Assembly: GCA_003576905.1 (NCBI GenBank)
Contig: QEVG01000009.1
Span: forward strand, 1-64,000
Direction of reading: 5' to 3'
Source: Planctomycetota bacterium
Lineage (GTDB): Bacteria; Planctomycetota; Phycisphaerae; UBA1845; UTPLA1
Length of the DNA: 64,000 nucleotides
In this document: positions 1-64,000 of the stretch, one piece after another
Position numbering within the stretch: the first letter of the stretch is position 1
Layout of the letters: every line of letters begins with the position of its first letter
The notes under the pieces: model-generated
Seen by the model: the letters and a program-made list of their open reading frames with translations, nothing else
Databases searched by the model: none
Told to the model about the DNA's origin: nothing
Program-made: the position numbers and the translations under genes

Positions 1-414
1 GAGTTCGACCCCGACACCTTCCGCGGCAAGGTCGTTTACTGGTCGCCTCAGGCGACCGACGACCCCTTCGAGAGCAAGTTCTTCAAGTATTTCGCCGCCA
101 ACTTCAACAGGCTCGTCCTCAAGCGGCTCATCTGCACCAGCTACGACGGCTCGCCCCTCGCCGGTCAAGGAACGCTCTTCGACGAATACAGCGGCGGTGA
201 AAATGGGGGCAACGGCCACCGCAAGAAGCCCAAGGCCATCGCTGTCATCGTCGACCACGTGCGGGACGAGAACAACGACGGCGCGGCCGACATCGAAGAC
301 GTCAAGTTCTTCCTCAAGAGAAATAAGGCCAACCGCATCGCCCTCAAGGGCAACGACCAATACCCCGGCGGCGACTTCCGCAGCCCATCGTTTTTCCGTA
401 GGATATGTGCGTGA
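1..414 (+). pseudogene. Truncated EcoRI-family adenine-specific DNA methyltransferase (N-terminal fragment)
   Basis: The reading frame is open from the window edge to a TGA at 412-414. It resembles the N-terminal part of the EcoRI-family N6-adenine methyltransferases, with a KVVYWSPQATDDPFESKFF block followed by FKYFAANFNRL, LICTSYDGSP and later LKGN...GGDFRS. In intact members GDFRS is followed by a helix and then the catalytic NPPF motif. Here homology stops right after GDFRS (about base 384), and the frame runs out through about nine unrelated residues. The catalytic motif is therefore missing and the protein should be inactive. The stop overlaps the start of the next methyltransferase by 10 bases. 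The upstream part lies outside the window. The family call rests on remembered family patterns and is fairly firm. The truncation is directly visible. Confidence 0.72.
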
Positions 415-1412
415 CGAACTTGCTGTCATCCAATCGCGCGGAGCTCGATGAGCGGACGTTGCTCGATGAGTTGATCGATCGGGGAAACCTTGACGATTTG
501 ATCCCGCAGCTTGCTCGTGAGGCCCAGACCATAGCCCGCATTGAGAGCGCCGCACAACGTCGGCATACCTCACACGAACTGCTTTTGCAGGACGCTCGAA
601 GCGCCTCAAATCTAGCCGAGAACTCGATACATCTCGTCGTTACGTCGCCCCCTTACTGGACGCTCAAGCGTTACAACGAAGGCGACGATCAGCTCGGCCA
701 CATCGCGGACTATGACGCGTTTATTGATTCGCTCGATGAAGTCTGGAAGCATTGTTATCGCGCCCTCGTGCCCGGCGGCAGGCTCGTAATAAACGTGGGT
801 GACGTTTGCCTTTCGAGAAGAAAGAACAATGGTCGGCACACCGTTGTGCCTCTTCACGCGACAATACAGGAACACTGCAAGCAGATCGGTTTCGACAACC
901 TCGCGCCGATCATCTGGCACAAGATTGCCAACGCCAACTATGAAGTTTCTGGCGGCGGCGGATTCCTCGGTAAACCCTACGAGCCTAACGCTGTCATCAA
1001 GAATGACATTGAGTTCATTCTCATGCAGCGCAAGCCGGGTGGGTACCGCAGCCCATCGAAGACCGAAAGATTACTCAGCGTAATCAGCGCGGAAAACTAC
1101 CAGCTTTGGTTTCGCCAAATCTGGTCTGACCTAAAGGGAACATCGACGGCGAAACACCCCGCTCCTTACTCTGTCGATTTCGCGGAACGGCTGGTACGCA
1201 TGTTCTCGTTCGTCGGCGACACCGTACTCGATCCATTCATGGGGACTGGCTCCACCAACCTTGCATGTGCTCGTTGGGGCCGGAACAGCATCGGGATCGA
1301 GGTCGATCCCAAATACTTCGAGATGGCGCGTGCGCGCATCGCAGCCCACGGGGCCGATCTCTTCCTCGGTTCCACAATCAACACGCGAATCAATGGCCAT
1401 GGACGACCTTGA
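405..1412 (+). CDS. Type II DNA methyltransferase, beta-class (TSPPYW motif)
   Basis: Product of 335 residues with the N4-cytosine/N6-adenine methyltransferase fold. The catalytic motif IV is TSPPYW at residues 80-85. The SAM-binding motif I, DPFMGTGST, is at residues 276-284 and is followed by GIEVDPKYFEMARARI. Motif IV preceding motif I makes it a beta-class enzyme. SPPYW is more typical of N4-methylcytosine enzymes, although it does not exclude N6-adenine. The ATG at 405 is preceded by a short AGG. The 3' end overlaps the endonuclease gene by 20 bases, the usual tight pairing of modification and restriction genes. It should protect the host against the downstream PaeR7I-like enzyme. The gene sits exactly where an older methyltransferase gene is broken, so it probably arrived by transfer. 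Confidence 0.88.
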   Translation: MCVTNLLSSNRAELDERTLLDELIDRGNLDDLIPQLAREAQTIARIESAAQRRHTSHELLLQDARSASNLAENSIHLVVTSPPYWTLKRYNEGDDQLGHIADYDAFIDSLDEVWKHCYRALVPGGRLVINVGDVCLSRRKNNGRHTVVPLHATIQEHCKQIGFDNLAPIIWHKIANANYEVSGGGGFLGKPYEPNAVIKNDIEFILMQRKPGGYRSPSKTERLLSVISAENYQLWFRQIWSDLKGTSTAKHPAPYSVDFAERLVRMFSFVGDTVLDPFMGTGSTNLACARWGRNSIGIEVDPKYFEMARARIAAHGADLFLGSTINTRINGHGRP

Positions 1413-2118
1413 ATCCGATCTTCGCAACGCGGTTCGGCACTTTTGGCGCACACGAACCGACCAGTCGTCGAAGCAGACTCTAGCCGAAGCACGTGACCGG
1501 GGAAGCCGAGCAGCCGTCACGGGCGGAAAGCAGATGGATGGCTTTGTCCGTTTGGTGCGACGCCTTCTGATCGAGGCGAAAGTCCCAGAGTCTTGCATTG
1601 CGATTGACAAGCGTGTCGAACTTCCCGGCTGGTTTCGTGCGGAGAAGAAGTGGGATTTGGTGATCGTGCATCAGCAGGAACTCATTGCGGCAGTCGAGTT
1701 CAAGTCCCAGATCGGTCCGTCGTTCGGAAACAACTTCAACAACCGCACGGAAGAAGCGCTTGGCAGCGCTACCGATATTTGGGCCGCGTACCGCGAGGGT
1801 GCGTTCAAACCGTCGAGCCGGCCATTTCTCGGGTATCTGATGCTTCTCGAAGATTGTGACCGTTCCCGTTCTGCCGTGAAGACGGTCGCACCGCACTTTC
1901 CCGTCTTCCCCGAGTTTGAGGGAGCATCCTACCGCGATCGATATGCCATCCTGATCGAGAAGATGCTTCGCGATCGCCTCTACGATGGTGCCTGTTTCCT
2001 ATTGTCACAGACCGAATCGTCTGAAACAGGTGAATACACCGAGCCACATGCCGAATTGACGTTTCGTAAGTTCATTACCCCACTCCTGGCTCGGGTCGCG
2101 ACGATTTGTGACAAGTGA
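1393..2118 (+). CDS. PaeR7I/XhoI-family type II restriction endonuclease
   Basis: Product of about 241 residues closely matching the PaeR7I family over its whole length: AVRHFWRTR near the N-terminus, GSRAAVTGGKQMDGF, then the PD-(D/E)xK nuclease core, and GPSFGNNFNNRTEEALGSA followed by GEYTEP near the C-terminus. Counted from the second ATG (1399), the core has Asp86 in KKWDLV and Glu100-x-Lys102 in AVEFKS. Known PaeR7I-family enzymes cut CTCGAG, and this one probably does the same. There are ATG codons at 1393 and 1399, both inside the methyltransferase gene and neither with a clear Shine-Dalgarno, so the start is uncertain by two codons. The gene looks intact. Its TGA at 2116-2118 is followed in the same frame by the remnant of a DUF262/HNH protein. 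Confidence 0.92.
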   Translation: MAMDDLESDLRNAVRHFWRTRTDQSSKQTLAEARDRGSRAAVTGGKQMDGFVRLVRRLLIEAKVPESCIAIDKRVELPGWFRAEKKWDLVIVHQQELIAAVEFKSQIGPSFGNNFNNRTEEALGSATDIWAAYREGAFKPSSRPFLGYLMLLEDCDRSRSAVKTVAPHFPVFPEFEGASYRDRYAILIEKMLRDRLYDGACFLLSQTESSETGEYTEPHAELTFRKFITPLLARVATICDK

Positions 2119-2460
2119 TCGGTCAGGAATTGGCAGGCCGATGAATACGTCACCAACGGCAAGGGCACCTTTGAATACCTGCTGGGCGGCTCGAAAGACA
2201 AGAGGCTGCTTGCCGTGCGGGTGTTCGACACGAAGACGAAGAAAGTTGCGTACGCGAAGCAGACGCAGGCCGTGAAGGGAAAAAACAAATCCAACTGCCC
2301 GCTGTGCGCCGTCGGCGACAATGCGAACAAGGCGCGAATCTACGACTTCGACGAGATGGACGCCGACCACGTTGCCGCCTGGAGCAAGGGCGGCGATAGC
2401 TCGGCCAAGAACTGCCAGATGCTCTGCATCACCCACAATCGGGCCAAAGGAAATCGATAA
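2119..2460 (+). pseudogene. C-terminal remnant of a DUF262 (GmrSD-like) protein with HNH domain
   Basis: An open frame of 113 codons follows the endonuclease stop directly and in the same frame. It carries DEYVTNGKGTFEYLL, then VRVFDTKTKKVAYAKQ, then an HNH-like zinc module: CPLC, MDADHVAAWSKGG, and NCQMLCITHNRAKG. This is the characteristic end of DUF262 proteins that carry a C-terminal HNH nuclease. The N-terminal DUF262 NTPase-like domain (several hundred residues) is absent, so this is a fragment. A GTG at 2215 could start an 81-residue product covering only the HNH region. Genes of this type often accompany EcoRI-family methyltransferases, and the remnant of one lies on the other side of the restriction cassette. 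I infer that both are the two ends of one older locus. Confidence 0.7.
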
Positions 2461-2858
2461 TACAGACGGGCCCTTGCAATGTTTCCGTAGGTATCAGACT
2501 GTTCGTCGTTCCGAATCAAGGTTGGTTCTCGCGGCCGCGTCGGGAAGGCATTGGCGGAATCTTGAATTCTCCTGCTTGCGCAGTTTCATGGGCGGGGTCG
2601 ATTTCCGGCTTGGCTCGGTTCGCGTTGCGGTTTGCGGAAGTTCGCGGCTCGGGACCGGGTGCGGGAGCGGCCTGGGGGGGCTGGGGCCCGGCGGGGGCGG
2701 GGACATGTCTTTGACCCCGGTCGGTGGGTTGGGTATCTTTCCTTTCGCCGGCGTGGAAGTCCGCGCGGGCGCGACGTGCGGAACTTCCGCCGCGGCCCGG
2801 TGACCCGAGCGGCGCCGTTACCGGCGACGGCACGCCGCGCGAGGCAGGGAGTGACCCG
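2461..2858. other. Intergenic region between the restriction locus and the lipoprotein gene
   Basis: About 400 bases without a convincing gene. The first part contains a 10-base copy (2480-2489) of sequence found at the left edge of the restriction cassette (392-401). The second part is very G-rich and holds a sigma70-type promoter candidate at 2711-2739. No terminator hairpin with a T-run is visible after the HNH remnant. Confidence 0.5.
2711..2739 (+). promoter_or_regulatory. Sigma70-like promoter candidate for the lipoprotein gene
   Basis: TTGACC at 2711-2716 and TATCTT at 2734-2739 are separated by 17 bases. Transcription would start near 2746 and leave a leader of about 110 bases before the ATG at 2859. 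This rests on sequence match only. Confidence 0.42.
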
Positions 2859-3488
2859 ATGGCCGATGCCCGATCGAGATGGAAGCGCGTCCTGGCGGTT
2901 TCGGTGTGCGCGTCCCTGGCCTGGGCGTGCGGGGTCGGATGTTCGGCGTCCCCGGTAGGGCTGGCGACGCGGCTGATGGGCGAGGCGGTCGATGACCTCG
3001 ACATCAAGGAAAAGAAGAAGAAGTACGTCGGCGGGCCGGCACGCCTGGTCGATGAAGAGCTGGGCACGCGCGTGGAGACGTTTCGCGACGTGAACTCCGC
3101 CCGTGAGTGGCGGGTGTACCCGGTGTCGATGGACCCGCTGGCACTCTCGCGGTACGTGGTGGAAGTGCGGGACGGGCGGGTGCTGGCGATCACGAAGACG
3201 AAGAAGTACGGCGACCCGGCCGTGGGGATGACGCAGCAGGCGATCGCGTTCGAGGAGGTTCGCGGCAAGACGCCGGCGCAGTGCGAGGCGAAGCTGGGCC
3301 GTGCGCCGCTGCTGAACCTGCGAAGCGTTTCGAGCGGGCAGCTTGTCCAGTTTTACGACGCGAGCCTGATAAAAATCCAGGGTGTGACCGACCCCGACTA
3401 CTACATCGTCCGGTTTGACGCTTCCGGCGTCTGCGACAAGCTGGAGATGGTCGCGGTGTCGGGGTCCACCAAGGAAAACCCGATGTGA
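2859..3488 (+). CDS. Putative lipoprotein of unknown function
   Basis: Product of 209 residues. The ATG at 2859 has a good Shine-Dalgarno (GAGGCAGGGAG) a few bases upstream. The N-terminus is a signal peptide: Arg/Lys-rich residues 2-10, a hydrophobic stretch, then cysteines in LAWACGVGCSAS. One of these could be the lipidated residue of a lipoprotein, which would be anchored in the outer or cytoplasmic membrane. The mature part starts with a charged segment containing a run of lysines (KEKKKKY). No catalytic motif is recognisable. It lies alone between the restriction locus and the convergent glycosyltransferase gene. I do not recognise the family. Confidence 0.72.
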   Translation: MADARSRWKRVLAVSVCASLAWACGVGCSASPVGLATRLMGEAVDDLDIKEKKKKYVGGPARLVDEELGTRVETFRDVNSAREWRVYPVSMDPLALSRYVVEVRDGRVLAITKTKKYGDPAVGMTQQAIAFEEVRGKTPAQCEAKLGRAPLLNLRSVSSGQLVQFYDASLIKIQGVTDPDYYIVRFDASGVCDKLEMVAVSGSTKENPM

Positions 3489-3573
3489 CACGGGAGCGGG
3501 CCGGGGCCGATGAGGCGGACCGGGCCGGACGGCCGGGGGCGGTGAGTGCCTGAGCGCCGGCAGCGGCTCAACG

Positions 3574-4347
3574 TCATGTCAGTCCGCGGGCGGCAAGGAG
3601 TTCGCGATAGGCGGGGGCCGGATCGGAGTAGGCGAACTTCTCGGGCAGAGGCCATTTCGCGAAGAGCTTTTCGTTGTCGCGGTCGATGACGGCCATGTCG
3701 GCGCTCTTGCGGTCGTCGATCAGTTCCTCGTGATAAACAAGGGCTGCCCGGCAGCCGACGACGAGCAGCCCGGCTTCGAGCTGTACCTTCAGGGCGAGGT
3801 CCGGATCCCACGCGCAGAAGTAGTATCGCTCATCGAGATAGCCGAGGCGGGCGAGCAGGTCTCGCCGCAGCAGGCCGAAATTGGCGTAGGGGCGTCCGCG
3901 CACGTTGTAGATGCTGTAGCTTTCCCCGTCGCGCTCGATGGTGTCGAGCTTGTTCCACCGGCGGTTCTCATTGTGATAGAAGGCGATCATGCCGACGTCG
4001 GACAGCTCGGGCCGCTCGATCATGCCCACGGCCGCCTCGATCGCACCGGGGAGCGGGTATGAGTCGTCGTTGAGCCACATCACGTAGCGCCCGACCGCGG
4101 CGCGGAAGCCCTTGTTGTAGGCCCTGGTCGCGCCCTCGCGGGCGGTCTCGCGGATGAAGCGGATATCCTCTTGGGCGGCGGCCCATTCCTCGGTGCCGTC
4201 TCCGCGGCTGCCGCCGACGACAATGATCTCGCGCGGGATGCGGACATTCTCCCGGATGCGGGCGATGCAGCGCTGGAGGCGCGCGCAGCGGTGATAGGTG
4301 GCGATGACGATGCTGACGGTCGGGGCGTCGGTGCGCGGTGTGTTCAT
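3574..4347 (-). CDS. Family 2 glycosyltransferase
   Basis: Product of 257 residues from the ATG at 4345-4347, with the GT-A fold pattern of GT2 enzymes. Residues 11-16 are SIVIAT. EIIVVGGSRGDGTEEW corresponds to the nucleotide-binding strand. The metal-binding motif is in MWLNDDSYPLPGA near residue 90. The segment YFCAWDPDLALKVQLEAG is the acceptor-side helix with the acidic pair seen in this family. It probably transfers a sugar from a nucleotide sugar onto a surface glycan. It is the only gene of this locus on the minus strand and is divergent from the next one, with 164 bases between the starts. No strong Shine-Dalgarno is present, so the start is inferred from domain completeness. Donor and acceptor cannot be predicted. 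Confidence 0.86.
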   Translation of the reverse strand: MNTPRTDAPTVSIVIATYHRCARLQRCIARIRENVRIPREIIVVGGSRGDGTEEWAAAQEDIRFIRETAREGATRAYNKGFRAAVGRYVMWLNDDSYPLPGAIEAAVGMIERPELSDVGMIAFYHNENRRWNKLDTIERDGESYSIYNVRGRPYANFGLLRRDLLARLGYLDERYYFCAWDPDLALKVQLEAGLLVVGCRAALVYHEELIDDRKSADMAVIDRDNEKLFAKWPLPEKFAYSDPAPAYRELLAARGLT

Positions 4348-4511
4348 AAGGGGCTTTCGCGGGCGGCGAAGTTCGCGGCCGCCCGGCGTTGTTCGAAGCG
4401 GCGGGGCGCAGGATCGGCCGCACAAAACGTATCGGCGGGGCGGAAGGGGGGACGATAGATACATGCGGTGACGGCGGCGGGGCGGTTCGGCGGAAATTGC
4501 GCGAGAGCGGC

Positions 4512-7007
4512 ATGTCAGGCGACGGACGAACGGCGGTTGCATATTCGGCAGCGGGGGCGAGCGACGGAACGGGAGCGCAGAGCCTTGCGGTCAACTCGGG
4601 CGCGGCGGCGGGCGTTTCGCCGGCGCGGTCGGTGGATGAACTCTTCGCGGCGGGCCATCACTACGGGGTATTGCAGGCGGTGCTGCCGATGATCTCGGCG
4701 CACGGCGGGGCGATCGGCGAGCCGGAGCGGATTCACGCGGCCCTGCTGGGGGTGAAGTCGTACGTGGCGCTGGGTCTGATCGGGCCGGCGCTTGAATTGC
4801 TGTCGGGTACATTCAGCCCACTCGCGGCCGTGCCGGAGTTTGAGCCGCTTCGCCGGCAGCTTGCGGCGATGCCGACCGGGCAGATTCCGTGGGTGAGGTT
4901 AAGCGAGCGTTTCGAGCGCAATGCGGCGCGGCTGTACGCGGCGCGGCCCGAGCTTCGGGAGTACGACGAAGCGTTTCGCGCCGCGGCGCGCGGACGGGAA
5001 GTGTTCTGGGCGGCGGACGGGAACGTGCACATATCGGAGCGGGGGGACGGCGGGGCGCGGCGCTGGCTGTCGGCGCTGTGCGATCATGCGGGGGTGCTGG
5101 CGGCGGTGCGGCTGCCGCACGATCCGAAGACGCTGTTCTGCCCCCCGTACGCGATCACCGGAGACTACCTCGGCGGGCTGTTTCGCAGGGTATTTGACGC
5201 GACGGCGGGGCTGTTCATGACGTTCGCGCCGCGCGTTTATGTCGTCGAGGCGGAGCCGGAGGCGATCGGGCTCTGCCTGTACGTGGAAGAGGACGTCGCG
5301 CGGTGGTGTCACGAGCGCGTCAGCGTGTTTACCGGGGGGGAGGCGGCGGCGCGTCTCGAGGCGCACCTGCTCGCGCATCCGGATCGGTCGCCGCCGGAAT
5401 ACTGCCTGCGGCTGCCGTACGCGTCAACGGACCGGTCGGGCGAAGTGATCGGGTCGATTCGCCGGTGTACATCGGCGGGGCTGGCGCGGGCCGGCGCGGC
5501 GATGGAGCGGATGAAAGAGAAGTACAGCGGCCTGGACGCGCGGGCGTGGGGGGCGCGGCTGGGTGACGGGCGGCCGCTGCGGATCCTTGGGATAACGAGC
5601 CGGTTTACGACGGTGCTTCAATACTCGATGCGCGACGTGAAGGCGGCGTTCGAGCGGCTGGGGCACGCGTTTGAGATATACATGGAGCCCACGGAGTACG
5701 ATCTGCCGACCGCGCCGGGCATGGCGGAGTGCATCGAGCGCGCCCGGCCGGACATGCTGTTCGTCATCGATCATCATCGGCGCGAATACGCGCAGACGAT
5801 GCCGGCGGATGTTCCGTTCGTGTGCTGGGTGCAGGATGCGCTGCCGAACCTGACATCGCGCGAGGCGGGGCGGTCGCTGGGGCCGCTGGACTTTTTCATC
5901 TCGGCGGATCCGGATGAACTGGTGCGGTGTTACGGGTATCCGCGGGAGCGCGGGCTGGGCTGGTCGCTGGCGACGAACGCGCGGCTGTTCTCGGCGGAGC
6001 CGGTTTCAGAGGAGCGGCTCGCGGCGTATCGGTGTGATTTTTCGTTTGTCAGCAACCAGTCCACGGTGCCGGAGGCGTTTCATCGCGAATATGTCGCGGC
6101 TTCGGGTGGCGGGCCGTCGGGAAGGGTGGTCTATGAATACCTTTACGAGCGCCTGCGGGAGCTATCTGAGAAGCGCGGCGGGGGCGATGGATCGATCGTC
6201 GCGGGGGAACTGATCGCGGATCTTGAGCGCGACACCGGGCTGGCGCCGTCGAGCGCAGGGCGGCGAGATCATCTCTGCCGGACCTACATTCACCCGCTGT
6301 CCGAGCTTTTCTTCCGGCAGCGGACGCTGGAGTGGGTGGCCGACTTCTGCGACCGGACGGGCCGGGTGCTGCACCTTTACGGGCACGGGTGGGAGAAGCA
6401 CCCGCGCTTTGCGCGGTATTCGCGCGGGGTGATTGAGAACGGCGAGCCGCTGCGCGGGTTGTACCAGGCGAGCCGGATCAATCTTCAGATCATCGGCAGC
6501 GGGGCGGTGCATCAGCGGCTGCTGGACGGCCTTGCGGCGGGCGGGTTTTTCCTGGTGCGGGCGGCGGCCGTCGATCGCGTGCACGAGGCGTGTGCGCGCG
6601 TCCTGGGTCTGGTGGATGCGGGGATGCTGGAGCCGGGGCGGAGCTATGAGATCGCTGCACATCCGGACGTGGCGGCGGCGATATGCGATGTCACGGTGCT
6701 CGTCGGGGTTCGCCCGCGCGGCACGACGATCGCGCTGAGCGAGGAGGATGTCGCAACGGTGCGCAGCGCATTTGAACAGCGCGGGCGGCGCTTTGCCGGG
6801 GCGGTGTTCGGTGAGGACTACGATCGGGTGTGGTTTGCCGACCGCGCGCGGTTCGAAGCGCTGGCCGAGCGATACCTGCCGGACGCCGACGCGCGGCGCG
6901 CGGCGGCCGCGCCCATGCGGGAGATGGTCCTTTCGCGATTTACCTACGACGCGCTTGCGCGGGACCTGCTGGTGTTGATGCGCGCTCGGCTTGCTGCGCA
7001 GTGCTGA
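4512..7007 (+). CDS. Large glycosyltransferase with C-terminal CgeB/GT1-like domain
   Basis: Product of about 831 residues. The N-terminal half (roughly 1-350) is unrecognised. The C-terminal half resembles CgeB/DUF3880-type glycosyltransferases: LRILGITSRFTTVLQYS starts a Rossmann-like domain, followed by DMLFVIDHHRREY, PFVCWVQDALP and DFFISADPDEL. A final Glyco_trans_1_2-like segment contains LYGHGWEKHPRF, GVIENGEPLRGLYQASRINLQ and HQRLLDGLAAGGFFLVR. It probably transfers sugars during surface-glycan assembly. The ATG at 4512 has no clear Shine-Dalgarno, and an upstream in-frame start is possible because the frame is open from 4389. It begins a run of plus-strand glycan genes ending at 13558. 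Confidence 0.75.
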   Translation: MSGDGRTAVAYSAAGASDGTGAQSLAVNSGAAAGVSPARSVDELFAAGHHYGVLQAVLPMISAHGGAIGEPERIHAALLGVKSYVALGLIGPALELLSGTFSPLAAVPEFEPLRRQLAAMPTGQIPWVRLSERFERNAARLYAARPELREYDEAFRAAARGREVFWAADGNVHISERGDGGARRWLSALCDHAGVLAAVRLPHDPKTLFCPPYAITGDYLGGLFRRVFDATAGLFMTFAPRVYVVEAEPEAIGLCLYVEEDVARWCHERVSVFTGGEAAARLEAHLLAHPDRSPPEYCLRLPYASTDRSGEVIGSIRRCTSAGLARAGAAMERMKEKYSGLDARAWGARLGDGRPLRILGITSRFTTVLQYSMRDVKAAFERLGHAFEIYMEPTEYDLPTAPGMAECIERARPDMLFVIDHHRREYAQTMPADVPFVCWVQDALPNLTSREAGRSLGPLDFFISADPDELVRCYGYPRERGLGWSLATNARLFSAEPVSEERLAAYRCDFSFVSNQSTVPEAFHREYVAASGGGPSGRVVYEYLYERLRELSEKRGGGDGSIVAGELIADLERDTGLAPSSAGRRDHLCRTYIHPLSELFFRQRTLEWVADFCDRTGRVLHLYGHGWEKHPRFARYSRGVIENGEPLRGLYQASRINLQIIGSGAVHQRLLDGLAAGGFFLVRAAAVDRVHEACARVLGLVDAGMLEPGRSYEIAAHPDVAAAICDVTVLVGVRPRGTTIALSEEDVATVRSAFEQRGRRFAGAVFGEDYDRVWFADRARFEALAERYLPDADARRAAAAPMREMVLSRFTYDALARDLLVLMRARLAAQC

Positions 7008-7236
7008 TATGCGCGGGGGGCCCAGGCCCGCAGGTCGCCTGCGGCGGCTGGGCTTAAAGGGCGGTCGCGCCGCCCACCGATAACATTCCGGCCCACAAGC
7101 AATTAGGGCGGCTGCGCGGAGGCGTGGGCGGATAAAAGGCCCGGCGCGGGCGGCGCGTCGATCCGAGCTCGCGGCGATGTGCAATAGGACATGCCGGCGG
7201 CGCGACGGATGTTTGCCTTCGCGGCCTCAGGGGAGT
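7008..7236. other. Intergenic region inside the glycan locus
   Basis: About 230 bases of GC-rich sequence between the large glycosyltransferase and the cytidylyltransferase. No gene, clear terminator or strong promoter is visible. A short in-frame extension of the next gene reaches back to an ATG at 7177 but adds only an Arg/Cys-rich segment unlike the family. Confidence 0.4.
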
Positions 7237-7974
7237 GTGGCGTTGGTCGAGGTGCTTGGACTTGTCACGGCGCGCGGAGGCTCAAAGGGGCTTCCGGGAA
7301 AGAACCTGCGCCCGCTGGGCGGGCGGCCGCTGATCGCGTGGACATTGAGTGCCGCACGGGCGTCGCGGTGCATCTCGCGGGTGGTGGTATCGACGGACGA
7401 TCCGGTGATCGCGGAGGCGTCGCGCGAATGGGGCGGGGACGCGCCGTTTTTGCGCCCGGCTGAGCTTGCAGGCGATGCCTCGCCGCATATCGACGTGGTG
7501 CTGCATGCCCTCGGATGGCTGGCGGAGAGGCAGGGATACGTGCCGGACTGGGTTATGCTGCTTCAGCCGACATCTCCATTCCGTACATCCGACGATATTG
7601 ACAGTGCGTGGCGCGTGGCAATCGCGACCGGGGCGGCGGCGGTGGTGAGCGTGGTAGAGACACACGACCACCCATACCTGGCGCGGCGGATCGGTCCGGA
7701 CGGCGTACTTGAGTCATTTGTGAGGACGGAGCTGGCCTATCCTCGGCGGCAGGATCTTCCGAAGGCGTACGCGCTGAACGGCGCGATTTACCTGTGCCGC
7801 CGCGACGCGCTGGAGCGCGAACGGACCTTTGAGCCGGCGGGGGCGCGCGGCTACGAGATGCCGCCGGAGCGATCGATGCAGATCGACACGGCGTGGGATT
7901 TCCGGCTGTGCGAGCTGATCTGCGCCGAACCGGGCCCCGGGGGACACGTCGGCCCGGAGAGGAGAGACCGCTGA
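7237..7974 (+). CDS. CMP-sugar synthetase (acylneuraminate cytidylyltransferase family)
   Basis: About 245 residues. It begins almost directly with the diagnostic nucleotide-binding loop ARGGSKGLPGKNLRPLGGRPL, then VVVSTDDPVIAEAS, LLQPTSPFRTSDDIDSAW, and ends with MQIDTAWDF, all typical of NeuA/KdsB-like enzymes that activate a nonulosonic-type sugar with CTP. It probably supplies CMP-activated sugar to the neighbouring transferases. No NeuB or NeuC homologue is in the window, so the identity of the sugar is open. The start is uncertain: GTG 7237, TTG 7243 and GTG 7252 are all in frame after an AGGGGA near 7229, and the TTG has the best spacing. It ends one base before the next gene's ATG. 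Confidence 0.88.
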   Translation: MALVEVLGLVTARGGSKGLPGKNLRPLGGRPLIAWTLSAARASRCISRVVVSTDDPVIAEASREWGGDAPFLRPAELAGDASPHIDVVLHALGWLAERQGYVPDWVMLLQPTSPFRTSDDIDSAWRVAIATGAAAVVSVVETHDHPYLARRIGPDGVLESFVRTELAYPRRQDLPKAYALNGAIYLCRRDALERERTFEPAGARGYEMPPERSMQIDTAWDFRLCELICAEPGPGGHVGPERRDR

Positions 7975-7975
7975 G

Positions 7976-9574
7976 ATGTCGCTCAACGACTGGCATCCGA
8001 TCCGCGAGCTGCGGGAGCGGGAGGCATGGGTGTTCGAGAATGCGCCGATTGCGGCCGGGCGCCGCCGCGTGCTGATCTACAGCATGGACCCGTGGCAGCT
8101 GAGCGCGTTCGAACAGTTTCTTCACCTGGCAATCGAGCGGAAGGGCCACGAGGCCGTCACTGTTTATTTCGACGGGCTGCTGCCGCTGTGTGCGTGGGAG
8201 AATTTTGAAGTCGCGCCTCCGCCGCGTGACAAGCTGCGCGGGCGGTTCGCGTTCATGCACGGCTGCATGGGCATTGCCTCGCGGGGAATATCGACGTACC
8301 TGGACGAAGAATCGGCGCGTTCGCGAGCCGAGGCCGTTGTCGCAGGCGTGCGCGACCCGGAACTCGAGGAGATGCGATTCGGCGGTTTGCCGGTCGGGCG
8401 GATCGCGCTTCGCGACCTGACGCAGTATTCGCTCGGCTCGTTTGTCCCCCGGAGGGCGGAGGACTACCTGACGTTCCGGCGGCATCTCGTGCACGCGGTG
8501 ATGAGCGTCGAACTGGCACGGACGATTCTTGACGCGGAGCGGCCGGACATCGTCGTCCTCGTGAACGGCAAGTCGGTGATGTACTCCTACATGTACGAAC
8601 TGGCGCGGCTGCGCGGTTGCGCGGTGACGACCTGGGAGGAAGGAGGCTATTTCGACGCGTCGGTCGTTCTGGCCAACGACGACCGGGCGATCGACTTCCC
8701 GATCGACGATGCAAGCTGGCAGGCGGCTCGGCGACGGCCGCTGTCGCCGGCGGAGGCGGCGTCGGTAGAAGGGTACTTCGCCCGGTGGCGCAAGCAGGAG
8801 GCGCGGTTCTACAAGTATTACGGCCGGGAGGAGCGGGACATCGACCGGATTCGCCGCGCGCTGGACATCCCACCGGATGCCGGCCTCGTGTCCCTCTTTA
8901 CCAACATCATCTGGGACACAAACGCCCTCGGGAAGGACCGGGCGTTCGCGAGCATGTTTGACTGGATCCGCCGCACAATTGACTGGGCGGCGGGGCGGCG
9001 AAACGAGTACCTGGTCATTCGGGCGCATCCCGGCGAGTCGCGGCTGGTCTTCAAGACGCGGACGCCGATCGAGGCCGTGATCCGCGATCACTACGCCGGG
9101 GGACTGCCGCCGAACGTGCGGATCATCGGGCCGGAATCGGACTTCAGCTCGTATGAGATCGCGGCGCACTCGCGCTGCTGCGCCGTGTACACGTCGACGC
9201 TGGGTGCGGAGCTGACGCTGATGGGGGCCCGGCCGCTGATCTGCGGAACGCCCTTTTACTCCGGTCGCGGCGTGACGCGGGATATTGAGAGCGCGGAGCA
9301 GTACTTTCGAATCCTTGACAGCAAGGAGGAGGGGCCGGGCGTGGACGTGGTCGGCCTCAAGAAGCTGCTGTACCTCGTCGTCTTCAAGCTGGTGAAGCGG
9401 CCGGAGTTTTTCCGGGGGATACACGGCCACCCGCAACAGCCGCGGATCGCGATTGAAACGTTTGAAGGATTCCCGGAGTCGATGCCGGTTTTCAACGGAA
9501 TTGTCGATTGCATTCTTGAGCGGCGGAGTTTCGTGTCTCCGCCGGAGCGGGTCGCCGAGGGCGCATGGCGATGA
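7976..9574 (+). CDS. Capsule polysaccharide biosynthesis-like protein
   Basis: Product of 532 residues with a strong Shine-Dalgarno (GGAGAGGAGAG) just before the ATG. The C-terminal half has the pattern of the capsule-synthesis (PF05159-like) glycosyltransferase superfamily: LVSLFTNIIWDTNA, YLVIRAHPGESR, VRIIGPESDFSSYEIA, and the donor-binding segment YTSTLGAELTLMGARPLICG. The N-terminal half (ILIYSMDPWQLSAFEQFLHLAIE...) matches the first Rossmann-like half of such proteins. Related KpsC/KpsS enzymes add Kdo linkers. This one may transfer the sugar activated by the cytidylyltransferase encoded one base upstream. It overlaps the next gene by 10 bases, which suggests translational coupling. Confidence 0.8.
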   Translation: MSLNDWHPIRELREREAWVFENAPIAAGRRRVLIYSMDPWQLSAFEQFLHLAIERKGHEAVTVYFDGLLPLCAWENFEVAPPPRDKLRGRFAFMHGCMGIASRGISTYLDEESARSRAEAVVAGVRDPELEEMRFGGLPVGRIALRDLTQYSLGSFVPRRAEDYLTFRRHLVHAVMSVELARTILDAERPDIVVLVNGKSVMYSYMYELARLRGCAVTTWEEGGYFDASVVLANDDRAIDFPIDDASWQAARRRPLSPAEAASVEGYFARWRKQEARFYKYYGREERDIDRIRRALDIPPDAGLVSLFTNIIWDTNALGKDRAFASMFDWIRRTIDWAAGRRNEYLVIRAHPGESRLVFKTRTPIEAVIRDHYAGGLPPNVRIIGPESDFSSYEIAAHSRCCAVYTSTLGAELTLMGARPLICGTPFYSGRGVTRDIESAEQYFRILDSKEEGPGVDVVGLKKLLYLVVFKLVKRPEFFRGIHGHPQQPRIAIETFEGFPESMPVFNGIVDCILERRSFVSPPERVAEGAWR

Positions 9575-11043
9575 GTTCCGGGTCATCCGACGTGATCGTA
9601 CGGGCGGCGCGGCGCGGTTCCGCGGAGAAGGGCGCCGCGCCCGCGCCGAAGTGGACAACGATTGAGGGCTTGACCGTTGCCTATACCGATGAAGCCTCGC
9701 TCCGGACGGCCCGGAAGGACATTTTCGAGCAGCGCATCTATCACTTTGAGCCGGCGACTCCGAGCCCGCTCATTATCGACGGTGGCGCGCACGTCGGGAT
9801 GGCGGCCATGTACTGGAAGCGGGTGATGCCGGCGGCGCGGATCGTGTGCTTTGAGCCGGATGGCGGGATCGCCGCGCTGTTGCGGAAGAACCTCTCGGTG
9901 AACGGGCTCACGGGCGTGGAGGTGATCGAGGCGGGGCTGGCGGCGGCGGCGGGTGAGGCGGCTTTCTGCGCCGACGGCTCGGACGGGGGGAGGCTCGTGA
10001 CCGAGGCCGGGGGCGATGCGGACTGGCGCGTGCCGACGGCGCGGCTCTCGGATCATGTGCGCGAGCCGGTGGAGCTGCTCAAGCTGAACATCGAGGGGCA
10101 GGAGTGGCCCGTCCTGAGCGACCTCGAGCAGGCCGGGCGGCTCGGACTTGTCCGGCGGATCATTCTCGAGTACCACGGCTGGCCGGGCGGGCGGCAAAGC
10201 CTGGGAGACATTCTGAACCTGCTGGACCGCGCGGGGTACCAGTACATCGTTCACGACTTTGACCGGGAGACGAACCCGGCCACGAAGCCGCCGTTTCGAA
10301 TCCGGAACCACGCGCCGTGGTTCTGCCTGGTGTATGCGGAGCGCGCGGCGGTGGATTCCGGTACTTCGCGGCCGCCCCATTCGAAAGCGCCGCCGATCGT
10401 GGAGATGGGCGGCCTGCGGCGCGTGACCCCGGTGAGCCGCGTCTTCGGGCTGGATCGGGGAACGGCGATCGACCGGCACTACATCGAGACGTTTCTCGCC
10501 GCGCACGCCTCCGACATTTGCGGGCGGGTGCTGGAGATCGGCGACTGCGGCTACACGCGCCGGTTCGGCGGGGAGGGGGTGTCGCGGTCCGACGTACTGC
10601 ACGCCGCGCCGGGCAATCGGCAGGCGACGCTCGTCGGAGACCTCGCCACGGGCGCGGGCATTCCGCGCGAGGCTTTTGACTGCATCATCCTGACGCAGAC
10701 CCTCTTGTGCATTGAGGATGTACGCTCGGCGATCGCGAACTGTGCCCGTGCGCTGGCGCCGGAGGGCGTGGTGCTGGCGACCGTGCCGGGCATCAGCCAG
10801 GTCAGCCGATACGACATGGATCGCTGGGGAGACTGGTGGCGGTTTACGACGCTATCGGCGCGGCGGCTGTTTGAGTCGGCGTTCGGCGCGGGGAATGTCG
10901 CCGTCGAGGCTTTCGGCAACGTACTCGCGGCGACGGGCTTTCTGCAGGGCATGGCGGCCGAGGAGCTGACGGCGCGCGAACTGGAACACCGCGATGCCGA
11001 TTACGAACTTGTCATCACGATTCGCGCGCGAAGGGCGAACTAG
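9565..11043 (+). CDS. FkbM-family methyltransferase fused to a second SAM methyltransferase domain
   Basis: Product of 492 residues with two SAM-dependent domains. Residues about 60-255 match FkbM: PLIIDGGAHVGMAAMYWK (motif I), RIVCFEPDGGIAALLRKNL, and LLKLNIEGQEWPVL. Residues about 300-490 are a class I methyltransferase with VLEIGDCGYTRRFGG, FDCIILTQTLLCIEDVRSAI and ALAPEGVVLATVPGI, where the canonical Gly-rich motif I is weak. FkbM proteins methylate sugar or polyketide hydroxyls. Here O-methylation of glycan residues is likely. The ATG at 9565 lies inside the previous gene, and the polysaccharide deacetylase starts seven bases after the stop. The fusion could allow two modifications of the same chain. 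The second domain may also be partly degenerate. Confidence 0.85.
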   Translation: MAMSSGSSDVIVRAARRGSAEKGAAPAPKWTTIEGLTVAYTDEASLRTARKDIFEQRIYHFEPATPSPLIIDGGAHVGMAAMYWKRVMPAARIVCFEPDGGIAALLRKNLSVNGLTGVEVIEAGLAAAAGEAAFCADGSDGGRLVTEAGGDADWRVPTARLSDHVREPVELLKLNIEGQEWPVLSDLEQAGRLGLVRRIILEYHGWPGGRQSLGDILNLLDRAGYQYIVHDFDRETNPATKPPFRIRNHAPWFCLVYAERAAVDSGTSRPPHSKAPPIVEMGGLRRVTPVSRVFGLDRGTAIDRHYIETFLAAHASDICGRVLEIGDCGYTRRFGGEGVSRSDVLHAAPGNRQATLVGDLATGAGIPREAFDCIILTQTLLCIEDVRSAIANCARALAPEGVVLATVPGISQVSRYDMDRWGDWWRFTTLSARRLFESAFGAGNVAVEAFGNVLAATGFLQGMAAEELTARELEHRDADYELVITIRARRAN

Positions 11044-11049
11044 GACGTC

Positions 11050-12129
11050 ATGAACGTACACCGAGAATGCCAAAACATTGGCACTTACCCGGCGGAAGCG
11101 GGAGCCCTGGTGCTCCTGTATCATCGCGTCGCCGACGCGGAGCGCGATCCGCAGCTCCTGTGCGTGTCGCCGAAGCACTTTCGCGAGCATCTCGAGATTC
11201 TGCGCCGCCGCTGCCGGCCCTGCGCGCTTTCGCACTGCGTTGACCACGTGCTCGAGGGCGAGGTGCCGGCGGGCGGGGTGGCCATTACCTTCGACGACGG
11301 CTACGCCGACAACCTGACGGTGGCCGCGCCGCTGCTGCGGGAACAGGGCGTGCCCGCGACGGTCTTTGTTGCGACGCGCGACGAGGGGCGTGATCGCGAG
11401 TTTTGGTGGGATGATCTCGAGCGGATCATTCTCCGGACACGGTCGCTGCCGCGCCGGTTGGAGATGGCCGCATCGGGGGTCCGGCACGAATGGAACCTGA
11501 CCGACGGGAGCCGCGAAGCGCCGTGCGCACCGGAGTGGAATGTCCAAATGGGCGATCCCCCCACGGAGCGGCAGGCGCTTTACCTGCACCTGTGCCGACT
11601 GCTCCGCGTCCTGGGCGATTGCGAACGACGCGAGATCCTGGACGCGTTGTGCGCCTGGGCAGGCGTCTCGCGGCAGGGGCGCTCGAGCCATCGGGTGATG
11701 ATGCCGGATGAATGGCGGGAACTCGCCGACGACGCGCTGATCGAGATCGGGGCGCATACGGTGTCGCACCCGGTGCTCTCGGAACTGCCGGTGGCGGATC
11801 AGTTTGCGGAGATCATGGGCAGCCGGCAGAGGCTTGAGCAGGAACTTGGGCGGCCGGTCCGGGGCTTCGCGTATCCCTACGGGTGCCGCGGCGACTTCGG
11901 CCCGGCGACGGCGGCCATGGTGAAGAACGCGGGGCTTGCATATGCATGCGCGAACACCGGAAGGCCGCCGCATTCCGGGGGGCGCGTGACGAAGGACAGC
12001 GACCCCTATCGGCTGCCGCGCGTTCTCGTGCGCGACTGGGACGGCGACACGTTCGAGCGGCATCTGCGCGAGGCATGGAAGTTGGCGGACGTTCAGGAGA
12101 GGCCCCGCCATGTCGGCGCCGGCGCGTGA
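11050..12129 (+). CDS. Polysaccharide deacetylase (NodB-homology, CE4)
   Basis: Product of 359 residues. The NodB motifs are clear: LLYHRV near the start, AITFDDGYADNL with the catalytic and metal-binding Asp pair, EIGAHTVSHPVLS with the two metal-binding histidines, and GFAYPYG. A segment of about 110 residues rich in charged residues is inserted between the TFDDGY and HTVSH motifs. CE4 enzymes remove acetyl groups from polysaccharides or peptidoglycan. The position inside the glycan locus suggests action on the polymer made here. No signal peptide is evident, as in many lipid-linked-oligosaccharide deacetylases. The 3' end overlaps the next glycosyltransferase by 20 bases. Confidence 0.88.
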   Translation: MNVHRECQNIGTYPAEAGALVLLYHRVADAERDPQLLCVSPKHFREHLEILRRRCRPCALSHCVDHVLEGEVPAGGVAITFDDGYADNLTVAAPLLREQGVPATVFVATRDEGRDREFWWDDLERIILRTRSLPRRLEMAASGVRHEWNLTDGSREAPCAPEWNVQMGDPPTERQALYLHLCRLLRVLGDCERREILDALCAWAGVSRQGRSSHRVMMPDEWRELADDALIEIGAHTVSHPVLSELPVADQFAEIMGSRQRLEQELGRPVRGFAYPYGCRGDFGPATAAMVKNAGLAYACANTGRPPHSGGRVTKDSDPYRLPRVLVRDWDGDTFERHLREAWKLADVQERPRHVGAGA

Positions 12130-13558
12130 CATTCTCCAGGTCAGCACGGCCGATGTCCTGGGCGGGGCGGAGCGCATCGCCCGGACACTGTTTCAGGAAT
12201 ACCGCGCGCGGGGACACCGCTCGTATCTTGCGGTCGGGCGGAAGCGGACGACCGATGCGGGTGTCCTGTTGATGACACATGGCGAGGGGGCGGGGCCGTG
12301 GCGGCGATTCTGGTGGGGCCTGCACGCACGGCTTCAGCCGAATTTTCCGCGGATACCGGCGGCACGGACGATGGCGCGGTTTTTCCAGTCGATGGCCGAA
12401 CCGGCGGGCGTGCTGGACCGGTGGCGCGGGGTGGAGGATTTTCACTTTCCGGCGGCATGGCGCCTGCCGGTGCTTGCGCCGCGCCGGCCGCAGATCGTCC
12501 ATTTGCATAACCTGCATGGGAATTACTTCGATCTTCGAGCGCTGCCGGCGCTCTGCCGGGCCGCGCCGCTGGTTCTGACACTGCATGACGCGTGGCTCTT
12601 GGCGGGTCACTGCGCGCACAGCATGGGCTGTGCGCGCTGGCGATCGGGATGCGGGAACTGTCCGGACCTGGGGATTTACCCGGCGGTTCGACGCGACGCG
12701 ACTGCGCATAATCTAAGGCGGAAGGCGGAGATTTATCGGCAGTGCAGGTTGTTTGCGGCGACGCCGTGCCGTTGGTTGATGGAACGCGTGGAGGAGTCGG
12801 CGCTTGCGCCGGCCTTGGCCGGGTCGCGCGTCATTCCCAACGGCATTGACCTGTCGGTGTTCATGCCCGGCGACAGGGCGGAGGCGCGGGGCGCGCTGGG
12901 ACTGCCCCAGGACGCGGACGTACTGCTTTTCGCGGCGTATGGAGTAATGCGAAACAGCTTCAAGGACTTCGCGACGCTCCGCGGGACGGCGGAGGCGCTT
13001 TCGGCACGCCGGGCCGGCGCGGGCCGGGACCGTGCGGAGAAGGGGAGGCCGCTTCTTGTGCTGGTCCTTGGGGAGAATGGCAAGGAGGTGACACTGCCGG
13101 GCGCGGAGATTCGATTCGCGGGGAGGGTTGATGATCCGGCGGAGGTGGCGCGCTATCACCGGGCGGCGGACCTTTACGTCCAAGCGGCGCGGGCGGACAC
13201 GTTTCCCACGTCGGTACTGGAAGCGCTGGCATGCGGGACGCCGGTCGTGGCGACGGCGGTCGGCGGAATCGGTGAGCAGGTTGTGGGGATCGACGCGCGG
13301 GGGAGCAGCAGCGCCGCGCCGACGGGTTGGCTGGTGGGCGAGGGGGATTCCGAGGCGATGGCGCATGCGGTGTCGCGGCTGCTTGGGGATCGACGGCTGC
13401 GCATGAGCCTGGCGGAAAGCGCGGCCAGGGATGCCCGGAGTCGATTTGATCACCGGCTCATGGCGCGGCGATACCTGGAGTGGTATGAAGAGATTCTCGG
13501 CGGGGAATCGGCGACGTTCGGCGCGGGCGCGCGCCGAGGCGTCTTTACGCATTCTTAG
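12110..13558 (+). CDS. Family 4 glycosyltransferase
   Basis: Product of 482 residues with GT-B organisation. The N-terminal domain starts ILQVSTADVLGGAERIARTL, the usual GGAE loop of GT4 enzymes, and continues with IVHLHNLHGNYFDL and LTLHDAWLLAGHCAHS followed by a Cys-rich stretch (CARWRSGCGNC). The C-terminal domain has VIPNGIDLSVF, ADLYVQAARADTFPTSVLEALACGTPVVAT with the conserved E-x7-E region, and ASAARDARSRF-like end helices. It retains transfer to a lipid-linked or polymer acceptor as its probable role. It is the last gene of the locus, and the gene start lies within the deacetylase gene. Confidence 0.9.
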   Translation: MSAPARDILQVSTADVLGGAERIARTLFQEYRARGHRSYLAVGRKRTTDAGVLLMTHGEGAGPWRRFWWGLHARLQPNFPRIPAARTMARFFQSMAEPAGVLDRWRGVEDFHFPAAWRLPVLAPRRPQIVHLHNLHGNYFDLRALPALCRAAPLVLTLHDAWLLAGHCAHSMGCARWRSGCGNCPDLGIYPAVRRDATAHNLRRKAEIYRQCRLFAATPCRWLMERVEESALAPALAGSRVIPNGIDLSVFMPGDRAEARGALGLPQDADVLLFAAYGVMRNSFKDFATLRGTAEALSARRAGAGRDRAEKGRPLLVLVLGENGKEVTLPGAEIRFAGRVDDPAEVARYHRAADLYVQAARADTFPTSVLEALACGTPVVATAVGGIGEQVVGIDARGSSSAAPTGWLVGEGDSEAMAHAVSRLLGDRRLRMSLAESAARDARSRFDHRLMARRYLEWYEEILGGESATFGAGARRGVFTHS

Positions 13559-13978
13559 CGGCATCTTTACGCGCGCCGCAACCGCGCGGAGTTCAAGAGC
13601 TTGCGCTCGGCGGGGGATACATGCCTGTCGATTGAGAGGGGTCGCGCTTAGCGCGAACTGCATTCATCATTAGCGCGGGACTCATCGGTCCTTAATTTCA
13701 GCGGCGTACGATTCGCGCGGGTCGGGCGGCGTGCGCATTACGTATCAGGTCTCAGACGCTCGTTCGCCTGCGCCGGAGCGCCACATCACACACGGAATTA
13801 ACACGAGGCTCGAATGGACTTAACCATCGGGCCGTAGGCTCTCAGACCTGACCGGGTTGGTCAGAGGAGCCGAGAATCGTTTGGTTGTGCTTCTTTCGTT
13901 TCGTCGTGTCAGCGGAAGGCAGGGACGAATCCGTCCTTGCACAACGGCTCACAGATCTTTTACGAGGAGACTCCCCCA
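13559..13978. other. Intergenic region upstream of the prepilin-like gene
   Basis: 420 bases with no convincing gene. It contains a short perfect hairpin around 13646-13660 (TCGCGC-TTA-GCGCGA) without a T-run. A longer stem-loop occurs around 13832-13875, where GGCTCT pairs with GGAGCC and an inner CTGACC pairs with GGTCAG around a GGGTT loop. These probably lie in the leader of the prepilin-like gene. No riboswitch family was recognised. Confidence 0.45.
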
Positions 13979-15022
13979 ATGAAGTTCCCACGCCATCCCG
14001 ATCGCATTGTCGCCGGGGCATTCACCCTGATTGAACTGCTGGTTGTTATCTCGATCATCGCGGTGCTGATCGGCATCCTGCTCCCCGCGCTTTCGGCGGC
14101 GCGAAAGCACGGGCAGGCCGTGAAATGCGCCACGAACCTGCATCACGTTTCGCAGGCGATGGGCGGCTACCTTGCGGACAACGGGGGCGTGTATCCGCCG
14201 TCCTATGTGTACTGCTCGGATGCCGATGGGAATTACGACCTGAACGAGCAGCTTTCCTCGGACAACGCTCCCTATGGGTATCTTCACTGGTCGTACTTCC
14301 TCTATGCGGGGAAGAACACGCCGCAGGAGTCGTTTCAGTGTCCGACGATACCGAACGGCGGCCTGCCTCGGACGAATCCCGGGCCGGAGGGCTGGGAGCC
14401 GGGCCAGACGGATGGATCGGGCAACAGCGGTCCCTCGTCGGGCGCGATCGAGGACCGGCAGGCGGTACGCATGGCGTACACGGGGAATGCGGCGATCTTT
14501 CCGCGCAACAAGTTCCAACTCGGCATGAGCACCGGCGGATCCAGCCGCGTGAATGTGTGCGTGAACGAGAAGTCGATCGATGACCCGGCGCGGGTGGTGC
14601 TGGCGACCGAGTTCAACAAGAACTGGAAGCTGGTCGCCCAGGGCAGCGGCGACTCGGGGCTGCTCTCCAAGAGCCACCGGCCGATCAACGCGATGATGCA
14701 CCCGACGTCGCCGAATGAGTACGACGCGCCGGACGGCCCGCCGGGCTTTACGTACGGCAACGGGGCCAACAACTTCGGGCTACAGAGCGAGAGCCTTGTG
14801 TCCGCCGCGCGGGATATTCTCGCGGGGGGCGGCTATTCGCAGGCGAACGCGGTGGGCCGGCATCATCCCGGTGGTGACAAGCTCGGCGGCACCGCGAATT
14901 TTCTATACGCGGACGGTCACGTGGATCGCAAGACGGTGCGTCAGACCCTCGAGCGGTGGGAGTGGGGCCGGCGCTACTACAGCCTGACCGGCTACAACAA
15001 GATCGGCCCGCCCTGGAACTGA
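13979..15022 (+). CDS. Prepilin-like protein (type IV pilin N-terminus, planctomycete DUF1559-type tail)
   Basis: Product of 347 residues. The ATG at 13979 follows AGGAGA at a good distance. The N-terminus is a type III (prepilin) signal: a short basic leader ending in Gly-Ala just before FTLIELLVVISIIAVLIG, with the conserved Phe and the Glu at position +5, then an amphipathic helix. The C-terminus carries RHHPGGDKLGG and FLYADGHV, the H-x-GG...DGHV signature of the large planctomycete pseudopilin-like family. It would be processed by a prepilin peptidase (not in this window) and assembled into, or exported by, a type II secretion or pilus-like machine. Its own leader is long. The next gene encodes a large secreted protein, which may be related cargo. 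Confidence 0.9.
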   Translation: MKFPRHPDRIVAGAFTLIELLVVISIIAVLIGILLPALSAARKHGQAVKCATNLHHVSQAMGGYLADNGGVYPPSYVYCSDADGNYDLNEQLSSDNAPYGYLHWSYFLYAGKNTPQESFQCPTIPNGGLPRTNPGPEGWEPGQTDGSGNSGPSSGAIEDRQAVRMAYTGNAAIFPRNKFQLGMSTGGSSRVNVCVNEKSIDDPARVVLATEFNKNWKLVAQGSGDSGLLSKSHRPINAMMHPTSPNEYDAPDGPPGFTYGNGANNFGLQSESLVSAARDILAGGGYSQANAVGRHHPGGDKLGGTANFLYADGHVDRKTVRQTLERWEWGRRYYSLTGYNKIGPPWN

Positions 15023-15217
15023 GCGGGTCCGCACGGGGCGGATCGTTCGGCGGCGGCGTGGGCGAAAGGAGGTTCGCCGGGGAAGGTGAATCGCAGACAG
15101 TGCCTGTCCATGGGAAGGACGAAGGCCGCAAGGCCAATGACGCGTTCCAGATTGCTCGGCAGCGAGAGTGGAACTGAAGACTCGGATTCGAAACCAGTTA
15201 CAGGGAGAGAAGAAGCA

Positions 15218-18200
15218 ATGCAGAAGCGGAGACTCACAAGTGGAATCATCGTGGCACTGGCCGCAGCGGTCTGTGCCGTGGGCGCCGCGCGGCCGGCCCG
15301 GGCGGGCGTGCCGACCGGGGCATGCTGTCTGATTGATGTTGGCGGAACCTGCCAGGACGCCGTTACGGAAGGCGAATGTGGGGCGCTCGGCGGCGATTAT
15401 CGAGGCGATGGAACGGATTGCACCACGCTGGGCGGGGGGAATCCGGCCAATGCGTGCCTTGGCGCATGCTGTCGGCTGGCCCTCGGCTCCTGCACGGCGA
15501 ATTCGACGAAGCTCGCGTGCGAGGCGGACTATGTCGTCAGCGTGGGGCCGCCCGAGGTGCGTGGAAACGGCATCTTTCAGGGATACAACACGGCCTGCGG
15601 TCCAGATACGTGTCCGGCGCTGACCGGGGCGTGCTGTGCGCCCGACGGATCGTGCCAGGTGCGGACGCTTCAGGAGTGCCAGACGATTGTCAATGGCTTC
15701 TTCAACGGCGTCGGTACGACCTGCGCAACGGCGGTCTGTACGGGCGGGTGCTGTCTGCCGGATGGCTCCTGCATTACGGGCGTCACCTACAACGATTGCT
15801 GCAACGCGCCGAATGACGGCTTTTTCCGTGGATATGCCACGGACTGCACCAGCCCGGACTGTCCGCAGGCCGGGGCCTGCTGCTTTACCGATGGATCGTG
15901 TCTTTCATTGACGCCGGCGGACTGCGACGCGGGCGGCGGCTCTTACCAGGGGTCGGGCGTCGACTGCGGGTCGGCGGGGTGTACGGCGGTGACGGGCGCG
16001 TGTCTCCAGCCGCTGGGCGTCTGTTCGGTGATGAACAAGGTCGATTGCGAGCGGTCCGCACTTTACACAGGAACCGGCGCGCCGACTTATTGGATTGGTC
16101 CGGGCACGTCCTGTCCGACCGAGGGACCCTACTATCTGCCGGGCGGCGGACAGGTGAACATGGCGGGCGCGACGCTTTTTGCGGACTTTTCGGCGATCGC
16201 CGGCTCGACAAACGATTTCATCAATGTCAGTCCGGACGTCATTCGCCCGACGGGCTATCCGTACAATCGCTTCCGGGATTCGGACGGCGACTGCTTTGCC
16301 GATGCGATCCAGCAGCTTGCGCCGACGTACATCTGCCCTCCGGGCATCTGGTGGGGCCAGTGGCTGGTGAACTACCGGTCGGTGGGTTCGCTCAACGGGG
16401 TCAATGAGTTCATTGACTATCAGCTTCTCGGCATTCCCGGCTACAAGACGCTGACGGAGCGCGGCGTACTCAATCGGGTTCGCTACAGCGACGTCGGTGG
16501 TGTCCCGACGGGCCTTATCCCGTGCCCGGCCAATTGTCACCCCGACACCTGTGGGGACCTGAACGGTGACGGCATGACGAATGCCCTGGATGTTCAGGAC
16601 ATGGCCGATGCGATTGTCGGGCTCGCGGCCCCCGCGCCGGAGAATGGAGAATTCACGCAGGACGGAGTCGTCGACATCGATGACGTGTTCATCTTTCTTG
16701 AGTGCGTGCTGAACAAGGCCAGCCCACTGGTTGAAAGCGCGACGCCGGTCTGCGTTGAGACAATCGACATGGCCAGCACGGATGTTCCCATGGCCTGGGT
16801 TGTCCGATTGCCCGGCACGCCGGCGTGGAATCGGAAGCCGACGTCCGCAGGCTACGGCAACAACCCTGTCAAATCGACAACAGGATTTGATCAAAGGCTG
16901 GTGAGTCTTGAGCGCGCCCACCCGGTCGAGGGGCCGATTTCGCTCAACGTAAATGTGACTATGCCCGACAGCCAGACGGTGTTTGATAACACGATCGCGA
17001 TTTCGCCGGTGTGTGCGATTGCCAATCGCGGCACGGGCAAGCGAAATGTGACGTACAGTGAGCTCCAGCATCACTGGGTGTCCGGGCGATTCCCGAATGG
17101 CGAGAACCTGGTTGCCGCGACGCGCGACGCGGGTTCAGGTACGCGGAATGCGTGCAATAATGCGCTGGGCATCGACCCCAGCTGGGGCGGCGGCGACAAC
17201 ATCGGCAACCAGAGCACGGTCAACGACGAGACGCGACTGGGGCCGCTGTTTCAGCCGACGAATTGCGGTGGTTCCGGCCTGATTGAGCAGGTGGTTGAGT
17301 ATAACCGCCTGGCGATCGGGTACACGGGCTACTTCGGCGGCAGTCGGGCTGCGGATGACGCATTCCAGGGTCGGTACGAGATTCTGAACATCAAGAAGGA
17401 CGTTGCGGGGGGTACGGAATTCGTCCGGCCCACGCTGAACAGCATCCTTGATAACTGCAACATTAACACGGGTTACCAAGTGACGGCGTCGCAGACGCTG
17501 GCGACGCTGGGCGATCCGTTTGACGATGTTACCGGGAATCCTCCGATGCCGAATCCGGCGGCGCGCGATTATCTGCGGAATTTGTTTGTGAGCATTCAGC
17601 AGTTTTCGGCGGCGCCGTTTACGGATACGAGCGCGACTCCGGCACAGGCGCTGACCCGGAACTTCGTCCTCGAAGCCGCCGTGGACTGCATTCCGTCGAT
17701 TGCCGATCCGCTGACGTTCAATGCGAACCCCAATTTCGCACAGGGCGCTCAGGACGCGGTGCGGGCGACCAACGTGACGTTCACTCCGGCGTATGGCAGT
17801 CGCAACGCCGCTGGTCGCGTTCCGACACGCAAGTCGGGCGAGGTCTACAGCGACAACACGGTCGCAAACCAGTCGTATCGACTGCCGAACGGAAACCACG
17901 GCGCGCCGTGGACGGCGGGGGCGACGATTCCGGCGACGTTTACCCGCATGCGGATTGCCGGTGACTTCAACGCGGACGGCAAGCGGGATTGGGATGACAT
18001 TCCCGCGCTCATGCAGGCGGTGAACAATCCGCTCGCTTTTGAGGCGGCCGATGCCGCACTCTTCCCCAACAATTACATCGTCCCCGAGATCATGGGCGAT
18101 TTTGACGGCGACGGGAACTTCGGCGACAGCACGACGAGCGGCGCGGTCGGCACGAACGCGATCACGCCGAACGAGATGCGCGATGCGAGGTACTTTGCCG

Positions 18201-18769
18201 ACGGTCTGGCGCTCGATCCGGTGACGGGCCGGCTGAACCGCAAGCAGGGTTTCATCCGCGTGGACACGGCCTGGCAGGCCATTCACGCCGGAGACAGCAA
18301 CTTTTTCAACACGACGCTGGCAACGGGCGCTGCGTACGCGGCGGGCGATTCGCGCGGCGACGTGGCGGGTAATTCGCCCAGCCCCGGTGCCAAGCCGACG
18401 GGCGCGGACGGCGTTGTGAATGCCCAGGACGTCGATTATGTCAGCCGGAACTTCATCTCCGACTGGAGCGATCTGAACGCCGTTACGAGCGGCGGAAGGA
18501 TTCGGGACCTGTCGGCGGACATGGACGGCGACCTCGACGTTGATTGTGATGACGTGGCGGAGATCGTGATCGGCATCCTGAAGACGACGCTGACCGATCT
18601 CAACTTGAGCGGCAGCACGACGGCGGCTGACGTGGCCATCGCGTGCGCCAACCTCGGAGAGACGAACGCGACGTGGTCGCAGGGCGACGTCAACTGCGAC
18701 GGGCAGGTGACGCAGTCGGACATCGACGCGATTGCCGCCGCGGCGGGCGCTTCGAACGTGTGCCCATGA
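15218..18769 (+). CDS. Secreted 1183-residue protein: Cys-rich GACC repeats, PstS-like domain, dockerin-type repeats
   Basis: The ATG at 15218 follows GGGAGAGAAG. Residues 1-30 are a signal peptide ending in ARPARAG. Residues about 31-310 hold five or six Cys-rich modules of the pattern GACC-x-DGSC-x-C-x-GxGTxC. The rest resembles a split PstS-type phosphate-binding fold: AGATLFADFSAI, VNYRSVGSLNGVNEF, IDMASTDVPM, RDAGSGTRNACNN (compare the R-x-D-GSGT phosphate loop) and LAIGYTGYFG. A dockerin-like pair (GDLNGDGMTNALDVQDM and DGVVDIDDVFIF) is inserted around residues 445-500. More Ca-binding-type loops follow after residue 910 (DFNADGKRDWDD, DFDGDGNFGDS, DMDGDLDVDCDD, DVNCDGQVTQSD). It is probably exported to the cell surface. 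The PstS assignment is by motif pattern only. Confidence 0.75.
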   Translation: MQKRRLTSGIIVALAAAVCAVGAARPARAGVPTGACCLIDVGGTCQDAVTEGECGALGGDYRGDGTDCTTLGGGNPANACLGACCRLALGSCTANSTKLACEADYVVSVGPPEVRGNGIFQGYNTACGPDTCPALTGACCAPDGSCQVRTLQECQTIVNGFFNGVGTTCATAVCTGGCCLPDGSCITGVTYNDCCNAPNDGFFRGYATDCTSPDCPQAGACCFTDGSCLSLTPADCDAGGGSYQGSGVDCGSAGCTAVTGACLQPLGVCSVMNKVDCERSALYTGTGAPTYWIGPGTSCPTEGPYYLPGGGQVNMAGATLFADFSAIAGSTNDFINVSPDVIRPTGYPYNRFRDSDGDCFADAIQQLAPTYICPPGIWWGQWLVNYRSVGSLNGVNEFIDYQLLGIPGYKTLTERGVLNRVRYSDVGGVPTGLIPCPANCHPDTCGDLNGDGMTNALDVQDMADAIVGLAAPAPENGEFTQDGVVDIDDVFIFLECVLNKASPLVESATPVCVETIDMASTDVPMAWVVRLPGTPAWNRKPTSAGYGNNPVKSTTGFDQRLVSLERAHPVEGPISLNVNVTMPDSQTVFDNTIAISPVCAIANRGTGKRNVTYSELQHHWVSGRFPNGENLVAATRDAGSGTRNACNNALGIDPSWGGGDNIGNQSTVNDETRLGPLFQPTNCGGSGLIEQVVEYNRLAIGYTGYFGGSRAADDAFQGRYEILNIKKDVAGGTEFVRPTLNSILDNCNINTGYQVTASQTLATLGDPFDDVTGNPPMPNPAARDYLRNLFVSIQQFSAAPFTDTSATPAQALTRNFVLEAAVDCIPSIADPLTFNANPNFAQGAQDAVRATNVTFTPAYGSRNAAGRVPTRKSGEVYSDNTVANQSYRLPNGNHGAPWTAGATIPATFTRMRIAGDFNADGKRDWDDIPALMQAVNNPLAFEAADAALFPNNYIVPEIMGDFDGDGNFGDSTTSGAVGTNAITPNEMRDARYFADGLALDPVTGRLNRKQGFIRVDTAWQAIHAGDSNFFNTTLATGAAYAAGDSRGDVAGNSPSPGAKPTGADGVVNAQDVDYVSRNFISDWSDLNAVTSGGRIRDLSADMDGDLDVDCDDVAEIVIGILKTTLTDLNLSGSTTAADVAIACANLGETNATWSQGDVNCDGQVTQSDIDAIAAAAGASNVCP

Positions 18770-18800
18770 TCGTGTCGTGACCGAAGAACGTGAAACTTAG

Positions 18801-18838
18801 ACGGGAGACTCGCCCATGCGGCGGGTCTCCCGTTTTAT
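18801..18838 (+). terminator. Rho-independent terminator
   Basis: ACGGGAGACTCGC at 18801-18813 pairs with GCGGGTCTCCCGT at 18821-18833 (13 pairs, one G-U) around a 7-base loop, followed by TTTT. It lies after the secreted-protein gene and before the convergent crcB, and may serve both. Confidence 0.9.
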
Positions 18839-18881
18839 TGACGCGCGACCGTCGATGACGCGCTCGATCCGGGCATCGTAA

Positions 18882-19268
18882 TCAGAATGTCTTTTCGATG
18901 ACGTGGGCGACGCGGACGCCGATCCAGACCGCGCCGACGCCGAGCAGGACGCTCGCCGTGGCATAACTCACGGCGGCGAATCGGCCCGACTTCCAGAGGT
19001 CGTGGATTTCGTAAGCGAAAGTGGAGAATGTCGTGTACGCGCCGAGAAATCCGACGGCGATGGCCAGACGCAATCCATCGGCCGCGGGGCGGTCGCGAAA
19101 GAGCGTGAGGAAGACGGCGAGAAGAAAGCACCCGGTGATGTTCACGGTGAGGGTGCCGTAAGGGAACCCGCGCGGCGCCACGGCGGCGACGGTGTGGCCG
19201 ACGGCATACCGGGCGATCGCGCCCACAAACCCGGCCGCCCCAATGAAGATCGCCTGCCGAAGCACCAT
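18882..19268 (-). CDS. crcB: Fluoride ion channel CrcB/Fluc
   Basis: Product of 128 residues, the usual Fluc size, with four predicted membrane helices. Family signatures are visible: IGAAGFVGAIARYAVG, PYGTLTVNITGCFLLAVF and GFLGAYTTFSTFAYEIHDLW (the conserved GGxTTFSTF-type segment lining the pore). Fluc channels form dual-topology dimers that let fluoride leave the cytoplasm. The ATG at 19268 has GAGGTG a few bases upstream. A GTG at 19277 would overlap the stop of the nitrilase-like gene by four bases. Both genes are probably on one transcript. I found no fluoride-riboswitch consensus upstream of either gene. Confidence 0.93.
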   Translation of the reverse strand: MVLRQAIFIGAAGFVGAIARYAVGHTVAAVAPRGFPYGTLTVNITGCFLLAVFLTLFRDRPAADGLRLAIAVGFLGAYTTFSTFAYEIHDLWKSGRFAAVSYATASVLLGVGAVWIGVRVAHVIEKTF

Positions 19269-19273
19269 GTCCG

Positions 19274-20527
19274 TCACCTCGTGATCGGCTCGGCCCGCCG
19301 CGCCTCGGGCAGGCGGAAACAGGATGCCCGGCGCTGCTCCCAGAGGTCGGTGTCGGGCGTGAATCGCTTGTCGTCGGCGAGGGTGGGGGTGAGTTCCAGG
19401 CTTTCACCGCCGTCGGATTGTCGCCAGACGACCGCGCCGTCGGGCGCGACGACCTGTTGAACGGCGTCCGCCGCGACGACGGCGAAGACGCGGTTCTCGG
19501 CGGCGCGCGTTCGAAGCAGGGCGTCATCGCTGATGCGGCCGCGGTACAGCAGCACCTGTGCGCCGTCGAGGGCGGCGACCCTCGCGGGGGCAAAGGCGGC
19601 GAGCTGCGCGGCGCTGAACGTCGCGACCCGCACGCCCGCGGCCTTCAGGTTTGACGCGATGGAGTCGAAGTCTGCCCGAAGACGCAATGCGGCCTTTTCG
19701 ACGGAGGTGGTGGGGCGCGCGGCGGGTCTGTCGCCCAGCAGCCGCTGTCTCAGCTCGGGCTCGAGGAGCGGGGCGCGGCCGGGGGCGGGGGCGATCTCGG
19801 CGAGGATCAACTGTTCGCCGTGAATCGGCGCTTTGGCGAGCGTGTGTCCGGCGGCATCGACGATCTGGCTCTGGCCGACGTAGTGCAGCTTATCCTCCTC
19901 CCGGCCGCTTTTGCTGGCGCAGGCGAACGGCACGCCGAATTCCATCGCGCGGGCACGGATCATGAAATCGGCCTGTACGTTGAGGTACTGCCGCCCGGTG
20001 CGGTCGGCGTTGACCCACGCGGTCGGCTCGACGATGAACTCGGCGCCCTGGGTCACGAGGGTGGCGGTGATCTCGGGAGTCCGGGCGTCGGCGCAGATCA
20101 GGACTCCCATCCGGCCGAACTCGGAGTCGACGACGGACATGGCCGAGCCGGGGGAGAACCAGTAGTTGTCGCAGTCCCACATGAAGTTTTTTCGGCAGAT
20201 GCCGACCTGGCGACCCTTGCGATCGAAGACGGCGGCGCTGTTATAGAGCCTGCCGTCAGCTTCTTCGACGAATCCGGCGACGAGCCAGAGCCTGTTGTCG
20301 GCCGCGCAGCTTGAAAAGCGGGCGAGGACGGCGGCGGATCTCTCGATGTCCGGGCGCATGTAACGCTCGGCGGACTCGAGCCAGTATGCGGGGTACGTGC
20401 ATTCGGGAAGGACGAGGAGATCCGCGCCTTTCCGCCCGGCCTGGGCGGCGAGCCGGTCGGCCATCGGCCAGACGTCGCGCGCCTTTTCCATTGTTGTCGC
20501 TTCCATCTGACCGCATGCAACGATCAT
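19274..20527 (-). CDS. Carbon-nitrogen hydrolase (nitrilase superfamily) with extra C-terminal domain
   Basis: Product of 417 residues. Residues 1-260 are a complete nitrilase-superfamily domain with the Glu-Lys-Cys triad visible: Glu42 in LVLPECTYP, Lys113 in CRKNFMW and Cys145 in VLICADAR. Such enzymes hydrolyse amides or nitriles in the cytoplasm. Residues about 285-417 look like a second, shortened nitrilase-like segment (ASNLKAAGVRVATFSAAQL...AQVLLYRGRISDDALLRTRAAENRVFAVVAADA...VVAPDGAVVW) that lacks all three catalytic positions. The ATG at 20527 follows AGAGGA. The gene sits directly upstream of crcB in the same orientation. The substrate cannot be predicted. Confidence 0.88.
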   Translation of the reverse strand: MIVACGQMEATTMEKARDVWPMADRLAAQAGRKGADLLVLPECTYPAYWLESAERYMRPDIERSAAVLARFSSCAADNRLWLVAGFVEEADGRLYNSAAVFDRKGRQVGICRKNFMWDCDNYWFSPGSAMSVVDSEFGRMGVLICADARTPEITATLVTQGAEFIVEPTAWVNADRTGRQYLNVQADFMIRARAMEFGVPFACASKSGREEDKLHYVGQSQIVDAAGHTLAKAPIHGEQLILAEIAPAPGRAPLLEPELRQRLLGDRPAARPTTSVEKAALRLRADFDSIASNLKAAGVRVATFSAAQLAAFAPARVAALDGAQVLLYRGRISDDALLRTRAAENRVFAVVAADAVQQVVAPDGAVVWRQSDGGESLELTPTLADDKRFTPDTDLWEQRRASCFRLPEARRAEPITR

Positions 20528-20641
20528 TCGAGATCCTCTTGAGTGAGGCCGTGCGCTGGTCGGCGCTTCAGCGCATCGCGCTCCTGCCCCAGTTTAGTGC
20601 CGTCCGCCGGCACGTCCATGTACGGGGGGTAAGCCGGGCGA

Positions 20642-20671
20642 TTGCCTGGCAACCGGCGGTACCTCTATAAT
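20642..20671 (+). promoter_or_regulatory. Sigma70-like promoter for the DnaJ-type gene
   Basis: TTGCCT at 20642-20647 and a perfect TATAAT at 20666-20671 are spaced by 18 bases. The start site would be near 20678, leaving an 80-base leader before the ATG at 20759. No CIRCE-type inverted repeat is seen. Confidence 0.58.
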
Positions 20672-20758
20672 AAGGAGAAATATCCCGGCCGGCGGAGAGA
20701 CGCACCGGCGGAAAAACACGAATTCGATCGCTGCCCCCGGGTCGGCCAGCCGCAAACC

Positions 20759-21724
20759 ATGTCCAAAGCTGACTATTACGAAGTCCTCGGCGTATCTCGA
20801 AACTCCGGCGAAACAGAAATCAAGAACGCGTATCGGCGGCTCGCCAAGAAGTATCATCCCGACCACAACAAGGGAAACAAGGAGGCCGAAGCCCGTTTCA
20901 AGGAAGTGCAGGAGGCCTATGACGTCCTTTCCGACAGGGAGAAGCGTGCGAAGTACGACCAGTTCGGGCAAGCCGGAATCGACCCGCGCTTCGCGGGCGG
21001 CGGCCCGACGCAATGGTCCACGGCGGACGGGACTTCTTTCGACTTCGACTCGATTGCCGATCTCTTTGACTTTGGTGGCCGCGGGGGCGGCGGGCGAATG
21101 GGGTCCGTCATGGAGGAACTGCTGCGCCGAGCCCGGCGCGGGGGCGGCGTTCACGGGGACCACGTATCGGAAGCGCCTCCGGCAGGCGACCTCGAGCATC
21201 CGGTCTCGTTGACGTTCGATCAGGCGCTTCAGGGGACGTCCCTGAACATGCGGCTCGATGGGCCGGGCGGCACGGAAACGATCTCGGTGCGGATTCCCGC
21301 GGGCGTTCGGGACGGGCAGAAGATCCGCGTGCGGGGCAAGGGCCAGCCGGGCCGCGGGCATCGAAACGCCGGTGATCTTTACGTGGTGTGCCGGATATCG
21401 CCGCATCGGTACTGGGAACGGGTCGAGGATGATGTTTATCTCATGGTGCCGGTCACCCTCACGGAAGCGTCGCTGGGAGCGCGGATCGACGTGCCGACAC
21501 CGACGGGTGTTCAGACGGTGACACTGCCGGCCGGCACGGCAAGCGGGGCGAAGCTCCGGCTGGCGGGACAGGGCGCGCCGAACCCGAAGGACGGCCGGCG
21601 CGGAGATTTTTACGCGGTCATCAAGATTGTCCCCCCGGCCGGGATCACGGACGAACAGAAGCGCCTGTTGGAGCAACTCGCGGCGACGATGAAAGGCTCG
21701 CCGCGCGACGGGCTCTGGAGCTAG
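20759..21724 (+). CDS. DnaJ-type co-chaperone lacking the zinc-finger domain (CbpA/DnaJ type II-like)
   Basis: Product of 321 residues. The J domain (residues 3-70) has the helix pattern [33 protein letters not shown] with the essential HPD, then [25 protein letters not shown] Gly-rich linker (residues 80-135) follows, and then two beta-barrel substrate-binding domains: [18 protein letters not shown]...IRIPAGV-like, and [42 protein letters not shown]. The CxxCxGxG zinc finger of DnaJ is absent, so it is CbpA-like. It would stimulate DnaK ATPase and deliver unfolded clients. A consensus promoter lies 90-115 bases upstream. A small membrane-protein gene starts six bases after the stop. Confidence 0.92.
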
Positions 21725-21730
21725 AATTGC

Positions 21731-22141
21731 GTGGAGATATACGGGCGTTGTATTCGTCTGCCTCCGCGGGCCCTCCGGCTCGTGCCGATCCTGTGGCTCG
21801 CCGCACATGCGATGACCGTTGATTTGGCGATCGCGCAGGAAACCGACAGGGCGGCCGTAGTTGAGGACGCGGGCCCTTTCCCGACGACATCATCGGCGGA
21901 AGCTGCGCGGGAGCGACACCTCGCGAAGTGGCGGCTGGTTTTTTTCTGGACGGTCGTTCTCCTGATCGTGTTCGTGGTCGCCGCGGGGGTGATTGTGCGG
22001 TTTTCGGAGCGGTTCAGGGCGCTCCTCCTCCGCGGCAAGAGCAGACCCACGCCGACGGAGGATGTGTGGCTGATGCACAAGACGCCGGAGTACGGTGAGG
22101 ACAACGAGCCGGGGGGCGAGGGGCGCGACGCCGGGAGGTAG
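21731..22141 (+). CDS. Small membrane protein of unknown function
   Basis: Product of 136 residues from a GTG six bases after the DnaJ-type gene. Residues about 15-35 form a hydrophobic segment that could be a signal peptide (LRLVPILWLAAHAMTVDLAIAQE). A strong membrane helix at about residues 68-90 (WRLVFFWTVVLLIVFVVAAGV) is followed by a basic segment and a hydrophilic tail. This suggests a single-pass membrane protein with a short cytoplasmic C-terminus. It is probably co-transcribed with the co-chaperone. No family recognised. The GTG start is uncertain. Confidence 0.55.
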   Translation: MEIYGRCIRLPPRALRLVPILWLAAHAMTVDLAIAQETDRAAVVEDAGPFPTTSSAEAARERHLAKWRLVFFWTVVLLIVFVVAAGVIVRFSERFRALLLRGKSRPTPTEDVWLMHKTPEYGEDNEPGGEGRDAGR

Positions 22142-22416
22142 AGTGTCTCGGGTGAGACACCAGAAGGGGGGCCTCGCAGGCGTGACGTGGGATGCGCGGG
22201 CGAAAGGCGGCGGCGGGGCATCGCCGGCGTGCTCGGTTCGTGGAATCCCGGTGACTTGCAGGGGGGGTTGGTGGGCTCGCCGATCCATTCGATTGACGGT
22301 CGAGCGAAATAAGAAAGAGCCGAGAGCGCTGCGGAAGTCCGCCCGGCCATCACGCATGGGGAAGTTTGCGGGTTACACCGCGCGGTGAGTACGGCCCGTT
22401 CGGGTCATTGCGCCAA
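22142..22416. other. Intergenic region with a short hairpin
   Basis: GTGTCTC at 22143-22149 pairs with GAGACAC at 22154-22160 around a GGGT loop, starting just after the stop of the membrane-protein gene. There is no T-run, so it may protect the transcript end rather than terminate it. The rest of the gap shows nothing recognisable. Confidence 0.5.
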
Positions 22417-22447
22417 TGAAAAAAGCCACGGCGATTTGCCGTGGCTT
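22417..22447 (-). terminator. Rho-independent terminator of tRNA-Asn
   Basis: On the minus strand AAGCCACGGC pairs with GCCGTGGCTT (10 perfect pairs, bases 22423-22432 and 22438-22447) and is followed by a T-run. It sits just downstream of the tRNA-Asn gene. Confidence 0.92.
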
Positions 22448-22453
22448 GCTCAC

Positions 22454-22525
22454 CTCCCCGAGTAGGATTCGAACCTACAACCTACCGGTTAACAGCCGGC
22501 CGCTCTACCGTTGAGCTATCGGGGA
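22454..22525 (-). tRNA. tRNA-Asn (anticodon GTT)
   Basis: 72 bases that fold as a full cloverleaf on the minus strand. The acceptor stem TCCCCGA pairs with TCGGGGA and is followed by a G discriminator. The D arm is GCTC/GAGC, the anticodon loop CTGTTAA carries GTT, and the T arm is GTAGG-TTCGAAT-CCTAC. The 3' CCA is not encoded. A strong terminator follows at once. Confidence 0.97.
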
Positions 22526-23137
22526 TTCACTCTTTTTTGCAAGCCGTACAAGCTACGCCTAATTGCCGGCCTTGTCCAGTCCGGCGGGGTCGTTTTGCGA
22601 CCGTCGGGGCGGCCGCGCGGCAGGGCGACCGGTTTGGGTATCTGGCCGCGAACAATCGCGGCGTTTCGCGCCATGCGCCGCCCGGTTCCGCGGCGGAGCA
22701 TTCGCGGACCCGCGCGGGGCTTGCGTCGTTGCTTCGAGGGCCGCGACGCGCCGATAACCTCGCACAGGCTTGGTATCGTATCCCCCGCACGGGGGTCGTC
22801 AACGCCGCTGCGGGCTTGGCACACCGCCGTCGATTTCGCCCTCGCCTGCGCCGGAGCGGGTGCGCCCTTTTCATGGCGCGCGACACTCGTGGCGATACCG
22901 TTCCAGTGCGGCCCCGGTGGTCCGGGCACCGCACTATCGGCAAAACGGAGGTCGCGGCTTAGCCTTGTTGGAACCGGCATCGTTTGGGGAGCATCGGCGT
23001 CCCGCCGGTGCGACGCTGCGGTATGGACCGCTGGGACGTTGCTGGGGTCCATGATCACGACTGAAACGGGAACAGTACCGCACTCCCGGCGTCTATTGGC
23101 CGTTTCGAACGGCACGCGTAAGATAGAGAAGGCAATT
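22526..23137. other. Non-coding gap between two divergent tRNA genes
   Basis: 612 GC-rich bases. Long open frames exist on both strands, but their translations are Arg/Pro-rich, match nothing I know and, on the plus strand, run through both tRNA genes. I see no RNase P, tmRNA or SRP RNA signature. Its last part contains the tRNA-Thr promoter. Confidence 0.5.
23096..23124 (+). promoter_or_regulatory. Promoter of tRNA-Thr
   Basis: TTGGCC at 23096-23101 and TAAGAT at 23119-23124 are spaced by 17 bases. The -10 element lies 13 bases before the mature tRNA 5' end at 23138. Confidence 0.55.
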
Positions 23138-23210
23138 GCCGCCGTAGCTCAGTTGGTAGAGCAGCGGTTTTGTAAACCGCAGGTCATCGGTTCGAGTCCG
23201 ATCGGCGGCT
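23138..23210 (+). tRNA. tRNA-Thr (anticodon TGT)
   Basis: 73 bases. The acceptor stem GCCGCCG pairs with CGGCGGC. The D arm is GCTC/GAGC, the anticodon stem is GCGGT/ACCGC with loop TTTGTAA (anticodon TGT), and the T arm is ATCGG-TTCGAGT-CCGAT. The discriminator is T, and CCA is not encoded. Confidence 0.97.
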
Positions 23211-23365
23211 GTTTTGACGGGCGAAAACGCGGCAGCAGTAGACGTGGGCCTTCCGCTTGGGTCGTTTGTTCCGGTAAGAAGAGCGGGGCGCAGACGGCCC
23301 GGTGGGGCGGGGCCAATCGAATGTCGAGAGCGGGATGCTGACTTATAATGAGGCAGGGAGGCGGC

Positions 23366-25264
23366 ATGCGCTTCTTGCCTTGCGCATTTCTTCTGTTCGC
23401 GATTGTGCCTGCCCGCTGGGAGGCGCCGTGTGTTCCGTTTGCCGATGGGCTTGAGAGCGCGGCGTCGATCGCCGCGGCGGGCGGGTTTGTCAGCGGCAGC
23501 GCCGCTTTTTCTCCGGCGGTCAGTGGCAGCGGCGTGACACTATCGGGGTCGGGCTTCATCACCTATTCGAACTCGATCTTCAACGCGGCGTCGGGCAGCG
23601 TGGCGATGTGGGTGCGCAAGAACGCGGCCGATGCCGGCGGGGGGCTATTTCAGATCGGCATCGTCGGCCAGCCCCACAGCGTCGGGCTGGTGTATGGCAA
23701 CGATGACGATCTGTACCTGGAGGCGCGCGGCGCGGGCGGCGTGTCGGCGGCCGTCCTGGCGGAGAGCGCGCTGTCTCTGTCAGAATGGCGGCACGTGGTT
23801 GCGACGTGGCGCGATTCTGGCGTGGGAGTCGATCTGTGGCTTTTCGTGGGCGGCCGCTATTCGGGCTTCACGCGGCTTACCGCGCCCTGGGCGTTGAACG
23901 CGGGGCAGATGCAGGTCGGGTTTACGGGGTTTTACGGACTCGCGAACGTTCGCATTGACGAGCTTCGCTACTGCGACTGGCGCATGTCCGACGACGAAGT
24001 GTACGCCGAGTTCGTGGTGTCCGCTGGACGATATTCCGCGCAGCCCGTCGCAAAGCCGCCGAGCACGGGCACGGTACGCGTATCGGGCAGGTCGCTGCTC
24101 GTGGATGGTGCCCCGTACACGGTCAAAGGCGTTGGATACCAGCCGATTCCGATCGGCATGTCGATCAGCGGCGCAGCGGTCGATTTCGTTTATACCGACG
24201 GCGCTATCCTGTCACGGGACATGGCGATTTTGCGGGCAATGGGCGTGAACACGATTCGCACGTGGTCGCAGCCGCCCGATACCACGCTGCTCGACGCCTG
24301 TTGGAACGGTGGCGTTGATCCCATTCGCGTCATTCTCGGATTCTGGGTTCCGCAGGAGCCCGGCGTCAATTACGCGCATCCCGGGACAGCCGCGGCGATT
24401 GAGCTGGCGTTTCGCGAGGTGGTAAACCGGTTCAAGGGGCACCCGGCGCTTCTGGCGTGGGGCATCGGCAATGAGAACAACTTTACGTACGCGCGGCCGC
24501 TGGCGGAGTGGTATGCGCTGGCCAACGATTTGGCCGTGGCGGCGTATGAGGAGGAGGGGGCGGCGTATCATCCGTGCGTGATTGTCAACGGCGGGCTGCA
24601 GCATCTGGGTGACACGGCAAGCGGCTCTGATGACGCCGCGATGACCCATATCGACATCTGGGGGACAAATGCATACCCCGGTGCGTCGTTTCAATGCTTC
24701 TTCGACTACTTCGAGACCCTTTCGACGCGGCCCATCGTGATAACGGAATACGGCATCGATGCCTTCGACCAGGAGGGGGGCGTGGAATACGAATCCACGC
24801 ACGCAGAGTATGTTGTGGCGCAGTGGCGGGAGCTGCGGGCAAGGTCGATCGGCGGCGCGGTCATGGCCTACAGCGATGAATGGTGGAAGGCGGGCGATCC
24901 CTCGGCACATGACCTGGGAGGATACGGGACGGCGGCGCACCCGGACGGATATTCGAATGAGGAGTGGTGGGGCCTCTTGCGGGCGGTGGACAGCGGTCCC
25001 GGGCCGGACGAGCTTCAGCCGCGTGAAGCGTACTTTGCCCTTGCGGCCGAGTTTCTCGGTTTGCCCGGAGATTTGAATTGCAGCGGGACAGTTGATCTCT
25101 CGGATATCGAGCCATTCGTGGTGGCGCTTGTGGATGCGGCCGCCTACGGGGCGGGAATCGGCGCCGGGTGTGACATCGGACATGCGGACGTGAACGGCGA
25201 CGGCCGGGTCGATGGGCAGGACATCGGGCCGTTTGTGCAGATGTTGACGGGCGCGGGCGACTGA
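23366..25264 (+). CDS. Secreted LamG / GH-A-type glycosidase-like / dockerin protein
   Basis: Product of 632 residues from the ATG at 23366, which has AGGGAGG just upstream (an ATG at 23348 is the alternative). The N-terminus is a signal peptide. Residues about 20-220 are a concanavalin-like LamG domain (GSVAMWVRKN, LSLSEWRHVVATW, NVRIDELRYCDWRMSDDEV). Residues about 235-560 look like a TIM-barrel glycosidase of the GH2/GH5 kind: LLVDGAPYTVKGVGYQP, MGVNTIRTWSQP, HPALLAWGIGNENN (probable acid/base Glu near 369) and RPIVITEYGIDAF (probable nucleophile Glu near 460). The C-terminus has two dockerin-like loops (GDLNCSGTVDLSDIEPFV and ADVNGDGRVDGQDIGPFV). It probably acts on polysaccharides at the cell surface or outside. 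It stands alone, without linked transport genes. Confidence 0.82.
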   Translation: MRFLPCAFLLFAIVPARWEAPCVPFADGLESAASIAAAGGFVSGSAAFSPAVSGSGVTLSGSGFITYSNSIFNAASGSVAMWVRKNAADAGGGLFQIGIVGQPHSVGLVYGNDDDLYLEARGAGGVSAAVLAESALSLSEWRHVVATWRDSGVGVDLWLFVGGRYSGFTRLTAPWALNAGQMQVGFTGFYGLANVRIDELRYCDWRMSDDEVYAEFVVSAGRYSAQPVAKPPSTGTVRVSGRSLLVDGAPYTVKGVGYQPIPIGMSISGAAVDFVYTDGAILSRDMAILRAMGVNTIRTWSQPPDTTLLDACWNGGVDPIRVILGFWVPQEPGVNYAHPGTAAAIELAFREVVNRFKGHPALLAWGIGNENNFTYARPLAEWYALANDLAVAAYEEEGAAYHPCVIVNGGLQHLGDTASGSDDAAMTHIDIWGTNAYPGASFQCFFDYFETLSTRPIVITEYGIDAFDQEGGVEYESTHAEYVVAQWRELRARSIGGAVMAYSDEWWKAGDPSAHDLGGYGTAAHPDGYSNEEWWGLLRAVDSGPGPDELQPREAYFALAAEFLGLPGDLNCSGTVDLSDIEPFVVALVDAAAYGAGIGAGCDIGHADVNGDGRVDGQDIGPFVQMLTGAGD

Positions 25265-25419
25265 AGAATGCGCGTGTTGGAGGGGAGTCGCCGAGTGCGC
25301 GGGGGATGACTCGTCATTGAAGTTTGGGGACGGGTGCTTCGCGGGTCGTCTGCTCAAGGCTGTTCGTGCAGCATGGGCAACGAAAATGACGACATCGCGC
25401 GGGCGGATACAATGGGTCC

Positions 25420-27033
25420 ATGGCGCTGTTCGTGCGGAATCTGTCTTTATCCCTGGACGAACCGGAAGATGCCTTGCCGTTCAAGGCGGCGAAGCGCCTG
25501 CGCGTCTCGCCGGCGGATATCCAAGGGTACAGCGTGCTGCGCCGGGCGCTGGATGCCCGGTTCAAGGATCGCATCGCGTATATCTATAATGTAGAAGTGA
25601 CCCTTCGCGGCGGGCCGCGCGAGGAGCGTCGCGTGCTGCGGCGTCTACATCGCGCGGATGTCTCGGAGCAGCCGGGCGACCCACGGGTGCCTCTTGAAAA
25701 CGGCACAGAGACGCTGAACGAGCGGCCAATCGTCGTCGGATTCGGACCGGCGGGCATGTTCGCGGCCCTGTGGCTTGCGCGGCATGGGCTCCGGCCGATT
25801 GTCCTGGAGCGCGGGCAGGGCGTGAAGGTTCGCCACCGTGACATCCTGCATCGCTTCTACCGGCTGCACGAATTTGATCCCGAGAGCAATCTGCTATTCG
25901 GAGAGGGAGGCGCGGGAGCGTACAGCGACGGAAAGCTGTACACGCGGGTGAACGACCCGCGCATGCGCGACATCCTTCAGGTGTTCGTCGATCATGGCGG
26001 CAAGCCTGATATTCTCATCGACAGCCGCCCGCACCTGGGAAGCGACTGGATTCCGACAATCTGCTGGCGAATCCGGAGGACCATTGAATCGCTCGGCGGC
26101 GAGGTGCGGTTTGGCGCGCGCGTCGATGAGATAATAATCGCGGACGGTCATGTTCGGGGGGTTCGCGTCGGCGGAGAAGTGCTGACGCCCGGCGCGCTGC
26201 TCCTGGGAATCGGCCACTCGGCGCACGACACAATTCGCTCGCTGATCGCGGCGGGTGTCACGGTTGTGGCAAAGCCGTTTCAGATCGGCGTTCGCGTGGA
26301 ACATCCTCAGGCGCTGGTCGATGGCTGGCAGTATGGACCGTCGTGCGGGCATCTCCGGCTCCCGCCGGCAGAATACCATCTCGTGGCCAAGAGCGCCGCG
26401 GGCAGGCGCGGCGACGTGTACAGCTTCTGCATGTGTCCGGGCGGGATGATCCTTCCGACGAACGAGTCGGCGGGAATCATCGCGACGAATGGCGCGTCCG
26501 GGGTCAATCGTTCGAAGCCGTTTGCAAACAGCGGGCTCGTGCTGACGGTGGGGACGGACGAGGTGGGAAATGACCCGCTCCAAGGGCTGGAGTTCATTCG
26601 GAAGTGGGAGCGAGCGGCGTACGAGCTGACCGGCGCGACGTACAAAGTTCCGGCGCAGCGGGCGGCAGACTTTCTCGCCGATCGGCGGTCGGATGGACGA
26701 CTGGAGACCAGTTATCCGTTCGGTGGAATGTGGACCGACGTTCGCGAGATACTGCCCGCATTCGCGGCGGAATCGATCAAGCGCGCGTTGGCGGATCTCG
26801 ACCGGCGGATGCCGGGTTTTGCGGGGCCGGATGCACTGGTGACGGGGCCCGAGACGCGGGCATCCGCGCCGGTGCGCATTCTGCGGGACGCCGCATTGCG
26901 GGAGTCCATATCAACGGCCGGTCTGTACCCGATCGGCGAGGGAGCGGGGTATGCCGGAGGCATCATGTCCGCGGCAGCGGACGGCATCACGACGGCGGAA
27001 CTGTTGATCCGCCGCTATGCGCCGATGCGGTGA
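25420..27033 (+). CDS. FAD-dependent dehydrogenase-like protein (COG2509 type)
   Basis: Product of 537 residues. Residues 1-90 form the family's small N-terminal domain, with alternating charged strands and [22 protein letters not shown]. The FAD-binding Rossmann loop is [21 protein letters not shown] near residue 105, followed by PIVLERG. Later segments [37 protein letters not shown] and the C-terminal [22 protein letters not shown] are typical of this widely conserved but poorly characterised flavoprotein family. It is presumed to be a cytoplasmic oxidoreductase whose substrate is unknown. The ATG at 25420 lacks a clear Shine-Dalgarno. It is followed by msrA after a gap with its own promoter. 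Confidence 0.88.
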
Positions 27034-27117
27034 TCGATTCCGGGACGCAGGGGGCCTGGGTTTGAGGATTCGAGTCGTAACCTGGCGGGGTTTCCTTCCA
27101 TCGAATACCGGGTGCAA

Positions 27118-27147
27118 TTGGCCCGGCGACAGGGCCCTGCCTAGACT
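27118..27147 (+). promoter_or_regulatory. Sigma70-like promoter candidate for msrA
   Basis: TTGGCC at 27118-27123 and TAGACT at 27142-27147 are spaced by 18 bases. The predicted leader is about 50 bases. Confidence 0.45.
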
Positions 27148-27205
27148 CATCCGGCGGGTCGGTTCCGGGCGCCGGGACGTTTTACGAAGGACACACGGAG
27201 AAGCC

Positions 27206-27925
27206 ATGAAGACATCTGCGAAATCGACCGTACTTGGACTTTGCTCGCTTGCCATGCTCGCCAACCTAAGTTCGTGGTGCGGCTGCGCGGACCATTCGGC
27301 GCACTCGAGCGGCGGTGCGGCGGGGGGTGCGGGCACGATGGCGCCGGGCCCGGGCGGCGGAGGTGTTCGGACCGTGAAGGCGAAGATGGCAGACGAGAAT
27401 CCGGGAATGGGCGGCGTTGACGAGAACGGATCAATGAAAGGAAACGCGAAGATGAAGACGGAAGTCGCGATGTTCGGTGCCGGGTGCTTCTGGGGTGTGG
27501 AGGCGGCGTTTCAGGGCGTCAAGGGGGTGACCAAGACTGAAGTCGGCTACAGCGGAGGTTCGATGAAGAACCCGACATACAAGGACGTCTGCGGGGATGA
27601 TACCGGTCACGCGGAAGTGGTGCGAGTTGAGTTCGACCCTTCGCAGGTGAGCTACGAGGATCTGCTGGATGTCTTCTGGGAGAATCATGATCCGACGCAG
27701 CTCAATCGGCAGGGACCGGACCATGGGTCACAGTATCGGTCGGCGATTTTCTTCTTCTCTCCGGAGCAGGAGGCGGCGGCGAAGGCCTCCAAAGAGCGGC
27801 TGATCAGGAGCGGCAAGTTCAGCCGCCCGATCGTGACGGAGATAACAAAGGCTTCGGACTTCTGGCGGGCGGAGGATTATCACCAGCAGTACCTCGAGAA
27901 GCGGGGGCTGAAGGTCTGTCATTGA
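27206..27925 (+). CDS. msrA: Peptide-methionine (S)-S-oxide reductase, probably exported lipoprotein
   Basis: Product of 239 residues. The ATG at 27206 has GGAG upstream. Residues 1-30 look like a lipoprotein signal (hydrophobic stretch then SSWCGCADH), followed by a Gly/Pro-rich linker to residue 80. The MsrA domain (about 85-239) has the catalytic [12 protein letters not shown], then [61 protein letters not shown] and a C-terminal [13 protein letters not shown]. The enzyme reduces methionine-S-sulfoxide in proteins. Export would place it in the periplasm, repairing oxidised envelope proteins. No MsrB is fused. A C-terminal Cys (KVCH) could be the resolving residue. Confidence 0.93.
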
Positions 27926-28066
27926 GACGGACGTCCGAACCGGACAGATGCGCATTGGCGCAATATCAATGGGCCGGATTCGTCGCAATGAATTCCCAAC
28001 GGTTGTGCGATACAATCTCCCCGCGTGCGCGGCGCCGGAACGGGCGTCGTGCCCGGGGAGCCGTGC

Positions 28067-28786
28067 ATGAGCACCGTAGACATCGAGCTTCGTGACGTTC
28101 GGAAGGTATATTTCAAGGATCGTCTCCAGATTCCGGTCTTGGACGGGCTCAGCCTCAAGATCGACGCGGGCGATTTCGTCGCGCTGATGGGGCCGTCCGG
28201 CTCGGGCAAATCGACGCTGCTTCACCTGATCGGGGGGTTGGATTCGCCGACGGGCGGGAGCGTGCGTGTCGGCGAAGCGCATCTGGAGAACATGTCGGAG
28301 CGCGAGCTGACGTCGTGGCGCAGCCGGCACGTCGGCTTCATCTTTCAGATGTATCACCTCGTGCCGGTCCTTACGGCGGCACAAAATGTCGAACTGCCAC
28401 TTCTGCTTTTCAAGATGGCGTCCAAGGATCGCAAGGAGCGCGTTCGCACGGCCCTCGAGGTCGTGGGTCTTGGGGATCGAATGGACCACCGGCCGAATCA
28501 GCTCTCCGGCGGCCAGGAGCAGCGCGTGGCAATTGCGCGCGCGATCGTGACGGACCCGGACGTGATTCTCGCGGACGAGCCGACGGGCGACCTGGACGCG
28601 AAGACCTCCGAGGAGATTCTGGAGCTGCTCAACCTGCTCAACTCCGATTTCGGAAAGACGATTCTCATGGTGACGCACGATCCGAAGGCGGCGCTGCATG
28701 CCCATCGCCGGCTGCACCTTGAGAAGGGCGTTCTCGAACGCGATGAACTCAACGCCGAGCGGCGCGCGGCGGCGGCCGCGCGCTGA
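28067..28786 (+). CDS. ABC transporter ATPase (LolD/MacB type)
   Basis: Product of 239 residues. Walker A is GPSGSGKST near residue 45, the Q-loop is [10 protein letters not shown], the signature is [15 protein letters not shown] (Glu where Gln is more usual), Walker B is [12 protein letters not shown], and the H-loop is MVTHDP. These match the MacB/LolD/FtsE class, which drives mechanotransmission rather than ordinary substrate import. It is the only ATPase gene of the seven-kilobase exporter cluster that follows and must power all four permeases. Its C-terminal tail is Arg/Ala-rich. The ATG at 28067 follows GGGGAG. Confidence 0.93.
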
Positions 28787-28826
28787 ACACCGGCGGCGGA
28801 TCGTTGATTCGGCAGGGTGATGAATC

Positions 28827-30005
28827 ATGACCATCGGTTACGTGCTCATGCAGAACCTGAAGCGGAACCCCCTGCGGTCCGCGCTGACGATGGTGGCCTT
28901 CGCGCTGCCGATGGCGATCTTCGTGGTCGCCATATCGTTCGTCGTCGCGCTGGTGAAGATCAGCGAGGCGAATCAGAAGGAAATGCGGCTGGGTGTGCAT
29001 CACAAGACGACGCTGATCAACATGCTGCCGGAATCGCACCGGATGAAGATCGAGGCACTGGATCCGGATCGCAGGCGCCTGACGGCGGTCTGCGGGATGC
29101 GATGGTTCGGCGGGCGGGTACCGAATACGCAGGGGGTGATCCAAAGCCTGGCGGCCGATCCCGACACGTTTCCGATTGTCTATTCGGACGCGGGCATGAC
29201 GCCGGGCGATACCGAAGAATGGATGAAGGACCGGCAGGCGTGCGTCGTCGGATACGGCGTCGCAGAGAACAACGGCTGGAAGCTGGGGGACCGAATCGTG
29301 CTGGAGAGCTCGGTGCCGCCGTACCTTCAGCTTGAGTTTCACATCGTCAAGATCATGAAGACGGAGTCGCGTGCGAACGTGCTGTATTTCCGTCGCGACT
29401 ATCTCTCGGAGTCTCTCAAGGAAGCGGCCGACGACCGGTACGCCCAGTGCAATATCTTCTGGGTGAAATGCAAAGACGCGAAGTCGCTCGCGGAGCTCCA
29501 GAAGGAGATCGACGGCGTCTTTGCCAACAGCCCGAACGAGACCAAATCGGAGGACGAACTGACGTTCGCGGCCGGCTTTGCGCAGGCGGCGGGCGACATC
29601 CCCGGACTGATGCGCATGATGGCGATCGTGGTGGTGGCGATCATCGCGCTGGTGGCGGGGAATACGATGATGATGAGTTTTCGCGAGCGGACGCGTGAGC
29701 TCGCGGTGTTCAAGGCGATCGGGTTTCCGGGGCGGCGCGTCATGACAATTGTCCTAGGCGAGAGCCTGCTGCTTGCGCTGATCGGCGCCCTGATCGGAAT
29801 CGTGCCGACCGTTGCGCTGCTGGTCGTCCTTCCGGTGCGAAAGATGCTGCCGGGGTTTCTGCCGATCGCCCAGCTCGAGGTGTCCCCGGCGGCCGTGGGT
29901 GTGTCGGTGGCGATCGCGGTGGTGGTGGGGCTGGCGGCCGGCGTGCTGCCCGCCTACCAGGCGCTGCGGCTGAACACGGTGAACGCGCTGCGCCGTGCGG
30001 CCTGA
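28827..30005 (+). CDS. FtsX/MacB-type ABC permease (A copy)
   Basis: Product of 392 residues with the MacB/LolC topology: one N-terminal helix (RNPLRSALTMVAFALPMAIFVVAISFVVALV), a large extracytoplasmic domain (about 60-265), then three helices (MMAIVVVAIIALVAGNTMMMSF, LLLALIGALIGIVPTVALLVV and VGVSVAIAVVVGLAAGVLPAYQALRL). The FtsX core shows FRERTRELAVFKAIGFPGRRVM. It is related to the permease at 31318-32490, sharing MLPESHRMKIEALDPDRRRL-like and IPEGHRRKIESLDPTKRRL-like segments, so the two are tandem paralogues. It would pair with the B-type permease that follows. Confidence 0.9.
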   Translation: MTIGYVLMQNLKRNPLRSALTMVAFALPMAIFVVAISFVVALVKISEANQKEMRLGVHHKTTLINMLPESHRMKIEALDPDRRRLTAVCGMRWFGGRVPNTQGVIQSLAADPDTFPIVYSDAGMTPGDTEEWMKDRQACVVGYGVAENNGWKLGDRIVLESSVPPYLQLEFHIVKIMKTESRANVLYFRRDYLSESLKEAADDRYAQCNIFWVKCKDAKSLAELQKEIDGVFANSPNETKSEDELTFAAGFAQAAGDIPGLMRMMAIVVVAIIALVAGNTMMMSFRERTRELAVFKAIGFPGRRVMTIVLGESLLLALIGALIGIVPTVALLVVLPVRKMLPGFLPIAQLEVSPAAVGVSVAIAVVVGLAAGVLPAYQALRLNTVNALRRAA

Positions 30006-30059
30006 GGCGAACTCCGTGCGTTCGCGTGAGTGATCCGTCGAGGAATTCGGGTACCTATC

Positions 30060-31250
30060 GTGGCATTGCCCCTTTCGTACAACTGGAAGAACCTGTTCGT
30101 CCGAAAGACGACGACGGTGATGACCGTGCTGGTGATTGCGGCGGTCGTGGCCGTTTTCTCCTGGCTGCTGGGTTTTCGGGAGGCCCTGACCCGGTCGCTT
30201 TCGTTCGCAAGCGACCAGCGAAAGCTGATCGTCTTGCGCCAGGCCTCCACCTCCGAGACCAACAGCGCCATCCCCCCGGACGACTTCAACAAGCTGACGC
30301 AACTCAACCAGGAGCTTGCCGTCGACCCGGTGACGAAGAACCAGCAGAAAAGCCCGGAGATGATCGTCCAGGTGTCGCTTCCGCGGCTCCGCGACGGGGG
30401 TAGCACGAACGCCAACGTAGCCGTGCGCGGGGCGACGGACGAGGCGTTCGTGGTCCACAAGAACATTGCCATTTCGCAGGGTCGGAAGTTTGAACAGGGG
30501 GCGCTGGAGGTGATCGTGGGGGAGCAGGCGGCAAGGCAATTCGCCGGACTGAACATCGGCGACACGATCAACCTGGGCTACAGCGGAAATCGCGGGTACC
30601 GTGTCGTGGGGCATTTCTCCGCGAACGGAGGGCCGATGGAGAGCGAGATCTGGGGCCCGCTCACGACCCTGATGAATTCCTACCTGCGGAACGCGTATTC
30701 CTCGGTAAGCGTGCGGTTGACCGACGAAGTGGATCCGAAGGAGGTTATCTCACGAATCGAAGGGCCGGCCATCGAGCTGACGGCGCAGACCGAGGCGCAA
30801 TACTGGGATGCGCAGGCCAAGAACGTCCGAACCTATCTCACGATTGTGTCCGTTCTCGTGGGAATCATGTGCGCAGCGGCGGCCTTTTCGATCGCCAACA
30901 CGATGTTCTCCTCCGTCGCGGCGCGATCGCGCGAGTTCGCGATGCTCCGCACGATCGGATTCTCGGGCCGGCAGATCCTCGCGAGCATTATCGTCGAATC
31001 GATCTTTCTTTCGCTCCTGGGGGGGGCTCTGGGCTGCGCGGCGTGCCTGGCCTGGCTTCGCCTGGCGGGCAACACGAAGGACATGTTTGGAGCGTCGACA
31101 TTCACGACGATGGCCTTTGAGATACGCCTGACCCCCTGGACCGTGCTGATTGCGATCGCCGGAATCAGCGCGGTCGGCATCCTCGGAGCGGTGGTGCCCG
31201 GCATCCGGGCGTCGCGGCTGCGGGTCGTGACGGCGCTTCGTGAGGCGTGA
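30060..31250 (+). CDS. FtsX/MacB-type ABC permease (B copy)
   Basis: Product of about 396 residues. The GTG at 30060 is chosen because the start LPLSYNWKNLFVRKTTTVMT aligns with the start of the paralogue at 32507 (IPLSYNVRNLFVRKLSTSLT). A GTG at 30030 is also open. Topology is one N-terminal helix, an extracytoplasmic domain, then three helices with the FtsX motif ARSREFAMLRTIGFSGRQILASI. The extracytoplasmic part shares ANVAVRGATDEAFVVH and EVIVGEQAARQF with the B' copy. It is likely to heterodimerise with the A-type permease immediately upstream. Confidence 0.89.
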   Translation: MALPLSYNWKNLFVRKTTTVMTVLVIAAVVAVFSWLLGFREALTRSLSFASDQRKLIVLRQASTSETNSAIPPDDFNKLTQLNQELAVDPVTKNQQKSPEMIVQVSLPRLRDGGSTNANVAVRGATDEAFVVHKNIAISQGRKFEQGALEVIVGEQAARQFAGLNIGDTINLGYSGNRGYRVVGHFSANGGPMESEIWGPLTTLMNSYLRNAYSSVSVRLTDEVDPKEVISRIEGPAIELTAQTEAQYWDAQAKNVRTYLTIVSVLVGIMCAAAAFSIANTMFSSVAARSREFAMLRTIGFSGRQILASIIVESIFLSLLGGALGCAACLAWLRLAGNTKDMFGASTFTTMAFEIRLTPWTVLIAIAGISAVGILGAVVPGIRASRLRVVTALREA

Positions 31251-31317
31251 AGGAATGAGGGTGTCCCCGGCCGTTGTCGTGCGTATACTTGCTTAAAGAC
31301 ACACCGAGAAGCCATCC

Positions 31318-32490
31318 TTGCCGCTGCGGTTTATCTATCTCTATCGCAACCTGACCCGCAATCCGGTGCGGACCGTATTGACGTGCGCGGCGGTGGCGCT
31401 GCCGATCACCATATATGTACTGTCCATGGCGGTGGTGGACGGTTTTGAGAATTTTCTGAACAACTCGGCGAAGCAACTCAGGCTGGCGGTAACACAGAAG
31501 ACCTCGATCATCAATCCCATTCCCGAAGGGCATCGGCGCAAGATTGAATCGCTCGACCCGACGAAGCGTCGGTTGATTTCGGTCTGCGGGCTGCGCTACA
31601 TCGGGGGCCAGCGTGAGGATGATCCCATGCCGCTTTCGACGCTGGCGGTGGACCACGACACGTTTGCCACGTCGTTTCCGGAGCATCGACTGAGCGCGGA
31701 GGAGGTGGAGGCGTGGAACAAGGACAAGCAGGCGATCATGGTCGGCCGCGGGACGGCGCTGGACATGGGATGGAAGGTCGGTGACCGGATCACGATATTC
31801 CCGTCTGTCCCCCCGTACTCGCCGATGGAGTTCCACGTGGTCTCGACGCTTGAGAATGCGGAAGACTTCGTGACCAACTGGTGCCGCCGGGATTACCTCG
31901 AGGAGGAACTGAAGAAGTTCGGGGCGCCGGAGGGGTTTGTCACGTTCTATTTCGTCAAATGCGCGAGCAAGGCCGACCTGGACCATTACCGCGTGGAGAT
32001 CGACAAGCTGTTCGCCGGATCGCTCGATGAGACGAAGACGCAGGATGAAAAGACGTTCATGAACGAGTTTGTGACGCAGCAGTTCAACCTGCCGCGGAAC
32101 CTGACCATTCTGGCCGCGCTGACGGTATTCGTCGCGATCATGGCGGCGGCCAACACGATGAGCCAGAACTTCCGCGACCGGAGCAACGAAGTGGCCACGC
32201 TGAAGTCGATGGGCTTTGGCCCCGGATTTGCGTTCGCATTGATTCAATCGGAGAGCCTGCTCCTGTGCCTGCTGGGCGGGCTGGCGGGCGCGGTCGTGCC
32301 CTACGTCGCCTTCACCTACAGCCCGCTCCGCGAAATGACGATTCCGGTGATCCAGACGCTTGAGATTCAGCTTCGCACGTGCGGTAAGGCGATGGGCATC
32401 GCCCTTTTGATCGGGATTGTCGCGGCGCTTTGGCCAAGCTGGCTGGCGGTTCGCATGCGCGTCGTGTCGGCCCTGCGCAGCCTGGAGTGA
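31318..32490 (+). CDS. FtsX/MacB-type ABC permease (A' copy)
   Basis: Product of 390 residues from a TTG at 31318. N-terminal helix TVLTCAAVALPITIYVLSMAVV, extracytoplasmic domain, and three C-terminal helices with the FtsX core FRDRSNEVATLKSMGFGPGFAF. It is paralogous to the permease at 28827-30005: the extracytoplasmic domains share the order HKTTLIN/QKTSIIN, SLDP.KRRLISVCG, a W..DKQA segment, a GW.VGDRI segment and FVKC.S. The start codon is inferred from the paralogue and the short basic leader. It precedes the B' permease. Confidence 0.88.
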   Translation: MPLRFIYLYRNLTRNPVRTVLTCAAVALPITIYVLSMAVVDGFENFLNNSAKQLRLAVTQKTSIINPIPEGHRRKIESLDPTKRRLISVCGLRYIGGQREDDPMPLSTLAVDHDTFATSFPEHRLSAEEVEAWNKDKQAIMVGRGTALDMGWKVGDRITIFPSVPPYSPMEFHVVSTLENAEDFVTNWCRRDYLEEELKKFGAPEGFVTFYFVKCASKADLDHYRVEIDKLFAGSLDETKTQDEKTFMNEFVTQQFNLPRNLTILAALTVFVAIMAAANTMSQNFRDRSNEVATLKSMGFGPGFAFALIQSESLLLCLLGGLAGAVVPYVAFTYSPLREMTIPVIQTLEIQLRTCGKAMGIALLIGIVAALWPSWLAVRMRVVSALRSLE

Positions 32491-32506
32491 TGAGAGTGCG
32501 GCATTC

Positions 32507-33679
32507 ATGACGATTCCGCTTTCCTACAACGTGCGCAATCTCTTCGTGCGGAAGCTCAGCACATCGCTTACGTTTACGGTCGTCACGGTCGTCGTGGCCG
32601 TTCTGTGCATCCTGCTATCTTTCGCCGCCGGCATCCGCGAATCGCTCAAGGCTTCGGGTTCTCCTCTGAACGTACTCGTGCTCAAGACGGGGGCCACCGC
32701 CGAGAGCACAAGTATCATCGATCCGGACGAGGCAAACCGGCTGGTGCAGACGCCCGGCGTGGCGGTCGATGCCGCGGGACGTCCGCTGATAAGCCAGGAA
32801 CTTTGCGTACAGACATCGATTCCGCGTCGCGGGCCGGACGCGACGCCGGCCAACGTTGCGGTGCGCGGCGTCGATGAAGCGGCCTTCAAGGTCCATACGG
32901 AAGTGCGGCTCATCGAGGGGCGGATGTTTGAGCATGGCCAGCCCGAGGTGATCGTCGGCAAGCAGGCCCGCGATCGCTACCAGAACCTGGAGGTCGGGGG
33001 CGAGGTGCTCCTCGGGCGATCGGGCAGCCGGCTCTTCAAGGTGGTGGGCGTTTTCGAGGCGGCCGGGGGGGCGCTGGAAAGCGAGCTTTGGGCAGGTCGA
33101 TCGTCGATCTCCGATGCGTTCGATCGGCGTTTCGTATCGAGCGCGGCGCTACGCATGGCTGACGGACGGGCCGCCATTGAGGCCATTCGCTACATCAAGG
33201 GGCCTTCGGTCCGGCTCAACGCCAAGACGGAGACGGATTACTACGAGGATCTGACGTCCAAGACGCGCGAGATCGTGATGTTGACGACGATACTGATTAC
33301 GATCATGGGCATCGGGGCGGCCTTCGCCGTCGCGAACACCATGTTCGCGTCGGTGGATAGCCGGCGGCGCGAGATCGCCATGCTCCGAACGATTGGATTC
33401 GCGCGCAGGTCGATCATCCTCTCATTTATTTTCGAATCGCTGTTGATTTGTGTGTCAGCGTGTCTTGTGGGGGTCGGCGCGAGCATGTTCGTGAATGGTT
33501 CCCGTCAGGACTTCTTATCGGACACGACTTGGACGGTATTGGCGTATGAACTAAGAGTCACGCCGGAGATTTTCGTCTCGGCCCTTGTCCTTTCGACGGC
33601 GGTCGGTCTGGTCGGGGGCCTGGCGCCGGCCCTCAAGGCTTCCCGAATCCGCATCCTTGATGCCCTGCGCAAGGCGTGA
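32507..33679 (+). CDS. FtsX/MacB-type ABC permease (B' copy)
   Basis: Product of 390 residues from the ATG at 32507, sixteen bases after the A' copy. N-terminal helix (LTFTVVTVVVAVLCILLSFAAG), extracytoplasmic domain with ANVAVRGVDEAAFKVH and EVIVGKQARDRY, and C-terminal helices including SRRREIAMLRTIGFARRSIILSF. It is the paralogue of the permease at 30060-31250. The pairing A-B-A'-B' indicates duplication of a permease pair. It is the last permease before the adaptor gene. Confidence 0.9.
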   Translation: MTIPLSYNVRNLFVRKLSTSLTFTVVTVVVAVLCILLSFAAGIRESLKASGSPLNVLVLKTGATAESTSIIDPDEANRLVQTPGVAVDAAGRPLISQELCVQTSIPRRGPDATPANVAVRGVDEAAFKVHTEVRLIEGRMFEHGQPEVIVGKQARDRYQNLEVGGEVLLGRSGSRLFKVVGVFEAAGGALESELWAGRSSISDAFDRRFVSSAALRMADGRAAIEAIRYIKGPSVRLNAKTETDYYEDLTSKTREIVMLTTILITIMGIGAAFAVANTMFASVDSRRREIAMLRTIGFARRSIILSFIFESLLICVSACLVGVGASMFVNGSRQDFLSDTTWTVLAYELRVTPEIFVSALVLSTAVGLVGGLAPALKASRIRILDALRKA

Positions 33680-33784
33680 TACACGGGCGGATTGGGCCTT
33701 ACCGAACAGGCTCGGGCGTGTCCATGAACTATAGTAGACTGCGCACCTGTGTGACCAAGCCGGATCGGCTAGAATTGCGACAAT

Positions 33785-35035
33785 ATGTCCACGCGACCTG
33801 ACGTTCGTTCGCAACTTCGAACACTGAGCATCCCCAAGGACCAGAGACCCGCGTCGTCGGCGCGGCCCGGTTCGGCCGCCGTGGGCGCGCGTCCGCTCAA
33901 GTGGATTATGGGGCTGCTGTTCATTGCGGTTGTGGCGGGGGCGGTTTACCTCGGCGCGCCGAAGGTTCGCTCGCTGGGCGCGCTGGGGACGGAGAAGGCC
34001 GAGGCCTCTGGCATTCGGCTGATCAAGGTTTCGGCCCGCGATGCGTCCCAGCCGATGCCGGTACTGACGGCGACGGGGAAGATCGTTTCGGATCACAAAG
34101 TACTCGTGAACACGAAGGTCTCCGGCCAGATCGTGGAGTTGATGTTCGAGCAGGGCGACCGGGTTGAAAAGGCGCAGGTCCTTGCCCGCATCGAGGACGT
34201 GCTTTACAGGGCCCGGCGCGACGAGGCGGTGGCGCAGCTGGAGGAAGCGCGGGCCAATCTTGCGTACCAGAAAGTCAACTACGATCGCGTCCGGAGTCTG
34301 GTCGAGCGCAATGCCGCGCCGGAAATCGAGTTTGCCCAGGCCAGGCGCGATCACGACGAAGCCATTGCGCGGGTGGCGGCGTCGGAAGCGGCTCTCGCGT
34401 TTGCGCAGAAGGCGCTGACGGACTGCGAGGTCCTCGCGCCGATCGCCGGCGTGATCCTGGAGCGTAACGTGGAAGTAGGCGACTTCGTGGCCGCCGAGGG
34501 CGGCCGGGGGGCCATCGCCAACGCCCAGCTCTGCACGATCGCCGACATGACCAAGCTGCGCGTGGAAGTCGACATCAGCGAACTGGATATTGCCCGTCTC
34601 GACAAGGACATCCGGTGCGTCGTGACGCCCGACGCCTACAAGGATCGCCGCTACACGGGCCACGTGATGTGGCTGGACCCGGGCGCGAACTATTCGAAGG
34701 CGACGGTGCAGGTCAAGGTGCGAATCGACGAGCCGGATGAGTTTCTTCGCGTCGAGGGATCGGCCCAGGTCGCGTTTCTGGCTCAGCAGTCGGACAGCGG
34801 CGTCCAATCGGCCGCGGCCATCTGGATTCCGGCGACGGCCTGCCTGCGCGATGAGTCGGATCAGTCCCGAGGACGCGCCTATGTCGCGGTGGATGGCCGA
34901 TTGAAGGCGACCGCGATAACGGTTGGGCGTCAGGTGGGCGGCCAGGTCGAAGTGTTAAGTGGTTTAACCGACGGGCAGTCGATCGTGGTCGACGGCGTGG
35001 ACAAGGTCGTTGACGGCCAGCGATTGCCATCGTGA
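33785..35035 (+). CDS. Periplasmic adaptor (membrane-fusion protein, MacA/HlyD type)
   Basis: Product of 416 residues. A single helix at about residues 40-60 (LKWIMGLLFIAVVAGAVYLG) anchors it in the inner membrane. Then come the lipoyl/barrel halves: KVSGQIVELMFEQGDRVEKAQVLARI before a coiled-coil hairpin (about 140-200: RRDEAVAQLEEARANLAYQKVNYDRV...), and ILERNVEVGDFVAAEGG after it. The C-terminal beta-barrel and membrane-proximal domains follow and end in VLSGLTDGQSIVVDGVDKVVDGQRL. It would link the MacB-like permeases to an outer-membrane component, which is not encoded nearby. No clear Shine-Dalgarno precedes the ATG. Confidence 0.91.
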   Translation: MSTRPDVRSQLRTLSIPKDQRPASSARPGSAAVGARPLKWIMGLLFIAVVAGAVYLGAPKVRSLGALGTEKAEASGIRLIKVSARDASQPMPVLTATGKIVSDHKVLVNTKVSGQIVELMFEQGDRVEKAQVLARIEDVLYRARRDEAVAQLEEARANLAYQKVNYDRVRSLVERNAAPEIEFAQARRDHDEAIARVAASEAALAFAQKALTDCEVLAPIAGVILERNVEVGDFVAAEGGRGAIANAQLCTIADMTKLRVEVDISELDIARLDKDIRCVVTPDAYKDRRYTGHVMWLDPGANYSKATVQVKVRIDEPDEFLRVEGSAQVAFLAQQSDSGVQSAAAIWIPATACLRDESDQSRGRAYVAVDGRLKATAITVGRQVGGQVEVLSGLTDGQSIVVDGVDKVVDGQRLPS

Positions 35036-35114
35036 ACGGCGCGACCCGCGATCCGTACGACTCGCCTCATTCTGTCCGATCGAACCGATCCTTTTTTGAA
35101 AGCGAGCGGTAGCC

Positions 35115-36584
35115 ATGTTTGAAGCCGCCGAGATCGGCCATAAGCTGTCGAAGGAAGAGTTCAACGCCCGCCTGACACCGCTTCGCGAACAGCTCATTAC
35201 GACGCAGTATCAATTGCGCAGCGCGAAGTTTCCCGTCATCATCCTGATTGCGGGTGTCGACCGCGTCGGGGCGCACGAGCTGATAACGTTCATGACCGGG
35301 GTGTTTGATTCGCGGTATCTCCAGGTGTCTGGCTTTGGGCCGCCGACACAGGAAGAAGCGGAACGCCCGGAGTACTGGCGTTACTGGCGGGCGCTACCAC
35401 CGGCCGGGCGAATGGGCGTGATGCTGGGCGCGTGGACGATGGCGGCGGTGGTGGATCGGCTCGACCGGCGAATCGGCAAGGGGGAATTTGCGGCGCGGAT
35501 GCAGCACGTCCGTCATTTCGAGCGAAGCCTTTGTGCGGAGGGGGCACTGCTGCTGAAGTTCTGGCTGCACCTGTCGCCGGCCGAGTTCAAGAAGCAGGCT
35601 CGGCGGGGCGGGAAGCACGGCCTCTGGAAGCCGATCTGGATGAAAGCGTCGGCCGTGCGCGCTTATCAGCAGCGGGGCATGCGCGTGATTGAGCAGGCGC
35701 TGGAGCAATCGAGCGCCGAGGACGTGCCGTGGCAGTTGATCGAAAGCACGGACTCCCATTATCGAAATCTGACCGTCGTGGAGACGATCCAGGACGAGAT
35801 TCGCCGGCGCCTCGATGCGCCGTCGCCCGTACCGGCCGGGCCGTCGGTGAACGAGCGGGCCACGGACGCACACACCATCCTCGACACGGTGGACCTTACG
35901 CAGGCCCTCGAGAAGGAGAAATACGAAAAGGCCCTGGATCGCGCGCAGGCGCGGCTCAACGATCTTTCGGCGAAGGCCTTTCGGAAGGGCGTGTCCGCGG
36001 TTTTTGTCTTTGAAGGCTGGGACGCGGGGGGAAAGGGCGGCTGCATTCGACGTGTCACGGCGGCACTGGACGCCACGGTTTATCGCGTGGTGTCCATCGC
36101 GGCGCCGACCGAGGAAGAAAGGGCGCATCATTACCTTTGGCGATTCTGGCGCCACATGCCGCGGGATGGGCATTTTTTGATCTTCGATCGATCGTGGTAC
36201 GGTCGCGTTCTCGTGGAGCGCGTGGAGGGATTTGCGACGCGAAGCCAATGGCAACGGGCATACGGCGAGATCAACGAGTTCGAGTCGCAGATATCGGAGA
36301 GCCGAACCGCGCTGGTCAAATTCTGGCTGCACATCGACCCGGACACTCAGCTTGCGCGCTTCAAGGAGCGGGAAAAGACGCCCTTCAAGCAGTTCAAGAT
36401 CACGGAAGAGGACTATCGCAATCGCGAGAAGTGGCACGACTACGAAATCGCGGTCAACGAGATGATCGCGCGCACCAGCACGCGGCACGCCCCCTGGACC
36501 ATCGTCCCGGCGCGGGACAAGTACTTCGCCCGCGTTCACGTCTTGCAGACGATCTGCAAGGCACTGGAAAAGAAGCTGTCCTGA
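35115..36584 (+). CDS. pap: Polyphosphate:AMP phosphotransferase (two-domain PPK2)
   Basis: Product of 489 residues with two PPK2 domains, as in class II PPK2 enzymes that make ADP from AMP and polyphosphate. The N-terminal domain (about 10-230) has a degenerate P-loop (ILIAGVDRVGAHELI). The C-terminal domain (about 260-489) has an intact P-loop, FEGWDAGGKGGCIRR, the PTEEERAHHYLWRFWRHMP segment and the second motif FDRSWYGRVLVERVEGF. Only the C-terminal domain is therefore expected to be catalytic. It works in phosphate and nucleotide energy balance, fed by polyphosphate. It stands between the exporter operon and pckA with its own leader. Confidence 0.92.
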   Translation: MFEAAEIGHKLSKEEFNARLTPLREQLITTQYQLRSAKFPVIILIAGVDRVGAHELITFMTGVFDSRYLQVSGFGPPTQEEAERPEYWRYWRALPPAGRMGVMLGAWTMAAVVDRLDRRIGKGEFAARMQHVRHFERSLCAEGALLLKFWLHLSPAEFKKQARRGGKHGLWKPIWMKASAVRAYQQRGMRVIEQALEQSSAEDVPWQLIESTDSHYRNLTVVETIQDEIRRRLDAPSPVPAGPSVNERATDAHTILDTVDLTQALEKEKYEKALDRAQARLNDLSAKAFRKGVSAVFVFEGWDAGGKGGCIRRVTAALDATVYRVVSIAAPTEEERAHHYLWRFWRHMPRDGHFLIFDRSWYGRVLVERVEGFATRSQWQRAYGEINEFESQISESRTALVKFWLHIDPDTQLARFKEREKTPFKQFKITEEDYRNREKWHDYEIAVNEMIARTSTRHAPWTIVPARDKYFARVHVLQTICKALEKKLS

Positions 36585-36856
36585 AAAATCCGTGCAACCG
36601 CCGGAGTCGTGTGACGCGTCTTCTGTTCGATTCCCGCCCCTGGTCTTTGTGCCGCATTCGACGAAGCACGTTGGACCGTGAGTGTAACTTTCTTTTTTTC
36701 CGTTAGTTGCGATCCAGCGCCTGCCTCGCGCCAAAGTGTGAATTGAGGCCGGACTGCGTGGCCATCGTGACATTCAGGTATGATGCCCCGCCGCGGACAG
36801 ATCGAACCCGGCCTTTGGGTTGCGACCGCCTGGCCGGGCAACTGAAGGAGTGATCC

Positions 36857-38443
36857 ATGGCGGCTTTTTCCCTGGACGATGTCGGGATCAGCGTAAAGCG
36901 GATTCTTCGCAATGCGCCGCCCAGCGCGCTTTACGAAGAGGCCATACTGCATGACACCGGCTCGCACATCACGGCGAGCGGGGCGCTCGTTGCCTACAGC
37001 GGCCATAAGACCGGCCGATCACCCAAGGACAAGCACGTCGTCCGGCATCCGAACTCGGAAAAGGACATCTGGTGGGGGCCGGTGAACTTTCCGCTGGCCG
37101 ACGGGAGCTTCAAAGTGAATCGCGAGCGTGCGATGGATTACCTCAACACACGCGACACCCTTTACTGTTTCGACGGCTTCGCGGGATGGGACCCGGAACA
37201 TCGGCTCAAGATACGCGTCATCTGTGCCCGGCCCTATCACGCCCTGTTCATGCACACGATGCTGATCCGCCCGACGGCGGAGGAGCTTGAAGCGTTCGGC
37301 AAGCCGGACTTCGTGATCTACAACGCGGGGGCATTTCCTGCGAACCGGCATACGACGGGCATGACAAGCAAAACGAGCATCGACCTTTCGTTCGAGGATG
37401 CCGAACTTGTGATTCTCGGGACGGAGTACGCCGGCGAGATGAAAAAGGGCGTCTTCACGGTGATGAACTATCTCATGCCCCGGCGGGGGGTGCTATCGAT
37501 GCACTGCTCGGCGACCGCGGACCCGGCCACCGGGCGGTCCTCGTTGCTGTTCGGGCTTTCCGGGACGGGCAAGACGACGCTCTCGGCCGATCCGAAGCGA
37601 AGGCTGATCGGCGACGACGAGCACTGCTGGACGAACAAGGGGGTATTCAACATCGAGGGGGGTTGCTACGCGAAGGCGATCAACCTCACGCCCGAGTCGG
37701 AACCGGACATTTTCCAGGCGCTGCGATTCGGCGCCGTGCTGGAAAACGTCGTGTTCGACGACGAGGACCGGGAGGTTGATTTTTCAGATACGAGCATTAC
37801 GGAGAACACGCGCGGCGCGTATCCTATCGAGTTCATCCGCAATGCACAGATTCCGTGCGTCGCCGGGCATCCGACGGACATCATCTTTCTCACCTGCGAC
37901 GCGTTCGGGGTGCTGCCGCCGGTAAGTCGACTCGGGCCTGATCATGCGATGTATCATTTCATCAGCGGATACACGGCAAAGGTCGCGGGAACGGAAGTCG
38001 GAGTCACGGAGCCATCGGCGACCTTCTCGCCCTGTTTCGGGGGGCCGTTTCTCGTCTGGCACCCCGGCAAATACGCCGAATTGCTTGCGATGAAAATGGC
38101 GGAGCACAGGAGCCGGGTCTGGCTCGTGAACACCGGGTGGAGCGGCGGCCCGTACGGCGTCGGGGCGCGCATGAAACTGGCGCACACGCGGGCCATCATC
38201 GACGCGATCCATTGCGGGGCGCTGGCCGGCGCTTCAGTGGCTTCCGATCCGATCTTCGGGTTTGACGTTGTGACCCAGTGCCCGAATGTGCCGCCGGAGG
38301 TCATGGTGCCGCGGAATGCGTGGAAGGACCGCCCGGCGTTCGATGCGCAGGCAAAGAAACTTGCGGGGCTGTTCCGGCAGAATTTCGCCAAGTACGAAGA
38401 GGGCGTGTCTGAAGGCGTTCGCGCGGCGGGGCCGAAGATCTGA
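36857..38443 (+). CDS. pckA: Phosphoenolpyruvate carboxykinase (ATP)
   Basis: Product of 528 residues, the normal length. The ATG at 36857 has AAGGAG upstream. Signatures are HKTGRSPKDKH (substrate-binding), the kinase loop GLSGTGKTTLSADPKRRLIGDDEH with the P-loop and the metal-binding Asp pair, NIEGGCYAK, and ENTRGAYP with the conserved Arg. It converts oxaloacetate plus ATP to PEP, the first step of gluconeogenesis. It is not linked to related metabolic genes here. A 270-base leader lies upstream without a clear consensus promoter. It is convergent with the ABC-2 permease gene, 12 bases away. Confidence 0.96.
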   Translation: MAAFSLDDVGISVKRILRNAPPSALYEEAILHDTGSHITASGALVAYSGHKTGRSPKDKHVVRHPNSEKDIWWGPVNFPLADGSFKVNRERAMDYLNTRDTLYCFDGFAGWDPEHRLKIRVICARPYHALFMHTMLIRPTAEELEAFGKPDFVIYNAGAFPANRHTTGMTSKTSIDLSFEDAELVILGTEYAGEMKKGVFTVMNYLMPRRGVLSMHCSATADPATGRSSLLFGLSGTGKTTLSADPKRRLIGDDEHCWTNKGVFNIEGGCYAKAINLTPESEPDIFQALRFGAVLENVVFDDEDREVDFSDTSITENTRGAYPIEFIRNAQIPCVAGHPTDIIFLTCDAFGVLPPVSRLGPDHAMYHFISGYTAKVAGTEVGVTEPSATFSPCFGGPFLVWHPGKYAELLAMKMAEHRSRVWLVNTGWSGGPYGVGARMKLAHTRAIIDAIHCGALAGASVASDPIFGFDVVTQCPNVPPEVMVPRNAWKDRPAFDAQAKKLAGLFRQNFAKYEEGVSEGVRAAGPKI

Positions 38444-38455
38444 AATCGCGCCCGC

Positions 38456-39661
38456 TCAGCCGACTTCGCGGGTTTCGAAGAGGCTCATTCCGAGTGTGAC
38501 GACAGCGCAGGTATAGGCCAGCCCGTATCCGATGGCCCTCCAGACGTAATCCCAGGGTATGACGAGCATCTCGCTCAGGGCGTCGACCATCCAGAACACC
38601 TGAAAATTCGGAAGGACCCAGTAAGCAGCCTTCGCCCAGGCGGACGCGCTTTCGCCCGTGGCAAGAGGTTTGAGGACCTGGTCGCTTGCCAGGCCGGCGC
38701 ACAGAAGCAACAGGCAAATCAAGAACGTGGCCATGAGACCGAACCGGGTGGACGCGGTCAGGGCAAAGCTGCCGAGCATGATGACCGCGAAAAAGATGAG
38801 AAAGGATGCCTTGCTGATCTCGATCCCCTGGCGCTTTCGAGTTTTTTCGACGAGAAAGTCAACGTCCTGCCGCCACTTCGGCGTTACGTGAAGCCCGCGC
38901 AGGTACTCCTGCTCTTCCTGCGTGATCGGTCCCTTCCAGTCGTTGTGAACCAGCTCTCCCCTGTGTCCTTCGAGGTGCATCTGGCCCTCGGCGGGGCGGA
39001 AGAAAATCAGGCCCCGGAAAACGGCGGGGTCTTCACAGGACTTGGGAAGGCGTTCGATGGGCTGAGCGCTTTCATACGCATCGCGTTTCCACTCCCGGTT
39101 GACGAGCAGCAGAATGCCCGCGCTGAGCGTCATGGCGGGCAGGGCCAGTGCAATGACAGTCGGAAGGAATCGGCGGTCATACAGGTAGTTCACCGCGACG
39201 GCGGCGACGACGACCAGGAGCATCATTCCGGGTCCGAACACCAGGACGGTCGGGTCGGATGTCTCGGCCGCGGTCTGGAGGACGCCATGGCGCATGACCA
39301 TGTAGAACGCGAGGCATGCCAGGTAGTGAGCGACGCCGAGGGCGCCGATCATCCCGATGAACTTCCCGAGGATGAACACGGGGCGGCTAATCGGTTTTGC
39401 CGCCACGGTGAGGACGGTTTTGTCTTCGATTTCCGTATCCAGTACGCTGGAAGCGGCGAAAACGGCCAGGAACAGCCCCTGGATCAGCAGCGTAGACAAT
39501 CCTATATCGCGAAGGAGCTTATTGTCGTCGTCGAGCGTCCAGCCGGTCAGCGAAGGCATCAGGGCCATTCCGCCGAGCGTGACCATCACAATAATGCCAT
39601 AAATAGGCTGCCGGATGGTCTGGAGAAGGGTGTTTTTGGCGATGCCGAGGAGTTGTGTCAT
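38456..39661 (-). CDS. ABC-2-type permease, divergent member of the SPFH/ABC cluster
   Basis: Product of 401 residues. It starts KNTLLQTIRQPIYGIIVMVTLGG and shows the NosY/ABC-2 family pattern: a first helix, a short helix, DTEIEDKTVLTVAAKPISRPVFILGKFIG (the conserved cytoplasmic loop near residue 80), two helices, and a long extracytoplasmic segment (about 175-285). That segment includes GLIFFRPAEGQMHLEGHRG, and three or four further helices follow. It resembles the plus-strand permease at 45890-47629 in loop motif (VLTVAAKPISRP against SRQIYGIVSKPIPRW). The gene is divergent from the SPFH genes, so it probably shares their intergenic control region and uses the ATPase at 44648. Confidence 0.82.
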   Translation of the reverse strand: MTQLLGIAKNTLLQTIRQPIYGIIVMVTLGGMALMPSLTGWTLDDDNKLLRDIGLSTLLIQGLFLAVFAASSVLDTEIEDKTVLTVAAKPISRPVFILGKFIGMIGALGVAHYLACLAFYMVMRHGVLQTAAETSDPTVLVFGPGMMLLVVVAAVAVNYLYDRRFLPTVIALALPAMTLSAGILLLVNREWKRDAYESAQPIERLPKSCEDPAVFRGLIFFRPAEGQMHLEGHRGELVHNDWKGPITQEEQEYLRGLHVTPKWRQDVDFLVEKTRKRQGIEISKASFLIFFAVIMLGSFALTASTRFGLMATFLICLLLLCAGLASDQVLKPLATGESASAWAKAAYWVLPNFQVFWMVDALSEMLVIPWDYVWRAIGYGLAYTCAVVTLGMSLFETREVG

Positions 39662-39709
39662 AGGGTTTCGTCCGGCATGGTAAGCGGTGAATCGGCAGGA
39701 GTGTAGTCC

Positions 39710-39737
39710 TTGGCACCCGGCCGGTTATCCCTAGAAT
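39710..39737 (+). promoter_or_regulatory. Sigma70-like promoter of the SPFH/ABC operon
   Basis: TTGGCA at 39710-39715 and TAGAAT at 39732-39737 are spaced by 16 bases, in the divergent gap between the permease and the first SPFH gene. The predicted leader is about 210 bases. Confidence 0.5.
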
Positions 39738-39953
39738 ACGTTGCTCCCCGCGCTGCGGACTGAAACGGCCCGCGAAAGGGTCCTGGCGTCCCGGCGGCGG
39801 CCAGGCTTCCGTGCATCGGGTTCGCGGCGGCCCGGCGGTCCTACGTAACGCGAGAATCAATCCGTCGCCGAAGCTATCCTTCGCAGCGACGGAGAGTGTC
39901 AGACCGGCGTCGGTCGCCCGCCACTTCGGGCGCGGCGGTACTCGAAAGGTTTC

Positions 39954-42032
39954 ATGGCAGCAGTCGATAAACGCGGCGAAGCGGTGGCGGTGGTCGGCGG
40001 ACTTCTGAGTCTGTCGGCGTGCGTGGTCCTCTCCATCCTCGCCATCTGGACCGATTCCAGCGCCGTGTGGGCGGTCTGCTTTCAGTCGTTCGGCGCGATC
40101 GGAATCTGGCTGCTCACGGTGATCCAACTCCACCAGCAACGCCTGGTCTCCGAGGAGAAGCTTGAACTCGCGGCGATCGAGCGCGATCGAATCGAACGGC
40201 TGGGCGGCGCGAAGACCATCTTTGAGGAACAGGACCTCGACCAGATGGAGAAGCTGGCGATGGGCCGCCGGCTGCGGGCCATCGAGCGGTTTCTCGTTCC
40301 CATCCTGGCGATCCTGTTCGCGGTTTTTCACATCGCGGCCGGCGCCTCGGTTTTTCCGTGGGCCCTGCAGTTTCCGCCGATCCGTGCGGTCGGCGACGCG
40401 CCGGTGCTGCACGCATCGGTGCTTCTGTTTTTCTGTGCGGGCATCGCATTTGTTTGCTTCATGATGTCGCGCTATGCCCTGGGGCTGAGCCGGATTCGCC
40501 AGTGGAGTCTGCTCCGGCCCGGCGGGAATTATCTTTTCGGCACGAGCGCGTTCTGTCTTGCCGTCGCGCTGGCGCTGCTTTGTGTCATCAGCGGTCTGCC
40601 GCAGGTGGAAGTCTGGGTGGGCCGCGCCATCGGCATCGTCATGATCTGGATGGGCGTTGAGACGCTCATCAACTATGTTCTCGACTTCTACAGGCCGCGC
40701 GTTCCGGGCGAGGAGCCGCGGCCATTTTACGACAACCGGCTGCTGGGCATGTTCAGCGAGCCGGTCGGGATCCTCCGCAGCGTCGCGAACACGATCGACT
40801 ACCAGTTCGGCTTCAAGGTCAGCGAGACGTGGTTCTACAAGCTGCTGGGGCGGGCGGTTCTTCCGCTGCTCCTGTTGCAGGTCGTGATCATTCTGGCGCT
40901 GACGTGCATCGTCGTTGTTCCGCCGGGCCACCAGGCGGTGCTTCTGCATCTTGGCCAGTTGCGGCCGACGACGGCCAAGGCGGGCATCCATTTCACGTGG
41001 CCATGGCCCATCGACACCGCCGCGATCATCCCCGTGGACCGGATTCAGCGCATGGCGATCGGCTACGAGGAAGAACAGACCACCGACGAGGACTCCTCGC
41101 GGACACAGGTCATCCTGTGGACGGTCAAGCACTACAAGAAGGAATATCAGCTGCTTGTGGCGGATCGTTCGGCGTCGGCGGCGGACAAGGTGCCGATCAA
41201 CCTGCTGAGCCTGAACATGCCGGTTCATTGGCGCGTCAAGCATGATGACAAGGAAGTGATTCGCTTTTATTCGCAGAGCGCCGACGCCGCGCAGCTCATT
41301 GAAGCCATCGCTTATCGCGAACTGACCCAATACGCGGCCGAATCGGACGTTCTCAAGCTGATGGGGTCCGGTGGGGTGGAGACATCGGCCGAGCTTCGTC
41401 GGCGCATTCAGGCCGGCTGCGACGCCGCCGGATACGACGGCGGCGGCCTCGGCGTCGAGATCGTCATGGTGGGAATCGGCGGCGTACACCCTCCGTCCGA
41501 CGAGGACGTCGCCAAGACCTATGAGCAGGTGGTCAGCGCGATTGAGACGCGCGACGCGACGATCAAGGGCGCCGAAGGGGACGCGGCCACGCGGCGGATC
41601 GAGAGCGCCGGTGACCAGTGGAAGGCGCTCTACGAGGCGATTCGTCTGGAAGACGATCTGCGCAGCCGGAACGATCCCGGCCTGGCCGAACAGACAGCCG
41701 TTGTCGAAGAGATGCTCCGAAAGGTGATCGGGGGAGAAGCCCGTGTTCGCGCGGCGACAGCTTCGAAGAACGCGTTTGCGCGGTTGTTCTCGCAGAAGTC
41801 GGAGGCGGAACTCTTCGAGACGCGGCTGGCGACGTATCGGGCGGCGCCCGAAGTGTACAGCCTTCGCAATTACCTGAGGATGATGGAGGAGGGCCTTCGG
41901 CGCGTGCGCAAGTTCGTGATCGCGCTGGAGAACCCGGACTCCGTTGTGTACGACATTGATCTGCGTCCACCGGCCGAGATCGATCTGCTCGGCGCCGAAC
42001 AGGCGGCCGCCGAACAGAAAAGGGCGCAGTGA
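39954..42032 (+). CDS. Polytopic SPFH (HflK-like) membrane protein
   Basis: Product of 692 residues. The N-terminal third (1-320) has about six hydrophobic helices (VVGGLLSLSACVVLSILAIW, FLVPILAILFAVFHIAAGA, VLLFFCAGIAFVCFMMSRYA, FCLAVALALLCVISG and others). This is unlike HflK, which has one. A last helix (LPLLLLQVVIILALTCIVVV) leads into an SPFH/band-7 domain: VPPGHQAVLLHLGQLRPTTAKAGIHFTWPWPIDTAAII, then NMPVHWRVKHD, LIEAIAYRELTQYAAES, and a long coiled-coil with many charged residues (about 510-650). SPFH proteins oligomerise into cages or scaffolds that organise membranes and regulate proteases. It is the first of three SPFH genes in one operon. The ATG at 39954 follows AAAGGT. Confidence 0.88.
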   Translation: MAAVDKRGEAVAVVGGLLSLSACVVLSILAIWTDSSAVWAVCFQSFGAIGIWLLTVIQLHQQRLVSEEKLELAAIERDRIERLGGAKTIFEEQDLDQMEKLAMGRRLRAIERFLVPILAILFAVFHIAAGASVFPWALQFPPIRAVGDAPVLHASVLLFFCAGIAFVCFMMSRYALGLSRIRQWSLLRPGGNYLFGTSAFCLAVALALLCVISGLPQVEVWVGRAIGIVMIWMGVETLINYVLDFYRPRVPGEEPRPFYDNRLLGMFSEPVGILRSVANTIDYQFGFKVSETWFYKLLGRAVLPLLLLQVVIILALTCIVVVPPGHQAVLLHLGQLRPTTAKAGIHFTWPWPIDTAAIIPVDRIQRMAIGYEEEQTTDEDSSRTQVILWTVKHYKKEYQLLVADRSASAADKVPINLLSLNMPVHWRVKHDDKEVIRFYSQSADAAQLIEAIAYRELTQYAAESDVLKLMGSGGVETSAELRRRIQAGCDAAGYDGGGLGVEIVMVGIGGVHPPSDEDVAKTYEQVVSAIETRDATIKGAEGDAATRRIESAGDQWKALYEAIRLEDDLRSRNDPGLAEQTAVVEEMLRKVIGGEARVRAATASKNAFARLFSQKSEAELFETRLATYRAAPEVYSLRNYLRMMEEGLRRVRKFVIALENPDSVVYDIDLRPPAEIDLLGAEQAAAEQKRAQ

Positions 42033-42135
42033 CGTCGGTCTCGTTCAGCGCCGCCGGCGGCCATCGGGTTGTTGTCCCGCGGGCCGGGGCGCCGGACACG
42101 ATCGAGCGAAATGGTTTGAAACGAGGTCGATAGCC

Positions 42136-43125
42136 ATGTCCAGAAATATGCCGACCCTGCTGGTGGCGCTTCTGCTCGTCGTGATCATCGCGTTCATGAT
42201 GTGCGCCTTTCAGGTGCGTTTCACGGAAACGGCGATCGTCACGCGGTTTGACAAGATTCACAAGGTCATCACGTCCGATGAAGCCGGGCTGCACTTCAAG
42301 GCCCCATGGCCGATCGACCGGGTCCACCGGTTTGACACGCGGCTTCGCTCATTCGACACCGAGTTTCGTCAGCTCGGCACGGAGGACCAGAAGACCGTCG
42401 TCATGACGGCCTACGCGACCTGGCGGATCATGGACGGTGAGAAGTTTTTGAAGGCCGTGGGCCGCGAGGATGCCGCCGCCAAGAAGATTCGCGACCTGCT
42501 GGAGAACCGCGTGTCCACCGTGTTGCGAACGCATCCGCTGGGAAACCTGGTCAACGTGGATCCGGCCCAGATGAAACTTTCGCAGATCGAGCGGGAGTTC
42601 CTGGAAGGCGTCAAAGGCCCCGCGATCGACACCTATGGGATTGAGATCGTCAGCGTAGGGATTCAGCGGCTGGGCATCCCCGAGTCCGTCACGCGGGAAG
42701 TCTTCGCACGCATGAAGGAGGATCGCCAGAAAGCCATCAAGGAATACACGGCCGAGGGCCAGGCGATCGCCCAGCAGATTCGGGTGGAGGCCGAGGAGAT
42801 ATCGAGCAAGATCATCGCCCGGGCCGAAGCCTACGCGAAACAGATCGAGGGTCAGGGCGAGGCCGAGGCGGCCAAGTACTATGCGAAGTTCGCCGAGAAT
42901 CGAACCCTGAGTGACTTCCTGAAGAAGCGCGAAACGCTTCAGAAGATTCTCGAGGCCGGGCAGGTGACGCTAGTTCTGGATGCGAGCCAGTTGGAGCCTT
43001 TCAAGATGCTTCGTGACGCGGCGATCTCGTTCAAGAACGCCGTGGCGCCAAAAGACGAGAAGCCGCGGGGCAACGACGCCGTGGATGACAAGCTTGGAGC
43101 CGCTGGGCCGCCCCGGGACCGTTAG
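42136..43125 (+). CDS. HflC-like SPFH protein
   Basis: Product of 329 residues. One N-terminal helix (LVALLLVVIIAFMMCAFQV), then the band-7 domain: RFTETAIVTRFDKIHKVITSDEAGLHFKAPWPIDRVHRFDTR, TAYATWRIMDGEKFLKAVG, and TYGIEIVSVGIQRLGIPESVTREVFARMKEDRQ, followed by an Ala/Glu-rich coiled-coil. It resembles HflC, the partner of HflK in the FtsHKC complex. FtsH is not in the window, so a protease link cannot be claimed. It is the middle of the three SPFH genes, 103 bases after the first. An ATG at 42136 follows AGGT. The C-terminus (about 295-329) is low-complexity and hydrophilic. Confidence 0.9.
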   Translation: MSRNMPTLLVALLLVVIIAFMMCAFQVRFTETAIVTRFDKIHKVITSDEAGLHFKAPWPIDRVHRFDTRLRSFDTEFRQLGTEDQKTVVMTAYATWRIMDGEKFLKAVGREDAAAKKIRDLLENRVSTVLRTHPLGNLVNVDPAQMKLSQIEREFLEGVKGPAIDTYGIEIVSVGIQRLGIPESVTREVFARMKEDRQKAIKEYTAEGQAIAQQIRVEAEEISSKIIARAEAYAKQIEGQGEAEAAKYYAKFAENRTLSDFLKKRETLQKILEAGQVTLVLDASQLEPFKMLRDAAISFKNAVAPKDEKPRGNDAVDDKLGAAGPPRDR

Positions 43126-43187
43126 ACCCCGAAGGCCCGAGCCCGTGCCGGTTGCAGAGAACCGAAATGCGCCGCCGCCGAGAGTAG

Positions 43188-44648
43188 ATGATGACGACGA
43201 ATGTATCGCAACCGCAGCCCATCATGCCCCAGGGGCCCGACATCGGCACTCTGGATCCGGCGAACCAGTTCCTGGCGGAAGCGCTGAGCAAGAGCTTCCG
43301 TATTCTGAAGCTAGTCATGCTGGTCCTGGTGGTGCTCTACTTCCTCTCGGGGCTGTTCGCGGTGAAGCCCAACGAGGTCGGTCTCAAGCTGCGCTACGGC
43401 CGTGTCGTCGGGGCGGGGGATAATTCGGCAAACCCGGTGCTTCAACCGGGCTGGCACTGGTCGTGGCCTTATCCCTTTGAACGATGGGTGACGGTGCCTA
43501 CGAGCGAGCGGGAGCTTCCGATCGAGTTCATGTTCATGCTGACCGACGAGGAGCGCACCGGCGGCATATCGGGCTACCGCTATGAGAGCCTCAGTCCGAT
43601 GCGGGATGATTTCCTCATCACGGGCGACGTAAACATTCTCCATGCCTCGCTCGTCGTGAAGTATCGAGTCACCGACGCGGTGGCATACCTGACGAACGTT
43701 CTACCGATGCCGGCGCCGCGGGCGACCGTCCGATCGCCGGAGTATCAGCGTTATCCAGAATACACGGTGCTCCGGGCGCTGGCGCGAAACGCGGCCATTG
43801 AAACGGCCGCTCGGCGCGAGGCTCTGGACATTCGCGGCACGGGGCAAAGCGCGTTTCTCGTCGCGGTCGCCACGTGCCTGAGCGACAAGCTCAAGAACCT
43901 GGAGAAGCAAGGCCAGTCGCTCGGGATATCCGTCGATCCCGAATCCGGCGTCATCGCTCCCAAGGCGGGCGGCACGGTGGAAGCGATCCTGCCGCCCCGT
44001 CAGGTCCAGGAGGTCTTCGACCGCGTTTTCGCGGCGCAAAGCGAAAAATCGGCGGGAATCACCAAGGCCCGGGCCGAGGCGCAGCAGCGCCTCCTCGAGA
44101 CCGCGGGACAGGACCATGAACGGATCGCCGCCGCGGTCGACGAGGAGTTTGAGCTGATGCTCCGTCTCTCGCAGGAAGAGGGTAGGGCGACCGCCGCCGA
44201 TGCCGAGACCGTGGCCCGCCTGAGGTCCGAGCTGGAGGAGAAGCGCCGGGTCGTGGAGGCCATGCTGAAAAGCGCCAGCGGCGAGGTTCAGGCCGTACTG
44301 ACCAGCGCGCAGATCGCGCGCGATCAGATCGTCAAGGAGGCGTCCGGCGATTACGAGCAGTTTCAACGGTTGCTGCCGGAATACGCTCGCCATCCCGAGA
44401 TTTTCATGTCGCGCTTCCGCGACGAGACCTACGCCGACGCGCTCGCCAATCCGAAAGTCGCAAAGATGTTCATACCCGAGCCGCCGCGCGGCAGCGGCGG
44501 GCGCATCTGGCTCCAGATTCCGAGGTCGTCCGCGCCAATGCCGGAGGAGGCGGGGAATGCGAAGTCCTCGGCGCCGCAGCGGGGCCGGGACCGGGACCTC
44601 GGCAAGGGCGATGTCGTCCGATCCAGACCGACCATCGTGGGGCCGTAA
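43188..44648 (+). CDS. Third SPFH (HflK-like) protein of the cluster
   Basis: Product of 486 residues. A short N-terminal cytoplasmic segment is followed by one helix (KLVMLVLVVLYFLSGLFAV). The band-7 domain starts KPNEVGLKLRYGRVVGAGDNSANPVLQPGWHWSWPYPFERW and includes DVNILHASLVVKYRVTDAVAYL. A coiled-coil follows (about 280-400) with AQSEKSAGITKARAEAQQRLLE. The fold order is that of HflK, and it differs clearly from the first SPFH gene by having a single helix. The stop codon overlaps the ATG of the ABC ATPase gene by one base (TAATG), which suggests translational coupling of the SPFH and ABC parts. Confidence 0.87.
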   Translation: MMTTNVSQPQPIMPQGPDIGTLDPANQFLAEALSKSFRILKLVMLVLVVLYFLSGLFAVKPNEVGLKLRYGRVVGAGDNSANPVLQPGWHWSWPYPFERWVTVPTSERELPIEFMFMLTDEERTGGISGYRYESLSPMRDDFLITGDVNILHASLVVKYRVTDAVAYLTNVLPMPAPRATVRSPEYQRYPEYTVLRALARNAAIETAARREALDIRGTGQSAFLVAVATCLSDKLKNLEKQGQSLGISVDPESGVIAPKAGGTVEAILPPRQVQEVFDRVFAAQSEKSAGITKARAEAQQRLLETAGQDHERIAAAVDEEFELMLRLSQEEGRATAADAETVARLRSELEEKRRVVEAMLKSASGEVQAVLTSAQIARDQIVKEASGDYEQFQRLLPEYARHPEIFMSRFRDETYADALANPKVAKMFIPEPPRGSGGRIWLQIPRSSAPMPEEAGNAKSSAPQRGRDRDLGKGDVVRSRPTIVGP

Positions 44649-45871
44649 TGAGCAGCACTGAGAGCAGGGTTCCGATCGTCGAGTGCGTCGCGCTCACCAA
44701 GGTCTTCCAGGACTTCTGGGGGCGGGACAAGGTCCTCGCCGTCGATCGCCTCGACATGGAGATTCAGCCGGGCGAAGTCTTCGGTCTGCTCGGGCCGAAC
44801 GGATCGGGCAAGTCGACGACGATCAAGATGCTGCTGGGGCTCTTGTACCCCACGAGTGGCGTAGCCCGTGTGTTCGGGCGTCCGCCGACGGACACGGCGG
44901 TCAAATCGCGCATCGGCTTCATGCCCGAAGAGAGCTACCTGTATCGGTATTTGAACGCCTACGAGACCCTCGACTATTACGGCCGGCTGTTCAAGCTGGA
45001 TCGGGTCGAACGGCGCCGGCGCACGGAACAGTTGATCGAAATGGTCGGGCTCAAGCGCGCCGGCAAGCGCTCGGTCGGTACCTATTCGAAGGGCATGGCC
45101 CGGCGCATCGGTCTCGCGCAGGCGCTGATCAATGACCCTGACTTGCTGATCCTTGACGAACCGACGACCGGTCTCGATCCGGTGGGCACGCGGCAGATCA
45201 AGGACGTCATCGAGACGCTCGGCCAGCGTGGAAAGACCATCCTGCTGTGCAGCCACCTCCTGGCGGACGTCGAAGACGTATGCGACCGGGTGGCGATCAT
45301 GTACGGCGGTCGCCGCCAGGCCCTGGGGGCGGTGGCGGAACTCCTGGAACGCCGCGACGTGACCGAGATTACGGTCCGAGACATCGACGACGCGGCGATT
45401 GAGAAAGTCCGCAAAGTTGTTCGGGAAGCCGGCAGCGAGGTGATCGATGTTCACCATCCGACCGACCGACTGGAGGCGCTGTTCCTGCGAGTGGTGACAC
45501 AGGCCCAGCGAGAAAAGCTTCAGACGAGCGGGGCGGAGAGCGGGCGCGGGGTATCGGAGTTTCTTGGCGGCAAGGGTGTTGAATCGGCGTCGTTGATCGA
45601 TTCACTGGTGCAGGCGGGTCAGCACGTCGTTGAAGCTCCCGCCGGCGCTCCGGAGGCGCCGCACGAAGCGCCGCGCGTTCAGGCCGATGTCGTTGAGAAG
45701 CTAAGAAAGGATGTGGCGGCGCCCGCGGTCGCGCAGCCGCGCACTGAACCGGTCGAAGCGCCGATCCCGCCTCGCAAGCCCGACAAGGCCGTCCTCGACC
45801 GCCTGCTCTCGGGCGGGGCCGCAGCCGGCGACGAATCGAAACCGGCCAGCCCGCCCAACACCGAGGGTTGA
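44648..45871 (+). CDS. ABC-2-type transporter ATPase with C-terminal extension
   Basis: Product of 407 residues. Residues 1-235 form the ATPase: Walker A GPNGSGKST, Q-loop FMPEES, signature YSKGMARRIGLAQAL, Walker B LLILDEPTTGLDP and H-loop LLCSHLL. Residues about 235-290 resemble the usual regulatory tail of ABC-2 ATPases. Residues about 290-407 form an extra Ala/Pro-rich segment (PAGAPEAPHEAPRVQADVV) likely to be disordered. It should power the permeases at 45890-47629 and 38456-39661. It is translationally coupled to the third SPFH gene. The substrate is unknown. Relatives export lipids, polysaccharides or drugs, or handle copper (NosF). Confidence 0.92.
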   Translation: MSSTESRVPIVECVALTKVFQDFWGRDKVLAVDRLDMEIQPGEVFGLLGPNGSGKSTTIKMLLGLLYPTSGVARVFGRPPTDTAVKSRIGFMPEESYLYRYLNAYETLDYYGRLFKLDRVERRRRTEQLIEMVGLKRAGKRSVGTYSKGMARRIGLAQALINDPDLLILDEPTTGLDPVGTRQIKDVIETLGQRGKTILLCSHLLADVEDVCDRVAIMYGGRRQALGAVAELLERRDVTEITVRDIDDAAIEKVRKVVREAGSEVIDVHHPTDRLEALFLRVVTQAQREKLQTSGAESGRGVSEFLGGKGVESASLIDSLVQAGQHVVEAPAGAPEAPHEAPRVQADVVEKLRKDVAAPAVAQPRTEPVEAPIPPRKPDKAVLDRLLSGGAAAGDESKPASPPNTEG

Positions 45872-45889
45872 TCCGCTCCCGCCGTAAAG

Positions 45890-47629
45890 ATGAACGAAAA
45901 CACCTTCTTCATGATCATGTTTGCCTTCGGGTCCGTCATGGGCCTGATCACGCTGGGCTACGTGATCCGGCAGGCGTTCAGTCGCCAGTCCGGGGAGGTC
46001 GGCGGGTGGGAGCTTCGCGGGGCGGGTCGCCGCATCGGGGCGGTCTTGCGTACGACGCTGGCGGAGGGGCTTCGGGCAAAGGTGGCCTCGGGCTTCGCCG
46101 CGCTTATTCTCATCAGCATTCCGGTCTTCTGGCTGACATCGGAAGGCGACGGGACAATCAAAGGGAAGGTGCAGATGTTCTTCACCTACTCCCTGGGATT
46201 CAGCCTGTTCCTTCTGGCGATCCTGACCGTGCTGTTTTCGTGCCGCAGTCTGTCGGTCGAGATTGCGAGCCGGCAAATTTACGGAATCGTCTCCAAGCCC
46301 ATCCCGCGATGGCAGATTGTCGTGGGCAAATGGCTCGGCGTCATCCTGCTCGATCTCGTCCTGATCATTCTTGCCGGCGTCATGACCTGGACCGGAACGC
46401 GCATGACCGTTTCGTCGTTCACGAAGGACCTCGAAAAGGAGCTCGTGACATACGGGAATCTGACTCCGGGACAGGCCGCGACGGCGGTCGCCGCGCTGGC
46501 CGAGGTCAGGGGCGTCGGCAGGAAGGGACTGGAAAGCCCCGTCGTCACGGCAATCTGCGAGATGCTTGGAAAGACGCGCGAGGAGGTCGGCGACATCCTC
46601 CTCCGGCTGCCGGAGGCGACGCGCGTGAATCTTCGTCGGTTCGATGAGCTGCGTCGCCAGGTGCTGGTCGCGCGAGCCATGATTCCCGTGGAAGTGCCGG
46701 ACTTCACGAAAGAGATTGAGGAGATTTACCAGTCGCTCAAGAACGACGAACGCCTCCCGACCGACTGGTCGGAAAAGCGAATTCGCGACTCGATAACGAG
46801 AGAACTGATGCTCTCGTATTGTTCGATCGGTTACGCCGAAGGCCGCACGTGGGAGATCAAGGGGCCGCCGCCGGAAGAGGGCAAGGACTGGGTGATGAGC
46901 CTTCGGTTCAAGATGCGCGCGCCGCGCCAGCCGATTGCGACGCAGGTCGGGGACATCACGCTTGAGACGGATCAACTGCTGTGCGAATGGGCCCTGGGCG
47001 ACCCGCGCAAGTCGAACTTCCTGCCCGCGCCGCCGGGGCAGTATCCCATCAACACGGCCAATGAGTTTGAGATTCCGCAGCAGGGAATCGAAAAGGACGG
47101 GACCATCCTCCTTTCGTTCATGAACGTGGATCCCCGTCGGATTGAGGCGATCTTCGACCTGCCGGGCGGGGCGCTTTCGGTGATGTATCGGATCGGACCT
47201 TGGGAGCTTGGCCTGGTGCAGGCGCTTCTTGCGGGGTTTATCCCCTTATGCTGCCTAGCGGCGTTCGGCGTCTGCGCATCGACGTTTCTGAGCTTCCCGG
47301 TCGGTTCGCTGATCGTGCTGACGCTGTTCGTCATTTCAAGTTCGATGGGATTCGTCGCCGAGGCGCTGGCCGTGGCTAAAGAATATGCGCCCCCGGAGCA
47401 TGACCGCGAGTTGGCGTGGGAGGTGCGGCGCCTGACGGTGGAGACGATGGACTGGGCGCTGTCGATCGGCGACCTGGACCCGATCAACCGGCTGATGGAG
47501 GGGCATGCGGTCGGCTGGCCGGCGCTGTGGCGCGCGACGTGGAAGTACGTGCTGATCAAGAGTTCGCTGGTAATGATCCTCGCGGTGATGATTTTCCGCC
47601 GAAGAGAGCTGGCGGCGGTGATCGTGTGA
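45890..47629 (+). CDS. ABC-2-type permease with large extracytoplasmic domain
   Basis: Product of 579 residues, eighteen bases after the ATPase gene. Topology is an N-terminal helix (FFMIMFAFGSVMGLITLGYVI), then a second segment starting RRIGAVLRTTLAEGLRAKVASG, which looks like the true ABC-2 start. Next come helices and the coupling loop SVEIASRQIYGIVSKPIPRWQIVVGKWLGV. An insertion of about 250 residues (170-430) is probably extracytoplasmic, and the last four helices end in a Lys/Arg-rich tail. It ends immediately before the stop of the convergent small gene at 47630. The permease is larger than its divergent relative (401 residues), which suggests that they form an unequal pair. Confidence 0.86.
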   Translation: MNENTFFMIMFAFGSVMGLITLGYVIRQAFSRQSGEVGGWELRGAGRRIGAVLRTTLAEGLRAKVASGFAALILISIPVFWLTSEGDGTIKGKVQMFFTYSLGFSLFLLAILTVLFSCRSLSVEIASRQIYGIVSKPIPRWQIVVGKWLGVILLDLVLIILAGVMTWTGTRMTVSSFTKDLEKELVTYGNLTPGQAATAVAALAEVRGVGRKGLESPVVTAICEMLGKTREEVGDILLRLPEATRVNLRRFDELRRQVLVARAMIPVEVPDFTKEIEEIYQSLKNDERLPTDWSEKRIRDSITRELMLSYCSIGYAEGRTWEIKGPPPEEGKDWVMSLRFKMRAPRQPIATQVGDITLETDQLLCEWALGDPRKSNFLPAPPGQYPINTANEFEIPQQGIEKDGTILLSFMNVDPRRIEAIFDLPGGALSVMYRIGPWELGLVQALLAGFIPLCCLAAFGVCASTFLSFPVGSLIVLTLFVISSSMGFVAEALAVAKEYAPPEHDRELAWEVRRLTVETMDWALSIGDLDPINRLMEGHAVGWPALWRATWKYVLIKSSLVMILAVMIFRRRELAAVIV

Positions 47630-47968
47630 TCATTCCGCGTCGCGCGGGCCCTGGTCGGCAAGCGTCCGTTCCTCGATGACGTCCCAGCCGCTGGCGATGG
47701 CATGGTCGAGAACGGCTTCGGCGAGGACGAGGCTGTCGATTCGGGCGGCGACACCGCCGAACTTTACGTTCGGAGACGAGAGCACTTTCATCAGGCCGCG
47801 ACCGATATCGACGATGTCATACCGGGGCTGCGGATAGTCGCGCATGGCCACTTCGAGTTGCTCGGCCTGAACGCTGCCGGGAGCTGTCAGCCAGTTGAAA
47901 GCCAGCTCCGTATCGGGCGTTTTCCACTGTCTCTGGTTGGACTTCTCGTCCTTCTTGCCCTGGGCCAT
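47630..47968 (-). CDS. Small conserved-looking protein of unknown function
   Basis: Product of 112 residues on the minus strand. It has a strong Shine-Dalgarno (GGGAGGATT, four bases from the ATG) and a good promoter at 48036-48065, so it is very likely expressed. The N-terminus is basic (KKDEKSNQRQWKTPD). The rest is a compact alpha/beta-like sequence (PRYDIVDIGRGLMKVLSSPNV...VLAEAVLDHAIASGWDVIEER) without a signal peptide or membrane helix. No family recognised. Its stop touches the stop of the ABC permease. Confidence 0.75.
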   Translation of the reverse strand: MAQGKKDEKSNQRQWKTPDTELAFNWLTAPGSVQAEQLEVAMRDYPQPRYDIVDIGRGLMKVLSSPNVKFGGVAARIDSLVLAEAVLDHAIASGWDVIEERTLADQGPRDAE

Positions 47969-48703
47969 GGTTAATCCTCCCCCGCCCGCATGACAAGCCC
48001 GTATGTTTCTGTCGCGTCCTCACGGGCTTTGTCCGATTCTAGGTAGGGGCCGCGCAGAATATCAACTTTCAGCCGTCAAAGTAGACAGTTCGTTACCGGA
48101 AACGTTGGGGCTCCAGACTTTAGCGACGAGGCTCGCCTCGCCGGGCCCTGCCCCTGGCGACTTTGAATCTGAGATTTGCGCGCGCTTATGGGCTGCCGCC
48201 GGCATTCCCCACGGCGGGAGTGGATTGCTTCGGGAGTCCAAGGGTGTCGCTCCCCGGATGACGGGCGGCAATCGCGGCAACGGTGAATGCAACACGGAAA
48301 GATCGAACCGTGTCGAAAAAATGACACTGTCGCCTGACCCGGCCCTGTAAACCTGTGTGTAGCAAGTCGATCCGATGTCTTGTCGCCGGGCGGTTGCTCC
48401 GGCGTCGATCAGCGATCCAACGATCGGCAACTTCGGGTTCGCGGCCAGCGCCGCCCAACCGGCGGATTCGCCCGGGCAGTTCAAAGCCGGAGTATTCTGA
48501 GAGAAACGGACGGAATCCGCCATAATGTGCGGAGTTGGAACGGGATTTCAGCCTCCCCTGGGGCTGTGCAACGGAAAGGGGTTGCGGCGCGCGGCGGCAT
48601 GGGATTTGCTAGGAGATCCCATGCCGGCGGGACGGCCTGCCAGGGAAAAGGGGAGTCCGCCGACGGAGGTTGTGCAACGCCATCCCGGTGCGGGAGCAGA
48701 CTC
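47969..48703. other. Long intergenic region with inverted repeat
   Basis: 735 bases between divergent genes. The left part holds the promoter of the small gene. The right part holds an inverted repeat in which CGGCATGGGAT (48595-48605) pairs with ATCCCATGCCG (48616-48626), 11 perfect pairs around a 10-base loop, about 80 bases before the CBS gene. TGTGCAACG occurs at 48566 and 48672. Open frames here are GC-rich shadows without recognisable products. Confidence 0.5.
48036..48065 (-). promoter_or_regulatory. Sigma70-like promoter of the small 112-residue protein gene
   Basis: On the minus strand TTGATA (48065-48060) and TAGAAT (48041-48036) are spaced by 18 bases. The predicted start is near 48029, about 60 bases before the ATG at 47968. 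Confidence 0.55.
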
Positions 48704-49555
48704 ATGAAAATTGGCGCGATCGCGACCCATAATGTTCATTTCGTCCGGCCCGGCGATTCCTTCGATCGAGCAATCACGCTCATGGAGGAGCACGGGTTTC
48801 ACCACCTCCCGGTCGTTGAGGACGGCTGCGTCGTGGGGATGGTGTCGGACCGCGATCTGCTGCTGGCGGTGGGGTGGAAGATGGAGTACCAGCGGCGCAT
48901 CGACGGGCACCGCAACGAGGTCGCCGGGCCGCGCTGCGTGGGACAGGTCATGTCGCATCCGGTCGTGACCGTGTCACCGGAGGACAGCGTCCATCACGCC
49001 GCGGAAGTGATGATGGAGCGCTCGATCAGCGCGCTGCCGATTCTGTCGGGGCAGCGGCTGGTCGGAATCGTGACCAAGATCGGGTTGCTGCGGCTGCTGT
49101 GTGAGATGTATCCTCGCCCGCAAGGGGTGGACATGCTCAGTGAGCCCGTGTCCGCCCACATGCGAGCCAGCGTGCTCACGGTCGGGCCGAAGGACCCGCT
49201 GCATACCGCGGCGCGAATCATGCACGATCGGCATGTCCGACACCTGCCCGTCGCGACCCTGGGAATGCTCGTGGGAATCATCTCCGACCGGGACGTGCGC
49301 CGGGCGTGCGGGCGCGAGATCATCGAGGACGAACAGGCCGAGGCGCAGGGAAGGATGTACGCGACCGCGGCGCGGGTGATGGACGTGATGACGCATCGCG
49401 TGTACACGGCCGAGCCGACTGAATCGCTGCACGAGGCGGCGCGGCGCATGCTGGCCCAGAACGTAGGCGCGCTGCCTGTCTGCACCGGCGAGCAACTGGT
49501 CGGCATCATCACGCACACGGACATCCTGCGGCTGATTGCCAAGTCTCCGCTCTGA
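48704..49555 (+). CDS. Protein with four CBS motifs (two Bateman modules)
   Basis: Product of 283 residues, all CBS motifs and no other domain. The motifs are near residues 5-60 (RPGDSFDRAITLMEEHGFHHLPVVEDGCVVGMVSDRDLL), 85-135 (VSPEDSVHHAAEVMMERSISALPILSGQRLVGIVTK), 160-210 (VGPKDPLHTAARIMHDRHVRHLPVATLGMLVGIISDRDV) and 230-280 (AEPTESLHEAARRMLAQNVGALPVCTGEQLVGIITHTDIL). Bateman modules bind adenine nucleotides and act as energy or nucleotide sensors. This one has no catalytic partner and may regulate another protein. The ATG at 48704 follows GGGAG. It has a long untranslated region upstream with an inverted repeat. Confidence 0.92.
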   Translation: MKIGAIATHNVHFVRPGDSFDRAITLMEEHGFHHLPVVEDGCVVGMVSDRDLLLAVGWKMEYQRRIDGHRNEVAGPRCVGQVMSHPVVTVSPEDSVHHAAEVMMERSISALPILSGQRLVGIVTKIGLLRLLCEMYPRPQGVDMLSEPVSAHMRASVLTVGPKDPLHTAARIMHDRHVRHLPVATLGMLVGIISDRDVRRACGREIIEDEQAEAQGRMYATAARVMDVMTHRVYTAEPTESLHEAARRMLAQNVGALPVCTGEQLVGIITHTDILRLIAKSPL

Positions 49556-49631
49556 GCCGCGGTAATCGGCACTCATCCTTTCGCGCGGCTGTGCGGTCTG
49601 CAACGAAAAACATGGCAATGAACCTCGTGGA

Positions 49632-50423
49632 TCACGCGGTGCGGATCGCCCCCTCGAGGTAGGTGACGCATCGGCCGCCGATCTGGACGCGGTCGCCGGC
49701 GAGGCGGCAGAACAGTTCGCCCCCGCGCGGCGAGACCTGTCGCGCGTGCAATTCGCTTTTTCCGAGTCGGTTCGCCCAGTAAGGAATCAGCGTGCAGTGC
49801 GCCGAGCCGGTGACCGGGTCTTCCGGCACGCCGGCCCTCGGAGCAAAAAAGCGCGACACGAAGTCGCAGTGGGCGCCGGGCGCGGTCACGATGAGGGCGA
49901 ATGCATCGAGTTTTTCGATCGCCGCCATGTCGGGGATAAGTTCGCGGACGTCTTCTTCCCTTTCGAAGACTGCCATGAGGTCGCGGGCGGACCAGACTTC
50001 CGACGGCGTTCGCCCGAGCGCCGCAGATACGTCCGCAATTGAATCCGTGCGGCGGCCCGGGCGCGCAGGAAAGTCCAGCACGAGGCGGTCCCCTTCGGCG
50101 CGTACGGCCAGCAGCCCGCTGCGCGACATGAATCGAACCGAATCCGGCTTGTAACCCAGGTGGCGCTTCAGCGTATGCGCGGCGGCGAGCGTGGCATGCC
50201 CGCACAGGTCCATTTCAAGTGTCGGGGTAAACCATCGAAGGTGATAATCCGCTTCGGGTCCCTTGTGCGGGATAAAGAAGGCTGTCTCGGCGAGGTTGTT
50301 CTCCATCGCGATCGCCTGAAGCGTTTCGTCGGGCAGCCAGTCTTCGAGCGGGACAACAGCGGCGGGGTTTCCGCCGAAAAGCCGAGAAGTGAATGCATCT
50401 ACCTGGTAGAGTTTCAAATCCAC
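49632..50423 (-). CDS. PhzF-family protein (phenazine-biosynthesis-like isomerase/epimerase fold)
   Basis: Product of 263 residues. The GTG at 50423 is chosen because the family begins here (LKLYQVDAFTSRLFGGNPAAVVPL) and GGAG lies seven bases upstream. Further signatures are MENNLAETAF with the catalytic Glu, LRWFTPTLEMDLCGHATLAAAH, and PVTGSAHCTLIPYWANRLGK. PhzF-like proteins are diaminopimelate-epimerase-fold isomerases. Most members, including this isolated gene, have no known substrate. Nothing here suggests phenazine synthesis. It is convergent with the CBS gene. Confidence 0.92.
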   Translation of the reverse strand: MDLKLYQVDAFTSRLFGGNPAAVVPLEDWLPDETLQAIAMENNLAETAFFIPHKGPEADYHLRWFTPTLEMDLCGHATLAAAHTLKRHLGYKPDSVRFMSRSGLLAVRAEGDRLVLDFPARPGRRTDSIADVSAALGRTPSEVWSARDLMAVFEREEDVRELIPDMAAIEKLDAFALIVTAPGAHCDFVSRFFAPRAGVPEDPVTGSAHCTLIPYWANRLGKSELHARQVSPRGGELFCRLAGDRVQIGGRCVTYLEGAIRTA

Positions 50424-50639
50424 GGGTGACTCCGAGTTCGAAAATGAATTACGGGCGCACCGGCGATTGTAGAGTCCGCCGCCTTTCGAGGTTGTGGGGC
50501 CGCAGGGGAAAAGGAGCCGTGAGGAATCATCTCGACCGGCCAAATCGAAGGCGTTTCCCGGATGCACGACATGAGCGAATGCGCTGTAACATGCGAAGAG
50601 CAATGGGATTAGTTGCAGATATCAGACTTGTGCTCGGCC

Positions 50640-50672
50640 TTGACTGGCCGAGTGGATAATGGATAATATAAT
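50640..50672 (+). promoter_or_regulatory. AT-rich promoter upstream of the giant repeat protein
   Basis: TTGACT at 50640-50645 and GATAAT at 50662-50667 are spaced by 16 bases, with a perfect TATAAT overlapping at 50667-50672. The region is much AT-richer than its surroundings. It would give a leader of about 360 bases. Confidence 0.52.
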
Positions 50673-50709
50673 CCAATAGTCCGCAGATTCATTTCTTCAT
50701 CTGTCAGTC

Positions 50710-50731
50710 GCCTCCGCATTCATGCGGAGGC
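50710..50731. repeat. Perfect palindrome in the leader
   Basis: GCCTCCGCAT and ATGCGGAGGC, 10 pairs around a two-base centre, without a T-run. It lies 40-60 bases downstream of the promoter and could be an operator, an RNA hairpin or a weak attenuator. Confidence 0.7.
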
Positions 50732-51035
50732 ATGTGCATTTCGATGACACGCCGGTGAGAGGGTTGGGGACAGTCTATGTCCTCGCAATGTCACCTCGCC
50801 GGGCAGGCGTCCGGGCCCCTCAAGTACTCTGCAAGGATTTCCGCCAGTGCCGGTGAGGCTGCGCGCGATCCCCTTCGTCGCGACGTCGGGAAAGCTTCGC
50901 CGTCGCGTGCTGTTCGCCGCGTGATCCACCCGGCACGCGGACCGCCGTTTGCTTCTGCGGGCGTCCCTTTTTTTTTCGGTCTGCGCCCTGCTGAAGGTTT
51001 GCAATTGCGGTCTCGCGGCCGCAGGAGTGAAGGAC

Positions 51036-54000
51036 ATGCACAGAAACAGAAAAACACCGCGACGGCTGATCGTGCCGGTGCAACGGGCGTGTACAGTTCT
51101 GATCGCCATGACGGGCTTGATCGGAGTGGGTACGCCCGCTGAAGCTGTGACCATCATCTCTCAATCAGCCAACACACAGGTTTTCCTCAACGACAATTAC
51201 ACCACGATCGAGTTTGAGAATCCGCTCAGTGGATCGGAGACGGTCCACGGTTATCGCGTTCTTGAGTGGCGAGACGCCGACTACCAGTCCCCCGCGTGGT
51301 ATGACGACTGGACCGTCAGTCATCCGGGGTCGATTGACGGCAACGTCAACGAGATCTGGATGCGTCAGAACGGGCATGCCATCTGGACGTCGACCACGGT
51401 TATCAGCGACGCCGTCTCGATTCACCTCCACGGCGATGGAAACGACGGTATCGCACAGGTCATGGTCGATGGGTCGGAAGTCGCGCGGCTCGACATGGGT
51501 TCCAATCCGCCTCAGAACGCCGTCGTACTGGTCACACGTCTTGCGTCCAGCACGCACACGATACGAGTCAGCGATCTGGGAATGGGCACGATGGGCACCG
51601 ATGTCGCGACGCTCGGGGTCTGCACGCTGCGGTCCGGCGCCGTCTACAAGTGGCATCAGCCGCCGCAGCCTGGCACGCCGTCGAACGTGTACTTCGGCTG
51701 GAACGAACCCTCCATTCTCTATTTCGGGCCGATCGTCGCGGACGACTGGGTCTGCATCGGCAATCAGCCGGTGACGACGATTCGGTGGTGGGGATCGCAC
51801 TTGGGCTGGAGGGAGCCGGCGCCTCCGCCGCAGCTTCCCGACTTTTTCTGGCTGACCATCTGGACTGACGTGCCTGGAGGCGCGGCGGGCGAGCCGTTCA
51901 GTCATCCCGGAGTCGTGCTTTGGCAGTATCAGACCGGGCGGATCGATCCGGTCCTGGCGGGGTGGGACTACGACCCGCGGACAGCGCAGTTCGAGTCCTG
52001 CTTTGAGTACCGCGTAGACTTGCCTCCCGACAAGTACTTCTGCCAGAATCCGGCGACGAACCAGATTCTCTGGCTGAGCGTCGCGGCGGCGTATGTGGAT
52101 GTCCCACAGATCGAGTATCCGTGGGGTTGGAAGACGCGGCCGCGTGATCCGACCTCGCCCGCGCCGGACGACGCGGTGCGTGTGTTCGAACCGGTAGCCC
52201 CGCAAGTCGGCATGCAATACGTCGCCGGCGATCCGATCTGGTGGCCGGTCGAGACGGAGTCGTGGGACACGGCATTTGAGCTTTACTCGGGCCCGGTGGA
52301 CAAATGGGTTCAGCCTCCGGACCTGACGGGGCTGGGGATTGATGTCAATTGTACGGCACCTATGATGTTCCCTCCGCCGCCGGTTCTCCTTGCCGATGAC
52401 TTCAAGTGCATTCAGCCTGGCGTCGTTACGCGGGTCAGCGTCTGGGGCTCGTGGCGAAACGACTACCTGCCCTTCGGCGGGGATCCCCTGGCCGTTCAGT
52501 TCACGCTAAGCATTCACGCGGACGTTCCGGCGGGCCAGCAGGAGCCGTGGAGCATGCCAGGGAACCTGCTCTGGATGCGGGAGTTCGGGCCCGGCTCGTA
52601 CGGCGTATTCCCCGTGCCGCTTAATGAGCCGGAAGGCTGGTTCAATCCGCCGAGTGAGTTCGTGCCGGTGGGGGATTTTACCTGCTGGCGCTACGACTTT
52701 GTCATCCCGCCGATGGAGGCTTTCCACCAGGAAGGCAGCCCTGCCCAGCCGATTACGTACTGGCTGGACGTGCAGGCGCGGCCGCTGGATCCGCAGGCCT
52801 TCTTCGGCTGGAAGACATCGCAGTGTCACTGGAACGACGATGCCGCATGGGTCAACGGCATTGAGCCGTATTTCGGTATCTGGAACGAGCTGCGTTATCC
52901 CCCGCCGCATCCGTTGCACCCCGAGTCGATCGATCTGGCCTTCATGATCGGGAGCGACCCGGTGATGCCGCAGCCGCCCGAGCTCAAATGGTCTCAGCCA
53001 CCGACGCCGTGGACGACGGAGAACGGCTTCAACGGCTGGAACGAGTTGAGCTGGTTCGGCGGGCCGCAGATCGTCGCCGACGACTGGGTCTGCACGACGG
53101 ATCAGCCGGTCACGGATGTTCACTGGTGGGGTTCGTTCCTTGGCTGGGATCAGCCGTATGCACCGCCCGATATGCCGGTTCAGTTCCATATTGCGGTGTG
53201 GACCGATGTTCCGGCGGATCCGGGAGGTGGAACACCGTGGAGTCACCCCGGCACGGTGATCTGGGAGAACTACTGCGATACGTTTACGGCGGAGTTTGTC
53301 GGCTGGGATTTCGACCCGCGCAACCCGCTCGCATGTCCCGAGGCATGCTACAAGTTCGAGCAGTTGCTTCCGGACGAGGGCTGGTTCTACCAGCGTGGAC
53401 CGTACAACATCTACTGGATCAGCATTGCCGCGATCTATCCGCCGGGCATGATTGTCGAACATCCCTGGGGCTGGAAGAGCACCCCGAGGCTCGACGCGCA
53501 ATCGCCCGATGATGCGGTTCGAATCTTCGATCCGGTGGTACCGGGGATCGAAATCACTTATCAGGCCGGCGAGCCCATCTGGTGGCCGACGTTCGATCAG
53601 TCGTGGGACATGGCATTTGCCCTGACGACGATTGAGCAGATCGAGCCGGACGCCGATCTTGGCGACGCTCCGGACAGCTCGAACAACTCCGGCGCGGCCA
53701 TGACGGCCTATCCGGCCGGCGGCCCGCCGGGCGTCATCGCACACTATCCGACGGTACATCTTGCGGGATCGCCGCCCTTCGGGCCGATTCATCGGCAGCC
53801 GCGAAACATGGCCTATCTGGGCACATGGGTGACGCTCGAGCAGGAAGCCGACATCGGACTGGATGAGGATTTCGTCAACAACATCGACCCGCCGTCCGAC
53901 CAGCCCGACATGGACTTCTCCGACGACGCGGTTGTGCTGCCGCTCTCACTTCCGCACTGCATGCCGACAACCTTCCAGTACACGATTACCGTTGTGAGCC

Positions 54001-55355
54001 CGGTGGCGATTCCAATGTTTGTGAACGTCTGGTTCGACTGGAACCGTGACGGAGACTGGGATGACGTGATGCAGTGCCCGAACAACGTCACCGCGCCGGA
54101 ATGGGCGGTGCGAAACCAGGTACCGGCGGTATTCGGACCGGGTACGTACACCCTTACGACGCCGCCGTTTGTTTCATGGCATCCCGCTTCCACGCCGCAG
54201 CCCGATCCGATCTGGATGCGCATTACGCTCTCCGAAATGCCGTGGTCGGCGACCGGGGGAGCCGGATATGGTGGATCGGGACCGTTGAGCGGATATCAAT
54301 ATGGCGAAACCGAGGATTACTACTTTGTTCCGGATGTGCCGCCGCCGGTGGAGACCAAATGGATCCAGCGGCCGCATGACATGGGTCAGGGATTCGACGC
54401 CGCATCGAGTTACTGGTGGAACGAGGGAGTGGTTTCGCCGGTGAACCGCGTGGTCGCCGACGATTTCATCTCGGACGGCCGACCGATTCGCATCCTGCGA
54501 TGGTGGGGCAGCTACCTCGACGATCGCTATGCGCCCGAGGCGACGCCCGACCAACTGCATGTGCTTGACGGCTGGTTTATCAGCTTCCACTGGGCGCACC
54601 CCGGATTGAGCGTGGCTGACTGCCCGCCAAACGTGATGTTCGATCCTCCGCCGACCGTGCTCGGCGTGTACTACGCGCCGGCCGCGGCGGTGCATATTGA
54701 ACGCCTGCCTATGCTGGATTGCTTCCAGGACCCGGTGTACGTGTACACGGTGGACTTGTCGCGGTGCTGTCTGCTCTGCCGCGAGATCGATCCACGGTTC
54801 CCGACGGATATACCGCCGGCGACACCGTTTGATTTCCGGGAGCGCGGGGCGGCCCGATACTGGCTCGATGTGCAGGCGGTGGTTGGCGTGACATGGAACC
54901 CGCCGGCCTGCTCGTTTGATGATCGCATCCTGACGGGTCACATCCCGTCGGAGCTCGAGCCGGATGGTCAGTTCTGGGGCTGGCATACCAGCCCGGCCAA
55001 CGTGATGCCGCAGGGACCGCTGGCGTGGGCATGTGTCGGCCAGATCGTGAATCTCGCGCCGTATCCGCAGGGTTGCTGGAACTACGGCAACTGGATGAAG
55101 CAGCCGTGGCTGTGCCTGACGGCCCCACCGCCGCAGGTGGACATGGCGTTCATCCTTTATGCGGACCGGTGCCTGCCGCTCGGTGACGTTAATCGCGACG
55201 GCCTGGTGAACGCACTGGACATCCAGTGTTTCACCGACTGCATCATGGGCTACACGATCCGGCCGTGCTGGTGTGGGTGCGGTGAAATGAACTCAGATCT
55301 CGTCGTGAATGTCGGCGATATCACGCCTTTTGTGGACTTGCTGCTCAGTCTGTAG
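51036..55355 (+). CDS. Secreted 1439-residue repeat protein (DUF7901-like repeats, GEVED domain, dockerin)
   Basis: The ATG at 51036 follows AGGAG. Residues 1-35 are a signal peptide. Residues 36-200 are an unrecognised domain. Four related modules begin near residues 205, 420, 650 and 1105, each with a KW.QPP opening, a GWNE-like segment, VADDW/ADDF and a W..WGS segment, followed by WTDVP and SHPG in the full copies. This resembles a planctomycete repeat annotated as DUF7901. A GEVED-type domain lies at about 870-1095 (DLGDAPDSSNN...DFSDDAV...WFDWNRDGDWDD...GETEDYYF). The C-terminus has two dockerin-type loops (GDVNRDGLVNALDIQCF and GEMNSDLVVNVGDITPFV). It is probably exported to the surface. 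The function is unknown. Confidence 0.82.
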   Translation: MHRNRKTPRRLIVPVQRACTVLIAMTGLIGVGTPAEAVTIISQSANTQVFLNDNYTTIEFENPLSGSETVHGYRVLEWRDADYQSPAWYDDWTVSHPGSIDGNVNEIWMRQNGHAIWTSTTVISDAVSIHLHGDGNDGIAQVMVDGSEVARLDMGSNPPQNAVVLVTRLASSTHTIRVSDLGMGTMGTDVATLGVCTLRSGAVYKWHQPPQPGTPSNVYFGWNEPSILYFGPIVADDWVCIGNQPVTTIRWWGSHLGWREPAPPPQLPDFFWLTIWTDVPGGAAGEPFSHPGVVLWQYQTGRIDPVLAGWDYDPRTAQFESCFEYRVDLPPDKYFCQNPATNQILWLSVAAAYVDVPQIEYPWGWKTRPRDPTSPAPDDAVRVFEPVAPQVGMQYVAGDPIWWPVETESWDTAFELYSGPVDKWVQPPDLTGLGIDVNCTAPMMFPPPPVLLADDFKCIQPGVVTRVSVWGSWRNDYLPFGGDPLAVQFTLSIHADVPAGQQEPWSMPGNLLWMREFGPGSYGVFPVPLNEPEGWFNPPSEFVPVGDFTCWRYDFVIPPMEAFHQEGSPAQPITYWLDVQARPLDPQAFFGWKTSQCHWNDDAAWVNGIEPYFGIWNELRYPPPHPLHPESIDLAFMIGSDPVMPQPPELKWSQPPTPWTTENGFNGWNELSWFGGPQIVADDWVCTTDQPVTDVHWWGSFLGWDQPYAPPDMPVQFHIAVWTDVPADPGGGTPWSHPGTVIWENYCDTFTAEFVGWDFDPRNPLACPEACYKFEQLLPDEGWFYQRGPYNIYWISIAAIYPPGMIVEHPWGWKSTPRLDAQSPDDAVRIFDPVVPGIEITYQAGEPIWWPTFDQSWDMAFALTTIEQIEPDADLGDAPDSSNNSGAAMTAYPAGGPPGVIAHYPTVHLAGSPPFGPIHRQPRNMAYLGTWVTLEQEADIGLDEDFVNNIDPPSDQPDMDFSDDAVVLPLSLPHCMPTTFQYTITVVSPVAIPMFVNVWFDWNRDGDWDDVMQCPNNVTAPEWAVRNQVPAVFGPGTYTLTTPPFVSWHPASTPQPDPIWMRITLSEMPWSATGGAGYGGSGPLSGYQYGETEDYYFVPDVPPPVETKWIQRPHDMGQGFDAASSYWWNEGVVSPVNRVVADDFISDGRPIRILRWWGSYLDDRYAPEATPDQLHVLDGWFISFHWAHPGLSVADCPPNVMFDPPPTVLGVYYAPAAAVHIERLPMLDCFQDPVYVYTVDLSRCCLLCREIDPRFPTDIPPATPFDFRERGAARYWLDVQAVVGVTWNPPACSFDDRILTGHIPSELEPDGQFWGWHTSPANVMPQGPLAWACVGQIVNLAPYPQGCWNYGNWMKQPWLCLTAPPPQVDMAFILYADRCLPLGDVNRDGLVNALDIQCFTDCIMGYTIRPCWCGCGEMNSDLVVNVGDITPFVDLLLSL

Positions 55356-55551
55356 GGCGGAGAATCGCTCCCGTTCAGGTTGGCCCGCGGCGGACTCACA
55401 CGGTGCGCCGCGGGCTGTCTTTTCGCGCGGTGCATGTGGGGGATGAGATTCGTGCGGCTGCCCGAATGAGCCCGACTTGACCGAACCCTCGCGGCAGGCG
55501 ACGCTCACTGCCGAACGCAAAGCGTATGACTTCGGCAAGATCATCGGCGTA

Positions 55552-57933
55552 ATGAGCGAAACACCGTCTGTGATTTCTCCAACAAGGAAGCTCGAGGCCG
55601 CGACGTGGGGCATTGCCGCGGCACTCCTGGTCATTTGCGCCGCGGCGTTTTTCCTTCGCACCTGGTTTCTCCGAGACCGCGTGCATGGCGGCGACATCGT
55701 CTGCTTTCAGGATAATGATCCCTGGTATCACTACAGGGTGCTCCAGTGGCAGGTAAAGAATTTGCCCTGGCGGTTTACATTCGATCCCTATGCGGTGTAC
55801 CCCGGTGGGCAGGGTGTGCCGGTCGGGCCTTTTTTTGACGCGTCTCTGGCCGCCATCTTGTGGTCGGTGGGCCTTGGCGCGCCGTCGCAGGCAATGATCG
55901 ACCTGGGGGCGGCTTACTATGCGCCCGCGCTGGCCGTTCTGGCGTGTCTTGCGACGTTTGCCGCGGGCCGCGCGATCTTTGATCGATGGACGGGATTGAT
56001 CGCGGCGGCGGCGCTTGGGCTGTTGCCCGGCACTTTTTTTGTTCGCTCCTCGCTGGGATTTCTTGATCATCATGTGATGGAGGTGCTGCTGAGCACCTGT
56101 GTACTCTGGCTCCTGGCCTCCGCGCTGGAACGGGGTGAAGGGGGGCCATTCACAGGTCCCTTGCGGAACGTGACACTCATTCGCCCGGTCGCGGCCGGGC
56201 TGGCTCTCGGGTGCTATCTGTTGACGTGGGTCGGCGGGAATTTTCTGCTCGCCGTTCTGTTCGCGTGGGGGTTCGTACAGCATCTTGGGGACCAATTTGC
56301 CGATCGGCCGGGGGGGCGCCTTGCGCGTGTCATGGCGCCCTGCTTCTGCGTGGCACTTGCCGTTGCGGCGTTCTATCCGGATTACGCGTGGGGGCGGTTT
56401 CAGATTCACGGAATCATCGCGGGGATCGCGTTGTTTGTGCTGCTTGACGTCATGGCCCATCTCCGGAGGCGAAGGCGGCTCCGCCCGGGCATTTACTCCG
56501 CGATGCTTCTGGGCCTGGTGATTGCGGGCGTTGGGATTGCCTACGTGATCGCGCCGCGGGTCGTTTCACATGCGTGGAGTGAGCTGGGCCGGCTCGCGCC
56601 TGGCGCCGCGGCGAGGACAATCACCGAGGCGCGGCCGATCATCTGGACGAGCAAGGGGTATTCCTGGATGCCCTTGTGGGAGATGTTCGGAACGACATTC
56701 CCGATTGCCGCGATTGGGCTGGTGCTTCTGGGCTGCCGGGCGGTCATGCGTCCAAGGGCCCCGCGCGTTCTGTTCATGGTCTGGAGCGCGATCGTCATCG
56801 GCGCGATGTTCGGCCAGGGAAGGTTCTCGTATTACGCGGCACCGGTTATCGCGATCCTAGTGGCGTGGACATGCCGGGCCTGTACGGCGGCGGCCTGGTC
56901 GCTTACGACGAGGCGGGCCATGAATCGGCGTGAACCGGTACCGCGCGCGCGGCGGCAGAATCGCGTCGAAACAGCGGGCGAAAGCAAGGGCGATTCTGAA
57001 CGGGTGAGGGGAAACATCTGGTGCACCGGCGCAGTGGCCGTCGCGTCACTTGCCATTGCGTTCGTGCCAAACGCGCGACGACTTCCCGAGGTTGTTTCAT
57101 TTTATGACGGGCCGTCGGCCGAATGGTCCGAAGCGCTGACATGGCTGCGGAAGAACTCGCCGGAACCGTTTGGAAACGCAGAGGCGTACTTCGCGGCGTG
57201 CGCCGGCGCGGGGGAGGCGCGTGAGCGGCTGGACTACAGCCGCGCGTACGGCGTGATGAGCTGGTGGGACTACGGCTACTGGATTTCCGGAATCGCCCGT
57301 CGACCGCCGAACAGCAATCCGACACAGGCCGGCGCGGTGCCTTCCGCTCGATTTCTCCTCGCACAGACTGAGGAAGAGGCATGGAGGATACTTGATGACG
57401 CGGGGTCACGTTACATTGTGCTCGACTGGCTCTTGCCTCGATGGGAGAAGCCCGGCGACCGACGGGTTCGCGGCAAGTTCTCGGCTCTCCCGGTATGGAC
57501 TGGGGACGCGCTCAATGCCTTCTACGAGCGGGTCGTGATGAAGACTCCGGACGGCAGGATCGCCCGCGTGTTTCTTTACTACCCGCCTTACTTCCAGTCC
57601 GCCCTCGTGCGGATGTTTATCTTTTCCTGCGGGCCTGTGAGGGTCGGCCGTCCCGTGAAGGTCTACACCCTCGGCAAGCGGGACGGGCGCGGCGAGAATC
57701 TGCGGATGGTGACCTCCATGCGGGAATTTGACACGTACGAATCGGCCCGTGCGTTCGTTGAACAGACCGGAGATGAGAACACGGTCATCGCGTCCGAAAG
57801 CCCGTTCGTAAGCTGCATACCCATGTCCGGGCTGCGGCGCATCCGCCTCGTCCATCGGTCTCCGACGACGGTAGCGACAATTCATGGACGCTCGGTTTCG
57901 CCGGTCGCGGTCTTCGAGTATCGAAGGGAATGA
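55552..57933 (+). CDS. STT3/AglB-family oligosaccharyltransferase
   Basis: Product of about 793 residues with many N-terminal helices (about 12) and a large C-terminal extracytoplasmic domain (from about 540). The family motifs are in order: FQDNDPWYHYR near residue 53 (first metal-binding loop), PYAVYPGGQGVPVGPFFD, LGFLDHHVMEV near residue 170, TITE near residue 356 (the TIxE motif of archaeal AglB), and WWDYGYWI near residue 571, the acceptor-sequon-binding motif. STT3 proteins transfer a lipid-linked glycan to Asn in secreted proteins. The motif set is AglB-like rather than the PglB SVSE form. The ATG at 55552 is preferred, though a TTG at 55477 would extend it. It follows the giant secreted repeat protein. 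No lipid-linked-oligosaccharide assembly genes lie beside it. Confidence 0.88.
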   Translation: MSETPSVISPTRKLEAATWGIAAALLVICAAAFFLRTWFLRDRVHGGDIVCFQDNDPWYHYRVLQWQVKNLPWRFTFDPYAVYPGGQGVPVGPFFDASLAAILWSVGLGAPSQAMIDLGAAYYAPALAVLACLATFAAGRAIFDRWTGLIAAAALGLLPGTFFVRSSLGFLDHHVMEVLLSTCVLWLLASALERGEGGPFTGPLRNVTLIRPVAAGLALGCYLLTWVGGNFLLAVLFAWGFVQHLGDQFADRPGGRLARVMAPCFCVALAVAAFYPDYAWGRFQIHGIIAGIALFVLLDVMAHLRRRRRLRPGIYSAMLLGLVIAGVGIAYVIAPRVVSHAWSELGRLAPGAAARTITEARPIIWTSKGYSWMPLWEMFGTTFPIAAIGLVLLGCRAVMRPRAPRVLFMVWSAIVIGAMFGQGRFSYYAAPVIAILVAWTCRACTAAAWSLTTRRAMNRREPVPRARRQNRVETAGESKGDSERVRGNIWCTGAVAVASLAIAFVPNARRLPEVVSFYDGPSAEWSEALTWLRKNSPEPFGNAEAYFAACAGAGEARERLDYSRAYGVMSWWDYGYWISGIARRPPNSNPTQAGAVPSARFLLAQTEEEAWRILDDAGSRYIVLDWLLPRWEKPGDRRVRGKFSALPVWTGDALNAFYERVVMKTPDGRIARVFLYYPPYFQSALVRMFIFSCGPVRVGRPVKVYTLGKRDGRGENLRMVTSMREFDTYESARAFVEQTGDENTVIASESPFVSCIPMSGLRRIRLVHRSPTTVATIHGRSVSPVAVFEYRRE

Positions 57934-58042
57934 ACATTGCAGGGCGGCACTCTGGGTTCGTTTTGTTCAAGTCCCGGCTGGGTATAGAGATAGCAAGGGT
58001 TTATAGTGGCCCCCGGCTGTGGGAAAGCTACACTTATATTGA

Positions 58043-58561
58043 ATGCACGTGTGCGAGACAAGTTCGCGCGGAAGCGATGAATCGCGGGAGAATCGGTCCT
58101 TGGAGCAGGCGGTCTGTCCACGTTGCCGCGAACGGGTCCGAATCGGTTCGCGATTCTGTGCCCGGTGCGGGATGATTCTGGGAGTGGTGTCGACGGAGTC
58201 CCATCGCGCGGCGGAACTCATGCATCCGTCCCCGCTGCCGGCTCCGGAGGGCATGTTGCCGTGCAGCGGGCTTCGGGATGTCTATTACCGGCAGGAGGCC
58301 GCGTGGGGCGGGGAGAAGCTGCTGGCGAGTGAAACCGTGGCGATCGCATTGTATTCGACAGGTCATTCGCTGCGGGAAGTGACGATTGAGCTTTCGGGAA
58401 TCGGCGGGGCGGACGGCCGGCGGTTTTCAGTGCGTCAGGTCGTTCCCGAAGTCCCCCGAGGTCGAGAGATTCGAACCGAGATAGCCAGTTATGATCTGCC
58501 GGACGACCCAAGGCAGTTCAGCGTATCGGTTGTATCCGCCGAAGTGAATGTCGATAAGTGA
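58043..58561 (+). CDS. Zinc-ribbon protein of unknown function
   Basis: Product of 172 residues. Residues about 25-45 hold a zinc-ribbon motif, CPRCRERVRIGSRFCARCG. The remainder (about 80-172) is a beta-rich domain (VAIALYSTGHSLREVTIELSGIGG...FSVRQVVPEVPRGREIRTEIASY) resembling a small immunoglobulin-like or MSP-like fold. The function is unknown. It ends 33 bases before the SPFH gene and is probably co-transcribed with it, so it may be an adaptor in SPFH membrane organisation. Confidence 0.72.
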   Translation: MHVCETSSRGSDESRENRSLEQAVCPRCRERVRIGSRFCARCGMILGVVSTESHRAAELMHPSPLPAPEGMLPCSGLRDVYYRQEAAWGGEKLLASETVAIALYSTGHSLREVTIELSGIGGADGRRFSVRQVVPEVPRGREIRTEIASYDLPDDPRQFSVSVVSAEVNVDK

Positions 58562-58593
58562 AGGTCGCCGCCGCGACAGAAAAGGAGACAGCC

Positions 58594-59559
58594 ATGGGAT
58601 CCTTCGTCATCCTCGGAGTGCTCGTCGTTTTCGGAGGGATGTTCGTCCTCAGCGGATTCTTCACCGTCGAGCAGCAGACGAAGGCCATCGTCGAGCGGTT
58701 CGGCAAGTTCAACAAGGTCGCCCATCCCGGCCTGAACTTCAAGATCCCGTTGATCGACAAGGTCGCGGGACGGATCACGCACCGGGTCCGGGAGCTGGAG
58801 GTGAAGGTGGAGAGCAAGACGAAGGACGACGTTTTCGTCGACCTGCTCATCGCCGTTCAGTTCTTTGTTCAGGAGAGCGACGAGTCGGTGATCTCGGCCC
58901 ATTACAAGCTCATGAACCCCGAGCGGCAGATCGCGTCGTACGTCTTTGACACGGTCCGGGCCCTTGTACCGGAGATGCCGGTGGACAATGTCTTTGCGGA
59001 GAAGGAGAAGATCGCGTCGGCCGTCAAGGAGCGCCTGGACCACGTCATGACCCATTTCGGCTACACCATGATGCAGAGCCTGGTGAACGACATCCAGCCG
59101 GATGCCGAAGTCAAGACGGCCATGAACCATGTGAACGCCACGGCCCGCATGCGCGAGGCCGCCAAGAACGAGGCGGAGGCCAAGAAGATCCGGGTCATCG
59201 CCGAGGCCGAGGCCGAGGCCCGCGCCAAGGAGCTACAGGGTGTCGGTATCGCCCGGCAGCGGCTGGCCATCGCCCGCGGCCTGAAGGAATCGGTGGATGC
59301 GTGCGCCGAGGCGGGGATTTCTCCCGAAGAAGCGACCAAGATGGTGCTTCTCACCCAGCACTATGACACGGTTTCTTCGGTCGGCGCGCGAAGCAAGGCC
59401 ACGATCATGATGATTCCCTACAGCCCGGACGGCATGAACCAGGTCGGGGAGCAGATCACGCAGGCGCTCCTGACGACGCACGAGGCAAACAAGCCGGCGC
59501 CGGAAAGCAAGGGCGACAAGGGGCGTAAGTCGCATCCCGAACTGCCGACGCACTCGTAG
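58594..59559 (+). CDS. SPFH protein of the stomatin/HIR type
   Basis: Product of 321 residues. The ATG at 58594 has AAAAGGAG upstream. One N-terminal helix (FVILGVLVVFGGMFVLSGFF), then the band-7 domain: FTVEQQTKAIVERFGKFNKVAHPGLNFKIPLIDKVAGRITHRVRELEV, VFVDLLIAVQFFVQ, and VPEMPVDNVFAEKEKIASAVKERLD, with ending MREAAKNEAEAKKIRVIAEAEAEA. The sequence is closer to eukaryotic HIR/stomatin proteins than to HflK/C. It is the fourth SPFH protein in this window, but from a different subfamily and with a different neighbour (the zinc-ribbon protein). It probably organises membrane microdomains. Confidence 0.93.
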   Translation: MGSFVILGVLVVFGGMFVLSGFFTVEQQTKAIVERFGKFNKVAHPGLNFKIPLIDKVAGRITHRVRELEVKVESKTKDDVFVDLLIAVQFFVQESDESVISAHYKLMNPERQIASYVFDTVRALVPEMPVDNVFAEKEKIASAVKERLDHVMTHFGYTMMQSLVNDIQPDAEVKTAMNHVNATARMREAAKNEAEAKKIRVIAEAEAEARAKELQGVGIARQRLAIARGLKESVDACAEAGISPEEATKMVLLTQHYDTVSSVGARSKATIMMIPYSPDGMNQVGEQITQALLTTHEANKPAPESKGDKGRKSHPELPTHS

Positions 59560-59589
59560 CCCGGCGCATCCGGCGTTTCATGAATGAAG

Positions 59590-59626
59590 AAGCCCTCGGC
59601 ACTTCAGGCGTGTCGAGGGCTTTTCG
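59590..59626 (+). terminator. Rho-independent terminator
   Basis: AAGCCCTCGGCAC at 59590-59602 pairs with GTGTCGAGGGCTT at 59610-59622 (13 pairs, one G-U) around a seven-base loop, followed by TTTT. It ends the SPFH transcript and may also serve the convergent HD-GYP gene. Confidence 0.92.
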
Positions 59627-59650
59627 CATTCTGGTTCGCCAGGGCCTGCG

Positions 59651-60748
59651 TCAGGGCTCGTCTTCGAATCGTGGCGCGGCGAACCGCCCCGTCTCACGAA
59701 GGGACCTGAATGCGTCGACGATGTTGGGGTCAAACTGTGTTCCGCTTCCCTTGAGGATGTGCTCGGTCGCGGCCGCGGGCGTCCACGGGGGCTTGTACAC
59801 GCGCTCGCTCGTCAGCGCATCGTAGATATCCGCGAGATGGACGATCCGAGCGCCGAGCGGAATGGCCTCCCCGGCGAGACCGTCGGGATATCCGCTGCCG
59901 TCCCAGTTTTCGTGATGACTGCGCGCGACCTGGCGCGCGATGTCGAAGAACGGTTTTTTCGAAAGAATTCGCTCGCCGGCGATGCAGTGAAGCTGCATGG
60001 CCTGGCGCTCGCCGGTGTCGAGGGGCCCGGGCTTCTTGAGGATGTGGTCGGGCACGACCATCTTTCCGACATCGTGGAGGATCGCGGAATAGCCGAGCCG
60101 TTCGGCGATCGCCTCGGACAGGCCAAGTTGCCGGGCGAGTATGTGCGTGTAGTGCTGAATCCGACGGACATGGGCGCCGGTGTCGGCGTCCTTTGCCTCG
60201 CTGGCCACGGCGAGCATGTAGATGGCCTCCATGTTCGCTTCGTTGAGTTCCAGCGTGCGCTCGCGGACCTTTTCTTCCAGCCGCTCGTTGTACCGCTTCA
60301 GTTCCAGCGCCTGCGCGATGACCGTGTCACTGAGGCGGGAGATGACTTCGAATTCCTCGTGGGCCTGAGACTCCGCCGCCTTCTGTCCGGAAATGTTGAT
60401 GACCGTGATCAGCATGTGATCGGAGAGGGGGGGCGACTTGCCGAGTGGCTTGCCGGACATGATGACGGCAAGTTTCTTGCCATCGACAGAAGGCAGGAAG
60501 AACTCGCCTTCGTAAGGTTCATCAAAGGCGCTGAGGCGGTGTCGGAGTTTCTCGGCGGCGTCGGTGTCGCCGTAGAGGGATTCGGCCCTGTGTCCGACGA
60601 CGTGGCCGCGCGGGCGTCCGAGCATCTGGCAAAGGCGTTCGTTTGCGTATTCGATGACGCCGGCCCGGTCCACAAGGAGCGCGCCGCAGTTAATGGCGTC
60701 CAGCAGTTCGATGATGGCCTTGATGGAGCTATCGAATAACGAGGCCAA
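59651..60748 (-). CDS. PAS and HD-GYP domain protein (probable c-di-GMP phosphodiesterase)
   Basis: Product of 365 residues from a TTG at 60748. Residues 10-120 are a PAS domain (LDAINCGALLVDRAGVIEYANERLCQMLGRPRGHVVG). A coiled coil follows (about 125-175: FEVISRLSDTVIAQALELKRYNERLEEKVRERT). The HD-GYP domain (about 180-350) shows AILHDVGKMVVPDHILKKPGPL with the HD pair, HHENWDGSGYPDGLAGE with the GYP triad, and ARIVHLADIYDALTSERVYK. It would hydrolyse c-di-GMP in response to a signal sensed by PAS. It is convergent with the SPFH gene. Confidence 0.93.
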   Translation of the reverse strand: MASLFDSSIKAIIELLDAINCGALLVDRAGVIEYANERLCQMLGRPRGHVVGHRAESLYGDTDAAEKLRHRLSAFDEPYEGEFFLPSVDGKKLAVIMSGKPLGKSPPLSDHMLITVINISGQKAAESQAHEEFEVISRLSDTVIAQALELKRYNERLEEKVRERTLELNEANMEAIYMLAVASEAKDADTGAHVRRIQHYTHILARQLGLSEAIAERLGYSAILHDVGKMVVPDHILKKPGPLDTGERQAMQLHCIAGERILSKKPFFDIARQVARSHHENWDGSGYPDGLAGEAIPLGARIVHLADIYDALTSERVYKPPWTPAAATEHILKGSGTQFDPNIVDAFRSLRETGRFAAPRFEDEP

Positions 60749-60794
60749 ATCAGTGACTCACAGCCCTGTTCTCGTGTGCCCGGCGACGGCGTGG

Positions 60795-60800
60795 ATTATA
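60795..60800 (-). promoter_or_regulatory. Minus-strand -10 element of the HD-GYP gene
   Basis: A perfect TATAAT on the minus strand, about 50 bases upstream of the TTG start. The -35 region is weak. Confidence 0.35.
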
Positions 60801-60929
60801 CGTTGTCCCCGGAAATTGTGGAGATTTCACGCCTGGGCGAGGGCGCGCCGCGGCCGCACGTCCTGGGTAAGGCCCATTCGACCTTTAAGGGGGCAAAAAA
60901 GGGGGATCCCCGGGGGGAAAAATTGTCCG

Positions 60930-60958
60930 TGGACCGCCGGCGGGTCTTCGCCTATACT
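60930..60958 (+). promoter_or_regulatory. Promoter candidate of the RRM protein gene
   Basis: TGGACC at 60930-60935 (four of six -35 positions) and TATACT at 60953-60958 with 17 bases between. The predicted leader is about 160 bases. Confidence 0.42.
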
Positions 60959-61127
60959 TCGGGCGGTTGATTCGACGAACGAGCCGGCAAGTCAAGTGCC
61001 GAAATCGGCGGCTTCTTTTCCGTTCTCTCTCGCCATTTCACCTTAAGGTCCAGAACGTAGGACACTTTCTCGCGCACCCGGAAAGGAAAAGAACGGGTCG
61101 GTTGGCCTCAATAAAAAGGAAAAAGAA

Positions 61128-61448
61128 ATGGCCAAGAAACTTTATGTCGGCAATCTGAGCTTCAACGTGAGCGACTCGGATCTGCAGGAGTTGTTTTCCG
61201 CTCATGGAAACGTCATCAGCGCCCAGGTCATCATGGACCGCGATACGGGCCGCAGCAAGGGCTTCGGCTTTGTCGAGATGAGCTCGGACAGCGAAGCCGA
61301 GGCGGCGATCAGCGCTCTGGATTCCCAGCAGCACGACGGTCGCGCGCTGAAGGTGAACGAAGCCAAGCCGAAGGAGAATCGCTCCGGTGGCGGCGGCGGC
61401 GGTGGCCGCGGCGGCCGCGGCGGCTACGGCGGCGGTCGACGCTACTAA
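61128..61448 (+). CDS. RNA-recognition-motif protein with Gly-rich tail
   Basis: Product of 106 residues. It is a single RRM with RNP-2 LYVGNLSF at residues 4-11 and RNP-1 KGFGFVEM near residue 45. A Gly/Arg-rich tail follows (about 88-106). It resembles the cyanobacterial and planctomycete cold-inducible RNA-binding proteins. It would bind single-stranded RNA, aiding translation or stability, perhaps at low temperature. The ATG at 61128 has AAGGAAAAAG upstream. The leader of about 160 bases and a strong terminator frame it as a single-gene unit. Confidence 0.95.
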   Translation: MAKKLYVGNLSFNVSDSDLQELFSAHGNVISAQVIMDRDTGRSKGFGFVEMSSDSEAEAAISALDSQQHDGRALKVNEAKPKENRSGGGGGGGRGGRGGYGGGRRY

Positions 61449-61471
61449 CGCCGGCCCTTCGAGAACTGCAC

Positions 61472-61507
61472 AGGGACGGGAAGTCTGCGGGCTTCCTGTC
61501 CCTTTTT
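61472..61507 (+). terminator. Rho-independent terminator of the RRM gene
   Basis: AGGGACGGGAAG at 61472-61483 pairs with CTTCCTGTCCCT at 61492-61503 (12 pairs, one G-U) around an eight-base loop, with a T-run at 61503-61507. Confidence 0.93.
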
Positions 61508-61716
61508 ATTGCGCTTTGCATGCGATCTACTCTGTGTGTGGGCTTCCCCGGTAGAAGTGGACATCAAGAAGCGAGGCAATGGGTTTCGCGGGAGATGTTC
61601 GAGTGGCTCAGGGAAGGAAACTCCGAAAGTGGGATCGGCGGATTGCCTCGAACACGAATCAGTGAGGTCGCCCCGTCCTTGGCGTGCTCAGCCAGGCTCC
61701 GGGAATCGAACTCCAG

Positions 61717-62046
61717 TCACTCGTCGGGCATGGCGAATGCGTAGCGAATCGCTTCGAATACAGCTTTCATCGTCTCATCACCCAGGCGGACGATTCTACG
61801 ATCAAGCGTTACTCTTGGCATCGTGAGAATGTTGTCGAGCGAAACGGCACAGAGGGTCGGAACGCCACATTCAGGTGACAAGATCACTTCCGATTTGATG
61901 TGTCTAATCGTCCGCGTAAGCGGTGCGACGGTGACGTTGGACAGATGTGCAATCGCGTCGTCGCGTGTCAGAATCAGGACGGGACGACGACCCGCAGGGG
62001 ACGGCAAATTTGCCCACCAGATATCCCTATGCCTAGGTTTGCCCAT
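61717..62046 (-). CDS. MazF/PemK-family toxin (endoribonuclease)
   Basis: Product of 109 residues, a full MazF-type fold: HRDIWWANLPSPAGRRPVLILTRDDAIAHLSNVTVAPLTRTIR at the N-terminus, with the conserved Arg and Thr of the active site, then EVILSPECGVPTLCAVSLDNILTMPRVTLDRRIVRLGDETMKAVFEAIRYA. MazF toxins cleave mRNA at short specific sites and stop growth until antitoxin levels recover. The gene starts three bases after the end of the antitoxin-like gene, as in typical operons. It is convergent with the RRM gene. The target sequence cannot be predicted. Confidence 0.93.
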   Translation of the reverse strand: MGKPRHRDIWWANLPSPAGRRPVLILTRDDAIAHLSNVTVAPLTRTIRHIKSEVILSPECGVPTLCAVSLDNILTMPRVTLDRRIVRLGDETMKAVFEAIRYAFAMPDE

Positions 62047-62049
62047 GAT

Positions 62050-62607
62050 CTACTCCCAGTCGGAAAAGTCTTCCGCAGGAAGTGTCTGCGCCGCCAGCTC
62101 CTCCCCAGCCGAACCAAGCCTATCGAACTCGTCCCCGTCATCCGCTGCAGAATCGGTATCCGCAATGAGTTCGACAAGATCCTTCTTGCCGTGGCGATTG
62201 GGCACTACAATATGGATATGGCATCGTGCGCGGGTCAATGTGGATCGCAATCGCTCCGCAAGGAGACGGGCGCCTACCGGCGCAGAGAATTCGATGTTGC
62301 ACGAATCGCTTCCACCTGATACTCGGAACAATTCCCCACGCAAGTAGTCCTGCGCGGCGGCGCGTTCAAACGCAGGAGTACGGTCAAGATCGACGAGGCG
62401 GAGCCGTTCCAAGTTGGGCGTGCTTGAAACTAAGTAATACCAATCACGGGTTTCGCTTCCGGCGAGCCTCGTCAGGAGTTCGAGTAGCTTTTTGGCTTCA
62501 GTGATCCCAAGTCTGGCGCAAAAGAACGGCTTCGCTGTGGGACCTCTCAGTTCGACCTGTTCGCATGTGACGTAACCGGCTACAGTTGACCGCGTTTTTC
62601 GGACCAT
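62050..62607 (-). CDS. Long antitoxin-like protein upstream of MazF
   Basis: Product of 185 residues from the ATG at 62607, chosen because GGGAG lies eight bases upstream and the promoter at 62644-62672 fits it. (An ATG at 62697 would lie upstream of the transcription start.) The last residues, QTLPAEDFSDWE, resemble the acidic, Trp-containing C-terminus by which many MazE-type antitoxins bind MazF. The preceding about 165 residues are an unrecognised domain (VRKTRSTVAGYVTCEQVELRGPTAKPF...ARCHIHIVVPNRHGKKDLVELI), with no AbrB or ribbon-helix-helix motif that I can see. MazE antitoxins are usually about 70-90 residues, so this is unusually long. It is presumed to neutralise MazF and to repress its own promoter. 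Confidence 0.8.
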   Translation of the reverse strand: MVRKTRSTVAGYVTCEQVELRGPTAKPFFCARLGITEAKKLLELLTRLAGSETRDWYYLVSSTPNLERLRLVDLDRTPAFERAAAQDYLRGELFRVSGGSDSCNIEFSAPVGARLLAERLRSTLTRARCHIHIVVPNRHGKKDLVELIADTDSAADDGDEFDRLGSAGEELAAQTLPAEDFSDWE

Positions 62608-62643
62608 CGCATTGCTCCCGTTGATCGCCTTCCGGATAAAGAG

Positions 62644-62672
62644 AGCATACCATCGAAGAAGTCGAATGTCAA
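62644..62672 (-). promoter_or_regulatory. Consensus promoter of the toxin-antitoxin operon
   Basis: On the minus strand TTGACA (62672-62667) and TATGCT (62649-62644) are separated by 17 bases. The predicted leader is about 30 bases to the ATG at 62607. Confidence 0.82.
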
Positions 62673-62679
62673 ATGAAAA

Positions 62680-62741
62680 TGAACCTATCATTATCATATT
62701 GTCAATGAACTAGTTATGATGGTTCAAATTAGTAGTTCATT
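62680..62741. promoter_or_regulatory. Inverted-repeat operator region of the toxin-antitoxin operon
   Basis: Two inverted pairs overlap just upstream of the promoter: AATGAACTA (62704-62712) with TAGTTCATT (62733-62741), nine perfect pairs, and TGAACC (62680-62685) with GGTTCA (62721-62726). The shared TGAAC core and the AT-richness suggest an autoregulatory operator. Confidence 0.65.
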
Positions 62742-62748
62742 TTAGTCA

Positions 62749-64000
62749 TCACGGATAAAATCTCCCCATCATGCGGGGGAAGGGGATGGTTTCGCGGATG
62801 TGCTTGAGGCCGCAGAGCCAGGCGAGGGTTCGCTCGACGCCGAGGCCGAAGCCCCCGTGGGGGACGGTGCCGTAGCGGCGGAGGTCGAGGTACCACTCGT
62901 AATCGGCGGGGTTCAGGCCTTCTTCGTGGATGCGCTCGAGCAGCACGTCCAGATCATCCTCGCGCTGGGAGCCGCCGATGATCTCCCCGTAGCCGTCCGG
63001 GGCGAGGAGGTCGACGTTGTTGCAGCGGGTCGGGTCCTGCGCGTTTCGCTTCATGTAGAAGGCCTTGCATTCGCGCGGGTAGTGGGTGACAAAGGTCGGT
63101 CGGTCGTGCAGACGGCTGATGATGGTTTCGTCGCTGCCGCCAAGGTCGCCGCCGGGATCGAAGTTCGCGGCGAGCTGCATGTGGTGAGGGATGTTCTGCA
63201 GGTCAACTTCAAGATCGCCCTGTTCCTCGCGCAGCTCGTGAAGCTCGGCGATGAGTTTGTCGCGTTCCCATTGCTTGATGCCCTGGCCCTTCTCCTTCGC
63301 CTCCTTTTCAACGATGCGCTTTTTCACTTCCTCCAGCCGGGCGGTCTTGGTTGACAGGTCTTTCTCAAGCAGTTCCTTCGCCCTCGGCCCGCGGAGGATG
63401 TCCGCGGCATCCTTGTGGGTTATGCGGTAGAAGGGCTTCTGCACCTTTTCGAGAGAAGCGATGTCGCGGCCGAGGAATTCCAGGTCTGCGCGATGGTCGC
63501 GGAGGACGCGCCGGACAATCGAGCAGATGAAGTCCTCGGCGACGTCAATCACGCCGTTGAGATCGGCATAGGCGATCTCGGGTTCGACCATCCAGAACTC
63601 GGTGAGGTGGCGGCGGGTCTTGCTCTTTTCGGCGCGGAAGGTGGGACCGAAGCAATACACCTTGCCGAAGGCCATGCAGGCGGCCTCAACGTAGAGCTGC
63701 CCGGTCTGGGCGAGGTAGACGGGCTCGCCAAAGTAGTCGACGGTGAACAGGGTCTGGGCGCCTTCGCCTGCGGCGGGGGCGAAGATGGGCGTGTCGATCA
63801 GTGTGTAGCCGTTTCGGTTGAAGTAGCCGCGAATCTCGTCGACGAGCGTGGCTCGGACGCGGAGGATGTGCCACTGCCTTCTGCTGCGGAAGTGCAGGTG
63901 GCGGTTCTTCATGAGGAATTCGATGCCGTGGGGCTTTGGCGTGATGGGGTAGTCGACGCTTTCGCCGACGACTTCCAGACCGGTCACGTCGAGCTCGTGC
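62749..64000 (-). CDS. asnS: Asparaginyl-tRNA synthetase (N-terminus outside window)
   Basis: The frame stays open to the window edge, so at least 412 residues are visible and the anticodon-binding N-terminus is missing. Class II motifs are clear: motif 1-like [27 protein letters not shown], motif 2 [24 protein letters not shown], and motif 3 [34 protein letters not shown] and [15 protein letters not shown] are typical of AsnRS. An inserted charged, helical segment of about 80 residues lies between residues 165 and 245 of the visible part ([31 protein letters not shown]...). It charges tRNA-Asn, whose gene is also in this window. It ends just downstream of the toxin-antitoxin operator on the same strand. 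Confidence 0.95.

Follow-up and report, generated by a model that had tools for sequence, protein, structure and literature searches.

Why does a complete restriction-modification (R-M) pair lie between the broken ends of two genes of a different R-M system? The arrangement is found at the start of contig QEVG01000009.1 of an uncultured Planctomycetota bacterium (assembly GCA_003576905.1; GTDB lineage Bacteria; Planctomycetota; Phycisphaerae; UBA1845; UTPLA1), of which we analysed positions 1-64,000 of the forward strand, a stretch of 64,000 nucleotides referred to here as the window. An earlier sequence-only reading held that one defence locus had been overwritten by another, with loss of the centre of the first. 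Our analysis suggests that the locus is probably an R-M exchange platform occupied by a PaeR7I-type cassette, in which the broken gene halves would serve as homology arms for cassette swaps. The features of the locus are collected in Table 1.

Table 1. Features of the R-M locus, in window coordinates.
Feature	Position	Strand	Basis or remark
5' remnant of EcoRI-type methyltransferase gene (M codons 37-157)	1..386	+	Ends ..GGDFRSP
Inverted repeat GGTCGCC-TCA-GGCGACC	41..57	+	Alignment of 18 units
Left junction, EcoRI-type M homology to cargo leader	386..387		Within ~1 codon of the G527 (L100) junction; same point as L030
GTGA	411..414	+	Cargo methylase GTG start overlaps TGA stop of left remnant; start set by homology to L100
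Cargo DNA methyltransferase of PaeR7I pair (N6_N4_Mtase)	411..1412	+	PF01555 7.9e-38; mechanical ORF from 405
Cargo restriction endonuclease, XhoI/PaeR7I family	1399..2118	+	PF04555 2.9e-78, profile 2-190/191; PADLOC PDLC03540 6e-85
Right junction, cargo trailer to R homology in codon 281	2135..2136		Same codon as G527 (L100)
3' remnant, HNH tail (R codons 281-388 + stop), of GmrSD_N/DUF262-HNH restriction nuclease	2136..2460	+	PDLC03418, HNH, L013 alignment

The left remnant matches the Pfam EcoRI_methylase profile PF13651 at positions 28-130 of 345 (E 5.5e-21). With the intact methyltransferase (M) of locus L013 as reference (PF13651, 4.7e-123), window positions 1-384 align to codons 37-157, and DNA homology stops at position 386. 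Codons 1-36 fall beyond the contig edge; as the contig begins at window position 1, their absence does not imply a real loss. Homology ends at codon 157, ahead of the catalytic TNPPFS region, in agreement with the earlier claim of a truncation before the catalytic motif. By similarity, the remnant is the N-terminal part of an EcoRI-type methyltransferase and, with its catalytic region gone, is not a functional member of that family. It also carries a net 9-nt in-frame insertion, of which the inverted repeat forms part and which turns a conserved CNCDDP into WSPQATDDP. Among 18 aligned units the insertion occurs in the window and L021 only, all nine intact units have CNCDDP, and the change is probably inactivating.

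On the other side, window positions 2140-2457 match the PADLOC type II restriction endonuclease profile PDLC03418 at 285-371 of 372 (6e-15), with a Pfam match to HNH (8e-6). Protein alignment places this remnant at codons 277-388 of the intact nuclease (R) of L013, and DNA homology begins at 2136, within codon 281. While the reference R contains GmrSD_N (DUF262; 1.5e-21) as well as HNH, the DUF262-then-HNH architecture is lacking here and the HNH tail alone is left, as had been proposed. Since the M and R genes of L013 share 4 nt (ORFs 2959-4158 and 4155-5321), both remnants fit one contiguous pair with the gap foreseen in the sequence-only reading; relative to L013, the missing core comprises M158-399 (~242 codons) and R1-280 (280 codons). 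Of 101 relatives, 8 contain a match to the right remnant (four were weak HNH hits and were set aside); within the phylum, 5 of 392 genomes contain one. DNA just 3' of the HNH stop is alike across phyla over tens of bases, how far being variable, and neither repeats nor a target duplication could be defined in it.

The genes between the remnants are an intact methyltransferase and PaeR7I-family endonuclease, as previously read from the sequence. They are adjacent and overlapping and match their Pfam profiles nearly end to end, with the PF04555 domain at full length, which identifies the cargo at sequence level as a complete type II R-M system. Enzymes of PaeR7I/XhoI specificity cleave at CTCGAG. 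A PDB search with the cargo R and with intact M gave no match at E 0.01. Composition, proposed earlier as a check, sets the cargo apart: the 4-mer distance of 405-2118 to the rest of the window exceeds that of all 228 sliding windows, and its GC content is 0.56, compared with 0.634. In 4-mer composition the remnants, too, are somewhat unusual, being equalled or exceeded by 9 of the 228 windows. The same GTGA-type overlap of stop and start is present in L100 and L021, and the left remnant and the cargo methylase are possibly translationally coupled. The cargo of another such locus, L069, is inverted, and such coupling is therefore not general.

Searching the phylum with the left remnant returned 19 places in 17 genomes. 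At seven of these (the window, L040, L012, L021, L030, L033 and L069), an M 5' end and an R 3' end surround an insert, with seven different cargos; intact M-R pairs, with frames checked, occupy six of the 19. A second set of 28 loci, found with R-tail peptides instead of the M 5' end, contains 13 intact pairs with both frames open, not counting L031, which has a frameshifted M and an extra gene ahead of R. The intact relatives that the sequence-only reading had suggested looking for thus exist in both sets, although loci lacking the probed end would be missed, since the searches used the R tail or the M 5' end. At all 14 ends of the seven chimeras, the outermost cargo codon lies -16 to 64 bp from the breakpoint (negative values denoting overlap), and the inserts hold little besides cargo genes.

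Not every insert is an R-M system. In G056 the first inserted gene is SLFN_AlbA_2, after which the contig ends; in G014 the insert is an ORF of 445 aa to which no Pfam profile matches; and on a Bifidobacterium plasmid the M and R halves enclose a resistance gene. The EcoRI-type pair can itself be enclosed, as in L013, where it lies intact between a type III Mod N-terminus and a type III Res C-terminus. Beside relatives of the other cargos (L127-L134), no M or R remnants were detected at E up to 0.01 except the G014 fragment. The nuclease of L069 had no match in 101 relatives, a set that excluded its own genome, G531, so that this blank says little.

An eighth case, locus L100 in genome G527, contains the PaeR7I cargo with both junctions at the window's codons. 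M 121-158 (E 3e-9) lies directly upstream of the pair, and R 281-301 (E 1e-4) follows it directly. These remnants are short, at 38 and 21 codons, and fill 29% and 19% of the columns used for the tree. The remaining PaeR7I loci (L101-L114) have no remnant within 900 bp apart from one hit at E 0.09 (E up to 1). Full-length flanking M and R, which would have spoken against an overwritten locus, accompany the PaeR7I pair within 900 bp at none of the 15 loci (L100-L114), L100 having the same two remnants.

In a tree of 13 PaeR7I pairs, the cargos of the window and L100 are sisters (100/99). A tree of the ends of 19 units (without L083, whose start was not located) places the window with L040, L030, L021 and the intact L074 (100/99), a clade of like ends around different cargos, and joins L100 to L069 (100/99). 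Grouping the ends of the window and L100 was rejected (p-AU 0.00026 for the concatenated ends, 0.0026 for the left only); support for the window's clade is lower in the right-end tree (92/88). As the cargos are sisters but their ends fall in separate clades, cargo and ends differ in history. PaeR7I is the one cargo found between different clades of ends. Of the earlier proposal, replacement of the core therefore stands, but a single event does not, given seven places with different cargos and the presence of PaeR7I in the G527 clade of ends as well.

Synonymous divergence between the cargos of the window and L100 is 1.70 for M and 3.46 for R. For the window's ends, dS against L040, L030 and L021, which have other cargo, is 0.26-0.29 on the left and 0.42-0.47 on the right; against intact L074 it is 0.20 (left) and 0.97 (right). 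Because the cargo comparison is saturated, the exchange would be old or have passed through unseen intermediates. The right-remnant dN/dS against L040, L030 and L021 is 0.11-0.17, a comparison that leaves out the L069 right piece and that shows no sign of long decay. The left-remnant dN/dS against L074 is raised, to 0.40 in the window, and is raised in L021 too.

These data bear on whether the PaeR7I pair arrived in a one-off replacement, entering by illegitimate recombination as the old middle was deleted, with the ends being decaying junk and the other loci unrelated events at a permissive place. Such a history would suit breakpoints that vary between most cargos, junctions at which no repeat or motif stands out, and remnants in decay, such as the L012 left remnant with its in-frame stop and the L033 tail with its frameshift. 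There is also a precedent, one Campylobacter case in which an R-M system replaced an R gene and the neighbouring M was disrupted (PMC4615327, in the parts consulted). We nevertheless regard it as unlikely, as in G527 this cargo lies, with both junctions, between ends that belong to another clade, and the divergence of the cargos greatly exceeds that of the ends.

A PaeR7I insertion older than the split of the end clades, inherited vertically by the window and G527, with the L074 core and the other cargos arriving later, appears more doubtful still. The cargo divergence would fit an old ancestor, exceeding even the left-end distance between the clades (window-L069 dS 0.78), but the scheme requires a restored core in L074 and several replacements of PaeR7I, which is repeated core exchange itself, and the right-remnant dN/dS is unlike that of long-dead sequence. 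The least probable history, and a very improbable one, is that PaeR7I cassettes entered two different EcoRI-type units independently and, owing to a site preference, at the same codons. L030 has other cargo yet shares the window's left junction point, and a preference near GGDFRS is conceivable; however, both junctions agree to within ~1 codon in the window and L100, the ~25-nt leader ahead of the cargo start is similar in the two, and breakpoints in the other chimeras are scattered from M107 to M179 on the left and from R17 to R330 on the right.

A composite transposon or PluTI-like element would be expected to have terminal inverted repeats and a target duplication. Within 300-2560, no inverted repeat is longer than one of 17 nt at 82%, the left outer end lying beyond the contig, and no IS or target duplication was recognised at the window locus. 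The direct repeats in the same interval, such as the 10-nt TTTCCGTAGG at 393 and 2482 and the 13-nt CCGCAGCCCATCG at 378 and 1046, are all possibly due to chance. No motif common to the chimera junctions was seen by eye, which disfavours site-specific insertion. The contig begins inside the left remnant, but an assembly artefact was set aside as unlikely, because G527 carries both junctions independently.

We therefore return to the exchange platform. A resident operon of EcoRI-type M and GmrSD_N-HNH R would have lost the 3' half of M and the 5' part of R to a foreign complete pair; since the core lost spans both genes, the old M and R would have gone together, and this joint replacement could prevent the resident nuclease from killing a cell left unprotected. 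Each cassette was presumably first captured by illegitimate joining, because breakpoints differ between most cargos and no shared motif was seen. Once a cassette lay between the two halves, they could act as homology arms, so that incoming DNA, by transformation or transduction, might swap the resident core by homologous recombination, with the left remnant supplying a promoter and translational coupling. In the 18-unit alignment, all four combinations of two left-remnant indels are present, as recombination among ends would give. The arms between units measure roughly 60-500 bp at 75-91% identity, and arms of this kind are poor RecA substrates across clades, which weighs against such swaps.

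Whether the idea extends further is, in our judgement, an even question. The M 5' and R 3' halves may form a platform free of mobile elements on which unrelated R-M cassettes, along with some others, reassort through homologous recombination; such cassettes would convert intact resident units and spread by replacing their cores. As the L013 pair lies inside type III Mod/Res ends, the EcoRI-type pair could be cargo too, and M-to-R core replacement would perhaps be a general route of R-M turnover.

At type I hsd loci, specificity or whole-system alleles are exchanged at one locus; that exchange is homologous, with homologous systems, whereas the families here are unrelated. Replacement of one R-M system by another has already been published. 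In Campylobacter cuniculorum, a PabI-family R-M system replaces a type II R gene (Kojima & Kobayashi 2015, PMC4615327); as in the window, part of one R-M system has given way to a second R-M pair, with disruption of the adjacent M gene, and in C. coli the insertion consists of the R and M genes only, like the gene-tight inserts here. As described in the parts of that report consulted, however, the Campylobacter cases are single events, with neither repeated use of two gene halves nor reassortment. The pneumococcal DpnI/DpnII(/DpnIII) cassettes are likewise alternative restriction cassettes at one place, but, from the sections consulted, share one target (GATC), whereas here the families are unrelated and the ends that stay constant are the halves of a different R-M system (PMC12707154, PMC3573125). 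Mobile forms in which R-M pairs move as small units, as here, include insertion with long target duplication and IS-linked movement, and a PaeR7I plasmid has integrated with IS elements in E. coli (PMC3031569, PMC3874152, parts consulted, citing Furuta 2010, Khan 2010 and Nobusato 2000). At our locus, in contrast, no IS or target duplication was recognised, and the arms proposed are halves of the old R-M genes themselves. In the literature searched, most subscription papers falling outside its scope, we found no description of recurrent core replacement in which platforms and cargos reassort.

Oliveira et al. 2014 (PMC4176335, parts consulted) raised the question of how R-M systems turn over fast yet rarely sit on mobile elements. 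If our reading is true, a self-made homology-arm platform, from which old M and R are removed together without a mobile element, would be one answer. Under the model, junctions should be shared, ends reassorted and inserts gene-tight, and genomes can be surveyed for the number of each. Where truncated R-M genes flank an intact system, they could then be taken as traces of earlier specificities instead of annotation noise, and recurrent core replacement suggests a simple route by which bacteria may exchange anti-virus enzymes.

Remnants of an EcoRI-type methyltransferase gene (M) and of its partner, a GmrSD_N(DUF262)-HNH nuclease gene (R), flank a complete PaeR7I-type restriction-modification (R-M) pair in the window. 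Both remnants map onto one contiguous M-R unit, the intact reference pair at locus L013, with a single gap (M158-399 + R1-280), bearing out the sequence-only reading that a PaeR7I cassette had replaced the middle of such a locus. The two L013 genes share a 4-base overlap, and the R protein contains both the GmrSD_N and HNH domains; the right remnant in the window matches the PADLOC model for the DUF262-HNH nuclease at 285-371/372. The source genome comprises 65 contigs and is 97% complete; the window begins with the first base of contig C59, so that the left gene runs off the contig.

Seven different cargos were found between M 5' and R 3' ends, an arrangement that we call a chimera. Those of L012, L021 and L030 are only putatively R-M-like, being judged so because of their methylase, with no nuclease identified, and the L033 cargo lacks a complete restriction subunit. 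The outermost cargo codons, with start codons chosen by eye, lie from 64 bp inside the points where DNA homology to other units stops to 16 bp past them, and in both the window and L021 the stop codon of the left remnant overlaps the cargo start in a GTGA.

Features of the chimeric locus in the window, and the seven cargos with the points at which DNA homology to other units stops
Locus	Feature	Position	Homology stops (left/right)	Match
Window	Left remnant, M codons 37-157	1-386		PF13651, 5.5e-21
Window	Cargo methylase, complete	405-1412, probable start GTG 411
Window	Cargo endonuclease, XhoI/PaeR7I family, complete	1399-2118
Window	Right remnant, last 108 codons of DUF262-HNH nuclease	2136-2460
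Window	PaeR7I pair		386/2136
L040 (G003)	D12 methylase; SacI-like nuclease		3963/6050	1e-22; 2e-4
L012	D12 methylase; PD-Lambda-5_A-like protein; one unknown		about 1866/4904	3e-12; 7e-22
L021	Two unknowns; C5 methylase		2647/5013	C5 methylase, 1e-57
L030	HEAT-repeat protein; N6/N4 methylase		2418/about 4987-5016	N6/N4 methylase, 2e-41
L033	Type I-like methylase with HSDR_N_2 domain; specificity subunit		1610/4954	Subunit, weak match, 5e-4
L069 (G531)	Type II nuclease; N6/N4 methylase; opposite strand		6214/8284	3e-159; 7e-57

Scanning genome contigs with peptides of the right remnant yielded 28 loci, classified by tblastn with the L013 proteins and a reading-frame check. M was followed by R with both frames open at 13, one of which (L029) has a further gene in between, coiled-coil and DUF2130-like by eye; four (L012, L021, L030, L033) had foreign DNA inserted between M 5' and R 3'. 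The others comprised one where M is frameshifted and separated from a full R by a further gene (L031), one with a nearly whole M and R reduced to its last 20 codons (L039), one with a shortened M and full R (L017), four in which the contig start truncates M and R is full or nearly full (L016, L018, L032, L034), and four with part of R only (L019, L023, L037, L038). At L039 (5001-5060) the deletion carries no cargo, and the DNA there matches other units at 78-92% identity over 59-72 bases. Left-remnant searches of relatives gave matches in 10/150, 6/392 and 15/397 genomes (overlapping sets, own genome counted), totalling 17 genomes and 19 places: seven are chimeric with both ends (the window, G003, G017, two in G058, G531, G579), six have both frames open (G505, G211, G468, G487, G573, G660), one is split, with M on one contig and R on another (G242), two have other genes after a piece of M (G014, G056) and three are cut or broken (G389, a second place in G531, G596).

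Annotated intact pairs are also carried by plasmids of Pseudarthrobacter and Gordonia, and a Moraxella plasmid carries one whose R is annotated as a hypothetical protein. Viral contigs L050-L052 contain an EcoRI-type M (codons 9-353) and no R match within the stretch fetched. About 140-260 nt past the HNH stop of the intact L027 pair, the sequence resembles an integron attC site by eye, so this pair may be an integron cassette. About 30-110 nt past the HNH stop, many loci across phyla share similar DNA, about TAATATGGGCGTG..CGGCGCG, of varying extent; the similarity is weak after window position 2460.

The PaeR7I cargo itself is also found between other ends. Of 150 relatives, counting the window's own genome, 20 have a PaeR7I nuclease match, and the closest other nuclease, at L100 in G527, is 87% identical to that of the window. 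There, a stretch covering M codons 121-158 (E 3e-9), which stops shortly past GGDFRS, abuts the methylase upstream and R 281-301 (E 1e-4) abuts the nuclease downstream, with both junctions matching those of the window within about a codon. No M or R remnants were found within 900 bp of the other fetched PaeR7I loci; one of the relatives (L103, G079) has a solitary C-terminal remnant of the nuclease at 6690-6827, and the 14 kb fetched contain no methylase match. The L100 remnants are nearest to those of L069, whose cargo is different and inverted (left, 92/103 bases identical to L069 and 79/105 to the window; right, 54/64 and 42/61). In a tree of ends, the window, L040, L030, L021 and the intact unit L074 form one clade (100/99) and L069 and L100 a separate one (100/99); constraining the window and L100 together was rejected (p-AU 0.00026; left end alone, 0.0026). 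In a cargo tree of 13 pairs, the window and L100 are sisters (100/99). Synonymous distances between their cargos are 1.70 and 3.46 (saturated), and those between ends in the window's clade are 0.20-0.29 on the left and 0.42-0.47 on the right, except 0.97 for the window and L074 on the right. Together, the discordant trees and these distances indicate that ends and cargo do not have one common history.

The ends themselves may have recombined. The left remnants of the window and L021 share an insertion of net 9 nt that contains a perfect 7-bp inverted repeat, those of the window and L040 a 12-nt insertion, and L030 and L074 have neither; the occurrence of all four combinations suggests recombination among ends, or else repeated indels. 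The 9-nt insertion destroys a CNCDDP motif present in all nine intact units aligned, so the left remnant of the window is probably no longer working. Left-remnant dN/dS against L074 is 0.40 for the window, 0.40 for L021, 0.28 for L030 and 0.21 for L040. The right remnants look conserved, dN/dS of the window against L040, L030 and L021 being 0.11-0.17.

A single site can hold different unit-derived content. G003 and G014 belong to the same genus and have flanks of mostly 88-91% identity; G003 has the chimera with the D12/SacI-like cargo there, whereas the orthologous place in G014 (L072 6155-8147) retains no more of M than a short fragment (70 bp at 84%; M 84-140 by tblastn), adjoining a 445-aa ORF with no Pfam match. 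Flank homology in G014 restarts 8 bp past the point of the HNH gene stop in G003.

The M-R pair may also act as cargo. Upstream of the intact L013 pair, an ORF (2668-2904) aligns with positions 1-65/542 of a type III methylase model (8e-22), and a downstream ORF (5321-5611) with positions 802-876/898 of a type III nuclease model (2e-27). This is the geometry of the chimeras, a methylase N-terminus and a nuclease C-terminus around a complete foreign R-M pair, and the EcoRI-type pair thus seems to have taken the place of a type III core. Among 19 units whose flanking ORFs were read by eye, such remnants were noticed in L013 only. On the Bifidobacterium choerinum plasmid pBC (L136), in an arrangement spanning the record start, a predicted chloramphenicol efflux gene separates a match to EcoRI-type M from a shortened HNH gene, implying that non-R-M DNA too can sit between M and R. 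L071 (G056; 5914-6551), where the contig ends in a Schlafen/AlbA_2 gene (1e-13) located after an M 5' end, is possibly another chimera with non-R-M cargo.

Core replacement has thus occurred repeatedly, with different cargos, and the histories of ends and cargo are discordant. Cores were probably swapped through homologous recombination in the ends, and the joint loss of M and R would be explained by selection, because a cell that lost M and kept R would leave its chromosome unprotected; PMC3031569 and PMC3874152 describe post-segregational killing for type II systems. Speaking against easy swapping, PMC3874152 describes chromosomal R-M systems as resisting replacement by allelic DNA. Our literature searches turned up no system in which numerous unrelated R-M cargos occupy the space between the two halves of a single R-M pair, or in which such halves and cargos have reassorted. 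In pneumococcus, one locus can carry alternative restriction cassettes (PMC12707154, PMC3573125), and PMC4615327 reports an insertion consisting of two R-M genes alone and replacement of the nuclease gene of one R-M system by another system, with the neighbouring M broken. Since replacement of one R-M system by another is already published, we regard the present case as R-M turnover by replacement rather than as a new class.

Follow-up and report, generated by a model that had tools for sequence, protein, structure and literature searches.

Does a planctomycete possess an oligosaccharyltransferase (OST) of the archaeal kind, and what would such an enzyme do in a bacterium? To our knowledge, nearly everything known of bacterial N-glycosylation concerns PglB of the Campylobacter type. 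The question was raised by aglB, a gene located in the 64,000 nucleotides of planctomycete contig QEVG01000009.1 analysed here (the window), which a first-pass annotation had described as an archaeal-type STT3 enzyme.

Family and fold of the planctomycete protein

The aglB open reading frame (55552..57933, forward strand) starts with an ATG at 55552, ends with its stop codon at 57933 and encodes 793 residues; an in-frame TTG is found 75 bases 5' of the ATG. TIGR04154, the NCBIfam model of archaeal OSTs (full name 'oligosaccharyl transferase, archaeosortase A system-associated'), matched residues 23-790 with 477 bits against a cut-off of 450 (1.3e-142). The Pfam families AglB_core-like (6.4e-23, 81.7 bits, cut-off 27) and STT3 (9.3e-19, 68.6 bits, cut-off 24.5) were also recognised. 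Searches of PDB sequences retrieved Archaeoglobus fulgidus AglB (AfAglB) at 1.7e-52 with the single query and at 5.8e-136, over residues 9-690, with a 43-row family profile, whereas neither search matched any PglB chain up to E 10. No second STT3-domain gene was detected in the genome (4.71 Mb, 65 contigs, 97% complete), where the other TIGR04154 matches reached 19-41 bits and were taken as other GT-C enzymes. The same genome holds an exosortase-family gene, which recalls the archaeosortase wording of the TIGR04154 name.

An AlphaFold model computed from family relatives was predicted with a pLDDT of 89.1 and a pTM of 0.90. Its best match in the PDB was AfAglB (Z 41.3, 3.5 Å, 673 residues, 24% identity). 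Further matches were eukaryotic STT3 (Z 28-35), C. elegans DPY19 (Z 26), Campylobacter PglB (Z 25.1, 13% identity) and other GT-C folds (ArnT, Z 20; PMT, about 20; ALG12, 18). The AglB fold being closer and the AglB core domain being present, the protein does not belong with the PMT, ArnT or ALG enzymes. With AfAglB (AfAglB-L, PDB 7e9s/3waj/5gmy) and the TIGR04154 OSTs it has in common the fold, the metal site, TIxE, WWDYG, a DK-type motif and the phosphate-site arginine; it differs by its 24% identity, its bacterial host, a DK insertion with a leucine in place of the methionine of the DM form and a donor lipid that is presumably a bacterial polyprenol. PglB (PDB 6gxc, 5ogl, 3rce), reported in epsilon- and deltaproteobacteria and Aquificae (PMC4894442), resembles it as a bacterial and presumably single-subunit OST with the same overall fold, TIxE and WWDYG, but is only 13% identical to it and lacks a sequence-level match. 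Eukaryotic STT3A, STT3B and yeast Stt3 share the GT-C fold, WWDYG and the metal site with it; unlike the planctomycete protein, they carry SVSE, extra subunits and the double-sequon motif, and group with TACK/Asgard AglB.

Catalytic residues and sequon-binding motifs

The four motifs named in the first-pass annotation are all present, and each was located by alignment, that to 3waj giving the equivalent residues of AfAglB. The first DXD region, DNDPWYHYR (residues 54-62, 55711..55737), contributes D56, equivalent to the metal ligand D47 of AfAglB, and the second, FLDHH (residues 170-174, 56059..56073), contributes D172 and H174, equivalent to D161 and H163. TITE of external loop 5 (residues 356-359, 56617..56628) ends with E359, which corresponds to AfAglB E360, and R424 (56821..56823) corresponds to R426 of the lipid-phosphate site. 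WWDYG occupies residues 571-575 (57262..57276) and is followed by a DK/DM-type motif with an insertion, D625...K642 (DWLLPRWEKPGDRRVRGK, 57424..57477, forward strand as are all these features). K642 sits in GKF with a DM-like spacing and a leucine in place of the methionine, and the insertion resembles the relaxed haloarchaeal form of the DK motif (PMC5131992). The roles of the metal ligands, of TIXE and of the phosphate-site arginine are those given by the AfAglB structure paper (PMC8342417), and in solved structures the TIxE, WWDYG and DK-type motifs bind Asn-X-Ser/Thr (PMC8342417). Across 39 bacterial rows, D56, D172, E359, R424, W571, D573, Y574, G575, R584 and D625 are invariant, as one sees in an enzyme that is active and kept by selection.

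One argument of the first-pass annotation has to be corrected. It took TIxE as a hallmark of AglB, as opposed to an 'SVSE' form in PglB; in fact TIxE is common to archaeal AglB and bacterial PglB, and SVSE is the eukaryotic form (PMC8342417). The argument is mistaken, yet the assignment to AglB does not need it.

Bacterial relatives, phylogeny and residence in the genome

The gene is not unique: Chloroflexota, Acidobacteriota and a small number of Planctomycetota have a diverse group of bacterial AglBs. A scan of genome contigs gave relatives in Planctomycetota, Dehalococcoidia/Chloroflexota and Acidobacteriota at 26-48% identity, whereas archaeal relatives in the same scan reached 20-24% only. 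In a careful tree, Planctomycetota and Acidobacteriota formed one clade (support 100/99) and most Chloroflexota AglBs a second (99/99). Halocatena and AfAglB, the two euryarchaeal rows of this tree, which holds no PglB rows, were placed beside the bacterial clades, and their joint split from TACK/Asgard AglB was supported at 100/100. A quick tree agreed and put human STT3B on the TACK/Asgard side. The placement in an STT3 tree that had been suggested as a check is thus on the euryarchaeal side. A single bacterial AglB clade as opposed to Halocatena and AfAglB had a support of only 59. TIGR04154, the PDB sequence search, the structure comparison (Z 41.3 vs 25.1) and the tree agree, and the conclusion that the gene product is an OST of the archaeal (AglB) type and not of the Campylobacter PglB kind is therefore supported.

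The planctomycete AglB thus belongs to scattered and largely undescribed bacterial AglB lineages, together with Chloroflexota and Acidobacteriota, which are distinct from PglB; the enzyme family is known, its bacterial branch little described. Our search of the open-access literature found no description of AglB in any of the three phyla. The available text of Lombard 2016 (PMC4973528) reports that a few bacterial homologues branch within the euryarchaeal STT3 clade, from which at least two archaea-to-bacteria transfers were inferred. Both sets consist of bacterial genes on the euryarchaeal branch, but that text names no planctomycete, acidobacterial or Chloroflexota case, and the present set is much larger and deeper than the one it describes. 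Two contigs deserve a remark: one, labelled Syntrophomonas (Bacillota), has an AglB that falls among those of Dehalococcoidia, by misbinning or recent transfer, and a Dehalococcoidia contig (L024, 4715-10319) carries two tandem aglB genes.

Within the source family, 4 of 17 genomes have an aglB above the TIGR04154 cut-off, and the bacterial-family profile matched 8 of 397 sampled genomes of the source class, all 8 belonging to two families within a single order. Such patchy presence in the family argues that the gene has no essential core function there. Two further AglB relatives come from planctomycetes that are not of this class (L082 and L083) and have WWDAG, not WWDYG. The copy of one source-family genome (G396) groups with those of the other family (83/92), whereas the AglBs of the source genus fall nearer Acidobacteriota (94/94, just short of the star given to clades in the tree), and this split placement makes transfer or repeated loss likely.

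Downstream of aglB, a zinc-ribbon protein is encoded 110 bases 3' of the stop codon (58043..58561, forward; weak zinc-ribbon matches below cut-off; 40-46% identity within the genus), and its gene is overlapped by the start of a gene for an HflK-like SPFH/Band_7 protein (58558..59559, forward; 82-84% identity in genus mates). The three species of the genus all keep the order aglB, zinc ribbon, SPFH, one of them within a 3.4 Mb contig. This shared order makes contamination very unlikely and marks aglB as a resident gene of the planctomycete genome. Its orthologues in the genus are intact and 48% identical, compared with 82-84% for the adjoining SPFH protein, so the OST diverges fast. Outside the genus, none of these neighbours was conserved in the other families examined, where aglB is accompanied by genes for TPR, FtsY-like, transaldolase and other proteins.

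Glycan genes, acceptors and proposed function

The first-pass annotation had noted a glycan locus about 42 kb from aglB and no assembly or flippase gene adjoining it, and both observations stand. The immediate neighbours encode a DUF7901/GEVED secreted protein and the zinc-ribbon and SPFH proteins, and the glycan genes are at 3.6-13.6 kb of the window. They comprise GT2 and GT4 glycosyltransferases, a PseF-like cytidylyltransferase below cut-off, an FkbM methyltransferase and a polysaccharide deacetylase, and no flippase was seen among them. The PseF-like gene (7177-7974, forward), a candidate CMP-nonulosonate cytidylyltransferase, scored 144 bits for a cut-off of 205.7 and is adjoined by a Glyco_trans_1_2 gene of 872 codons. 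The secreted protein encoded directly upstream of aglB (50949-55355, forward) is large, with four DUF7901 domains, GEVED, a dockerin-like C-terminus and only 4 N-x-S/T sites.

Elsewhere, the genome holds two Wzx-type flippase genes (contigs C50 and C1), three PF02397 priming transferases and four MraY/WecA-family genes, one of which (contig C2) looks like MraY by its position in an apparent mur cluster. Three Chloroflexota loci encode an AglJ-like GT2 within about 0.4 kb of aglB. These GT2s resemble AglJ and further synthases of polyprenyl-phosphate sugars, although their best-scoring models, TIGR04182 or PpgS, stay below cut-off; GT2s of this sort beside aglB would be expected for a lipid-phosphate glycan pathway. 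Their nearest homologue in the planctomycete genome belongs to the C50 flippase locus (L160, 4058-19045), an unusual glycan locus that encodes this AglJ-like GT2, a YfhO-like protein, the flippase, a glutaminase-WbuX amidotransferase fusion (686 residues) and a methyltransferase/GT2/GT2 fusion of 1479 residues. We considered this locus as a dedicated donor locus of AglB and rejected it as an obligate partner, its genes failing to track aglB. G406, which bears aglB, lacks the flippase and WbuX genes, and G397, without aglB, has both; WbuX occurs in 3 of 4 aglB-bearing and 2 of 13 aglB-less genomes of the source family; the flippase is also absent from all four aglB-bearing f103 genomes (4/4); and the GT2 has orthologues in the aglB-less G392, G393 and G395. 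Contig C1 carries a set of Wza/Wzz/Wzy/Wzx exopolysaccharide genes, a possible donor locus but not a specific one. The genome search proposed by the first-pass annotation thus succeeded in part: flippases, priming transferases and an AglJ-like GT2 do exist, but no locus is tied to AglB, dedicated pgl/agl-type loci being absent next to the gene and the unlinked candidates not following its distribution.

Acceptor sequons were counted in 47 predicted secreted proteins, a small set based on crude secretion calls, which contained 90 N-x-S/T where shuffling predicted 87, and 102 occurrences of the reversed motif. Counts in cytosolic proteins and in an aglB-less relative looked alike, with no excess, so that these numbers speak neither for nor against use of the sequon. 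That N-glycosylation is rarely described in Planctomycetota, as had been stated, agrees with the literature found, in which the only planctomycete glycoprotein, the S-layer protein of Kuenenia, is O-glycosylated (PMC5088730).

Given its family, its fold and its preserved catalytic residues, we consider it highly probable that this AglB-branch STT3 is a functional single-subunit OST, most likely moving a lipid-linked glycan to N-X-S/T of exported proteins. Its multi-helix membrane domain combines the metal site formed by D56, D172 and H174 with external loop 5 bearing TITE, and its C-terminal globular AglB core provides WWDYG and the DK-type motif. On the outer side of the cytoplasmic membrane, the enzyme would bind a polyprenyl phosphate- or pyrophosphate-linked glycan and move it en bloc to the asparagine of N-X-S/T (X not Pro). 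The donor glycan may come from the unlinked loci with flippases, priming enzymes and the AglJ-like GT2, on a lipid that would be a bacterial polyprenol. We infer that general protein N-glycosylation is likely in the source planctomycete.

The most serious competitor of this OST reading, though itself an unlikely one, assumes a GT-C transferase that has lost N-glycan formation and, for instance, serves another acceptor (lipid, polysaccharide or Ser/Thr) or only hydrolyses lipid-linked glycans. It would account for secreted proteins without sequon enrichment, for the lack of a linked assembly locus and for the fast divergence of the protein (48% within the genus vs 82-84% for the adjoining SPFH). 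Against it, TITE, WWDYG and D625/K642 are all retained, E359 and D573 do not vary among the bacterial rows, and in solved structures these motifs bind Asn-X-Ser/Thr (PMC8342417). One outcome that the first-pass annotation had named as refuting its reading, a place among GT-C enzymes that do not recognise sequons, was thus not observed.

Two other readings are less likely still. A Campylobacter-like, PglB-type OST, resembling AglB through the common STT3 core only, would suit the bacterial host and the TIxE form, which PglB shares (PMC8342417), but it is very improbable: neither sequence nor family profile matches PglB up to E 10, the fold comparison gives Z 25 and 13% identity for PglB vs 41 and 24% for AglB, and the TIGR04154 cut-off is exceeded. 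We give as little credit to a recent stray gene without a settled role, whether by assembly contamination or fresh archaeal transfer. Its patchy presence (4/17 genomes in the family, 8/397 in the class sample) could be read that way, but the AglB, zinc ribbon, SPFH order extends to three species, one with a 3.4 Mb contig, and AglB must be old in bacteria since relatives at 26-48% identity form starred clades.

Returning to the functional OST, we lean towards the view that Planctomycetota, Acidobacteriota and Chloroflexota have a second bacterial N-glycosylation system, independent of PglB, which would associate an archaeal-type OST with glycans that unlinked loci build on bacterial polyprenol. 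If the AglB branch is active in these three phyla, general protein N-glycosylation is wider in bacteria than recorded and follows a separate route. The branch would then also be a source of new single-subunit OSTs to test and to use in glycoengineering, and their sequon and glycan preferences might be new as well. Two further features of the window were noted: three tandem SPFH/Band_7 genes followed by ABC transporter genes (39954-44648, forward), the SPFH gene after aglB being the fourth, and a PemK/MazF-like gene (61720-62046, reverse).
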